DNA of 42,125 nucleotides from an uncultured Caryophanales bacterium. Lineage in GTDB: Bacteria > Bacillota_I > Bacilli_A > RF39 > UBA660. The stretch is from the NCBI GenBank assembly GCA_947168965.1, contig CAMVNW010000007.1, positions 1-42,125 of the forward strand, in the 5' to 3' direction. This document shows, one piece after another, positions 1 to 42,125 of the stretch. A model generated the notes under the pieces. That model worked only from the letters and a program-made list of their open reading frames with translations, did not search any database and was not told the origin of the DNA. The translations under genes were made by a program, and so were the position numbers. The stretch's first letter is position 1; every line of letters starts with the position of its first letter.

Positions 1-137
1 CCATCATAAAAAACAAAATTCTTACATCCTTCTCTATTATCAATAGTCTTCTTTAAAATATTAACATTTTTCCAATCGTTTAATATTTCACTTTCAACCT
101 CATTTATACTCTTTTTACTTAACTCTTTAAATTCCAT
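1..137 (-). CDS. ileS: Isoleucyl-tRNA synthetase, N-terminal fragment (runs off the left edge)
   Basis: Only the first 45 codons are in the window. The ATG at 137 follows a strong AGGAGG (143-148) by 5 bases. The peptide starts MEFKELSKKSINEVE and continues with a W-x5-I stretch and FVFYDG at the edge, the start of the IleRS signature FVFYDGPPxANG that leads into the class I Rossmann fold. IleRS charges tRNA-Ile with isoleucine in the cytoplasm. The upstream leader is a T-box with an Ile (AUC) specifier, and the divIVA-ileS order is common in Firmicutes; both support the call. An ion exchanger gene lies between that T-box and this start, and its stop overlaps the ileS ribosome binding site. 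Confidence 0.88.
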   Translation of the reverse strand, partial: MEFKELSKKSINEVESEILNDWKNVNILKKTIDNREGCKNFVFYD

Positions 138-147
138 AAATATCCTC

Positions 148-1098
148 CTAACCAAATATTACATATGAATAATAAATAACAAATAATACTAACATAATTA
201 TTCCCTCATGCCTATGAATCTCATGATCCTTATAAGCAAAAATAAATAATAATATCGCACTAACAATCATTGCAATCAAATCGATAACATTGAAACCAAC
301 TGCTTGAATACCTCCAAATAACGCAACAGGAACACCTAATACAACACCTATATTAAATATATTACTTCCAACAATATTACCAACTAAAATCTCATGTTCA
401 CCCTTTCGAGTAGAAACAATACTAGTAACAAGTTCAGGTAAAGAAGTACCGAAAGCAACAACAGTTAAAGCAATCATCTTTTGACTTACACCCAACATAC
501 CAGCAATCTTAGAAGCACTATCAACAACAACATTCGAACCCATTACAATACAAACAATACCTAAAATAGTAAAAATAATAGATTTAAACATTCCATACTT
601 AGCCATTTCATCCGCATCATTATCCTTTTTGTTTCTCATAATAGATATTAAATAATAAACAAATACCATAAAAAACAAAACTATAACAAAACCATCATTA
701 CGATTAATAGTATTTATACTACTAACAAATAAATCATCCTTAATCAAAAAGAATAGTAAAGTACTAAATAACATTACAATAGGTAACTCTTTCCTAACAG
801 TATTACTTTTAACTTTAATAGGCTTAATAATAGCACAAATACCAACAATAAGTAAAATATTTAAAATATTACTACCAATAACATTACCCAAAACCATATC
901 TGAATTATTAGAAATAATAGACTTAACAGATACAGCAAATTCAGGAGCACTTGTACCAAAAGCAACAATAGTTAAACCAATTAACATCTTAGATAACTTG
1001 CAATTTAAAGCAATACTACTTGCTCCATCAACAAAAACATCTGCTCCCTTTATTAAAACAATAAAACCAATAATTAATAATATAATTTGTATAAACAC
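148..1098 (-). CDS. Na+/Ca2+ exchanger (CaCA) family membrane antiporter, YrbG-like
   Basis: This is an integral membrane cation antiporter of about 316 residues, the usual length for bacterial CaCA proteins, with around ten hydrophobic segments. The two inverted alpha repeats are clear: AFGTSAPE (residues 46-53) followed by GNVIGSNILN, and AFGTSLPE (215-222) followed by GNIVGSNIFN. These carry the ion-binding acidic and polar residues. The frame is open to a TTG at 1113, but the GGAGGTG at 1105-1111 sits 7 bases before the GTG at 1098, so GTG at 1098 is the better start. The gene is the first one behind the Ile T-box, and its TAG overlaps the ileS ribosome binding site, so it should be co-transcribed with ileS. 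The transported ion cannot be told from sequence. Confidence 0.9.
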   Translation of the reverse strand: MFIQIILLIIGFIVLIKGADVFVDGASSIALNCKLSKMLIGLTIVAFGTSAPEFAVSVKSIISNNSDMVLGNVIGSNILNILLIVGICAIIKPIKVKSNTVRKELPIVMLFSTLLFFLIKDDLFVSSINTINRNDGFVIVLFFMVFVYYLISIMRNKKDNDADEMAKYGMFKSIIFTILGIVCIVMGSNVVVDSASKIAGMLGVSQKMIALTVVAFGTSLPELVTSIVSTRKGEHEILVGNIVGSNIFNIGVVLGVPVALFGGIQAVGFNVIDLIAMIVSAILLFIFAYKDHEIHRHEGIIMLVLFVIYYSYVIFG

Positions 1099-1111
1099 AA
1101 ATTCCACCTCC

Positions 1112-1305
1112 AAAAAAAAATTCTATAAATTTAAGGACGAGATTACCCGTGGTACCACCTTAATTCATAGAATCTATGCACTTATTTACTATAACGCGTA
1201 ACCGTTTTAACCTATTGGATTAAAAACATCAAGAGTGATACATATATTACCTTCATATTAGTTTCCACCAAACACTAACTCTCTATAAATCAAATAATAT
1301 AACGT
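1112..1305 (-). promoter_or_regulatory. T-box leader, isoleucine (AUC) specifier
   Basis: The minus strand carries a full T-box: an AGAGAGTTAGTG...TTGGTGGAAACTAA stem I apical part (about 1262-1285), a specifier ATC at 1239-1237 followed by A and CTCTTGATG, and the T-box bulge sequence AAGGTGGTACCACGGG (1146-1161). The terminator pairs CCTTAAATTTATAGAAT with ATTCTATGAATTAAGG (stem arms 1121-1136 and 1158-1173) and ends in a T run at 1112-1120. I placed the specifier by alignment with the glyQS stem I (codon, then A, then the closing strand). Uncharged tRNA-Ile should stabilise the antiterminator and allow transcription of the exchanger and ileS. Confidence 0.92.
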
Positions 1306-1309
1306 CTCT

Positions 1310-1339
1310 ATCATATGTTTTAAATATCAATTTTATCAA
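1310..1339 (-). promoter_or_regulatory. Promoter for the Ile T-box transcript
   Basis: TTGATA (1339-1334) and TATGAT (1315-1310) are separated by 18 bases on the minus strand. The -35 box lies inside the last codons of divIVA. The predicted start is at the first bases of T-box stem I. Confidence 0.55.
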
Positions 1340-1787
1340 TATCATCAATGATTTCTAATTGACACTCAATTAAACTTCTTACCTTATTTTTATAAACCAC
1401 AACATCTTTTTTTAACTTATCAGATTCTAAATTAACCTTTTCAGCACGAATCAAAGCATCATTCAAAATTCTACTAGCGTTATTTTTCGCATCCGCAATA
1501 ATAACCTCACGTTCCTTTAAAGCATTATTTCTTATTTGCTCACCAGTACTCTTAATCATATTCATAGAATTATTTAAAGTTGCTTCTATTTGCCTATAAT
1601 AATTAATTTGATTTTTTAAATTTAAATTTTCCTGTTGTAGTCGTTTAACCTCCAAATCGAAATTATAAAGTTGTCTGTCTTTAAGACTATTATCACTTTC
1701 AATTTGAGAAAGTCTAGTCATAACCTCACCTAAATACTTCATAACATCATTTGAATTATCACTACGAAGTGTATTAAAATTTTCCAT
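1320..1787 (-). CDS. divIVA: DivIVA-like coiled-coil protein with a reduced N-terminus
   Basis: This 155-residue, highly charged protein has heptad-rich segments (about 20-65 and 70-150). The C-terminal half matches DivIVA: YRQIEATLNNSM, then a GEQIRNNALKEREVII helix, an AKNNASRILNDAL helix and KVRSLIECQLEIID. DivIVA proteins organise polar growth or division-site machinery at curved membrane. The canonical N-terminal membrane-binding domain, with its Phe-Arg loop in a segment like EFxxxxRGYD, is not visible; the protein starts directly with a short helix (MENFNTLRSD). The ATG is preceded by AGGTGAT, so truncation by a wrong start is unlikely. The gene lies downstream of sepF and upstream of the ileS leader, the usual division-cluster neighbourhood. 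A GpsB-like or other DivIVA-family role is possible. Confidence 0.75.
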   Translation of the reverse strand: MENFNTLRSDNSNDVMKYLGEVMTRLSQIESDNSLKDRQLYNFDLEVKRLQQENLNLKNQINYYRQIEATLNNSMNMIKSTGEQIRNNALKEREVIIADAKNNASRILNDALIRAEKVNLESDKLKKDVVVYKNKVRSLIECQLEIIDDIDKIDI

Positions 1788-1862
1788 ACATCACCTCGAA
1801 TTAAGGTATATTCTAACACACTTAAACGCATATTTCAATAAATATTTAATAAAAATTACTTT

Positions 1863-2279
1863 TTACCACTCAATATTTATATCATCATTGTCATGTATAT
1901 CTTTTCCATCTTTTTCATCCGATATACTACCTTGGATATTTACATTGTTAGGAGTAAGTAAAAATATACCTCCACCTACTTTTTGAATATCTCCACCAAT
2001 CGCATAAATTGTACCACTTAAAAAGTCAACAATACGCTTAGCTTGATCGCTAGTAACTCTCTTTAAATTAACAACAACAGTATTTCTAGCCTTTAAGTGA
2101 TCAACAATTTGTTGAGACTCAGAATATGCTCTTGGCTCTAATAAAATCATCTTACTCTTTCCATTATCAACAGTAGCAGCCTCTTCTGGTGATTTATTAT
2201 AATAAGTATCATTACTTCCGTCAGTTGCGAATATATCCCCTTCATCTTCTTTTAACCATTTCTTTAAACTAAATGCCAT
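1863..2279 (-). CDS. sepF: Cell division protein SepF
   Basis: This 138-residue protein binds FtsZ and membrane and supports septum assembly in Firmicutes. The N-terminus [12 protein letters not shown] can form the amphipathic membrane helix. A linker follows, and then the SepF core (about 42-118): [37 protein letters not shown] and GGGIFLLTP, all family hallmarks. The acidic tail (119-138) is low complexity. AGGGAGG precedes the ATG by a few bases. It sits just upstream of divIVA, but the genes usually between them (ylmG, ylmH) are absent. A -10-like TAAAAT lies upstream at about 2312-2317 (minus strand). Confidence 0.93.
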
Positions 2280-2371
2280 AATAATCCTCCCTTATTCTTA
2301 ACTTATTACATTTTATCACATTTAAAAAAAAAAGAAAATATGTAAAGTTAAAAATATTTTTAAAATAAATA

Positions 2372-2401
2372 TTGATAAAATAATAATCAATATGATAAAC
2401 T
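2372..2401 (+). promoter_or_regulatory. Likely promoter of the zinc-ribbon membrane gene
   Basis: TTGATA (2372-2377) and TAAACT (2396-2401) are 18 bases apart. The -35 lies in an inverted repeat ATTGAT...ATCAAT (2371-2391) that could also be a protein site. The start codon is 25 bases downstream. Confidence 0.4.
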
Positions 2402-2425
2402 ATAAAAAAGATAGGAGAATTAATT

Positions 2426-3055
2426 ATGTTATGTTTAAAATGTGGAAATGAAATAAAAGACAACGAACAAATCTGTAGCAAATGTGGATATAATAAAAAT
2501 ACAATATCAAATACTGATAATCCATTTGGAGTAAAAAATCAAGGAATATATAATCCTAACGCTGTTGATAAAGAAAAAGCACAAGAAAAATTAGATCGTG
2601 AAAAACAATTTGATCAATTAGTAGAAATATATATAGGAAATCTATATTACAACTTTAAAAAAGGATCATTCTCATGGTGTGCATTCTTACTAGGACACAT
2701 ATATTTCATATATAGAAAACTATATGCAGTAGGAATACTAGTATACATACTTAACCTTTTAATATACTTTTTTGCCTCAGCAACACACATGAATTTATAT
2801 CTTTATGGAATAATAGCTCTAATAGTACAAATATTCTTAGGTGTAACATTCAAAAGATTCTATTTCAATGAATGCGTTGAAAGAGTTGCAAAAATAAAAC
2901 AAGAAAATACTGATAAAGGATTTAATCAATTAACAGAAATCGTAAGACTAAAAGGTGGAACAAATCCAACAGCAGTAATAATAGTTTTATTACCAGCACT
3001 AGTATTAATTATATTATTCCTATTGATATTCTTCCCATTTATATTACAATTTTAA
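2426..3055 (+). CDS. Zinc-ribbon plus DUF2628-like membrane protein
   Basis: This 209-residue protein begins with a Cys4 zinc ribbon (CLKCGN...CSKCGY, residues 3-21). A polar linker follows, then a domain with W/F-rich entry SFSWCAFLLGHIYFIYRKLY (about 79-98), which resembles DUF2628-type proteins. Hydrophobic segments lie at about 86-118, 122-142 and 180-205. The ribbon should face the cytoplasm. AGGAG lies 8 bases before the ATG. The gene is a single unit between the divergent sepF operon and a convergent 3-TM gene, and ends in a strong hairpin. The biochemical role is unknown. Confidence 0.75.
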   Translation: MLCLKCGNEIKDNEQICSKCGYNKNTISNTDNPFGVKNQGIYNPNAVDKEKAQEKLDREKQFDQLVEIYIGNLYYNFKKGSFSWCAFLLGHIYFIYRKLYAVGILVYILNLLIYFFASATHMNLYLYGIIALIVQIFLGVTFKRFYFNECVERVAKIKQENTDKGFNQLTEIVRLKGGTNPTAVIIVLLPALVLIILFLLIFFPFILQF

Positions 3056-3078
3056 CGATACATAAGTATCGTTTTTTT
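3055..3078 (+). terminator. Rho-independent terminator of the zinc-ribbon gene
   Basis: ACGATAC-ATAA-GTATCGT followed by seven T, starting at the stop codon. It overlaps the 3' end of the convergent gene at 3077. Confidence 0.85.
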
Positions 3079-3457
3079 AATTAAACGCAAGTTCAACATT
3101 TAAATCAGTATCCGAAAACGCTATATATAAAAATATAGACCCACTTATAAAAATTAATAAAGAAGCAAGAAAAGACAAATAAATAAGTCTTTTTTTCTTT
3201 TCACTATCATTAACCTTCAAATCTTTAACACTCTTATAGGAATCATATAAAAAATAAAAATAAACAATTAATAAAATAGAAAAAATTAATATAATAATAT
3301 TTCTATACTTATCCTTACTAATAAAATCCCCACTAACATAATACCTTCGTTCTAAATAATTAGAATAGTAGCTTAAAGCAATTATTCCAATATAAATAAC
3401 CCATATAAAATCCTCTATCCGTATTTGCCTTAACTTTTCTTCAATATCATTACTCAT
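3077..3457 (-). CDS. Small membrane protein with three predicted TM segments, unknown function
   Basis: This 126-residue protein has a short charged N-terminus (MSNDIEEKLRQIRIEDF) and three hydrophobic stretches (about 17-32, 50-71 and 90-112), with a basic loop between the second and third. I recognise no characterised domain. It resembles the plus-strand protein at 15811-16197 in length, N-terminal pattern (M-x-N-x-x-E-E), TM spacing and the Y-K motif after the second TM, so the two look like paralogues. The ribosome binding site is weak. It lies just downstream of the tRNA-Asn/tRNA-Glu genes but behind their terminator. Confidence 0.65.
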   Translation of the reverse strand: MSNDIEEKLRQIRIEDFIWVIYIGIIALSYYSNYLERRYYVSGDFISKDKYRNIIILIFSILLIVYFYFLYDSYKSVKDLKVNDSEKKKRLIYLSFLASLLIFISGSIFLYIAFSDTDLNVELAFN

Positions 3458-3478
3458 AATAAATAATATTTAAAAAGC

Positions 3479-3505
3479 AAAAAAAAATAACTCAGAAGAG
3501 TTATT
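3479..3505 (-). terminator. Terminator after the tRNA genes
   Basis: On the minus strand AATAACTC-TTCT-GAGTTATT is followed by a run of T, 13 bases after the CCA end of tRNA-Glu. Confidence 0.85.
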
Positions 3506-3517
3506 TTAATTTCATAT

Positions 3518-3594
3518 TGGTGACCCGTACGGGATTTGAACCCATGAATGCATGCGTGAAAGGCATGTGTGTTGAACCACTTCACCAACGGGCC
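3518..3594 (-). tRNA. tRNA-Glu (TTC)
   Basis: The minus strand folds as a cloverleaf: acceptor GGCCCGT with ACGGGTC, anticodon stem CATGC/GCATG with loop CTTTCAC (anticodon TTC), T arm GGGTTCAAATCCC and an encoded CCA end. It decodes GAA and GAG. Being next to gatCAB is notable, because Glu-tRNA supplies the mischarging chemistry that GatCAB repairs. Confidence 0.96.
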
Positions 3595-3602
3595 AACATA
3601 AA

Positions 3603-3678
3603 TGGCGCTCAATGTAGGGCTCGAACCTACGACCCTGTGATTAACAGTCACATGCTCTACCGACTGAGCTAATTGAGC
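3603..3678 (-). tRNA. tRNA-Asn (GTT)
   Basis: The minus strand has acceptor GCTCAAT with ATTGAGC, a D arm, anticodon loop CTGTTAA (anticodon GTT), T arm TAGGTTCGAGCCCTA and encoded CCA. It lies just downstream of asnS, whose operon is preceded by an Asn T-box, so the charging enzyme, its tRNA and its sensor are in one locus. Confidence 0.97.
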
Positions 3679-3810
3679 AAACCCGTCTTTAAATCAAAGA
3701 CAAATTGATTATATAATAATTTTAAGGTTAATGCAATAGTTTTTTTAAAATTTTTTAAAAATTATATAATCTAACACTAAATATAATATGAAAAATTCAA
3801 TAAAATATAC

Positions 3811-3836
3811 AAAAAAAGAAGAATATACATTCTTCT
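3811..3836 (-). terminator. Terminator of the gatCAB-asnS operon
   Basis: On the minus strand AGAAGAAT-GTAT-ATTCTTCT begins within the asnS stop codon and is followed by six or more T. It separates the operon from the tRNA genes, which therefore probably have their own promoter in 3680-3810. Confidence 0.88.
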
Positions 3837-5211
3837 AAAAATCACAATTGCCTGGAGTTCTAGGAAATAGAATAACATCTCTGATATTCTCAATACCAGT
3901 TAAATACATAATAAGTCTTTCAAAACCTAAACCAAATCCAGAATGATAGCATCCACCATATCTTCTTAAATTATTATACCAATAAACAGTATCTTGATCT
4001 ACACCCATAGCGTTCATTCTAGAAACCAACTTATCATAATCTTCTTCTCTTTGAGAACCACCAATTAATTCTCCGATACCAGGAACCTCTAAATCAACAG
4101 CCGCAACTGTTCTTTCATCACTATTTAATTTCATATACCAAGCCTTAATATCCTTTGGCCAATCAGTAATAAATACAGGGCCATTGAAATACTCAGTAAT
4201 ATATCTCTCATGTTCTTTAGCTATATCATCATCATAACTAGGTTCAAACTCCCATTTAACTTTAGCCTCTTTTAATATATCGACAGCCTCATGATGAGTA
4301 ATTCTCTTAAAATCAGAACTTACTAATTTTTCTAGCTTATCCTTAAGTCCCTTAGAAACAAATTTATCGAAAAATTCTATTTCATCGCCACAATTCTTAA
4401 GAATATAATTAACAATATACTTAAGCATATCCTCTTCAATATCCATTAAACCATTTAAATCACAAAAAGCAATCTCAGGTTCAATCATCCAGAACTCATT
4501 CGCATGAGTCTTAGTATTAGAATTCTCAGTTCTAAAAGTAGGTCCAAAAGTATAAATCTTCTTAAAAGCCATTGCCATAGCCTCACCATGCAACTGACCT
4601 GTACCAGTAATATAAGCCTGTTTTTTAAATAAATCTTGACTCATATCAACACTACCATCAACCATTGGTAAATTATTAAAATCAAGTGTAGTAACCTTAA
4701 ACATTTGGTTCTCACCTTCACAATCAGCAGTAGTGATTAAAGGTGTATGAGCATAAACATATCCATGACTTTGAAAATAAGAATGAATTGCATTTGCGGC
4801 CATACTTCTTACTCTAAAAACTGCTTGAAAAGTATTAGTTCTACCACGTAAATAAGCTTGTTCTCTTAAAAATTCCATAGAATGTCTTTTTGGTTGAATT
4901 GGATAATCCTCTGGACAATCTCCTTCTAACTTAAAAGACTTCATAACTACTTCATAATCTTGACCAGCACCAACTGACTCTTTTAAAATACCTTGAACAC
5001 TAATAGCTGATCCAACATGTAACTTTTGAATTTCATCAAAATTACTTAAACTATTATCATAGACAATTTGAATATGTTTAAAAACTGTTCCATCAGAAAA
5101 ATCTATAAAACCAAATTCTTTTTGTTTTCTATGATTTCTAATCCAACCAGATAAACTAACCTCTTTACCAACATATTCCTTTATATTTAAAAACAATTCC
5201 TTTAAATCCAT
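3835..5211 (-). CDS. asnS: Asparaginyl-tRNA synthetase
   Basis: This 458-residue class II synthetase attaches Asn to tRNA-Asn. The N-terminal OB-fold (about 1-105) contains VSLSGWIRNHRKQKEFGFI. The catalytic core has motif 2 (TFRTENSNTKTHANEFWMIEPE) and motif 3 near the end (GFGLGFERLIMYLTGIENIRD). The YHSGFGLGFERL and RFPRTP-like FPRTPG ending are typical of AsnRS rather than AspRS. AGAGG precedes the ATG, and the gatB stop is only 3 bases upstream, so translation is probably coupled. Presence of AsnRS suggests the adjacent GatCAB serves mainly Gln-tRNA-Gln, although the operon is under Asn control. Confidence 0.96.
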   Translation of the reverse strand: MDLKELFLNIKEYVGKEVSLSGWIRNHRKQKEFGFIDFSDGTVFKHIQIVYDNSLSNFDEIQKLHVGSAISVQGILKESVGAGQDYEVVMKSFKLEGDCPEDYPIQPKRHSMEFLREQAYLRGRTNTFQAVFRVRSMAANAIHSYFQSHGYVYAHTPLITTADCEGENQMFKVTTLDFNNLPMVDGSVDMSQDLFKKQAYITGTGQLHGEAMAMAFKKIYTFGPTFRTENSNTKTHANEFWMIEPEIAFCDLNGLMDIEEDMLKYIVNYILKNCGDEIEFFDKFVSKGLKDKLEKLVSSDFKRITHHEAVDILKEAKVKWEFEPSYDDDIAKEHERYITEYFNGPVFITDWPKDIKAWYMKLNSDERTVAAVDLEVPGIGELIGGSQREEDYDKLVSRMNAMGVDQDTVYWYNNLRRYGGCYHSGFGLGFERLIMYLTGIENIRDVILFPRTPGNCDF

Positions 5212-5214
5212 AAT

Positions 5215-6669
5215 TTACCTCTTTTCTATCTCCTCTATCATCATACTTCGAGTAATACCAGGATTAGCTTGACCACGAGTCTTTTTCATAACTTGACCAA
5301 CTAAATAATCAACAACATTAGTTCTTCCAGCCTTATACTTTTCTATATTATCACTATTTTCATCTAATACTTCAGTAACAATCTTTAATATTTCGTCTGC
5401 TGAACCTATTTGTTTCATACCAGATTCCTCTACTACAGTTTTAGGATCCTTATTTTCCTCTAAACACTTAAATAAAACTTCCTTACCCTGTTTACTAGAA
5501 ATAGTACCATCTTGAACCATATCAATTAATTCCTTTAACATTGAAGGAGTTACATAAATATCATCAATAGATAATAACTCTTTATTTAAATAACCAAGAA
5601 TTACACTACTAATCCAATTAGAAGCAAGTTTAGGATCTGCTCCACACTTAATAGTATCCTCATAATAATCAGAAACATTCTTATCCTTAACCAAAATAGT
5701 CGCATCATAATTAGATAATCCATAATTATTCATATAAATTTCTTTTCTCTCATGAGCTAAAACTGGAATAGAATCCTTAATCTCATTAATCCAATCATCA
5801 CTTAACTTAATCTTAGGAATATTAGGATCAATAAAATACTTATAATCAATTGCGTTAACCTTATCACGCATATATATAGTAGTCATAGTATCCTCATCCC
5901 AACGTCTAGTTTGTTGAGGCATACTATCATACTCTCCAGACTCTTTTAACTTAATCTGTCTATCAATCTCATAATCAATAACAGCCTTAGCAGCACCAAA
6001 TGAATTAACACCCTTAACTTCTACCTTAGTACCATAATTTTCAGGAATTTCCTCTAAATCAGCATCCATAATAGATACATTAACGTCACATCTAATTTGA
6101 CCCTTCTTACTATCAGCCTCACTAATATCCGCATATCTATAAATACTTCTGATAGTCTCCAAGAAAGCTAAAGCTTCATCACTACTATGAAAACAAGGTT
6201 CAGTAACCAACTCTAAAAGTGGAACACCACATCTATTATAATCCAAAGTAGAAAATGAAGGAAAATGTTGTTGACTAGCAGTATCCTCTTCAAGATGGAT
6301 ATTATTGATTATTGCTTCATGAAATTCACCATTACAGTCATATCTTAACTTACCAAAACAACCGATAGGAGCAGGTTTAGTTTCTTGAGTAATCTGATAT
6401 CCTTTAGGTAAATCAGGATAATAATAGTTTTTTCTTTCAAAATACAAATACTCTGGGACCTTACAACCTAACATTAAACTCATCATTATAGACTTACGAA
6501 CAGCCTCTTTATTAACAACAGGAAGAGTTCCAGGGAAACCCATATCAAGAGGTCTTACATTACCATTAGGACAATCATTAAAACTATTAGAAGCACTAGA
6601 AAAAACTTTAGAATTAGTTTTACTAATTTCACAGTGCATCTCAATACCAATTAAAGCCTTATACTTCAT
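5215..6669 (-). CDS. gatB: Asp/Glu-tRNA amidotransferase subunit B
   Basis: This 484-residue protein is the tRNA-binding kinase/transamidase subunit, which phosphorylates mischarged Glu-tRNA-Gln (or Asp-tRNA-Asn) and amidates it with ammonia from GatA. Family motifs are clear: IGIEMHCEI near the N-terminus, FERKNYYYPDLPKGYQITQ, HLEEDTAS, DYNRCGVPLLELVTEP, QIRCDVNVS and RRWDEDTMTT. The C-terminal YqeY-like tail ends TRGQANPGITRSMM. The ATG overlaps the gatA 3' end by 11 bases. Length is normal. Confidence 0.96.
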   Translation of the reverse strand: MKYKALIGIEMHCEISKTNSKVFSSASNSFNDCPNGNVRPLDMGFPGTLPVVNKEAVRKSIMMSLMLGCKVPEYLYFERKNYYYPDLPKGYQITQETKPAPIGCFGKLRYDCNGEFHEAIINNIHLEEDTASQQHFPSFSTLDYNRCGVPLLELVTEPCFHSSDEALAFLETIRSIYRYADISEADSKKGQIRCDVNVSIMDADLEEIPENYGTKVEVKGVNSFGAAKAVIDYEIDRQIKLKESGEYDSMPQQTRRWDEDTMTTIYMRDKVNAIDYKYFIDPNIPKIKLSDDWINEIKDSIPVLAHERKEIYMNNYGLSNYDATILVKDKNVSDYYEDTIKCGADPKLASNWISSVILGYLNKELLSIDDIYVTPSMLKELIDMVQDGTISSKQGKEVLFKCLEENKDPKTVVEESGMKQIGSADEILKIVTEVLDENSDNIEKYKAGRTNVVDYLVGQVMKKTRGQANPGITRSMMIEEIEKR

Positions 6670-8125
6670 AATCGTACCCCCTTGCTATTTGATTTTTATA
6701 ATCCATGCTACCTTCTAATGCATAAGCAATATTTAAAACATTAACATCATCATAACAATTTCCAGTTATATTAACCCCAACAGGTAATCCATTAACAAAT
6801 CCATTTGGAATAGTAATAGAAGGAAAACCACCAAAATTTCCAATTTGTAAATGTTCCTCTAATGGTTCAATATTAGAAATCTTACTATTCTTAGAATCAT
6901 CTAAATGTTTTGCAGGACCTGATCCAACAGGTAAAATAACCGCATCATATTTTTCAAATAACTTTTTCCACTCATCAACAATTAATCTTCTAGCCCTTTG
7001 AGCGTTAAAGAAATATCTATCCTTATTTTCAGCTTGCAAAACATAAGAACCAATAACAAACCTTCTCTTAATCAAAGAACAAAAACCACGGGTTCTATAA
7101 TTCTTCATCATATCATGATAATTATTACCTTCACTACGAGGACCAAAACTAATACCAGTTAAATTAGACATATTGCTAGTAGCCTCAGCACAACTAATAA
7201 CAACATAAACAGAACCAACAGCGTTTAATAACTTTTGATCAATACTAACCTCTTCTACTTCTATACCAAGACTTTTACACTTATCTAAAGTATCAAAAAA
7301 ATTACTTAAATGTTTTCTTAACTCATCTGTCGCATCAGGATAATTATTAATATCACATAACTCTTTTACATAACATAACTTTTTACCCTTAACATTACCA
7401 TCAATAGAATCAAATAAATGAACACGACTAGAATCCCAGCTAGTCATATCATTAGAATCAATTCCCTTCATACCATCAACTACAATTGCTGCGTCACGAA
7501 CACTTCGAGTCAAAACTCCACAAGTATCTAAACTAGAAGCAAAAGGAAACAAACCATAACGAGAAATCATTCCGTATGTAGGCTTATAACCTACAATACC
7601 ACAATAAGCAGCAGGCTTACGAATAGAGTCTCCAGTATCAGATCCTAAAGCATAAGGATATACTCCAGCTGCTACTGCACAAGCACTACCCGCACTAGAT
7701 CCAGCACACATACGTGTCTTATCCCAAGGATTTCTTACAACACCAGTATGACCTGTAGTACCAGTACCACCCATACCAAACTCATCAAGAACAGTCTTAT
7801 TAACTGGAACTGCTCCTAACTTTTCCAAATTACTAACAGCAGTAGCGTTAAAAAATGGAACATAATCCTTTAATGTATTACTACTACCAGTGGAAAGAAT
7901 TCCCTTAGTACTATAATTATCCTTAATACCATATGGAATACCAGATAATAAATTATCATTAACACTAACACCCTTAGCGTCATCCATAATAGTAACAAAA
8001 GCGTTGCACTCATCTTGTAACTTATGACTTCTTTCTAAACTCTCATTAACCAAATCAGAAGAACTAACATTACCACTTACTAAATCACTATGTAATTCTT
8101 CAATAGACTTTAAACTATTCTTCAT
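6659..8125 (-). CDS. gatA: Asp/Glu-tRNA amidotransferase subunit A
   Basis: This 488-residue amidase-signature protein hydrolyses Gln to supply ammonia to GatB. The Ser-Ser-Lys triad is present: Lys in GIPYGIKDNY, the cis-Ser in MCAGSSAGSA and the nucleophile Ser in GSDTGDSIRKPAA. The loops differ from the textbook Bacillus form (SDTGGSIRQPA, PGGSSGGSA): here SDTGDSIRKP and DEFGMGGTGTTGHTG, which match the Mycoplasma-type GatA that I recall. This is a lineage hint and not a sign of inactivity. The start ATG overlaps gatC by 11 bases. Confidence 0.95.
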   Translation of the reverse strand: MKNSLKSIEELHSDLVSGNVSSSDLVNESLERSHKLQDECNAFVTIMDDAKGVSVNDNLLSGIPYGIKDNYSTKGILSTGSSNTLKDYVPFFNATAVSNLEKLGAVPVNKTVLDEFGMGGTGTTGHTGVVRNPWDKTRMCAGSSAGSACAVAAGVYPYALGSDTGDSIRKPAAYCGIVGYKPTYGMISRYGLFPFASSLDTCGVLTRSVRDAAIVVDGMKGIDSNDMTSWDSSRVHLFDSIDGNVKGKKLCYVKELCDINNYPDATDELRKHLSNFFDTLDKCKSLGIEVEEVSIDQKLLNAVGSVYVVISCAEATSNMSNLTGISFGPRSEGNNYHDMMKNYRTRGFCSLIKRRFVIGSYVLQAENKDRYFFNAQRARRLIVDEWKKLFEKYDAVILPVGSGPAKHLDDSKNSKISNIEPLEEHLQIGNFGGFPSITIPNGFVNGLPVGVNITGNCYDDVNVLNIAYALEGSMDYKNQIARGYDYEV

Positions 8126-8423
8126 TATTACCCACCACCTTTGGTATCTTTATCTCACAGACACGATAATCATCACAATTACCTACAACTTCATCAATTG
8201 ATATTGACTCATCTGCTACATCTTCTCTTAACTCACAACTAAAATCATCTAAACACCAACTCATTGGTTCTACATTAGAAATACCATTTATTTCATTAAT
8301 AATATTAATATCACTATCAATCTTATCAAACTCAGATAAAACCATAAGATTTTCTTCATCAGTTAAACCAATTAATAATTTTTCTGCATAATCATTAACC
8401 ATTTCTTTAGTAAACTTTCCCAT
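8115..8423 (-). CDS. gatC: Asp/Glu-tRNA amidotransferase subunit C
   Basis: This 102-residue small subunit wraps around and stabilises the GatA-GatB interface. It has the short helical N-terminus typical of the family (KEMVNDYAEKLLIGLTDEE), the ISNVEPM turn and the LREDVADESI segment (consensus LRxD). AGGAGG precedes the ATG by 5 bases. It is the first gene after the Asn T-box; order gatC-gatA-gatB is standard, and asnS is added at the end. Confidence 0.93.
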   Translation of the reverse strand: MGKFTKEMVNDYAEKLLIGLTDEENLMVLSEFDKIDSDINIINEINGISNVEPMSWCLDDFSCELREDVADESISIDEVVGNCDDYRVCEIKIPKVVGNNEE

Positions 8424-8437
8424 ATTGCCTCCTTAAC

Positions 8438-8671
8438 AAAAAAACAGTAATCACATCCCTAAAAAAGGGACGAACTACTGTTAGAATCCGCGGTACCACC
8501 CTAGTTACACTAAGTCACTCAAAGATGATAACGGAATCATTCCGACCTATTCTACTAAACTTCGATAAGTAACTCCATGGTGTTATTCATGCTTAACATA
8601 TTACTAGTATCCCACCATCACTAGCTCTCTATAAACTGTTTTAAACACTACTTCTCCACTTCAAAGTCATT
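8438..8671 (-). promoter_or_regulatory. T-box leader, asparagine (AAC) specifier
   Basis: The minus strand has stem I with AGAGAGCTAGTGATGGTGG (about 8611-8629), a specifier AAC at 8584-8582 followed by A and CCATGG, and the highly conserved bulge CTAGGGTGGTACCGCGGATTC (8484-8504). The terminator pairs AACAGTAGT and TCCCT with AGGGA and ATTACTGTT (8445-8482), followed by seven T. The specifier matches the last gene of the operon, asnS, so uncharged tRNA-Asn should induce gatCAB-asnS. This leader fills the 316-bp gap between gatC and the next gene. Confidence 0.94.
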
Positions 8672-8677
8672 TAGACA

Positions 8678-8706
8678 ATTATAACATAAAATTCTATTTT
8701 TGTGCA
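8678..8706 (-). promoter_or_regulatory. Promoter of the gatCAB-asnS operon
   Basis: A TATAAT (8683-8678) lies 7-8 bases upstream of the T-box 5' end. The region 17 bases upstream (TGCACA) is a weak -35 match. Confidence 0.5.
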
Positions 8707-8724
8707 TATTTTTATAAAAAATCC

Positions 8725-8758
8725 AAAAAAAAGATAAATCTATAACTTATTTATCTTT
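8725..8758 (-). terminator. Terminator of the gene at 8740-9393
   Basis: On the minus strand AAAGATAAAT-loop-ATTTATCTTT overlaps the gene's last codons and is followed by eight T. Confidence 0.8.
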
Positions 8759-9393
8759 TGAAAACTCTTATTAAAACTAGATACTAAACTATTAAACTCA
8801 TCTTCATTAATAAAAACTTTATTACAATTTTTATAAATAGAATACTTTATATCATTTTTCATAGGATTAGAATCATAAGAAACAGAATTAACCCTAATCT
8901 CTTGACCATCAATAAAATATTTAGCCATATAAGAATAACTGTTTTCATCAGAATTATAATCTGTTTCACCATATTTATTCTCATAAATAGTTTCAATACT
9001 TTTACTTTCAAAAACCAAATTATAATCTAAATCATATCGCTTTTCCACAAAAACTTTTCTATCAATAGAATCATCCTTACTATCAATCTTAGAAATATTT
9101 TTTATACTTAAGTAAATACCATCTGAATCATTTTGATATAATACTTGCTGACGAATTCCATCAAAATTATTAGAAACAAAAATCATACCACTTCTAAAAA
9201 ATATAAATAGTTTTTCATCCTTATAATTAACTAACGAAAAATTGTAACTATCATCATCATTATAAAAAAAATTAGTAACTCCATCACGATTAATTAAATC
9301 CTCTATAAGATTATTAATCATAATATCATTACTAATTGAATAAATATATTTCATAATATCAGTCTTTTCTTCTAAATTAACTCTACAAAACAT
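8740..9393 (-). CDS. Unknown soluble protein, 217 aa
   Basis: I do not recognise this protein. It has no signal peptide or TM segment. The N-terminal half contains two helix-prone stretches (KYIYSISNDIMINNLIEDLI), and the rest is beta-prone, rich in Asp, Ser, Tyr and Phe (YNFSLVNYKDEKLFIFFRSG). The frame reaches a GTG at 9405, but GAGGTG lies 4 bases before the ATG at 9393, which is therefore preferred. A TGG-TATACT extended -10 is at 9427-9419, and a strong terminator follows, so it is a single-gene unit between the Asn T-box operon and a divergent nucleosidase. Confidence 0.6.
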   Translation of the reverse strand: MFCRVNLEEKTDIMKYIYSISNDIMINNLIEDLINRDGVTNFFYNDDDSYNFSLVNYKDEKLFIFFRSGMIFVSNNFDGIRQQVLYQNDSDGIYLSIKNISKIDSKDDSIDRKVFVEKRYDLDYNLVFESKSIETIYENKYGETDYNSDENSYSYMAKYFIDGQEIRVNSVSYDSNPMKNDIKYSIYKNCNKVFINEDEFNSLVSSFNKSFQKINKL

Positions 9394-9474
9394 AAAACAC
9401 CTCACCTACACTAAAAAAAGTATACCATATAAAAAAAGAATAATAAATAATTTCTATGAAAAAAAATAAAAAAA

Positions 9475-9483
9475 TGATATAAT
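9475..9483 (+). promoter_or_regulatory. Extended -10 promoter of the nucleosidase gene
   Basis: TG-A-TATAAT, 16 bases before the start codon, with no clear -35. The same extended -10 form recurs at 33825 (+) and 33778 (-). Confidence 0.5.
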
Positions 9484-9498
9484 TAACTCGGTGATTTT

Positions 9499-10086
9499 AT
9501 GAATATACTTTTCGTAATAGCAATGAAAAAAGAAGCAAATAAAATAATAGAACATTATAACCTACAAAAACAAACAGAATACTTCTATAAAAAAAATAAC
9601 ATTTCATTAGTAATAACAGACGTAGGAAGAAATAATGTAACAAAAAAACTACTAGAAATATCAAAAATATATAATATGGAAGAATCAATAATAATAAATA
9701 TAGGACTAGTAGGATCAAATAACCTAAACATAGGGAGTATTATAGAAGTTAAAAACAGCTTGGGGTACCACTTTGACCTAACACCATTTGGTGATAAACT
9801 ATATCATACAACAAACTCTCCATATAAACTAAATACAATAAATGAATTAAAAGAAATAGACTGTTATACATCAGATGGATTTGTTCAACAAACAAATATA
9901 AAAGAAACATGTGTATTTGATATGGAACTAAATACAATAACACTTTTTCCACATAAAAATATACACTCCATAAAAATAGTATCAGATACATTAAACGCAA
10001 ATTCATATAATGAATTCAACTATGATGAAGCAATAGAAAATTCATTAAAGTATTCAGATAAAATAATAAGCTCATATCAAAATTGA
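9499..10086 (+). CDS. Short MTA/SAH nucleosidase-like protein (MtnN/Pfs family)
   Basis: This 195-residue protein belongs to the PNP/UDP phosphorylase fold. The N-terminus MNILFVIAMKKEA aligns with E. coli MtnN (IGAMEEE), keeping Glu12. The central NIGLVGS and IGSIIEV segments, TSDGFV, FDMELNT (Glu143) and VSDTLN (Asp163) match the MtnN purine and ribose sites and the catalytic Asp. MtnN cleaves methylthioadenosine and S-adenosylhomocysteine to release adenine. At 195 residues it is about 35 shorter than E. coli MtnN, with the loss between the sheet core and the ME motif. GGTGAT lies 4 bases before the ATG. It could instead act on another nucleoside. Confidence 0.75.
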   Translation: MNILFVIAMKKEANKIIEHYNLQKQTEYFYKKNNISLVITDVGRNNVTKKLLEISKIYNMEESIIINIGLVGSNNLNIGSIIEVKNSLGYHFDLTPFGDKLYHTTNSPYKLNTINELKEIDCYTSDGFVQQTNIKETCVFDMELNTITLFPHKNIHSIKIVSDTLNANSYNEFNYDEAIENSLKYSDKIISSYQN

Positions 10087-10100
10087 TATGAACTTTTTTT
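10072..10100 (+). terminator. Terminator of the nucleosidase gene
   Basis: TCATATCAA-AA-TTGATATGA followed by ACTTTTTTT, spanning the stop codon and touching the convergent gene's end at 10099. Confidence 0.82.
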
Positions 10101-10989
10101 AATTCCATAAATTAGAAGGATAAACACCATCTTTGACTAAATCACAAATATAATTAGATAATGCTTCCCTATCTTCCTTATAAGTCATTCCAGAGAATTT
10201 AGCCCCTGTTTCTAAAACAGTAACACTTGCCTTACCTTCATCAATAGACTTCTTAACAATAGTAGGTAAATAAAACTCTTTTTTACTTAAATCAGTATTT
10301 TCATTAAAAAACTCTATAAAATACCTAGAAGCATCCTCAAACATACAAGGAGTAAATCCCCATAAATTAACAGAAACCAAAGCATCTCTATCAATTAAAT
10401 GTTCACCGTCTTCAATATAAACTAAATTACCATCCTTATTAATAATATTAGTTCTTTCATTAATGTCAATAAGTTTTCCATCAACTACATTACAAATACC
10501 ACGAGAAACACTACCATAATCACTCATAGTATTAATAAGCTTATAAGAAACCATACAATAATTTTTAGAAAATCTATCAACATTCTTTAAATAATCAGCA
10601 ATCTTAATAAAAGATTCCCTACCATAAAAATCATCCGCATTAATAACAATAAAATTATCATCAATAACATCACGACAACTTAAAACCGCATGCCCAGTTC
10701 CCCATGGTTTAACGCGATCACTAGGAACACTAAAACCAGCAGGAATATTATTAATATCTTGAAAAACATACTCTACATCAATCTTATTCTCAATACGTTT
10801 ACCAATAGTACTTCTAAAATCAGAATAAATATCCTCACGAATTATAAAAACAACCTTCTTAAATCCAGCTTGAATCGCATCATAAACAGAATAATCAATT
10901 ATAAACTCATCATTAGGACCAACACCTGTCATCTGCTTAATACCACCAAATCTGCTACCTAATCCAGCAGCCATAACAACTAAAATCAT
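10099..10989 (-). CDS. Sugar-phosphate nucleotidyltransferase-like protein
   Basis: This 296-residue protein has the GT-A nucleotidyltransferase fold seen in GlmU, GalU and RmlA. The N-terminus MILVVMAAGLGSRFGGIKQM is the nucleotide-binding GxGxR...K motif, PWGTGHAVL is the base-binding strand, and INADDFYGRE holds the metal-binding Asp (DD). The substrate cannot be assigned; the GGIKQM and YEL-lacking core differ from GalU. Its ATG overlaps the truB stop (ATGA), so it is translationally coupled to a tRNA pseudouridine synthase with no obvious functional link. No sugar pathway genes are adjacent. Confidence 0.82.
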   Translation of the reverse strand: MILVVMAAGLGSRFGGIKQMTGVGPNDEFIIDYSVYDAIQAGFKKVVFIIREDIYSDFRSTIGKRIENKIDVEYVFQDINNIPAGFSVPSDRVKPWGTGHAVLSCRDVIDDNFIVINADDFYGRESFIKIADYLKNVDRFSKNYCMVSYKLINTMSDYGSVSRGICNVVDGKLIDINERTNIINKDGNLVYIEDGEHLIDRDALVSVNLWGFTPCMFEDASRYFIEFFNENTDLSKKEFYLPTIVKKSIDEGKASVTVLETGAKFSGMTYKEDREALSNYICDLVKDGVYPSNLWN

Positions 10990-11864
10990 TTTATACCTCC
11001 AAACATCTTATAAGGTTTAATAAAACTATTATCCTTATCATACACCTTATATAAAGCTAATATCAAATCATTACTATCAACAAATAAAACACAACTAACC
11101 CCATAATCATTCTTTAATAAACAACCATTTAAAATCTTACCTTTTAAATCATCATCTACTTTAACTTTATACATATCTTTAAAATATGTTCCTAAATCAA
11201 TTAGTTTATAATTACCATTTTCTATATCACTAATACTATAAGCATTATCAATAGAAAAATCACCTTGACGAGTCCTAACTAAAGAACTCATAACACCATA
11301 ACAACCTAATTTATCAGCAATGTCCCTTATCAAACTTCTAATATAAGTACCCTTACTAACTAAACACTTAATACTAAAATCAATAAACCCATCACTATAA
11401 CTAATATCACTAACAAGTTCAATACTCTTAATATTAACAAGTCTTCGAGGTAATTCAATTTCAATTCCTTCTCTAGCATACTCATATAACTTCTTACCAT
11501 TAATCTTAACAGCAGAATACTTAGGAACCTCTTGATAATATTCACCAACCATACTATTTAAAGCTGAAACAATATCATCATGACTATAACTTACATCACA
11601 TTTATCAATAACATTACCAGTAGTATCTAAAGTATCAGTAAGTATTCCAAGTCTAACACCAGCAATATACTCCTTATAATCACTAGTAATCATATCAACC
11701 AAACTAGTACACTTTCCTAAACACATAACGAGTACACCAGTAGCCATAGGATCAAGAGTACCTGTATGACCTATTTTCTTAGTACCTAAAATTTTACCAA
11801 CCTTATTAACCATATCACGACTGGTAAAACCTTTTTCCTTATTTACAACAATAATTCCATCCAT
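10986..11864 (-). CDS. truB: tRNA pseudouridine(55) synthase TruB
   Basis: TruB converts U55 of tRNA to pseudouridine in the T loop. The 292-residue protein has the catalytic motif GHTGTLDPMATG (nucleophile Asp38), the N-terminal GIIVVNKEKGFTS, YQEVPKYSAVKINGKKLYEYAR and the SKGTYIRSLIRDIADKLG motif. The reading frame extends to a GTG at 11873, but a GTGAT just upstream of the ATG at 11864 favours the ATG. It is normally next to rbfA and ribF; here it is separate and followed by a nucleotidyltransferase. Confidence 0.95.
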   Translation of the reverse strand: MDGIIVVNKEKGFTSRDMVNKVGKILGTKKIGHTGTLDPMATGVLVMCLGKCTSLVDMITSDYKEYIAGVRLGILTDTLDTTGNVIDKCDVSYSHDDIVSALNSMVGEYYQEVPKYSAVKINGKKLYEYAREGIEIELPRRLVNIKSIELVSDISYSDGFIDFSIKCLVSKGTYIRSLIRDIADKLGCYGVMSSLVRTRQGDFSIDNAYSISDIENGNYKLIDLGTYFKDMYKVKVDDDLKGKILNGCLLKNDYGVSCVLFVDSNDLILALYKVYDKDNSFIKPYKMFGGIK

Positions 11865-11879
11865 AAAAATCACATAATA

Positions 11880-11908
11880 ATTCTACATTATTTAAAAATA
11901 TAAATCAA
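11880..11908 (-). promoter_or_regulatory. Promoter of truB
   Basis: TTGATT (11908-11903) and TAGAAT (11885-11880), 17-base spacer, 16 bases before the ATG. Confidence 0.6.
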
Positions 11909-11912
11909 TACT

Positions 11913-12281
11913 TTATAATATCTTATTATCTAATATATTAAATTCGTAATTGCCATATTTAATACTACCATTAACAATACCATCCGAATCAACACTAATA
12001 CTTCCACTATCTGGAAACTCCCCTGAATACTCTAAATCAGTACAAGTATTACTACCATTATCAAAATCAATACGACATCCATCAAAAGGAGTTAAAGTAG
12101 CTTTCTTATCAACTGCTATACTATTTAAAGCTCTTATTAAATTATTAATAGAAATATCATAACTGCTCTTCTTAGAACTTTTAATAATGCTTGTTACCTT
12201 AGGAATAGCAATAATACTTAACAATCCTAAAATAACAATTACAGCTAATAATTCAATCAATGTAAATCCTTTTTTTTTCAT
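11913..12281 (-). CDS. Type IV prepilin-like protein (ComGC/PilE type)
   Basis: This 122-residue protein has a textbook class III prepilin signal: MKKKG then FTLIELLAVIVILGLLS, with Glu5 of the mature protein and cleavage expected after Gly5. The helix continues IIAIPKVTSIIKSSKKSS. The C-terminal part has two Cys (GCRID...NTCTD) that could form a disulfide, and a small beta-rich end. Such pilins build type IV pili, DNA-uptake pseudopili or secretion pseudopili; the ATPase, platform protein and peptidase are not in the window. A -35/-10 pair (12336-12308) lies directly upstream, so it is a monocistronic gene. Confidence 0.85.
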   Translation of the reverse strand: MKKKGFTLIELLAVIVILGLLSIIAIPKVTSIIKSSKKSSYDISINNLIRALNSIAVDKKATLTPFDGCRIDFDNGSNTCTDLEYSGEFPDSGSISVDSDGIVNGSIKYGNYEFNILDNKIL

Positions 12282-12307
12282 AAATATTACCTACCTTACC
12301 TATTACA

Positions 12308-12336
12308 ATAATACCACACTAAAAAGAAATTAACAA
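12308..12336 (-). promoter_or_regulatory. Promoter of the prepilin gene
   Basis: TTGTTA (12336-12331) and TG-G-TATTAT (12313-12308 for the hexamer), 17-base spacer. Confidence 0.55.
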
Positions 12337-12337
12337 C

Positions 12338-12361
12338 AAAAAAGACATCACTAAGATGTCT
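12338..12361 (-). terminator. Terminator of the nrdD-nrdG operon
   Basis: On the minus strand AGACATC-TTAGT-GATGTCT begins in the last codons of nrdG and is followed by six T. Confidence 0.85.
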
Positions 12362-12911
12362 ATACATATAAATGACTACTCTTCTTAAAATGTATTACAC
12401 TAGTATTTTCTTCCAATAAGGAAACTTCACCATTCAATAAACTCTTACGAACATCGATAAGTCTTTGATTAGTAGATCCACGGTATTTACAATCTAAACT
12501 TTTAAATTCCATCATGAACTTACCATCAACTAAAACATCAATCACTGATAAAAAATCCATAATACTCTGTTTCTTCTTACCTAATTCAATTAATTGTTCA
12601 AAAGTATAACCAGTATAACACCAAATATTTAAGCCTAAATCTCTCGCATATTTTGCAATTTCATAACAAGCAGCGCTCTGACACATTGGATCACCTCCAG
12701 AAAAAGTAATCCCATCTTGATAAACTAAATCATCAATTTCTGACTTAATATAATCAATATCTACTAAAGCACCACCATTAAAATCATGAGTAGAAGGATT
12801 ATGGCATCCAAAACAATTATGAGGACAACCTTGAGTCCAAATAACTGTTCTGATACCAGGTCCATCTACAATACTATCCTTTTGCAAATCAGCAGCTAAT
12901 CTTATTTCCAT
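12360..12911 (-). CDS. nrdG: Anaerobic RNR activase NrdG (radical SAM)
   Basis: NrdG uses SAM and a [4Fe-4S] cluster to make the glycyl radical on class III ribonucleotide reductase. The cluster motif is CPHNCFGC (Cys29, 33, 36), followed by the SAM-binding FSGGDPM (about 70-76). Length 183 aa is normal. The frame extends to a TTG at 12950, but this would overlap the upstream small gene; the ATG at 12911 sits one base after that gene's TAA, which is a typical coupled arrangement. The neighbour that carries the radical Gly is the 59-aa peptide directly upstream. Confidence 0.93.
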   Translation of the reverse strand: MEIRLAADLQKDSIVDGPGIRTVIWTQGCPHNCFGCHNPSTHDFNGGALVDIDYIKSEIDDLVYQDGITFSGGDPMCQSAACYEIAKYARDLGLNIWCYTGYTFEQLIELGKKKQSIMDFLSVIDVLVDGKFMMEFKSLDCKYRGSTNQRLIDVRKSLLNGEVSLLEENTSVIHFKKSSHLYV

Positions 12912-12912
12912 A

Positions 12913-13092
12913 TTACTTTTCTTCTTCGCATGGGCAATTAGACTTAACAATTTCTTTAATACCAGTATGTTTTACACGATCTTTTTCTTCTGCTCTTTTA
13001 CCATTATTAAATCTTTTAACATCCCCAGCTAAATAACCAGTAACTCTTCTAATTCTTTCGAATCCTACACCTTCTCCAACAACTTTTTCCAT
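12913..13092 (-). CDS. Separate glycyl-radical domain of class III RNR, 59 aa
   Basis: This short gene lies between nrdD and nrdG. The peptide contains GEGVGFERIRRVTGYLAG, then FNNGKRAEEKDRVKH. This aligns with the extreme C-terminus of E. coli NrdD (RRVCGYLG...KQEEVKRRVKHLG), with the radical Gly in TGYL (Gly19). The main NrdD protein here ends before that segment, so this peptide should carry the radical in trans. It has its own AGGGAG 8 bases before the ATG at 13092, 16 bases after the nrdD stop, and no simple frameshift joins the two. The tail CPCEEEK adds two Cys. Confidence 0.85.
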   Translation of the reverse strand: MEKVVGEGVGFERIRRVTGYLAGDVKRFNNGKRAEEKDRVKHTGIKEIVKSNCPCEEEK

Positions 13093-13108
13093 AATTTATT
13101 CTCCCTTC

Positions 13109-15409
13109 TTAACAATCACAATTTAAATTATTTATAGTTTCAAGTGGAACACTATCAAACTCTTTTCTTCCACATCCTGGACAAACATCACCTATAACAC
13201 CAACATATCCACATACAGGATCTCTGTCAACTGGGTGATTTATTGCACCATATCCAATTCCGCTTTCTTTCATAAGACGAATAACACTCTCAAATGCATC
13301 AGTATTCATAACTGTATTACCATCTAATTCAATATAAGTAATATGACCTCCATTAGTAAGTGCATGATATGGAGCCTCTAACTTAATCTTATCAGCAATA
13401 CTAATATGATAATAAACTGGTACATGGAATGAATTTGTATAATAAGCTCTATCAGTAACTCCTTTAATCTTACCATATATAGCTCTATCAATATTAACAA
13501 ATCTTCCAGATAAACCTTCAGCAGGAGTAGCAATTAAAGTAAAATTCAAATTATACTCTTTTGCAAATTCATCAGTTTTATTTCTCATAAATCCAATAAT
13601 TTCTAATCCCAATTTTTGAGCTTTCTTAGATTCACCATGATGTTCACCAATTAAAGCCTTTAAAGTCTCAGCAAGACCGATAAATCCAATAGTTAAACTA
13701 CCATGTTTTAAAACCTTTCTTAAACGATCAGTAGGTTTTAACTTATCACCATCAGTCCAAACACCTTGCTCAAGTAAAAATGGGAAATTGTAACATCTCT
13801 TACTACATTGAACCTCAAATCTTTCCAATAATTGATCACGAACAAGTTCCATTTTTTCAGATAATTCTTGATAAAAACCATCCATATCAGCTTTATCTCT
13901 ATCACCTAAACAAATACCATGTTTAATAGCAATTCTAGGTAAATTGATAGAAGTAAAACTTAAATTACCACGTCCACCTGTAGTTTCATTATTCTTATCA
14001 GTAACATCACTCATAACACGAGTACGACATCCCATATAACCAACTTCAGTTTTATAATCTCCCTCTTTATAAAAACTTAAATTGAAAGGAGCATCAATAA
14101 ATGAGAAATTAGGGAACAATCTTTTAGCACTAACCTTACAAGCTAATTTAAATAAATCATAATTCTTATCTTCTTTATTATAATTAACTCCCTCTTTTAC
14201 CTTAAATATTGAAACTGGGAATATTGGAGTTTCACCATGTCCTAAACCTTCATTAATAGCAAGTAAGAAGTTTTCAGTAACCATACGTCCTTCAGCACTT
14301 GTATCAGTACCAAAATTTATACTTGAAAAAGGTACTTGCGCTCCAGCTCTAGAATGCATAGTATTCAAATTATGAACAAATGCTTCCATAGCTTGATAAG
14401 TGATACGATTAGTTTTTTCTAAAGCCTTCTCATAGCTTTTCTTAAATAATCTTAAAACAGATTCAGAATCCTTATAAAAGTTTTCAAAAATATTAATATC
14501 AAATTCAATACTATTTAACTTATCAATAATATTAGAAACACGATCCATATTAACAAAACTAGTTAAATCAGTATAATCTAACAAATCATAAATTTGTTGT
14601 TTTAATTGTTTTTTAAAAGTCTTTAAAACACCAGGAGCCATATAATAATCAAATGCAGGAATACTTTGTCCACCATGTTGATCATTTTGATTAGATTGAA
14701 TAGCAATAGCAGCAAGTGCTGAATAAGACATAATATCATTTGGACGTCTTAAATATCCATGACCTGTAGAAAAACCATTCTTAAACAATCTATCAAGTTC
14801 AATTTGCATACAAGTTGTAGTACCCATAGCAAGGAAATCCATATCATGAATATGTATATCCCCATCATCATGAGCCTCACTAAACTTAGTTTTCATTAAA
14901 TATGCCTTAGCAAATTCCTTAGAAATAGTACTACCATATTGTAACATTGTACCCATAGCAGTATCACCATCTACATTGGCATTTTCTCTTTTAGCATCAT
15001 CCTCATTAGCAGTTTTTAAACCCAACCCTTCAATAGACTTTAAAAACTTATGAGTTTTCTTCTCATCGAAGAATAATTTACGTGAATTATTACGTCTTTC
15101 ACGATAATCAGCAAACGAAGCACACACATCTTCATAACCCTTATTCTTCATTTCATCTTCTATCAAATCTTGAATTTCTTCAATCTTAATTTTATCATTA
15201 TCACGAGCTAACTTTTCTATTCTCTTAATAACAGCGTGATAAACCTTTTGAATATCCTTCTCAGTATACTTAACCTCTTCCTCAGTTGACACACTGTCAA
15301 AACCTTTTTTAATCGCAATCGCAATCTTAGTTCCATCAAAATCAACTAACTTTCTGCCATTACGTTTAACAACCTTAAGGTTCTCTAATATTTCTTCTGT
15401 ATCAGTCAT
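13109..15409 (-). CDS. nrdD: Anaerobic ribonucleoside-triphosphate reductase, large part lacking the glycyl-radical tail
   Basis: Class III RNR makes dNTPs without oxygen. This 766-residue protein has an N-terminal ATP-cone (about 10-105; VVKRNGRKLVDFD). The ten-strand barrel carries TTTCMQIELDRLF (about 197-209), NDQHGGQS (242-249) and MGCRTRV (459-465; active-site Cys461). A zinc-site remnant near the end reads DPVCGYVG...CPGCG (Cys733, 743, 746), where the usual first Cys of CxxC is Asp730. The protein then ends NLNCDC; the last two Cys might complete the metal site. The RVxGYLG radical segment of ordinary NrdD is missing and is encoded by the next gene. AGGAGG precedes the ATG. Confidence 0.93.
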   Translation of the reverse strand: MTDTEEILENLKVVKRNGRKLVDFDGTKIAIAIKKGFDSVSTEEEVKYTEKDIQKVYHAVIKRIEKLARDNDKIKIEEIQDLIEDEMKNKGYEDVCASFADYRERRNNSRKLFFDEKKTHKFLKSIEGLGLKTANEDDAKRENANVDGDTAMGTMLQYGSTISKEFAKAYLMKTKFSEAHDDGDIHIHDMDFLAMGTTTCMQIELDRLFKNGFSTGHGYLRRPNDIMSYSALAAIAIQSNQNDQHGGQSIPAFDYYMAPGVLKTFKKQLKQQIYDLLDYTDLTSFVNMDRVSNIIDKLNSIEFDINIFENFYKDSESVLRLFKKSYEKALEKTNRITYQAMEAFVHNLNTMHSRAGAQVPFSSINFGTDTSAEGRMVTENFLLAINEGLGHGETPIFPVSIFKVKEGVNYNKEDKNYDLFKLACKVSAKRLFPNFSFIDAPFNLSFYKEGDYKTEVGYMGCRTRVMSDVTDKNNETTGGRGNLSFTSINLPRIAIKHGICLGDRDKADMDGFYQELSEKMELVRDQLLERFEVQCSKRCYNFPFLLEQGVWTDGDKLKPTDRLRKVLKHGSLTIGFIGLAETLKALIGEHHGESKKAQKLGLEIIGFMRNKTDEFAKEYNLNFTLIATPAEGLSGRFVNIDRAIYGKIKGVTDRAYYTNSFHVPVYYHISIADKIKLEAPYHALTNGGHITYIELDGNTVMNTDAFESVIRLMKESGIGYGAINHPVDRDPVCGYVGVIGDVCPGCGRKEFDSVPLETINNLNCDC

Positions 15410-15441
15410 TTTGTTTTCCTCCTACCATCATTTTCACACTC

Positions 15442-15470
15442 ATTTTATATCAAAAAAGAACCCAAGTCAA
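15442..15470 (-). promoter_or_regulatory. Promoter of the nrdD operon
   Basis: TTGACT (15470-15465) and TAAAAT (15447-15442), 17-base spacer, 33 bases before the ATG. This is the best -35 match in the window. Confidence 0.75.
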
Positions 15471-15801
15471 TACATTTTAAAACATTTTTTCGTACAATTG
15501 TTCGTCATAATCTTTTAACCCTTATAATACAACAAAAACTAAAAATAAAAATTTTATGTTAATTTACATTTTTAATTTTTTCAAAAAATATCCAAATAGT
15601 TAATTATTTAAAAAAGCCTTTATTTTAAAAGGAAAATTCATTTTTAACAAAATTACATTTTTACGTAAAAAATACATTTTCTTCAAAATCAAAAATCAAA
15701 CTTTTTTTAATTTTAAAAAAAAATGTATATTATTAAATCACAATTATCTTGAAAAACCACACTTTAATAAAATAAATAAATTCGAATAAAATTTATTATA
15801 G
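15471..15801. other. AT-rich intergenic region with two palindromes upstream of nrdD
   Basis: This stretch has no gene. It contains CG-T-ACAATTGT-T-CG (15491-15504, core ACAATTGT), 21 bases upstream of the nrdD -35, and a perfect TTTTTACGTAAAAA at 15658-15671. TACATTTT-like units recur through the region, and CCTTTTATTTTAAAAGG-type pairing occurs near 15618. No NrdR box (acaCwAtATaTwGtgt) was found. DnaA boxes were not seen. Confidence 0.5.
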
Positions 15802-15810
15802 GTGATCACT

Positions 15811-16197
15811 ATAAAAAATAGACAAGAAGAAATAAAAATTTTAAACATACAACTTATAACATCACTAATAGTAATAATAACAATAATACTTTCAATACTA
15901 TTAACATATAATCAAAAATTAGATATAAAAAATAAAAAAACAATATTTAATAAGAAACAAACACATAACATCTCATATATAAATAGATTAACAATACTAA
16001 TAACAGCAATCATATTTTTAATAATCAATTATAAATTATATAAAATATCAAAAAAAGAAGGCGAAGACCTATTAGTCTACTACCTTCAAATTTTAGCATC
16101 TATATTATCATCAATAGCTGCATTAATAGTTTTCTACGTCGTATCAATAGAACCATCTGGAAATGATATATCTGACATAGAAAACCCAGTTATTTAG
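15811..16197 (+). CDS. Small membrane protein with three predicted TM segments, likely ATA start
   Basis: The frame is open from GTG at 15802 to the stop at 16197, and I see no in-frame ATG anywhere in it. The only ribosome binding site, AGGTGATC (15800-15807), includes that GTG; in this genome GGTGAT normally sits 3-5 bases before the start, which here is ATA at 15811. Starting there gives MKNRQEE, which aligns with the paralogue at 3077-3457 (MSNDIEE). The 128-residue protein has TM segments at about 15-33, 58-73 and 87-110, a basic loop and a polar tail. Function unknown. It overlaps the end of nrnA by 8 bases in convergent orientation. The GTG start cannot be excluded. Confidence 0.6.
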   Translation: MKNRQEEIKILNIQLITSLIVIITIILSILLTYNQKLDIKNKKTIFNKKQTHNISYINRLTILITAIIFLIINYKLYKISKKEGEDLLVYYLQILASILSSIAALIVFYVVSIEPSGNDISDIENPVI

Positions 16198-17149
16198 TTT
16201 TATATTCTAAACAAGCCTTATCTAAAGCCTCAATAATAAGATCAACCTCATCAAAATTTTTAAGTCTTACTCCACTAGCCATCTTATGACCGCCACCACC
16301 AAACTCTGCAGCAACCTCATTAATAACAGGGCCTCGACTACGTAATGAACCTCTTATAGTATCTCCATTACCCTTATCAATAGAAAACATTCCCCAAGCA
16401 ACAAAATCCTCAATAAAATTAAAATTATTAACCATATTACCAGCTGTAGCTGCATCAACATCAAATTGATCCAATATATCTTGAGTTACCTTTAAATAAG
16501 CAAAACCATTTTCTGTAACAGTTAAATTATTCGCAATAAATCCTTCAAACTTAACTTCCTTCAAAGGTCTTAAATATAAATTATCATAAACCTTTGTAAA
16601 ATCAATTCCACTTTCACGAATTAATCTTGAAACTAATTCAAAAGTTTTACTAGAAGTGTAAGAAAATAAAAATCTATTAGTATCGGCAACAACACCTATA
16701 TATAACTTTTCAGCTACAGACTCTGTCAACTTTAATCCTGTATTAAAAATAAGTTCCATAACCATTTGAGAAGCACTACAAGAAGTATCATCAATCCATT
16801 CAACATCACAAAATTTCTCAACAAATGGATGATGATCAATCTTAATAGAACATAATGCCCCATCCATATAACCATCAACTCTTTTTTTATTAGGAGTATC
16901 AGTCACAATTAATAAAGACTTAGACATAATATCAGAATCAATACCATCTAATCCACCCATATATCTAAAACGGGATGCAGGATTACCAACTGCGTAAACT
17001 TTCTTATTAGGAAAAGTAGCTAAAATAGAATCCTTCAAAGCCAACTGACTACCCAAAGCATCAGGATCAGGTCCTACATGACGAGCAATCACAATACTAT
17101 CATACTTTTTAATTAACTTATAAATCCTCTTACACATTCTTTTACACAT
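16190..17149 (-). CDS. nrnA: DHH-family phosphoesterase, NrnA-like oligoribonuclease/pAp phosphatase
   Basis: This protein of about 319 residues degrades short RNA oligomers and/or 3'-phosphoadenosine-5'-phosphate with Mn2+. Visible motifs are GPDPDALGSQ (DHH motif I), VTDT (motif II), KIDHHPF (motif III, DHH) and the C-terminal DHHA1 motif GGGGHKMASG. Upstream in-frame sequence reaches a TTG at 17191 inside ackA; the ATG at 17149 just after the ackA stop gives the family's usual N-terminus (MCKRMCKRIYKLIKKYD). A second ATG 12 bases downstream is also possible. It shares the ackA promoter. No terminator is visible at its end. Confidence 0.87.
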   Translation of the reverse strand: MCKRMCKRIYKLIKKYDSIVIARHVGPDPDALGSQLALKDSILATFPNKKVYAVGNPASRFRYMGGLDGIDSDIMSKSLLIVTDTPNKKRVDGYMDGALCSIKIDHHPFVEKFCDVEWIDDTSCSASQMVMELIFNTGLKLTESVAEKLYIGVVADTNRFLFSYTSSKTFELVSRLIRESGIDFTKVYDNLYLRPLKEVKFEGFIANNLTVTENGFAYLKVTQDILDQFDVDAATAGNMVNNFNFIEDFVAWGMFSIDKGNGDTIRGSLRSRGPVINEVAAEFGGGGHKMASGVRLKNFDEVDLIIEALDKACLEYKTK

Positions 17150-17162
17150 AAATACACACTTT

Positions 17163-18338
17163 CTATAACAAATTATAAGCGTCTCTAGCAATCATAACTT
17201 CCTCATCAGTAGGAATTACATAACAAGGAATTTTAGAATCAGCTGTAGAAATCATAGCTTCAGTACCAAAGCATAACTCATTAGCCTTTTCATCTAAATG
17301 AATACCAATAACATCTAAACGCTTCATAATTTCAGCTCTAAATGGTCTAGACTTCTCACCCATACCAGCAGTAAATACGATCATATCACATCCGCCCATT
17401 TCAAAATAATACTTAGCAATATAATCAACTACTCTATCAACAAACATATCACGAGCAAGAATACAACGCTCGTCACCATTTTCCCAACCAGAAACAATAT
17501 CACGAGCATCACTATACTTACCACTTATACCTAATAAACCACTTTGTTTATTCATAATAGTATCTAACTCATCAACACTAAAACCTTTTCTAATCATATA
17601 AGGTAAAATAGTAGCATCAATGTCACCACAACGAGTACCCATAACAAGTCCTGCATTAGGAGTTAAACCCATAGAAGTATTAACACACTTACCATTAACT
17701 ACAGCACTAATACTAGCACCACTACCAATATGACATGTAATTAAACGAGTATCATTCTTACCCAAAATTTCATTAGCACGTAAACTAACATACTTATGAC
17801 TAGTACCATGAGCACCAAATCTACGAACATTATACTTACTACACCACTCATAAGGAAGAGCATATAAATACTTACTTTCTTCCATAGTTTGATGGAATGC
17901 AGTATCAAAAACAACTACTTGTAAAGCATCAGGGAAAACCTCTAATGCAGCACGAATACCAACTAAAGCAGCTGGATTATGTAAAGGAGCAAGAGGCGCA
18001 AGTTCCTCAATCTTAGCCATTACATCATCATCAACAACAACAGACTTATCAAAATAACTACCACCTTGAACAATACGATGACCCATAGCCTTAATTTCAT
18101 CCAAAGACTCAACAATATTATAAGCTTTTAACTCTTCAACAACAATTTCAAAAGCACTCTTATGGTCAGGAACATCAACATGTTTCTCAACCTTATCTCC
18201 ATTTACTTTTAATGTATAAAAACTATCTCCAATACCTATTCTTTCAATATATCCAGAAATTAAAACATTCTCTTCTGGCATTTCATAAGCAGTAAACTTC
18301 ATAGAAGAACTACCAGCATTAATCGATAATACTTTCAT
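17163..18338 (-). CDS. ackA: Acetate kinase
   Basis: Acetate kinase interconverts acetyl phosphate plus ADP and acetate plus ATP, the main ATP-yielding step of fermentation. The 391-residue protein has SINAGSSSMKF at the N-terminus (phosphate loop), DTAFHQTM, FGAHGTSHKYV, HIGSGASISAV, MGTRCGDIDATI and FTAGMGEKS, all family signatures. Usual LTPLEG is LTPNAG here. The partner phosphotransacetylase (pta) is not adjacent. A clear promoter lies at 18393-18365. Confidence 0.97.
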   Translation of the reverse strand: MKVLSINAGSSSMKFTAYEMPEENVLISGYIERIGIGDSFYTLKVNGDKVEKHVDVPDHKSAFEIVVEELKAYNIVESLDEIKAMGHRIVQGGSYFDKSVVVDDDVMAKIEELAPLAPLHNPAALVGIRAALEVFPDALQVVVFDTAFHQTMEESKYLYALPYEWCSKYNVRRFGAHGTSHKYVSLRANEILGKNDTRLITCHIGSGASISAVVNGKCVNTSMGLTPNAGLVMGTRCGDIDATILPYMIRKGFSVDELDTIMNKQSGLLGISGKYSDARDIVSGWENGDERCILARDMFVDRVVDYIAKYYFEMGGCDMIVFTAGMGEKSRPFRAEIMKRLDVIGIHLDEKANELCFGTEAMISTADSKIPCYVIPTDEEVMIARDAYNLL

Positions 18339-18364
18339 AACATAACCTCATTTCTACACAAATA

Positions 18365-18393
18365 ATTATAACTTATTTATAAAACTTTATCAA
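18365..18393 (-). promoter_or_regulatory. Promoter of ackA-nrnA
   Basis: TTGATA (18393-18388) and TATAAT (18370-18365), 17-base spacer, 26 bases before the ATG. Confidence 0.75.
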
Positions 18394-18403
18394 CAAAATA
18401 AAG

Positions 18404-18429
18404 AAAAAAATAAGCATTAAAGCTTATTT
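18404..18429 (-). terminator. Terminator of the dusB-RDD-lysS operon
   Basis: On the minus strand AAATAAGC-TTTAAT-GCTTATTT begins in the last lysS codons and is followed by T residues. Confidence 0.82.
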
Positions 18430-19893
18430 ATCATTTGGCTTCATAGTTGGGAATAATATAACATCCCTTAATGAAGGAGCATCATATGCAAGCATAATTA
18501 ATCTATCAATTCCAACACCAAGTCCTGAAATTGGAGGCATACCTTGTTCCATAGATAATAGATAATCCTCATCCATATCCATAGTCTCATCATCACCTTG
18601 AGCCTTAGCTTTCAATTGATCTTCAAAAGAAGCTCTTTGCTCAAAAGGATTAACTAACTCTGAATATGCATTACATATTTCCGCACCGTTAATAACAACT
18701 TGGAAACAATCAACCATATTAGAATCATTATCATTTCTTCTAGCTAATGGTTTTAAAAGTGCTGGATAATTATACATAACAACAGGTCCAACAATATTAG
18801 CTCTTAATAACTTTTTATACAAGAAATCAGTTAATTGAGCTAAACTCTTATACTCTTCCATATCTTTTAAAGAGAAAAATCCTTTTTCAACTACTTTAGC
18901 CTTATAAGCATCAACATCAGTTTCTTTTAAGAAATCAAATCCTAAAATACGAGTTAATTCTTCAACATAATTCACTCTTTCAAAAGGTTTAGAAAAATCT
19001 AATTCATTTCCACCACTATTAATAACTTCGCTACCAGTCAAAAACTTAATAGAATCTCTTAAAAACTTCTCAAAAAACTTAATATTATCTTCAAAATTCC
19101 AATATGCACAATACCATTCAACTTGAGTAAACTCTGGATTATGTTGTGGATCCATACCCTCATTTCTGAAACATTTAGCTACTTCAAAAACCTTATCAAA
19201 TCCACCAACAATACATTCCTTCAAATAACATTCTGGAGCAATTCTTAAATTACAATCTAAATCAAGTGCATTATAATGAGTAAAGAATGGTTTAGCAGAA
19301 GCACCACTAACACTAGTTTGAATAATAGGAGTTTCAACCTCTAAAAATCCATTATCAGCTAAATAATTTCTTAAAAATAAATAATACTTACTTCTTCCTA
19401 AAAATATCTTACGAGAATCTTCATTAGTAATTAAATCAACATATCTTTGACGATACTTCATTTCAATATCAGTTAAACCATGAAATTTTTCAGGTAATGG
19501 TCTTAAAGCCTTACCTAAGAACTCAAAACTATCAGCTCTTACAGTCTTCTCACCAGTTTGAGTAGTAAACACTTCACCATTAACACCAATAAAATCTCCT
19601 AAATCAATATTAGACTTAAAGAAAGAATACTTTTCTTCTCCAACTGAATCAACCTTAATAGAAACCTGAATAGAACCTTCTAAATCTCTTAATCTTAAGA
19701 AACTTAACTTACCCATTTTTCTCATGAATACAATTCTACCAGCAATTCTAACATCATTTGTTCCATCTTCTAAAGAAGAAACCTCACTAAGTTTATAATT
19801 GACATCATACTTTTCTGGATATGGATTACAAACTTTTCTAATCTCTTCAATTTTATCTCTTCTTATAACCTCTTGTTCACTTAATTCTCTCAT
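18424..19893 (-). CDS. lysS: Lysyl-tRNA synthetase, class II
   Basis: LysRS charges tRNA-Lys. The 489-residue protein has the N-terminal OB-fold (about 40-150, VRIAGRIVFMRKMGKLSFL), motif 1 region FLEVETPI, motif 2 FRNEGMDPQHNPEFTQVEWY and motif 3 GLGVGIDRLIML near the C-terminus, ending DVILFPTMKP. The ATG overlaps the upstream RDD gene by 4 bases (ATGA). Linkage to dusB is common in Firmicutes. No T-box is seen in front of this operon. Confidence 0.97.
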   Translation of the reverse strand: MRELSEQEVIRRDKIEEIRKVCNPYPEKYDVNYKLSEVSSLEDGTNDVRIAGRIVFMRKMGKLSFLRLRDLEGSIQVSIKVDSVGEEKYSFFKSNIDLGDFIGVNGEVFTTQTGEKTVRADSFEFLGKALRPLPEKFHGLTDIEMKYRQRYVDLITNEDSRKIFLGRSKYYLFLRNYLADNGFLEVETPIIQTSVSGASAKPFFTHYNALDLDCNLRIAPECYLKECIVGGFDKVFEVAKCFRNEGMDPQHNPEFTQVEWYCAYWNFEDNIKFFEKFLRDSIKFLTGSEVINSGGNELDFSKPFERVNYVEELTRILGFDFLKETDVDAYKAKVVEKGFFSLKDMEEYKSLAQLTDFLYKKLLRANIVGPVVMYNYPALLKPLARRNDNDSNMVDCFQVVINGAEICNAYSELVNPFEQRASFEDQLKAKAQGDDETMDMDEDYLLSMEQGMPPISGLGVGIDRLIMLAYDAPSLRDVILFPTMKPNDK

Positions 19894-20474
19894 TTTTTCA
19901 CCTCAATTACCTTAGTACCTGCCACTAAATCAGGTAAACTTCTAAAATCATTCCTATATATTACCATAAAAACACTAATAATTACAACTAAAAATTGTAA
20001 AAACGACAATATTGACACAGCCACAACATAATTAAAATCACTTAATATAAATATTAAACACATAGTAATAATAGAAGTGCCTATCGAATGCATCAAAAGA
20101 TATCTAACTAATAAACAATTACTAGAAACATCTGTTTCATCGTTAGAAACAATTCTAATACCAACCAACTTCTTACCTATACTTTGACCATTATTATAAA
20201 GTGGATATAAAACAAAATATAAAATACACACAACAACATCAATCAAACTATATAAAAACATTTCCTTATCAATACCATAACTAATAGTAGAATACTGATT
20301 AAAAAAAGTATCAAAATCAATATTTCCTGATAAAAAACTATCATTAACACTAATTAATTCATTATTTAAATTTACAAAATTTTGACTAGTTGGAATAATT
20401 AAATTAATAATACATGAGATAAAAAACAAAATAATAAAATCAATAATATAAGCTGTAAATCTCTTTTTAAACAT
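19890..20474 (-). CDS. RDD-family membrane protein
   Basis: This 194-residue protein has four hydrophobic segments (about 8-28, 74-95, 125-147 and 149-173). It shows the three RDD hallmarks: Arg/Asp near the start (KKRFTAYIIDFIIL), GQSIGKKLVGIRIV in the middle and LPDLVAGTKVI at the end. RDD proteins are poorly defined; some act as Na+/H+ antiporters. It overlaps dusB by 8 bases and lysS by 4, so the three are one transcript. Confidence 0.82.
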   Translation of the reverse strand: MFKKRFTAYIIDFIILFFISCIINLIIPTSQNFVNLNNELISVNDSFLSGNIDFDTFFNQYSTISYGIDKEMFLYSLIDVVVCILYFVLYPLYNNGQSIGKKLVGIRIVSNDETDVSSNCLLVRYLLMHSIGTSIITMCLIFILSDFNYVVAVSILSFLQFLVVIISVFMVIYRNDFRSLPDLVAGTKVIEVKK

Positions 20475-21450
20475 AATTGTCCTCCATAAAATTATCTAAA
20501 ATATTATATATCTCACTAACACTATTTGCCTTATTTATTAAAACATTAACATTGCTTGAACCAGCAACACCTTTTAAATATTTACTAATGTGCATACGCA
20601 TCTCTAAAACAGTGACCTTTTCACATTTATATAAAAGTAGATACGAAATATGTTTCTTAATCATATCAACTTTTTCACGTAAACTAACCTCATTAGGTAT
20701 AGCGCCATCTATTAAATAATTAACAGTATCACGAATTATCCATGGATTACCAATCGCAGCACGACCTATCATAACCGCATCACATCCAGTTTCAGTAATC
20801 ATCCTCTTAGCGTCATAACAAGATAAAATATCACCATTACCTATAACAGGAATATTAACACTTTCCTTAACAGCCTTAATAATGCTCCAATCAGCACTAC
20901 CACTATAACCTTGTTTCCTAGTTCTAGGATGAACAGTAATCATACTAGCACCAGCACTCTCAATAACATTAGCTATATCAACTGCATTAATACTATCACT
21001 ATCCCATCCACTTCTAATCTTAACAGTAACAGGGACATTAACACTATCAACTACACTCTTAACAATATCATATGCAAGTTCTGGATTTTTAAGAAGAGAA
21101 CTACCAGCTTGACTTCTAACCGCAACCTTAGGTACAGGACAACCCATGTTAATATCAATAAAAGAAATATTATAATTTTCACAAATAAACTTAGCAGCAT
21201 TTCCCATACTAACAGGATTACCACCAAAAATTTGAACGCCAACAGGAATACTTAAATCACTAATTCCATTAAGCATTTCTATAGTCTTCTTATTACCTCT
21301 GCTTATTGCTTCAGCACTTATTAACTCAGTAACCGCAAACCCCAATCCCATCTCAGAAACAAGTTTGATATAAGATGGATTAGAAATACCTGCCATTGGA
21401 GCTAATCCAACCGGATTTGAAATATCAATATTACCTATTTTAAACCCCAT
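20467..21450 (-). CDS. dusB: tRNA-dihydrouridine synthase
   Basis: This FMN enzyme reduces uridines in tRNA to dihydrouridine. The 327-residue TIM-barrel protein has VGLAPMAGISNPSY, AVTELISAEA, the catalytic Cys in DINMGCPVPKV, VTVKIRSGWD, TVHPRTRKQGYSG, VIGNGDI and VMIGRAAIGNPW. GGTGAT lies 4 bases before the ATG. It is the first gene of the dusB-RDD-lysS operon. Confidence 0.95.
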   Translation of the reverse strand: MGFKIGNIDISNPVGLAPMAGISNPSYIKLVSEMGLGFAVTELISAEAISRGNKKTIEMLNGISDLSIPVGVQIFGGNPVSMGNAAKFICENYNISFIDINMGCPVPKVAVRSQAGSSLLKNPELAYDIVKSVVDSVNVPVTVKIRSGWDSDSINAVDIANVIESAGASMITVHPRTRKQGYSGSADWSIIKAVKESVNIPVIGNGDILSCYDAKRMITETGCDAVMIGRAAIGNPWIIRDTVNYLIDGAIPNEVSLREKVDMIKKHISYLLLYKCEKVTVLEMRMHISKYLKGVAGSSNVNVLINKANSVSEIYNILDNFMEDNYV

Positions 21451-21467
21451 AAAATCACCAAAAAACT

Positions 21468-21496
21468 ATTATAATATAAAACAAATAATTAATCAA
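21468..21496 (-). promoter_or_regulatory. Promoter of dusB
   Basis: TTGATT (21496-21491) and TATAAT (21473-21468), 17-base spacer. The -35 lies in the last codons of the upstream gene (ends ...AID). Confidence 0.72.
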
Positions 21497-23054
21497 TTGC
21501 TTTAATACATAACTCTAAACTAGAATAAACCCTCATAAAATAAATAGAATCAAAATTAGATTTAACTAGTACCATAGAATCCAAATAACACTTAATTATT
21601 TTTTTCTTTAAACTCTCTTTATAATTAGTATTCCTATCAACACATAAATTCTTAATTTTTTTAGGAACAATATTACATAAGATAGAACAAATATCATTTT
21701 GAATCATCAAATCATTAGTATCATAAGTAATCAAATCACTAATACTTCTAACTAAATCATCACTAGTCATATTTCCATTATTAATACTAAAACTCATCAC
21801 ATTAATATAACTAGAACAAACAGAAATCTTATTATTAAGTCGTTTAATCTTAGGTATAACAACATCATCTTCACCATTGCCAAGCTTTGTATTATACCAT
21901 TCCAAATCCCTATTTAAATTTGTAAGCAACTTTCTATTAACATAAATATCCAATAATAAAGTAAGTAAAGACTTGCGCTTATCATTTCTATATTCACATC
22001 CTAATATTGGATAATTTCTCATCAAACCTCTAAGTAAATTAGGATTTTCATTCTTTAAAGTTAAATCAAATAATACATCAATACTTATAGCTTTATCAAC
22101 AGAATCATCAATATCATTTAAAACAGATAAAACCTCGTAGTCATTATTAATAGGAATATTTAACCCAATACTAGAAAAATAGTCACGAACAGTATGCATA
22201 GACTGTTTCTTTAACACACTAGAAAAACTTATATCACCATAATTATTATCAAAGAAATCATCACCCATAATAGTAAGTAAACAAATTTCCTTAACAAGAC
22301 ATAATTGATCATAACTGTAGCACCTATTACTAGAATCATTAATACATTTAATCAAATATAAATACTTAATTTTGAAAAAAATATCAGCCAAAATATTATA
22401 ATCTACCCTATTTTTAATACTTTGCTTATAAATAATTATTTTCTTATTCTTATTATCATAATAAGGATCATCAACCAATGAATTAGAAATTTCAAAAGAG
22501 ACTTCAATACCCTTACTATTTGAAAAATAAATAGCAAAAATCTTATAATAATAACAAATCAAATCATAATCTAAAACAACACTCTTAGAAATTAAATAAT
22601 AAGTAAAATAATTAATATACTCTACAGGCATTACATAATTAGGACAAACATAACAATAAAAAGTAAGCATTTTCTTCAAGTCATCAATATTAACAAAAGT
22701 ATTACTAATAATAAATTGATTATATCTTTGAATAAGTAATTCCTTAACCTCTTCAAAATTAAAACTATTTAAAATATTAATAAAAGTAGTATCCTTAATA
22801 TCATAACCATATAACCTTAACAAAACCCTATTAAAAAATATATCCTCTTTACTACCACTATTTATAACAAACTTTGTTAAATATCTATTAATAAACTCAA
22901 TATTCGCATTAGAACTTCCAACACTATCACATAAAGAAAAAACATAATCCTCTATCTTCGTAATATAAGAACTTCTATAATTGAAAGAGTTAACTTTATC
23001 ACATAATTCATCACTAGATATAATTCTCTTTATAGTATCTAAATTAATATCCAT
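21489..23054 (-). CDS. Unknown 521-aa, mainly helical protein
   Basis: I do not recognise this protein. It is soluble in appearance, rich in Ile, Leu, Asn, Asp, Ser and Tyr, and helix-prone throughout (for example EEVKELLIQRYNQFI, YDLICYYYKIFAIYF and DVLFDLTLKNENPNLLRGL). It has no signal peptide and no clear catalytic motif. A Cys-Tyr-rich patch (LTFYCYVCPNYVMP) lies near residue 131. AAGGAG precedes the ATG by 8 bases. A TATAAT-like -10 lies 40-50 bases upstream. It might be a lineage-specific scaffold or regulator; that is only a guess. Confidence 0.65.
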   Translation of the reverse strand: MDINLDTIKRIISSDELCDKVNSFNYRSSYITKIEDYVFSLCDSVGSSNANIEFINRYLTKFVINSGSKEDIFFNRVLLRLYGYDIKDTTFINILNSFNFEEVKELLIQRYNQFIISNTFVNIDDLKKMLTFYCYVCPNYVMPVEYINYFTYYLISKSVVLDYDLICYYYKIFAIYFSNSKGIEVSFEISNSLVDDPYYDNKNKKIIIYKQSIKNRVDYNILADIFFKIKYLYLIKCINDSSNRCYSYDQLCLVKEICLLTIMGDDFFDNNYGDISFSSVLKKQSMHTVRDYFSSIGLNIPINNDYEVLSVLNDIDDSVDKAISIDVLFDLTLKNENPNLLRGLMRNYPILGCEYRNDKRKSLLTLLLDIYVNRKLLTNLNRDLEWYNTKLGNGEDDVVIPKIKRLNNKISVCSSYINVMSFSINNGNMTSDDLVRSISDLITYDTNDLMIQNDICSILCNIVPKKIKNLCVDRNTNYKESLKKKIIKCYLDSMVLVKSNFDSIYFMRVYSSLELCIKAID

Positions 23055-23331
23055 AAGCCAACTCCTTCCCTCTTTATTCTTTTACCCTATATACTATTAT
23101 AACAAATAATTCAATTAAAATAAATACCTATTTTTACATTTCGTTTACAAAAAAAGCATACATAAAATTAAAAATAATTGACAAAAAAAGAACTGATAAT
23201 TAAATTAAACTATTCTCCTATCATGCATATCATTTTCCCTATTTTTTTTCAACATGTATTTTAAAACTAGACAAAATAATAAAAAAAATGTATAATTATA
23301 AAGTCTTAAACAAAAAAGAAAGGAGTTTATA
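23055..23331. other. Divergent intergenic region with promoters for both sides
   Basis: Besides the RNase J promoter at 23268-23296, a second plus-strand pair TTGACA (23178-23183) and TAAATT (23201-23206) with a 17-base spacer lies further upstream and would give a leader of about 120 bases. The minus-strand TATAAT (about 23100) serves the 521-aa gene. I see no small gene. Confidence 0.45.
23268..23296 (+). promoter_or_regulatory. Promoter of the RNase J gene
   Basis: TAGACA (23268-23273) and TATAAT (23291-23296), 17-base spacer; AAAGGAG and the ATG at 23332 follow. Confidence 0.7.
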
Positions 23332-25008
23332 ATGAAATTATTTGAAAGCGAAGCAACAAAAATCTTCGCACTAGGCGGACTTGGAGAAGTCGGCAAAAAT
23401 ATGTATTGTGTAATGCATAATAATGAAATAATAATTACGGATGTCGGTATAACATTTCCACAAGGAGAACTACCTGGAGTAGACTATGTCATTCCAGACT
23501 TTACATTCTTAAAGAAAAATGAAAGTAAAATAAAAGCTTTATTTATAACACATGGTCATGAAGACCACATAGGAGGAATTCCATTTTTATTACAAAATAT
23601 TGAAATTCCAAAAATATATGCTCCAAATCAAGCAGTCGGGTTAATAAAAAGAAAATTAGAAGATAGAAATATAAGATATGATAACTTAATAACATATAAT
23701 GAAGATACAATAGTAAAATTCAAATATATAGAAGTAAGTTTCTTTATGACAACTCACTCAATTCCAGATTCACACGGAATATGCATAAAAACACCAAATG
23801 GTACAGTAGTAACAACAGGAGACTTCAAATTTGACCTAACACCTATCGGACCAATGGCCAACCTTCATAAAATGGCTAAAATTGGATCAGAAGGAGTAAC
23901 ATTACTTCTAAGTGATAGTACAAATGCATTAAATTCAGGCTTTTCGACAAGTGAATCAAAAGTAGATGAAACATTAGGAGAAATATTTAAAAGTCATCAT
24001 GGAAGAATAATAATTGCTACATTCGCATCAAACATATATAGACTAAAACACATAGTAGACACATGCAAAAAAAACGATAGAAAAATCGCTATATTCGGAA
24101 GAAGTATGGAAAACAACATTGAAATATCAATACAAGATGGATATATAAAACATAAAGAAATCTTTATAACACCAGAAGAATCAAATAGTCTTCCACCAGA
24201 AAAAGTATGTCTATTATGTACAGGAACACAAGGAGAACCACTTGCTGCTCTATCAAGAATCGCAAATGGTACACATAAACAAATAAAATTAAAAGAAGAC
24301 GACTTAGTAGTATTCTCATCATCTGCTATTCCTGGTAATGCAATAAGCATATCTAGAACAATAAATAAATTATACCTAAAAGGAGTTAAAGTATATACAA
24401 ATACATCACTTAACGATGTACATACAAGTGGTCACGGTAATCAAGAAGAATTGAAATTAATGATAAGACTAATTAATCCAAAATACTTCATGCCATTCCA
24501 TGGAGAACATAGAATGTTAAAAGCACACACTGACTTAGGTGTTGCATGTGGGATACCAAGAGAAAACACATTTGTACTTGAAAATGGTGACGTATTACTA
24601 ATGAAAAATGGAAAAATAACAAAATCTGATGAAAAAATACAAGCTGGAGATGTATACGTAGACGGAAATAGAATTGGAAATGTAGGAAACGCTGTTATGA
24701 AAGACAGAAAAACAATGGCAAGCGATGGAATAGTTGTAGTAATCGCAAACATAGACACCAACAAAAACATATTACTAGGAAATCCAAATATAACTACACG
24801 TGGTTTTGTACTAGTTAATGAAAATATAGAATTATTAAAACAACTAGAAGAAATAACAAAACATGCAATCAACAAAAGAATAAAAAATCATGTGAATTAT
24901 AATGAAATAAAGTCAGAAATAATAACAGAATTAACAGATTTTATAAACGAAAAAACAGGAAGAAAACCTATAATCCTACCCGTAATTATGGACATAAAAA
25001 GAAATTAA
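23332..25008 (+). CDS. rnj: Ribonuclease J
   Basis: RNase J is the metallo-beta-lactamase/beta-CASP 5'-3' exonuclease and endonuclease of Firmicutes mRNA decay. The 558-residue protein has ALGGLGEVGKNMY at the N-terminus, the zinc motif HGHEDHIGG (residues 74-82), DSTNALNSGFS, the beta-CASP motif IATFASNIYR, GRSMENNIEI, LCTGTQGEP, SSSAIPGNA and HTSGHGNQEEL, then PFHGEHRML. The C-terminal domain (about 460-558) ends GRKPIILPVIMDI. Only one copy is in the window, so J1 versus J2 cannot be assigned. AAAGGAG lies 6 bases before the ATG. Confidence 0.96.
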   Translation: MKLFESEATKIFALGGLGEVGKNMYCVMHNNEIIITDVGITFPQGELPGVDYVIPDFTFLKKNESKIKALFITHGHEDHIGGIPFLLQNIEIPKIYAPNQAVGLIKRKLEDRNIRYDNLITYNEDTIVKFKYIEVSFFMTTHSIPDSHGICIKTPNGTVVTTGDFKFDLTPIGPMANLHKMAKIGSEGVTLLLSDSTNALNSGFSTSESKVDETLGEIFKSHHGRIIIATFASNIYRLKHIVDTCKKNDRKIAIFGRSMENNIEISIQDGYIKHKEIFITPEESNSLPPEKVCLLCTGTQGEPLAALSRIANGTHKQIKLKEDDLVVFSSSAIPGNAISISRTINKLYLKGVKVYTNTSLNDVHTSGHGNQEELKLMIRLINPKYFMPFHGEHRMLKAHTDLGVACGIPRENTFVLENGDVLLMKNGKITKSDEKIQAGDVYVDGNRIGNVGNAVMKDRKTMASDGIVVVIANIDTNKNILLGNPNITTRGFVLVNENIELLKQLEEITKHAINKRIKNHVNYNEIKSEIITELTDFINEKTGRKPIILPVIMDIKRN

Positions 25009-25009
25009 A

Positions 25010-25036
25010 AATGAGTTATAAAAACTCATTTTTTTT
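25010..25036 (+). terminator. Terminator of the RNase J gene
   Basis: ATGAGTT-ATAAA-AACTCAT followed by T8. Its T run reaches the end of the convergent prepilin-like gene. Confidence 0.88.
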
Positions 25037-25496
25037 ACATTTCATAAGCAACTTCAATACTATTGTTAGAACAACTTCCAATAGTTGCAGAAACAATATC
25101 ACCATTCTCAACAACTATAGAAAAACCATTAATATCAATGCAACCTTGTTTTAACACATTATTCTCATAACTTAAATATCCACTCTGAGGAGCATTAACA
25201 CCACTCATTACATTATAAACATAATCGCCTATAATTAAACTTCCATCAGATATTGTATAAAAACCATCAAATTTAAAATTAGAATCTACCAATAACTGAC
25301 TAACATAATAATTAGAAATACTATCCTTATAAGAATAAGCACTATCAATAGCATTATCTAACTTAATTTTACTTATCATTCCTCTAGCCTTTGGATAAGC
25401 AAATAAAACAACAAGTATAAAAGCAAGGATGAAAACAAACAATTCAACCTTAGTAAAACCATGTGATGAATATGAATTGTTTCTATAACTTTCCAT
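25035..25496 (-). CDS. Second prepilin-like protein
   Basis: This 153-residue protein has a long polar leader (MESYRNNSYSSHG) and then FTKVELFVFILAFILVVLF, a prepilin-type Gly-Phe followed by Glu5 and a hydrophobic helix. TKVEL replaces the usual TLIEL. The C-terminal two thirds is a small Ser/Tyr/Gly-rich domain with two Cys (QGCIDIN and GSCSNN). It resembles a minor pilin or pseudopilin. GAGGTGAT precedes the ATG. A TTGCTT/TAAAAT pair with a 16-base spacer (25546-25519) suggests its own promoter. Confidence 0.72.
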   Translation of the reverse strand: MESYRNNSYSSHGFTKVELFVFILAFILVVLFAYPKARGMISKIKLDNAIDSAYSYKDSISNYYVSQLLVDSNFKFDGFYTISDGSLIIGDYVYNVMSGVNAPQSGYLSYENNVLKQGCIDINGFSIVVENGDIVSATIGSCSNNSIEVAYEM

Positions 25497-25590
25497 ATAA
25501 TCACCTCTTATTACCTTAATTTTAACACATAAAAAAATCCAAGCAATACATTTTACAAACTATTTAAACTACTTTACACAAAAACTTTAC

Positions 25591-25612
25591 AAAAAAAGAA
25601 CTAAAAGTTCTT
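25591..25612 (-). terminator. Terminator of the queA-miaA operon
   Basis: On the minus strand AAGAACT-TTT-AGTTCTT begins in the last miaA codons and is followed by T7. Confidence 0.85.
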
Positions 25613-26482
25613 ATCAATAAAATTACTAACTTCTAAAACAGTATTAGAAAAACACTCAAAATCAACATCAAACCAATTAACACTCATTTGATTATTAAAC
25701 CATGTATATTGTCTTTTCGCATAGTTTCTACTTTTTTGTTTAATTATATCTACACATTTTTCCAAATCAGAATTACCAGAAAAATAGTCAAATAATTCCT
25801 TATAACCAATAGGTGTCATAACTGCTTTACTTCTAACACCTGTATCATAAACTTTTTTAGCCTCTTCTATTAATCCATTTGAAATCATAGAATCAACCCT
25901 CTTATTAATTCTTTCATATAGATAGTCCCTGGACGTTGTTAACCCTATAAAAACAGAATCATACAAAAGCTTATCAGTCTTATCCTTAGAACTTAATAAC
26001 TTACCAGTAGAATCATAATAAGAAAGTGCTCTTTCTACCCTCTTACGATTATTCTTATGAATACTAGTATCAGGATCAATAGAAAGCAATCTTTCATATA
26101 ATTTATCATCACTTATGTTACTATAATCAAAATTACTGTTCTCTAACTCAAATTTATAATCATACAAAGCAGCCTTAACATAAAGCCCAGTGCCACCAAC
26201 AATAATAGGTGTTTTACCACGAGACATAATATCAGTTATACATCTTCTACAATCATTTTGAAAATCAAAAACAGTATAATCTTCATCAATATTCTTAATA
26301 TCAATTAAATGATGAACTACCCCTTCCTTTTCCTCACTTGTAACCTTCGCAGTAGCAATATCTAATCCTCTATAAACTTGAGTACTATCAGAATTTATAA
26401 CCTCACCATTATACTTATGAGCAAGTTCTATACTAAGTTTAGTCTTACCTACTCCTGTTGGACCAACAATAACAATAACCAT
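25601..26482 (-). CDS. miaA: tRNA dimethylallyltransferase
   Basis: MiaA adds the isopentenyl group to A37 of tRNAs that read UNN codons. The 293-residue protein has the P-loop GPTGVGKT (7-14), the early VINSDSTQVYRGLDIATAK (usual DSMQVY; here T), HHLIDI, GKTPIIVGGTGLY and the YAKRQYTWF motif. AGGTGAT precedes the ATG by 3 bases. It is the last gene of an operon with queA and two HExxH proteins. The usual partner hfq is not adjacent. Confidence 0.95.
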   Translation of the reverse strand: MVIVIVGPTGVGKTKLSIELAHKYNGEVINSDSTQVYRGLDIATAKVTSEEKEGVVHHLIDIKNIDEDYTVFDFQNDCRRCITDIMSRGKTPIIVGGTGLYVKAALYDYKFELENSNFDYSNISDDKLYERLLSIDPDTSIHKNNRKRVERALSYYDSTGKLLSSKDKTDKLLYDSVFIGLTTSRDYLYERINKRVDSMISNGLIEEAKKVYDTGVRSKAVMTPIGYKELFDYFSGNSDLEKCVDIIKQKSRNYAKRQYTWFNNQMSVNWFDVDFECFSNTVLEVSNFIDKNF

Positions 26483-26486
26483 ACTA

Positions 26487-27431
26487 TCACCTTTTTATAA
26501 ATTTCTTATAAGACTTACGCAAAACATTATAACTATCAGGAGTTAATTCATAATCATTATGATTTAAATCTAAATAATCTAAAACCTGACCTAAATCAAA
26601 ATCATTCAAAGCATCATTTAAATCAAATAACTCATTTAAATTTTTCTTATTATTCTTAATACGATCATACATATAAGTAGCACTTAAACCAGATAAAATA
26701 TAACACTCGTCTTCTTCCAAAGTTAACCATTCTTGTTCAGAAATATTGTAAATAATTTCAATTAAATCTTCCCTATAATAATCACAATAGCTCATTATAA
26801 GATTTGATATAATATTCTTATCAATATATCCATTATCTAAATATTCTTGAATAAGTCTTAAATTAAAATTAACCTCTAAAGCCTTTTTTCTTAAATAATA
26901 TAAACAACGATTAACAACATTATTATATTCAACCACATTCTTCTTAGATAGAAAATCAGAAAAAAGGAACTCACCCAAAAGAGATAAACATTCTGTGAAA
27001 AAATATCTACCATAACTATCTAATTCATAACGTAAATTAATATCATGAAATAACTCATGAACAATAGAAAAAGCGTCCTCAATAGTACCAGTAACAGAAA
27101 CATAAATAACTCGCTTTCCTAACTCATCATCATATGTACTATAAGCCTCACCACAATTATTATTATAATCAAGCTCAATAGTACCATCTGTTTTACGCAA
27201 TCTATAATACTCCAAATAATCTGGATTCAAATCAAATAAAAATTCTTCAACATATTTATCTATTTGTTTAAAATCATATTTTTTCTTATATTTATAATTA
27301 AAATTAAAATCTTTCTCACCTAAAATTATATCAGTACAATGCATCATCAAAGCAATATTCTCATAAGATTCAACATTAATAGTATTAACATATTCAATAA
27401 CCGATTCACATACAACATCAAAATTATCCAA
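26487..27431 (-). CDS. HExxH metallopeptidase-like protein, copy 2
   Basis: This 314-residue, acidic, soluble protein carries VHELFHDINL (HELFH 125-129) and, 18 residues on, TECLSLLGE (Glu147, Ser150, Glu154). HExxH with a downstream ExxSxxxE resembles the gluzincin site of M3-type peptidases, where the third ligand is the Glu of an ExxSxxxE motif, so zinc binding is likely. It has no signal peptide, so it should act in the cytoplasm. Its first codon is TTG with GAGGTGA 5 bases upstream; no better ATG lies nearby. It pairs with the adjacent paralogue (same motif spacing, same C-terminal ELTPDSYNVLRKSYKKF end). Substrate unknown. Confidence 0.75.
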   Translation of the reverse strand: MDNFDVVCESVIEYVNTINVESYENIALMMHCTDIILGEKDFNFNYKYKKKYDFKQIDKYVEEFLFDLNPDYLEYYRLRKTDGTIELDYNNNCGEAYSTYDDELGKRVIYVSVTGTIEDAFSIVHELFHDINLRYELDSYGRYFFTECLSLLGEFLFSDFLSKKNVVEYNNVVNRCLYYLRKKALEVNFNLRLIQEYLDNGYIDKNIISNLIMSYCDYYREDLIEIIYNISEQEWLTLEEDECYILSGLSATYMYDRIKNNKKNLNELFDLNDALNDFDLGQVLDYLDLNHNDYELTPDSYNVLRKSYKKFIKR

Positions 27432-27435
27432 AAAA

Positions 27436-28377
27436 TCACCTCATATGTTTCGAATAAGATTTAGCTAACTTATCATAAGAACCAGAAGTAAGTTCCATAG
27501 TATATTGATCACTAACATCTAAATCTAAAACATTATAAACCTCATCTGGATACATATAGTTTATATCTTCATTTATACCTAAAAAAGTATCAATATCATA
27601 TTTCTTATTCAAAACCAAATCCTTAGAATAACAAGAAAGTAAAATACCAATCAAATATCTACCCTCATAACCAATACTTAAATCTTCACTTGATATAATT
27701 TCATTTATATATTTAACCAAATAATTTCGATAAAAAGGATTGTAATTATTAATAATTTCGTCCAACTTAAAATAATCAATAAACCCATTCTCAATAAAAC
27801 ATTTAACTAGTTTAAGTTGAATATCAACCTTTAATGCCTTTAAATATGAACCATTAAAAGTATACCTACTACAAAAAGAACACTTTATATCATAATTATT
27901 TTTAATAAACTCCTCGAGTAACATTTCACCATACATTGAAATATACTCTGTAAATAATGATCTAGTAATAGATAAATTATTAACTTGTAAATTCATGTCA
28001 TGAAACATTTCATGAGTCAAAGCAAAACAATCACATATATCATTACTATAAGGTAAATATATTTTTTTATTTCCATCTTCATCAGGATATGAATAAGCTG
28101 TTTCCTTATTAACCTTAACATACTTTAAAATCAAATCATCACTGTTAACTCTATCTAAAAAATACCTTCCATATGATTCATCTAAACAATTAAAAAACTC
28201 ATATGATAATTGAAAAGATTTTGATATACCAAATCTATTCTTTACCTTATCAGTAAAATTTGGAACCTTAGAATTCAAAATAATATCAGATAACTTATAA
28301 ATTCCAGAATAATCATCAAAATCAAAAGTTTCATTCTGCATAATATATTGAAAAAGAATTTCATTTAATCTATCCAT
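27436..28377 (-). CDS. HExxH metallopeptidase-like protein, copy 1
   Basis: This 313-residue paralogue of the next gene has THEMFHDMNL (HEMFH 122-126) and FTEYISMYGE (Glu144, Ser147, Glu151), with the same 18-residue gap and the ELTSGSYDKLAKSYSK C-terminus. Both also share Y-S-x-x-D-(E/D)-x-G-(N/K)-(K/R) about 25 residues before the HExxH, which looks like the edge strand of a peptidase domain. The start is ATG with AGGTGAT 3 bases upstream. It follows queA by 8 bases and precedes copy 2 by 4, so the four genes form one transcript. Substrate unknown. Confidence 0.75.
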   Translation of the reverse strand: MDRLNEILFQYIMQNETFDFDDYSGIYKLSDIILNSKVPNFTDKVKNRFGISKSFQLSYEFFNCLDESYGRYFLDRVNSDDLILKYVKVNKETAYSYPDEDGNKKIYLPYSNDICDCFALTHEMFHDMNLQVNNLSITRSLFTEYISMYGEMLLEEFIKNNYDIKCSFCSRYTFNGSYLKALKVDIQLKLVKCFIENGFIDYFKLDEIINNYNPFYRNYLVKYINEIISSEDLSIGYEGRYLIGILLSCYSKDLVLNKKYDIDTFLGINEDINYMYPDEVYNVLDLDVSDQYTMELTSGSYDKLAKSYSKHMR

Positions 28378-28385
28378 ACTATCAC

Positions 28386-29408
28386 CTATTTAATAAACAT
28401 CGCATCTCCAAAAGAGAAAAATCTATACTTATTAATAATCGCTTCATGATATGCATTTAAAATATTTTCTCTTCCAGCTAAAGCACTAACCAACATAACC
28501 AACGTAGACTTAGGTAAATGAAAATTAGTAATTAAACAAGAAATTGCTTTAAACTCATAACCAGGATAAATAAATATATCAGTATTACCAGAACATTCTA
28601 CAAATTTACCATACTTAGAAACTACACTTTCTAAAGTTCTAGTACTAGTAGTTCCAACAGCAATAATCCTTCTACCCTCTTCTTTAGCCTTATTTAAAAT
28701 AGAAGCAGTATAATCACTCATTTCATAATATTCAGAATGCATATGATGATTATTAATATCAAGAGCCTCAACAGGTCTAAAAGTACCTAAACCAACATGT
28801 AAAGTAACATTAGTAATAATGACACCCATATCTCTTAATTCATCTAATAATTCTTTAGTAAAATGCAATCCAGCAGTTGGTGCTGCAGCACTACCTATAT
28901 TTTTAGCATATACAGTATTATATCTATCTTTTTCAGCTAACTTCTCGTGAATATATGGAGGAAGTGGCATTTCACCTAATCTATCTAATATTTCTAATAA
29001 AATACCTTCATAAATTAACTTAACACGAGTAACACCCTCATCTAATAATTCAATAACTTCCGCACTCAAATCATCACTAAACTTAACAATAGTTCCAACA
29101 TGAAGTCTCTTTTGAGGTCTAGATAAACACTCCCAAACATCTTCACCCATATCTTTAAGTAATAATAACTCAATTACAGCGCCAGTATCTTCCTTAACAC
29201 CCATAAGTCTAGCAGGAATAACCTTTGTATCATTAATTACAAGAACATCCCCAGCGTGCAAATAATCCTTTATATCTCTGAACTGCTTATGTTCTAATTG
29301 ACCAGTATTCTTATCTAATACTAAAAGTCTAGAAGAAGCCCTGTCCTTCAAAGGAGTCTGAGCAATCAACTCTTGTGGTAAATCAAAATCAAAATCACTA
29401 GTTTTCAT
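28386..29408 (-). CDS. queA: S-adenosylmethionine:tRNA ribosyltransferase-isomerase
   Basis: QueA transfers the ribosyl part of SAM to preQ1 in tRNA (Asp, Asn, His, Tyr) to make epoxyqueuosine. The 340-residue protein has the family start [24 protein letters not shown] (split here as [12 protein letters not shown], then RASSRLL), [16 protein letters not shown], the long [13 protein letters not shown] segment, [10 protein letters not shown] and the C-terminal [23 protein letters not shown] precedes the ATG. It is first in the queA-HExxH-HExxH-miaA operon; tgt is not adjacent. Confidence 0.97.
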
Positions 29409-29431
29409 AACATCACCTTCAAAACAAGATT

Positions 29432-29460
29432 ATTATAACAAAAACAACAATAAAAAACAA
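29432..29460 (-). promoter_or_regulatory. Promoter of the queA-miaA operon
   Basis: TTGTTT (29460-29455) and TATAAT (29437-29432), 17-base spacer. A weak hairpin with T-rich tail just upstream (about 29470-29480) probably ends the infB operon. Confidence 0.65.
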
Positions 29461-29475
29461 TTAAAAGAGATAGAA

Positions 29476-31563
29476 TTATCTTTCTACCTCTACCATTTCA
29501 TATGCTTCAATAATGTCTCCAACTTTAATATCATTAAAATTAGAAATAGTAATTCCACACTCTAAACCTTTTTTTACTTCCTTAACAGAATCTTTTTCTC
29601 TTTGAATAGACCCAATCTCACCATCATACATAACAACACTATCACGTATAACACGAGCCTTAGAATCTCTTTTGATTACACCGTCATTAACAAGTGATCC
29701 AGCAATAGTTCCAACCTTAGAAAACTTAAATAATTGTTTAACAGTAGCACTTCCTATGATTTTTTCTTCATAAACTGGATCAAGCATACCCTTCATAGCA
29801 GCTTCCATATCTTCAACTGCTTTATAAATTATATCATATAGACGAATATCAACACCTTGCTCACTAGCATAATCCTTAATAGAATTATTAGGTCTGATAT
29901 TAAATCCAATAATAATAGAATTAGTAGCTTTAGCAAGAACTATATCACTTTCAGTAATAGCACCAACACTACTTCTAATAACATTAACACGTACGCCATC
30001 AACAACAATTTTTTCTAAGGAATTCTTAACAGCCTCACTAGATCCATTAACATCTGCCTTAACAATTACATTAATCTCCTTAACACCCTCTTGAATCTTA
30101 GAAAATAAATCATCCAAACTAACAGCCTTAGGAGCATTATCCCTTACCTTAGCTTGAGCTTTTCTCTCTTCACCAATACTACGGGCTTGTTTTTCACTTT
30201 CAAATGCCATAAACTTATCACCAGCAATAGGAGTATCATTAATACCAGTAATAAATACAGGAGTACCAGGTAAAGCTTGAGTTATTTCTTCACCCAAATC
30301 ATTCTTAAGAGTTCTTATCTTACCATAAGCATTACCAACAACAATAGGATCCCCTAGTCTTAAAGTACCATTTTGAATTAAAACAGTGACAACAGGTCCT
30401 AAATGCTTATCCAAACGAGACTCAATAACAGTTCCCATAGCATATCTATTAGGATTAGCTCTATAATTTTGCATTTCAGCAACTAATAAAATATTCTCTA
30501 ATAACTCATCAACACCAGTACCATTTAATGCAGAAATTTTAGTATAAATAGTATCTCCACCCCATTCCTCTGGAGTAAGACCATATTCAGTAAGCTCAGT
30601 CATAACACGCTCAGGATTTGCACCTGGTTTATCAATCTTATTAATAGCAACTAAAATAGGAACATTAGCAGCCTTAGCATGATCAATAACCTCTTTAGTT
30701 TGAGGCATAACACCATCATCAGCAGCAACAATAATAATAATAATATCAGTAATTGAAGCACCTCTAGCTCTCATCTCAGTAAAAGCAGCATGTCCTGGAG
30801 TATCAATAAAAGTAATTAATTTACCATTACATGTAACTTGATAAGCACTAATAGCTTGAGTAATACCACCAGCTTCACCAGTAGCAACAGAACTTTTTCT
30901 AATTGTATCAAGTAAAGTTGTTTTACCATGATCAACATGTCCCATAATAGTTACAACTGGAGGACGACTAACTAAATCTTCTTCATTATCAATAACTTCA
31001 AAATTTTCAAAATTAACAACATCAGTGGTTTCTTCACGTCTTAATTCTTTATTAAAATCTAAAACTAATATTTCAGCATTCTCATAACTGATACTATTAT
31101 TATTAGTAGCCATTATACCAAGACTAAATAATTTTTTAATCAAATCAGCACTCTTAACTCCCATACTAAGAGCAAGCTCACTAACTGTCATATTATCATG
31201 GTAAATAACATAATTATCATTATTAACAACAGTATTAGAAATAAGTTTTTCCTTATTCTTATACATTTCCTTTTTCTTATTTGCTAAATCCTTTTTACTC
31301 TTAGAATTATTATCATTTTTTTTCTTCAACTTTTGCTTAGTAGTTTTAACATCAATATTTTTACTACTTGCTACATCTTGAGCGATTTCCTCTGCTTCAT
31401 CAATAATGGAATCATCATCAAGATTATTATCTAATATAATAATATCTTCTTCCTCTAATAAATCTTCAAAATTAGATACATTAATACCTAACTCCTTACA
31501 CTTTTTAAGTACATAATCAACAGTTCTATTAACATCACTTGCATACTCTTGTACACTCATCAT
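29476..31563 (-). CDS. infB: Translation initiation factor IF-2
   Basis: IF-2 delivers fMet-tRNA to the ribosome using GTP. The protein of about 695 residues has an IF2_N-type N-terminus ([19 protein letters not shown]), a charged linker (50-110), a second N domain (about 118-165), G1 GHVDHGKT (208-215), G3 [12 protein letters not shown] and the C-terminal domain with [18 protein letters not shown]. The frame starts at GTG 31572, but AGGAGG lies 8 bases before the ATG at 31563. It ends the rimP-nusA-rnpM-dCMP deaminase-infB operon; rbfA does not follow. Confidence 0.97.
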
Positions 31564-31581
31564 ATTAAGCACCTCCTAAAT

Positions 31582-32058
31582 TTATAAACTTATAACTATA
31601 TCTTTTCCCACCATTTCATATTTTCTATAAGTTACACCACAATTATCAAACATCATACGTGATGCTTTATTACCATCAGTATCAGCATACTTATCACTTA
31701 AATAGATAACTTCCTTAATACCAGATTGAATAATTGCCTTTGCACATTCATTACATGGAAATAAAGTAACATAACATCTAGCACCACGAACACTAGTTGG
31801 ACAATTAAGTATTGCATTTAACTCTGAATGACATACATATGGATACTTTGTATCTAAGTTATTACCTTCTCTTCCCCATGGCATTATATCATCAGATAAA
31901 CCAGTCGGAGCACCATTATATCCCATAGATAAAATTTTATTTTCATCATTAACTATACATGCCCCTACACGAGTACTTGGATCCTTACTTCTTTCACTAG
32001 AAAGAATAGCAATTCCCATAAAATATTCATCCCAAGTAATATAATCTTCTCTTTTCAT
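31582..32058 (-). CDS. Deoxycytidylate (dCMP) deaminase, ComEB-like
   Basis: This 158-residue zinc enzyme converts dCMP to dUMP for dTMP synthesis. The zinc and catalytic motif is CHSEL (His77, Glu79; usually HAE) with PCNECAK (Cys102, Cys105). DPSTRVGACIVN and GYNGAPTG, which binds the nucleotide, are classic. Its ATG overlaps the rnpM stop (32058), so it is translationally coupled. In most Firmicutes this position between ylxR and infB holds ylxQ, a ribosomal L7Ae-like gene. Confidence 0.9.
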   Translation of the reverse strand: MKREDYITWDEYFMGIAILSSERSKDPSTRVGACIVNDENKILSMGYNGAPTGLSDDIMPWGREGNNLDTKYPYVCHSELNAILNCPTSVRGARCYVTLFPCNECAKAIIQSGIKEVIYLSDKYADTDGNKASRMMFDNCGVTYRKYEMVGKDIVISL

Positions 32059-32315
32059 TAAACCAACTTCCTCAATTCATCAAAAACATCATCAGGAACA
32101 TCAACCTCAAGAATTCTATTTAAAATCTTACTACTAGAAGCCTTATCAATAACAGATAAATCACGTTTTAAATAAGCACCTCTACCATTAGCCTTACCAG
32201 TAATATCAACTATTACCTTACCTTCAGGTGTTCTAACAACACGAATTAACTCACTCTTAGGAAACTTTTCACGAGTTACAACACAACTACGCATTGGAAT
32301 TTTCTTAGTTTTCAT
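32058..32315 (-). CDS. rnpM: RNase P modulator RnpM (YlxR)
   Basis: This 85-residue RNA-binding protein modulates RNase P in B. subtilis. Family motifs are IPMRSCVVTREKFPKSELIR (IPxRxCVxxRxxxxKxxLIR), VVRTPEGKVIVD, GKANGRGAYLKRD and VPDDVFDEL. The frame is open further upstream, but the ATG at 32315 matches the family start (MKTKKIPMRSC) and overlaps the nusA stop by 11 bases. It is the standard gene after nusA. Confidence 0.9.
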   Translation of the reverse strand: MKTKKIPMRSCVVTREKFPKSELIRVVRTPEGKVIVDITGKANGRGAYLKRDLSVIDKASSSKILNRILEVDVPDDVFDELRKLV

Positions 32316-33453
32316 AAATATTAATACCCATTTCTTGAGCTTGTTCATAAGTCTTAACATCAATCTTATAATGAGTTAAACGAGCAGCTAATTTAATATT
32401 TGAACCCTTCTTACCAATAGCTAAAGAAAGATTTTCTTTATCAGTAACAACTAATGCTTCATTCTTCTTTTCATCAGTAATAAATACATGAATATTCTTT
32501 GCAGGACTTAAAGCATTAAGAATAAACTTAGAAGGATCTTTGTCATATAAAACTAAATCTACCTTCTCACCATTTAATTCTTTTAATATGTTAGCAATTC
32601 TCATACCTTTTTCACCAATACAAGAACCAATAGCATCAACTCTATCATTAATAGATTCCAAAGCAACCTTAGTTCTGTTACCTGCATCTCTTGCAACACT
32701 GTAAACTAATATAATACCTTCACTAACTTCAGGAATCTCAAGTTCAAATAATCTTTTAACAAATCCATAATGACAACGAGAAAGTAAAATTGTACATCCT
32801 TTTGAACCATTATCAACTTTCGTAATATATACCTTGATATTAGAACCCATAACAATCTTCTCACCAGGAATTATTTCAGTTTTTGGTAATATACCTTGAG
32901 TCTTACCTAAATCAATATAATAATTACGAGAATCTTCCATCTCAACAATACCACTAACTAATTCATCTTGCTTATCACCAAATTCAAGCGCAATACTATT
33001 TCTTTCAGCCTCACGAATCTTTTGAATAACAACTTGCTTAGCAGTAGCAGCAGCTACTCTTCCAAAATCCTTTGGAGTAACCTCTTCCTCTATAGTTTCG
33101 CCAACTTCAATATTAGGAACAATCTCTCTAGCTTCAGTTAAAGGAATATGAATTCTCTCATCAAATATAAAAGGTTCTTTTTCCTCACCATCTTCATCAG
33201 TAACATTCTCTTCATCAAGTAAATTCCATTCCTCTAATTCTTCATAATTATCAGGAACAACAGTTCTAAATGAATAAACAGAAATTTCTCCAGTCTCTTC
33301 ATTAATATCAACTCTAACATTACTTAAAGAATGATAATTCTTCTTATATGCACTAGTAAGAGCAAGTCTCATAGCCTCATATATAACCTCTTCACTAATA
33401 CCTTTTTCCTTTACCAAAACACTAATTGCCTTTTTAAACTCTTTTGTGTCCAT
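32305..33453 (-). CDS. nusA: Transcription termination/antitermination factor NusA
   Basis: NusA binds RNA polymerase and nascent RNA and sets pausing and termination. The protein of about 382 residues has the N-terminal domain (1-130; FKKAISVLVKEKGISEEVIYEAM), an acidic insert (80-110; EEWNLLDEENVTDEDGEEKE), an S1 domain (about 140-205; VSGIVEMEDSRNYYIDL) and KH1/KH2 (IGSCIGEKGMRIANILKEL and LAIGKKGSNIKLAARLTHYKID). AAAGGAG lies 6 bases before the ATG at 33453; that site is inside the end of rimP. A C-terminal acidic repeat is absent, as in other Firmicutes. Confidence 0.96.
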   Translation of the reverse strand: MDTKEFKKAISVLVKEKGISEEVIYEAMRLALTSAYKKNYHSLSNVRVDINEETGEISVYSFRTVVPDNYEELEEWNLLDEENVTDEDGEEKEPFIFDERIHIPLTEAREIVPNIEVGETIEEEVTPKDFGRVAAATAKQVVIQKIREAERNSIALEFGDKQDELVSGIVEMEDSRNYYIDLGKTQGILPKTEIIPGEKIVMGSNIKVYITKVDNGSKGCTILLSRCHYGFVKRLFELEIPEVSEGIILVYSVARDAGNRTKVALESINDRVDAIGSCIGEKGMRIANILKELNGEKVDLVLYDKDPSKFILNALSPAKNIHVFITDEKKNEALVVTDKENLSLAIGKKGSNIKLAARLTHYKIDVKTYEQAQEMGINIYEN

Positions 33454-33454
33454 A

Positions 33455-33706
33455 TTAATCTCCTTTCTCCATAGAACAAACATCTAAGATATAACTATCA
33501 CTAATTGGATCTGCCTCATCCAATATAGGATTAATAAGTCTAGTAACAATACTGCAATCCTCAACATTAATAATACCATCCTTATCAATAATCACACGTA
33601 AAAAATATGTATTACCTTCCTTAACATATAAAACATCTTCTAACCTATATCCGTTAGAAATTATAGTATCACTAATTAAATCTTTAACAATACTAGCCTT
33701 ATCCAT
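33455..33706 (-). CDS. rimP: RimP-like ribosome maturation protein, N-terminal domain only
   Basis: RimP assists 30S assembly. This protein is 83 residues, against about 150 for the family. It contains the RimP N-domain (VKDLISDTIISNGYRLEDVLY, FLRVIIDKDGIINVEDC, SIVTRLINPILDE), then ISDSYILDVCS and stops at MEKGD, right where the usual VSSPGLDRPL and the C-terminal SH3-like domain would follow. The last codons hold the nusA ribosome binding site, and position in front of nusA is standard. GGAGG precedes the ATG by 6 bases. Confidence 0.82.
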   Translation of the reverse strand: MDKASIVKDLISDTIISNGYRLEDVLYVKEGNTYFLRVIIDKDGIINVEDCSIVTRLINPILDEADPISDSYILDVCSMEKGD

Positions 33707-33726
33707 AAAATACCTCCTCTAATTTT

Positions 33727-33751
33727 AAAGAGTGGTTTTAAGCCACTCTTT
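33727..33751. promoter_or_regulatory. Hairpin in the rimP-nusA-infB leader
   Basis: AAAGAGTGG-TTTTAAG-CCACTCTTT, a 9-bp stem. The good T run is on the plus strand (33749-33754), while the minus strand, which is the leader RNA of rimP, has only TTTAAAATT after the stem. It may act as an attenuator, a protective 5' stem, or a plus-strand terminator against antisense transcription into the CPBP promoter. Confidence 0.6.
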
Positions 33752-33769
33752 TTTCTGAAACACAACCAT

Positions 33770-33778
33770 ATTATATCA
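33770..33778 (-). promoter_or_regulatory. Extended -10 promoter of the rimP-infB operon
   Basis: TG-A-TATAAT on the minus strand; -35 is AT-rich and weak. Leader of about 55 bases contains the hairpin at 33727-33751. Confidence 0.6.
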
Positions 33779-33824
33779 TAAAAAAATTAAAAAACATATT
33801 TTTTAACAAAAAAAATTAAAAAAA

Positions 33825-33833
33825 TGCTATAAT
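33825..33833 (+). promoter_or_regulatory. Extended -10 promoter of the CPBP protease gene
   Basis: TG-C-TATAAT, 15 bases before the start codon. Confidence 0.55.
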
Positions 33834-33848
33834 AACTATGGTGATAAT

Positions 33849-34772
33849 ATGAATTTAGAAAAAATAAACAAATATGAAAAAAACATATATATACTAATAA
33901 CATCAATAGCGCTATATCTTTTTATATCAATTTTTAAAAATACATACTACAAATTATATAACGTATCATTAAATATACTAACACCAAAACAACAACTTAT
34001 CGCAACAATAGTATATCAAATATTCGCAATAAGTATATCAATACTATTCTTCATAAAAAATAAAAATAAAACATTAGAAGAATTTAAAAAATATCTAAAA
34101 CTCGCATCAATTGGACTTGCTACAATAATTATATATTCACTAACATCATTAATAGAACTAGGAATACTTTTATATACAAAATTAGATATTAAAAATCTAA
34201 CAATACTACAAAAATCAATATATTTAATACTATGCGAAACATTTGTAATTATATTAATAGGAATAATTAACAAAAATAAACTAAAAAAAGACTTTAAAGA
34301 AATAAAAGAAAAATATGAAGAGTACTATACAAAATATTTAAAAATATATGCCATAGCACTAATAATAATGATTATATCAAATATATTTATAAACCATCTA
34401 ACAAACGCAATACCAGGAAATGAAGAAACAATAAGGGAAACATTAAATAAAGCACCAATATATATGTTTTTCTCAGCAGTAATATTCGCACCGTTTACAG
34501 AAGAAATGGTATTTAGACAATCCATAAAAAATATAATTACAAACAAAAAAGCATTCATAATTACATCAGGATTAGTTTTTGGAGGACTTCACGTAATAGG
34601 AAATATAAACACATTATATGACTTACTATATATTATTCCATACTCTATTCCAGGAATTGCTTTTGCATATATGCTTGAAAAAACAGATAATATATTTGTA
34701 TCAATGGGAATACATTTTCTACATAATGGCCTTTTAATGACATTACAAATAATACTATTATTTTTACACTAA
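33849..34772 (+). CDS. CPBP-family intramembrane metalloprotease
   Basis: This 307-residue polytopic membrane protein has about eight TM segments. The CAAX-protease/bacteriocin-processing (Abi) motifs are present: EEMVFR (218-223), FGGLH (244-248) and HFLHN (289-293). Such proteins cleave prenylated proteins, mature or resist bacteriocins, or process membrane peptides; the substrate is unknown and no bacteriocin gene is near. GGTGAT precedes the ATG by 3 bases. It stands alone between pyrH and the rimP operon. Confidence 0.88.
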   Translation: MNLEKINKYEKNIYILITSIALYLFISIFKNTYYKLYNVSLNILTPKQQLIATIVYQIFAISISILFFIKNKNKTLEEFKKYLKLASIGLATIIIYSLTSLIELGILLYTKLDIKNLTILQKSIYLILCETFVIILIGIINKNKLKKDFKEIKEKYEEYYTKYLKIYAIALIIMIISNIFINHLTNAIPGNEETIRETLNKAPIYMFFSAVIFAPFTEEMVFRQSIKNIITNKKAFIITSGLVFGGLHVIGNINTLYDLLYIIPYSIPGIAFAYMLEKTDNIFVSMGIHFLHNGLLMTLQIILLFLH

Positions 34773-34803
34773 AAAAAGTAACTGAAAAAACCAGTTACTT
34801 TTT
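34771..34803. terminator. Bidirectional terminator between CPBP gene and pyrH
   Basis: AAAAGTAACTG-loop-CAGTTACTTTT with A runs on one side and T runs on the other, so it works on both strands for the convergent pair. Confidence 0.88.
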
Positions 34804-34812
34804 CATATATAA

Positions 34813-35511
34813 TTAATTTACAAATGTACCAATATTATCCCCAGATAATACCTTTTTCAAATTACCTTTTTTATTAATATTAAAAACTATAATAGGAATA
34901 CCTTCCTCCATACATAAACTAGTAGCAGTAGAATCCATTACATTCAACTTTTTATTTAAAACCTCAATATAACTAATTTTCTTAATCATAACAGCATCAT
35001 CAAATTTACGTGGATCCTTATCATAAATACCATCAACATTAGTTGCCTTCAAAACACAATCAGCATTAATCTCTGCAGCACGAAGTGCACTTGCAGTATC
35101 AGTAGAAAAGAAAGGACTTCCAGTACCACATCCAAATACAACAACTCTACCTTTTGATAAATGACGTATAGCCCTATCCTTAATATAAAATTCAGCAACC
35201 TGCCTCATCTCAACACCAGTTTGAACACGAACCTCTTGGCCTAACTGTTTAAAAGCATCACCTACAGCCAAAGCATTCATAGTAGTACCAAGCATACCAA
35301 TATAGTCTGATGTTGCCCTATCCATGTATTTATTACTTCTTCCTCGCCAAAAATTTCCACCACCAACAACGATTCCAATTTCAATCCCCATTTCTGCGCA
35401 TTCCTTAATTTCAGAACAAATCTCTAAAACCCTTTCAAAATCAATTCCCTTATCCATAGAACCAGCAAGTGACTCACCACTTAATTTTAACAAGACACGA
35501 TTATATTTCAT
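34813..35511 (-). CDS. pyrH: UMP kinase
   Basis: PyrH phosphorylates UMP to UDP. The 232-residue amino acid kinase-fold protein has RVLLKLSGESLAG (Gly-rich ATP loop), IGIVVGGGNFWRGR, GMLGTTMNALA, VFGCGTGSPFFSTDTA and LKATNVDGIYDKDPR. AGGAGG precedes the ATG. The common neighbours tsf (upstream) and frr (downstream) are missing. It has its own TGG-TATACT (-10, about 35544-35536). Confidence 0.96.
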   Translation of the reverse strand: MKYNRVLLKLSGESLAGSMDKGIDFERVLEICSEIKECAEMGIEIGIVVGGGNFWRGRSNKYMDRATSDYIGMLGTTMNALAVGDAFKQLGQEVRVQTGVEMRQVAEFYIKDRAIRHLSKGRVVVFGCGTGSPFFSTDTASALRAAEINADCVLKATNVDGIYDKDPRKFDDAVMIKKISYIEVLNKKLNVMDSTATSLCMEEGIPIIVFNINKKGNLKKVLSGDNIGTFVN

Positions 35512-35565
35512 AACTACCTCCTTATTTCTAAAAACAGTATACCAAATTTAAAAAAAGAATAAAAG

Positions 35566-35588
35566 AAAAAAGTAATAAAAATTACTTT
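35566..35588 (-). terminator. Terminator of the gene at 35582-37168
   Basis: On the minus strand AAAGTAAT-TTTT-ATTACTTT followed by a T run, overlapping the gene's last codons. Confidence 0.78.
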
Positions 35589-37168
35589 ATCTCTAATATT
35601 CTAGTTACATCTTCCTCTTTAGCAAAACCAATAGTTACAGTATCTCCAACATTTAAGAAAGGTAAAACATTACTATTAATATCAATAGAAACACAATACT
35701 TTTTCTCCTTAGTATCCATAATATAGAATACTGAATTACCATTTACACTATAAGAACTAATAGAAGAAATAGTAATATCTTTCATTGTTAATTTATCAAG
35801 ATTAATATCATCAAAACCCATCTTAGATAAATAATTACGACTTGCTTCACGAATTCCTAAAGAAGAATCAGTAACAACAACCTTTTGATAATCCACAACA
35901 TCAACAAAAGAATACATCTTAACTAATCCTGCATTATCCTTTAAACTCATTAGATAAGTAGGCCTATTATTTAAATTAATAAGAAGTGGAAAAGTAGAAA
36001 CATATCCCATCTGTTGAACTTGACCCTCACTACTAGCCATTGCAGAATATTCCTCTGCTCCAGGAACAGCATAATACTTAGTTTCCTTAGTTCTCATATT
36101 AGTCAAAATAAAACCAATATTTGATTCGTCACGAGCCTTAGAAGTAATACCTGTATATAAATAAACATCATCATTCATAGCGATATAATTATATCCTTCA
36201 GTAGTCGCAACAACATTCTTTTGACCGAATTTAGAATTTAAAAAACCGTTTTTATATTTTCCCCAATCATTAACTTGCTCTAAAATAACATCTGCCTTAT
36301 AAACATTATCAACCCATACAGGAATTGAATCAACATCATAATATTCACTTGACCCATTAATTGGATTTAATATAACAACACCATCAACATCCCTCTTTAG
36401 ACCTACACCAGTATACTTATAAGTAGGAACAACCCAATAAGGATTACCATCCTCATCAACCTCAAAAGATTCTGAACCAAATATTTTAGTTGGATAAGAA
36501 AATCTTAACTTTCTATATAAATCCTCACCTAATATAGCGCTAGGCATATATCTCATTCCATCATCTAATTTAACTAATTTTGACTCACCACTTACACTAT
36601 CAACTGAAATATATCCTTTAATACCAGATTTATGATTTGACAAATATTTAATAAATCCATCATATTCAAGAGGAGTAACTCTAACAACATTATTATTGTA
36701 ATTAATTTGAGTATAAAGATCAGAAACATAAAATTGAGAAACTAACTCAGGCATTTGTCCCATAACCCTATCGCCTAATTTTCTACTAGAATCCTTATCA
36801 ATTAAAGGTAAAGAATTAAAATCAACAAGAGGTATATCATTCACAAATTCAGTAGATTCATCGACAATAATTCTATTCTTATAAGACTTAGAATTAAATA
36901 ATGGTGAAAAAACAATATCAACAAATAAAATAACTACAAATATTAATCCTACTAATATACCTAAATACTTATAATCACCATATAACTTAAGTACATTACC
37001 AGTTTTAATATCAATACATAAAAATAAATTTGAAATAGAATATATAACAATTAAAAAAACTATAAACAACCAAAAACTAAAACTACTTAAATTTATAGCT
37101 GGCAAAAATAAATAAAAAGCAATAAATCCAAAAAACAAAGTAATAAATAAACTAATTAATCTCTTCAT
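35582..37168 (-). CDS. Conserved membrane-anchored protein, 528 aa, function unknown
   Basis: The N-terminus has hydrophobic segments (about 3-24, 29-52 and 69-91), and the large C-terminal part (95-528) should face outside. It reads like a Firmicutes-wide family I have seen as a hypothetical protein: ILNPINGSSEYYDVDSIP, LEQVNDWGKYKNGFLNS and NIGFILTNMRTKETKYY. No catalytic motif is evident; repeated beta-rich motifs suggest a surface or envelope role. The start ATG at 37168 follows GGAGG by 5 bases; earlier in-frame starts have none. It has its own -10 TATAAT at about 37190 and ends in a terminator. Confidence 0.68.
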   Translation of the reverse strand: MKRLISLFITLFFGFIAFYLFLPAINLSSFSFWLFIVFLIVIYSISNLFLCIDIKTGNVLKLYGDYKYLGILVGLIFVVILFVDIVFSPLFNSKSYKNRIIVDESTEFVNDIPLVDFNSLPLIDKDSSRKLGDRVMGQMPELVSQFYVSDLYTQINYNNNVVRVTPLEYDGFIKYLSNHKSGIKGYISVDSVSGESKLVKLDDGMRYMPSAILGEDLYRKLRFSYPTKIFGSESFEVDEDGNPYWVVPTYKYTGVGLKRDVDGVVILNPINGSSEYYDVDSIPVWVDNVYKADVILEQVNDWGKYKNGFLNSKFGQKNVVATTEGYNYIAMNDDVYLYTGITSKARDESNIGFILTNMRTKETKYYAVPGAEEYSAMASSEGQVQQMGYVSTFPLLINLNNRPTYLMSLKDNAGLVKMYSFVDVVDYQKVVVTDSSLGIREASRNYLSKMGFDDINLDKLTMKDITISSISSYSVNGNSVFYIMDTKEKKYCVSIDINSNVLPFLNVGDTVTIGFAKEEDVTRILEIK

Positions 37169-37210
37169 AAAAACCTCCATACACATTATAACAAAAAATA
37201 AAATATTTAA

Positions 37211-39385
37211 CTATATCTTATAAGGATTTAAATCAATATCAATTAAAACATCCTTAGAATCAATATATTTATCTGAAATAAATTTTAACTTATCAACAAT
37301 CACATCTGTTTTCTTATACTTTATAACAATCTGAATATTATATATATTATTAACCTTTAACATATTACAATTACTTGGTCCTAAAATAATATTAGATGAA
37401 TCTAAACATTTTTTTAAATAATCAACTATCTTAGTTCCCTCTCTCATTGCTTTATCCTCAAATTTACTTCTTACCTTAATAGAACACAAATTATAATAAG
37501 GAGGATATTTAAGTAATTGACGAATTCTCATCTCCTCATTATAAAAAGAAGTATAATCATGACGACTTGCACAAACAATACTATAATGTTCAACATTGAA
37601 AGACTGAATTATAACATCCCCTGGTCTGTCAGCTCGTCCAGCTCGTCCAGCAACTTGATTAAGTAATTGAAAAGTCCTCTCTCCACTTCTAAAATCAGGA
37701 ATATTCAAAGAAGAATCACCATTAATAACACCAACCAAAGTAACAAGTGGAAAATCAAGACCTTTAGAAATCATTTGAGTTCCAATTAAAACATTATACT
37801 TTAAACTACGAAAATCATTGATAATCTTTTCATGACTACCTTTTCTACTAGTAGTATCCACGTCCATTCTAACAACACGAGCACTAGGAAAATTATTAGA
37901 AACATATTCCTCTAACTTCTCAGTTCCCATTCCAAAATCAAAAAGGCTCTTATTGTGACAGCTTGGACATTCCTTTTTTTTACTGCTTCCATATCCACAA
38001 TAATGACACCTCATAGTATTTGAACTCTTATGATACACTAAAGGAATATCACAATTAGGACACTTATCAACAAAACCACAATCACTACAACTAGAAATAG
38101 TAGAAAAACCACGTCTGTTTAAAAGTAAAATTACTTGTTCACCTTTATTTAAACGATCCTCAATAGAACTACTTAACATACTAGAAAAAACTCTATTACC
38201 AGCCTTAATCTCATTCTTCATATCAATTAAATGTACATTTGGTAAATTATTATTAACCCTTTTGCTTAAAGTAATTAATTCATAAATACCAGACTTAGCC
38301 CTAGTATAACTTTCAATAGAAGGAGTTGCACTTCCTAAAACAACAGGACAATTATGTTTTTTTCCTCTAAAAAGAGCAATATCAATAGAATTATATCTAG
38401 GTGTATTATCTTGTTTATAAGTACTAGAATGTTCCTCATCAATAATAATTACACCTAAATTAGTTAGTGGAGCAAAGACTGCACTTCTAGCGCCAATAAC
38501 AATACTTACCTCACCCTTTAATATTTTACGATATTCATCATACTTTTCACCATCACTTAAAGCTGAATGTAAAATCGCAATACTTGTTCCAAATCTTTTT
38601 CTAAAATTCAAAACCATTTGAGGTGTTAAACTGATTTCAGGAACCAAAACAATAGCTTCCTTACCTTTACTTAAATAATAATCGATAATATTCATATAAA
38701 CCTCAGTCTTACCACTACCAGTAACACCATGTAATAAAAAAGGCTTAAATCCATCACTAGAAACAACACTGTCAACAGCTAACCTTTGTTCATCATTTAA
38801 GATAATATTAGACTTTTCCTTAATATCAGATAAATTATTACGATAAACCTCTTTTTTAACCTCTTTAATAAAACCTTTCTCTATAAAACTTTTAACAACA
38901 TAATTAGATATAGATGTACATTCTTTTTTTAACACAAATTCATTATTACATAATAATTCATAAATCAACCTTTGCTTATCAGACTTAATATTATCATGAA
39001 TTCCATCAGAACAAATAGTTAAATATGTTTCATACTTCTTATTAACAACAAAATCTTTATGAGCTTTTAAAGCACTAGGTAACATAGTTTGATAAGCACT
39101 TATCAAAGTACATAAAGTCTTATTTTTAATATATTTACCTAAAGACATCATTTCTTCATTGAGAATAACTTCATCATCAATAACACTAATTATATCCTTA
39201 ACATCATAATCAAAAGAATCCATATTATTAATGCCAATAATAAATCCCTCTAGCTTTTGTCTACCAAAAGGAACTAAAACTCTTTTACCTACCTTAATAT
39301 TATTAACCAAATCAGAAGGAACACTATATGTAAAAGTTTTATCTAATTTTTTTGTTTTTAACTCAACTAAAACATCAATATACAT
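37211..39385 (-). CDS. priA: Primosomal protein N' (replication restart helicase PriA)
   Basis: PriA reloads the replisome at stalled forks. The 724-residue protein has the N-terminal DNA-binding domain (1-105; IGINNMD), Walker A GVTGSGKT (220-227), DEEH (Walker B), the paired zinc motifs (CSDCGFVDKCPNCDIPL and CHYCGYGSSKKKECPSCH) and helicase motifs V-VI (GTQMISKGLDFP and QVAGRAGRAD). AGGAGG precedes the ATG. In many Firmicutes it follows gmk and rpoZ and precedes def or fmt; none of these is here. Confidence 0.97.
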   Translation of the reverse strand: MYIDVLVELKTKKLDKTFTYSVPSDLVNNIKVGKRVLVPFGRQKLEGFIIGINNMDSFDYDVKDIISVIDDEVILNEEMMSLGKYIKNKTLCTLISAYQTMLPSALKAHKDFVVNKKYETYLTICSDGIHDNIKSDKQRLIYELLCNNEFVLKKECTSISNYVVKSFIEKGFIKEVKKEVYRNNLSDIKEKSNIILNDEQRLAVDSVVSSDGFKPFLLHGVTGSGKTEVYMNIIDYYLSKGKEAIVLVPEISLTPQMVLNFRKRFGTSIAILHSALSDGEKYDEYRKILKGEVSIVIGARSAVFAPLTNLGVIIIDEEHSSTYKQDNTPRYNSIDIALFRGKKHNCPVVLGSATPSIESYTRAKSGIYELITLSKRVNNNLPNVHLIDMKNEIKAGNRVFSSMLSSSIEDRLNKGEQVILLLNRRGFSTISSCSDCGFVDKCPNCDIPLVYHKSSNTMRCHYCGYGSSKKKECPSCHNKSLFDFGMGTEKLEEYVSNNFPSARVVRMDVDTTSRKGSHEKIINDFRSLKYNVLIGTQMISKGLDFPLVTLVGVINGDSSLNIPDFRSGERTFQLLNQVAGRAGRADRPGDVIIQSFNVEHYSIVCASRHDYTSFYNEEMRIRQLLKYPPYYNLCSIKVRSKFEDKAMREGTKIVDYLKKCLDSSNIILGPSNCNMLKVNNIYNIQIVIKYKKTDVIVDKLKFISDKYIDSKDVLIDIDLNPYKI

Positions 39386-39414
39386 ATTAACCCTCCTATC
39401 AATAATTTTAACAC

Positions 39415-39443
39415 AAAAAACAAATAAGTTAAACTTATTTGTT
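39415..39443 (-). terminator. Terminator of the Rpn-like gene
   Basis: On the minus strand AACAAATAAG-TTTAA-CTTATTTGTT then T6, beginning in the last codons. It leaves only about 30 bases before priA, so the priA promoter must lie there or readthrough supplies it. Confidence 0.85.
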
Positions 39444-40499
39444 CTCTATTTCATTTATATTTTCAATAGATAAACCAGTAATTCTAGATACTTCATCAAT
39501 ACTTTTACCAAAACTCAAAAGTTCTCTTGCAAAATTAAATTTTTCTTTCATTAATAAAGATTTCTCATTATCGAATTCTTTCTTCTCATTATTGAATTCT
39601 TTCTTCTCGTTATTGAATTCTTCCTTCTCGTTATTGAATTCTTCCTTCTCGTTATTGAATTCTTTTAGTGCATTATTTAATTCCTTTTTTTCACTATCAA
39701 CAATTTGACGTTGCCTATCAAGTACCCTCTCTTTTGATTTTCTCACAAATTCATTATGTTTTTCTAAATCATACACCATAGCTAGTTCCTTATCATGTTG
39801 ATATTCATCCATGTCATGTTGAATCCTGTTTCTTACATCTTCATCCATTTCTATTTCACCTAGACACTTTCTAAAATCTTCACTATTATTTATTAGATGC
39901 AACGCACCAAATCTTATAACATTTTGCTCACATGAAGTAAACTTTTTTATATCATCATTGTACCATAGTTCATAACATTTATCAATATCAACATTGATTA
40001 TTTTAAACATATTAGTTAAAATTCTACCATCAGAATTTCTCAATAAATAAACATCAATTGGATTATCTATATCATTATTCTTAACCTGACTAACAGGTTC
40101 ATTAAAATTAATTTGTAAAACAGGTTCTAACAAATCATATTCTTGATTCTTATCTAATTGTCTAGAAAAAGTATTTGCTGCATAACCAGTATTTCTATCA
40201 ATCAATTCCTGATTATATCCATGAAGATTTGCCTCCAAATTTATAAACTGATTTCCATTACCCAATCTAACATGAAGTAATACATCTTGTTCTTGAGCCT
40301 TATCACTTTTACTTACCCTCTTCTTTTCATTATTTAAAATATCAACCTTATCTTTTATCTCATAGAATGGAATATCTAAAAAAATGCCAACTAAAGCAGC
40401 AGCTTTATTTGTATAATTTACATCACCAAACATTTTTTTGAAAACAGGATCAAAACCCATTATAATAAAATCCTGTTTTTTATCATTTTTTTCATACAT
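39435..40499 (-). CDS. Rpn/PD-(D/E)XK nuclease-family protein with a coiled-coil repeat
   Basis: This protein of about 354 residues belongs to the recombination-promoting nuclease/putative transposase family. Recognised parts are FDPVFKKMFGD, a QEQDVLLHV...NLEAN core (Asp72, Glu89 in the shortened numbering; Asn replaces the usual ExQ) and a C-terminal DEVSRITGLSIENI helix-turn module. Between them lies a coiled coil with five exact-length EFNNEKK heptads. GGAAGG lies 8 bases before ATG 40499, which is favoured over an in-frame ATG at 40523 that has none. Rpn proteins are often transposase relatives or anti-phage systems; here no inverted repeats or target duplications are seen. Confidence 0.82.
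   Translation of the reverse strand: MYEKNDKKQDFIIMGFDPVFKKMFGDVNYTNKAAALVGIFLDIPFYEIKDKVDILNNEKKRVSKSDKAQEQDVLLHVRLGNGNQFINLEANLHGYNQELIDRNTGYAANTFSRQLDKNQEYDLLEPVLQINFNEPVSQVKNNDIDNPIDVYLLRNSDGRILTNMFKIINVDIDKCYELWYNDDIKKFTSCEQNVIRFGALHLINNSEDFRKCLGEIEMDEDVRNRIQHDMDEYQHDKELAMVYDLEKHNEFVRKSKERVLDRQRQIVDSEKKELNNALKEFNNEKEEFNNEKEEFNNEKKEFNNEKKEFDNEKSLLMKEKFNFARELLSFGKSIDEVSRITGLSIENINEIENK
39562..39666 (-). repeat. 21-bp tandem repeat, five units, in the Rpn-like gene
   Basis: Five units of the form TTCTCRTTATYGAATTCTTYY, each 21 bases and differing by 1-3 bases, encode the heptads EFNNEKK/E. Copy number could change by slippage without breaking the frame. Each unit carries a GAATTC. Confidence 0.92.
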
Positions 40500-40711
40500 A
40501 AAATCATTCCTTCCAAAAGGCATTTCTTAGCGCTAATAAATACCTAACAAAAACATAACATGGTATAAAATAATAATCAAATAACTATTCTTTCTAAAAC
40601 TGTTAAAAAAAATAACTATTCCTTATTTTCAGACTAAACAAAAAAACAAAAAAATATTAAAAAAAAATTACTAATTATTAAAATTAGTAAAAATGCAAAA
40701 AAATCCTAAAA
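40500..40711. other. Intergenic region with palindrome and direct repeat
   Basis: It holds a perfect TTAGCGCTAA at 40527-40536, a direct repeat AATAACTATTC at 40580-40590 and 40611-40621 (31 bases apart), and two hairpins listed separately. TTGATT (40580-40575) and TATGTT (40557-40552), 17-base spacer, are a likely promoter for the Rpn-like gene. Confidence 0.55.
40659..40690 (-). terminator. Second terminator after gtrA
   Basis: On the minus strand TTACTAATT-loop-AATTAGTAA followed by T9, just past the first terminator. Confidence 0.72.
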
Positions 40712-40719
40712 CTAGGATT
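40697..40719 (-). terminator. Terminator of the glycosyltransferase-gtrA operon
   Basis: On the minus strand AATCCTA-GTTT-TAGGATT then a T run, overlapping the gtrA end. Confidence 0.85.
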
Positions 40720-41131
40720 CTTTTTTCTTAAAAACAAATAACTTACTAAAAACATAATTTAAAGCAATAACAATAACTTGTACAATTACCTTAGCTATCA
40801 TATCATCAATATTAATTATCTCAACAAAAACATACATTAATAATATATCTATAACTAATGAAAATAAACGATACTTAAAGAATTGATAAATCTCAAATAA
40901 AACATCCATTTCATTGTCACATTTACTTTTAAAAACAAACTTTTTATTAGTAACATAAGCAAAAGAAACAGATACAATCCAAGAAATAACATTACTAAGC
41001 ATATAGTTTACATTAAACACCTTAGTAAATAATGCGTAAACAAGAATACTAACTAATGTTGTTAATCCACCTACGATTAAATAATTAATTATCTCAGAAT
41101 ATTTTTTATATAATTTAACTAAATTATTCAT
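40712..41131 (-). CDS. GtrA-family membrane protein
   Basis: This 139-residue protein has four TM segments (about 15-35, 42-60, 82-104 and 108-130) and the GtrA signature YLIVGGLTTLVSILVY near the start and NYVFSKLFVFK at the end. GtrA-like proteins are thought to help flip lipid-linked sugars made by a partner GT2 enzyme. Its ATG overlaps the GT2 stop by 4 bases (ATGA), the usual pairing. Confidence 0.9.
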   Translation of the reverse strand: MNNLVKLYKKYSEIINYLIVGGLTTLVSILVYALFTKVFNVNYMLSNVISWIVSVSFAYVTNKKFVFKSKCDNEMDVLFEIYQFFKYRLFSLVIDILLMYVFVEIINIDDMIAKVIVQVIVIALNYVFSKLFVFKKKES

Positions 41132-42066
41132 TTTTTCCCCTTTTCTGTCTCTTTAACAATATAAACAGGTCTACCCTTAACCTCTAAATATAACTTAGAT
41201 AAATATTGACCTATAAAACCTATTCCAAATAATTGTACACCACTTACAAAGAATATTATACAAACAAGTGATGGCCAACCAGCAACAGGATCACCAACAA
41301 CCAATGTTTTAGCAATTATAAATATAATCATTATAAATGATACTAAAAAGAAAATTAATCCCATAATAGACGCAATTGCTAAAGGAACAGTAGAAAAGGC
41401 AACAATACTTTCTAAAGAATATAAGAACAACTTCCAAAAACTCCACTTAGTAGTTCCGGCTACTCTCTCAACATTTTTATACTCTAACCACTTAGTTTCA
41501 TAACCTACCCAACTAAATATACCTTTAGAAAAACGGTTATATTCCTTTAACTCTAATATACTATTAACCATTTGACGTGTCATTAATCTATAATCTCTTG
41601 CACCATCAACAATCTCAGTTTTAGAAATCTTATTGATTAATTTATAATAACACTTAGCAAAAAAACTTCTAATAGGTGGTTCACCCTTACGAGATACACG
41701 ACGAGTCGCAACACAATCATAACCATCATTTTTAATTCCATCATACATTTCATGTAATAAACTTGGTGGGTCCTGTAAATCAGCATCCATAATAGCTACA
41801 TAATCACCAACTGAATAATCAAGTCCAGCTAAAATTGCAGCTTCCTTTCCAAAATTACGTGAAAATGAAATATATCTTACTCTCTTATCATCTTTTGATA
41901 AATCACGAGCAATTTCTAAAGTTCTATCCTTTGAACCATCATTAACAAAAATAAACTCAAAATCTACCTTTTTAAATTCATCAGCCACTTTACATATTTC
42001 TTTGTAAAATAAAGGCATTGACTCTTCCTCATTATAACAAGGAACAATTATTGAAATTTTCTCCAT
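41128..42066 (-). CDS. Family 2 glycosyltransferase, GtrB/DPM1-like
   Basis: This 312-residue protein should transfer a sugar to undecaprenyl phosphate at the cytoplasmic membrane face. Motifs: SIIVPCYNEEESM, FVNDGSKDRT, MDADLQDPP (DxD), DGARDYRLM and the C-terminal TM hairpin (about 225-250 and 262-290). GGAGG precedes the ATG by 5 bases. With GtrA it forms a sugar-lipid modification pair; the final acceptor (teichoic acid, lipid or protein) is unknown. Confidence 0.93.
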   Translation of the reverse strand: MEKISIIVPCYNEEESMPLFYKEICKVADEFKKVDFEFIFVNDGSKDRTLEIARDLSKDDKRVRYISFSRNFGKEAAILAGLDYSVGDYVAIMDADLQDPPSLLHEMYDGIKNDGYDCVATRRVSRKGEPPIRSFFAKCYYKLINKISKTEIVDGARDYRLMTRQMVNSILELKEYNRFSKGIFSWVGYETKWLEYKNVERVAGTTKWSFWKLFLYSLESIVAFSTVPLAIASIMGLIFFLVSFIMIIFIIAKTLVVGDPVAGWPSLVCIIFFVSGVQLFGIGFIGQYLSKLYLEVKGRPVYIVKETEKGKK

Positions 42067-42092
42067 AAATACCTCCGAAAAAATACAACTAA

Positions 42093-42121
42093 ATTATAAC
42101 ATATATAAAAATAAAAATCAA
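42093..42121 (-). promoter_or_regulatory. Promoter of the GT2-gtrA operon
   Basis: TTGATT (42121-42116) and TG-T-TATAAT (42098-42093 for the hexamer), 17-base spacer. Confidence 0.7.
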
Positions 42122-42125
42122 AAAA

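Follow-up and report, generated by a model that had tools for sequence, protein, structure and literature searches.

We propose that a T-box leader RNA of isoleucine type, a gene for a CaCA-family (YrbG-type) Na+/Ca2+ exchanger and ileS, which stand in this order at the start of the window (the whole 42,125-nucleotide stretch analyzed), probably belong to a single transcript under T-box control, the exchanger gene being one that has repeatedly come to occupy a slot permissive to insertions. On the minus strand, the T-box (1130–1323) is followed by the exchanger gene (148–1098) and then by ileS, which begins at 137 and runs off the contig edge, with 10 nt (138–147) between the exchanger stop and the ileS ATG. 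The original prediction had described an AUC-specifier T-box, a CaCA exchanger and ileS 10 nt behind it, and this description was confirmed by matches to RF00230, TIGR00367 and PF01699 and by an overlapping contig of the same genome. It had outlined the locus as positions 148–1305, a span that takes in the exchanger together with most of the T-box, whereas the whole unit occupies 1–1323 of the minus strand.

Anatomy of the leader and the two genes

The leader (1130–1323, minus strand) matched the Rfam T-box model RF00230 with 103 bits (gathering score 93, E = 8.4 × 10−22) and the family model R1 with 203.5 bits, the latter score not being independent, as R1 was built from nine T-boxes that include the window's leader. 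Its specifier codon, read from the sequence at 1237–1239 (minus strand), is AUC (Ile), which pairs with the anticodon of the tRNA-Ile(GAU) in the genome and agrees with the amino acid of the downstream ileS; the same codon was invariant in all nine aligned family T-boxes, and the specifier originally predicted thus stands. The conserved antiterminator T-box sequence GGUGGUACC (1151–1159, minus strand), also invariant in nine aligned T-boxes, contains UGGU, which complements the A-CCA end of the genome's tRNA-Ile(GAU) (3′ end ...GGUCC-A-CCA), the variable base of UGGN matching the discriminator. For the antiterminator region, an alternative fold into a long terminator hairpin is predicted, with arms at 1158–1172 and 1121–1136 read from the sequence, followed by nine U (1112–1120). 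This intrinsic terminator (1112–1172, minus strand) lies upstream of the exchanger ribosome binding site GGAGGUGG (1104–1111, minus strand), which comes directly after the U-tract. The whole leader folded no better than shuffled sequence (z = 0.53), and promoter-like sites in the region, 23 against a shuffled mean of 18.0 (sd 4.2), were not clearly in excess of chance.

The exchanger gene (148–1098, minus strand; 316 aa) likely starts at the GTG at 1098, a few bases past GGAGGTGG, and not at the TTG at 1113 given in the ORF list. Its product scored well above the cut-offs of TIGR00367 (248.4 bits vs 179.65) and PF01699 (218.9 vs 24.9) and is homologous to NCX_Mj over its full length (5jdf, E = 2.6 × 10−38). 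At the NCX_Mj cation-site positions E54, N81, E213 and D240, which we take to be the four cation ligands of that protein, all 33 in-slot copies keep the first three residues and have Asn at the fourth, and 40 other CaCA copies carry the same residues with one exception at N81. Judged by these residues, the protein looks like an ordinary cation exchanger. A comparison between the window's genome and a congener (G002) gave dN 0.10 and dS 0.80 for the exchanger, which is therefore under purifying selection. Among 37 CaCA relatives found elsewhere in family genomes, four lie immediately behind a Ca2+-type P-type ATPase gene, although only one of the four ATPases (L256) exceeds a curated calcium-pump cut-off, the other three being cut by the ends of their stretches and scoring below theirs; this proximity points to cation handling.

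The window holds only the first 45 codons of ileS (1–137, minus strand), which score weakly against IleRS models. The identity of the gene is secure because another contig of the genome, C58, shares an exact 55-bp overlap with the beginning of the window and continues the reading frame; this continuation scores 931.5 bits against TIGR00392 (cut-off 621.4). Upstream of the T-box, on the same strand, are a DivIVA-domain gene (1320–1787, minus strand; PF05103) and sepF (1863–2279, minus strand; PF04472), the genes among which ileS usually lies in Bacillota. In B. subtilis, the neighbors of ileS include divIVA and ylyA (PMC5282499).

Three further observations concern synthetases and T-boxes beyond this unit. 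The window's genome encodes a second full-length IleRS on contig C36 (L012, L010), 1039 aa long and 36% identical to the first, behind its own T-box with a specifier read as AUC. Since 17 other genomes of the same genus or family yielded no enzyme of this kind (15 had the first kind alone, at 33–35% identity, and two had no match at that threshold), the second IleRS is either rare or on a foreign contig. The signature motif HXGH is replaced by GXHH in all 140 family ileS starts that were inspected (L079–L218); GXHH in IleRS2 has been tied to mupirocin hyper-resistance (PMC10485003), and natural insensitivity to this antibiotic is therefore predicted for the family. Within the window, a second T-box (8463–8673, minus strand; 130 bits) has the codon AAC in the specifier place when read by eye, and the genes behind it (3835–8125, minus strand) look like gatA, gatB and asnS; it would appear to be an Asn-type leader over an operon for an amidotransferase and AsnRS.

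Recurrence and history of the arrangement

We searched the ileS product against 193 genomes of the same family, of which 182 had a match, and took 140 ileS-upstream regions among the matches listed, leaving out the window's own row, gene starts that were missing or at a contig edge, and rows G101, G146 and G197. In these 140 regions (among the matches listed), a CaCA gene lay between T-box and ileS in 27, counting one (L204) whose T-box would be off the contig, and the T-box stood directly before ileS in 92; the remainder had another gene or a long spacer (18) or no T-box that was found (3). The class of 18 compares with 17 regions first labeled as having another gene, of which the family tree includes 8; the difference is L198, whose 167-nt spacer contains no gene. 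The covariance model R1 matched 136 of the 140 regions; the four without a match were L111, L156, L197 and L204, of which L156 and L204 lie at contig ends. With the window, G002, G170, G114 and G142 added to the 27 regions, the order T-box–CaCA–ileS was found in 32 genomes of 24 genera; it thus occurs in related genomes, where the original prediction had suggested looking for it. An assembly artefact was rejected, as the same order appears in many separate assemblies.

The details of the unit recur along with its order. The distance from the CaCA stop to the ileS start was at most 20 nt in 26 of 27 regions, ranging from −4 to 20 nt with four 4-nt overlaps, and the single exception (L130 in G057) had a gap of 124 nt; spacing this tight suggests that translation of the two genes may be coupled. 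The motif AUC-A[CU] was present at the specifier position in 23/23 in-slot leaders that could be placed, meaning that their antiterminator motif could be located, and in 114/116 of all placed leaders, compared with 271/2320 in shuffles.

CaCA genes are by far the commonest occupants of the slot between terminator and ileS, accounting for 27 of 43 to 45 filled slots, a range that reflects two spacers of doubtful status. Other slots contain genes for a GNAT acetyltransferase, CYTH-domain proteins, DUF362-ferredoxin proteins, DUF3800 and an EF-Tu fragment, as well as unnamed small genes; the CYTH assignments in L141, L154 and L155 and the DUF362 assignment in L164 were made by eye from their resemblance to the scanned L092 and L140. 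In two regions, L185 (G199) and L190 (G108), genes that by eye resemble those for transposases lie on the opposite strand between the T-box and ileS, even though ileS is essential. A pair of genomes from one genus, G003 and G164 (L081 and L080), 97–98% identical here, differ by one GNAT gene; where the slot is filled, this gene takes up precisely the space from the U-tract of the terminator to the ribosome site of ileS, and in the empty slot it is missing. Single genes can therefore enter or leave the slot cleanly. The exchangers themselves are of more than one lineage: in G068 and G200 the slot is filled by a divergent CaCA, 39–40% identical to a main-type copy located elsewhere in the same genome, and G148 has two CaCAs in tandem that are 64% identical. 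The predominance of CaCA genes, together with the entry of several of their lineages, goes beyond what would be expected of blind insertion.

To follow the trait, a family tree was built from sepF, divIVA and ileS starts, using the 66 of 140 regions that had all three markers (L197, in which no T-box was found, carried the label for a T-box directly before ileS). The CaCA label required 13 changes on this tree, at least 7 of them being forced by well-supported branches, and shuffled labels required 15.9 on average, with 19 of 500 shuffles as low as 13; the in-slot trait is thus barely more clustered than shuffled labels. On a tree of 73 CaCA sequences, the slot label changed 10 times, with at least 5 changes forced. 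Even a single genus (g53) includes both states, G188 with a CaCA-filled slot and G055 with no gene between T-box and ileS. Distances between exchangers correlated with distances between their loci (r = 0.42 over 17 in-slot loci, a set that excludes the window, the two divergent copies (L193 and L204) and any row lacking one of the three markers; 0 of 2000 permutations as high), indicating that co-inheritance of exchanger and locus is only moderate. The pattern may reflect many losses or many gains.

In two further genomes, G114 (L247) and G142 (L250), the order sepF–divIVA–T-box–CaCA is followed by an ileS of another type, canonical IleRS1 (TIGR00392, 845 bits in L247). Here the synthetase type was swapped in place, and leader and exchanger were kept together.

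Explanations for the position of the exchanger

In the reading that we favor, T-box, exchanger and ileS would constitute one transcription unit. Uncharged tRNA-Ile would bind the leader by AUC–GAU and UGGU–ACCA pairing, the antiterminator would form, and the transcript would run on through the exchanger into ileS; with charged tRNA-Ile, as known T-box behavior leads us to infer, the terminator before the exchanger would halt both genes. The gap between the terminator and the ileS ribosome site appears to accept single genes readily in this family, and its commonest occupant, the CaCA gene, would have been passed on by descent in some lineages, while others lost it, acquired it or had it replaced. 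On this account, the exchanger would owe its T-box control to its position and not to a T-box of its own, and indeed a T-box upstream was found at 0/37 of the CaCA genes elsewhere in family genomes, which argues that position gives the control. The only T-box in those 37 stretches (L272) lies downstream of the CaCA gene, before an asnS-like gene. The original proposal that the exchanger is made co-ordinately with IleRS is well supported by the anatomy of the locus and its conservation, with the terminator before the exchanger and 26 of 27 gaps at or below 20 nt. An unlikely alternative is that ileS or the exchanger has a promoter of its own, the T-box controlling only part of the unit. Within the exchanger gene, the minus strand does contain some promoter-like sites, though shuffled sequence has nearly as many; the terminator, however, stands before the exchanger, and the short gaps to ileS, G057 excepted, also speak against such a division.

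The earlier alternatives for how the exchanger came to be there were an accident of insertion or a real link between ion balance and isoleucine supply. A single accidental insertion was rejected and can be taken as excluded, given that the order recurs across 32 genomes of 24 genera and that well-supported branches force the trait to have changed at least 7 times; a real link is possible, though unproven, in view of the CaCA genes elsewhere that lack a T-box and of the unrelated genes that the slot accepts. Such a link could have arisen by selection, if making the exchanger when Ile-tRNA is uncharged benefits the cell, so that the isoleucine T-box operon retained CaCA genes or attracted them; we regard this as conceivable but rather doubtful. 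It would fit with CaCA being the commonest occupant, with the divergent copies that took the slot in G068 and G200 despite a main-type gene elsewhere, with the tandem pair in G148, and with CaCA and T-box staying together in G114 and G142 although their ileS is a canonical IleRS1. It fits less well with the weak clustering of the trait on the family tree, with the occupation of the same slot by unrelated genes, with the 0/37 count, and with the CaCA loci of sampled genomes outside the family, of which 0/33 adjoined ileS or a strict T-box motif within flanks of 1.5–5 kb. The two carrier families tested lend no support to the specific link suggested at the outset, in which amino acids are taken up by Na+-coupled carriers, as BrnQ/LIVCS (PF05525) and NSS (PF00209) were each detected in 0/193 family genomes and in 4 and 6, respectively, of 14 control genomes; the coupling needs such a carrier, and their absence therefore weakens the proposal of Na+-driven isoleucine uptake and counts against selected co-regulation. 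Slightly more doubtful still is the fuller claim that selection placed an inorganic-cation exchanger under isoleucyl-tRNA control and that Na+/Ca2+ balance shifts when charged tRNA-Ile is short. If the exchanger's place were selected, it would tie ion balance directly to tRNA charging at the genetic level. That the exchanger is a repurposed isoleucine transporter, comparable to the NhaC-family proteins under Tyr T-boxes that are taken as amino acid carriers, seems very improbable. A T-box before a transporter gene often reports the amino acid carried, as indicated in the accessible text of Wels et al. 2008 (PMC2494555), but the residues at the cation site in all 33 in-slot copies and the four relatives behind Ca2+-type ATPase genes point the other way, and we rejected this candidate, its ion ligands being intact.

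Comparison with known T-box systems

T-box control of ileS is standard, and the locus is an ordinary isoleucine T-box operon whose first gene is an ion exchanger, recurrent in one family. We recognized no description of a T-box-controlled CaCA gene in the open-licence literature. T-box-controlled transporters of seven families (MFS, APC, NSS, DAACS, LIVCS, NhaC and ABC) are named in the accessible text of Wels et al. 2008 (PMC2494555), and like the window's exchanger they are membrane transporters under a T-box; the seven do not include CaCA and are taken as amino acid carriers, whereas the window's protein looks like a cation exchanger. Should selection have placed the exchanger here, CaCA would be an eighth T-box transporter family beside the seven in that text, and its substrates would be inorganic ions. 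Genes behind a T-box are commonly given an amino acid role on the strength of that leader, and the space between T-box and synthetase has here been filled repeatedly by genes without an evident amino acid role; such assignments can therefore mislead.

Compared with NCX_Mj and other YrbG-type CaCA exchangers, the window's protein shares full-length homology and has kept cation-site residues, and it differs in having Asn for Asp at 240 and in being encoded inside a tRNA synthetase operon. The closest parallel for the operon itself is the T-box-controlled ileS of Bacillota such as S. aureus and B. subtilis, where a leader of the same RNA family and of isoleucine type precedes ileS behind divIVA. 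The window departs from that plan in having a CaCA gene between leader and ileS, while 92 of the 140 family regions (among the matches listed) follow it without one.
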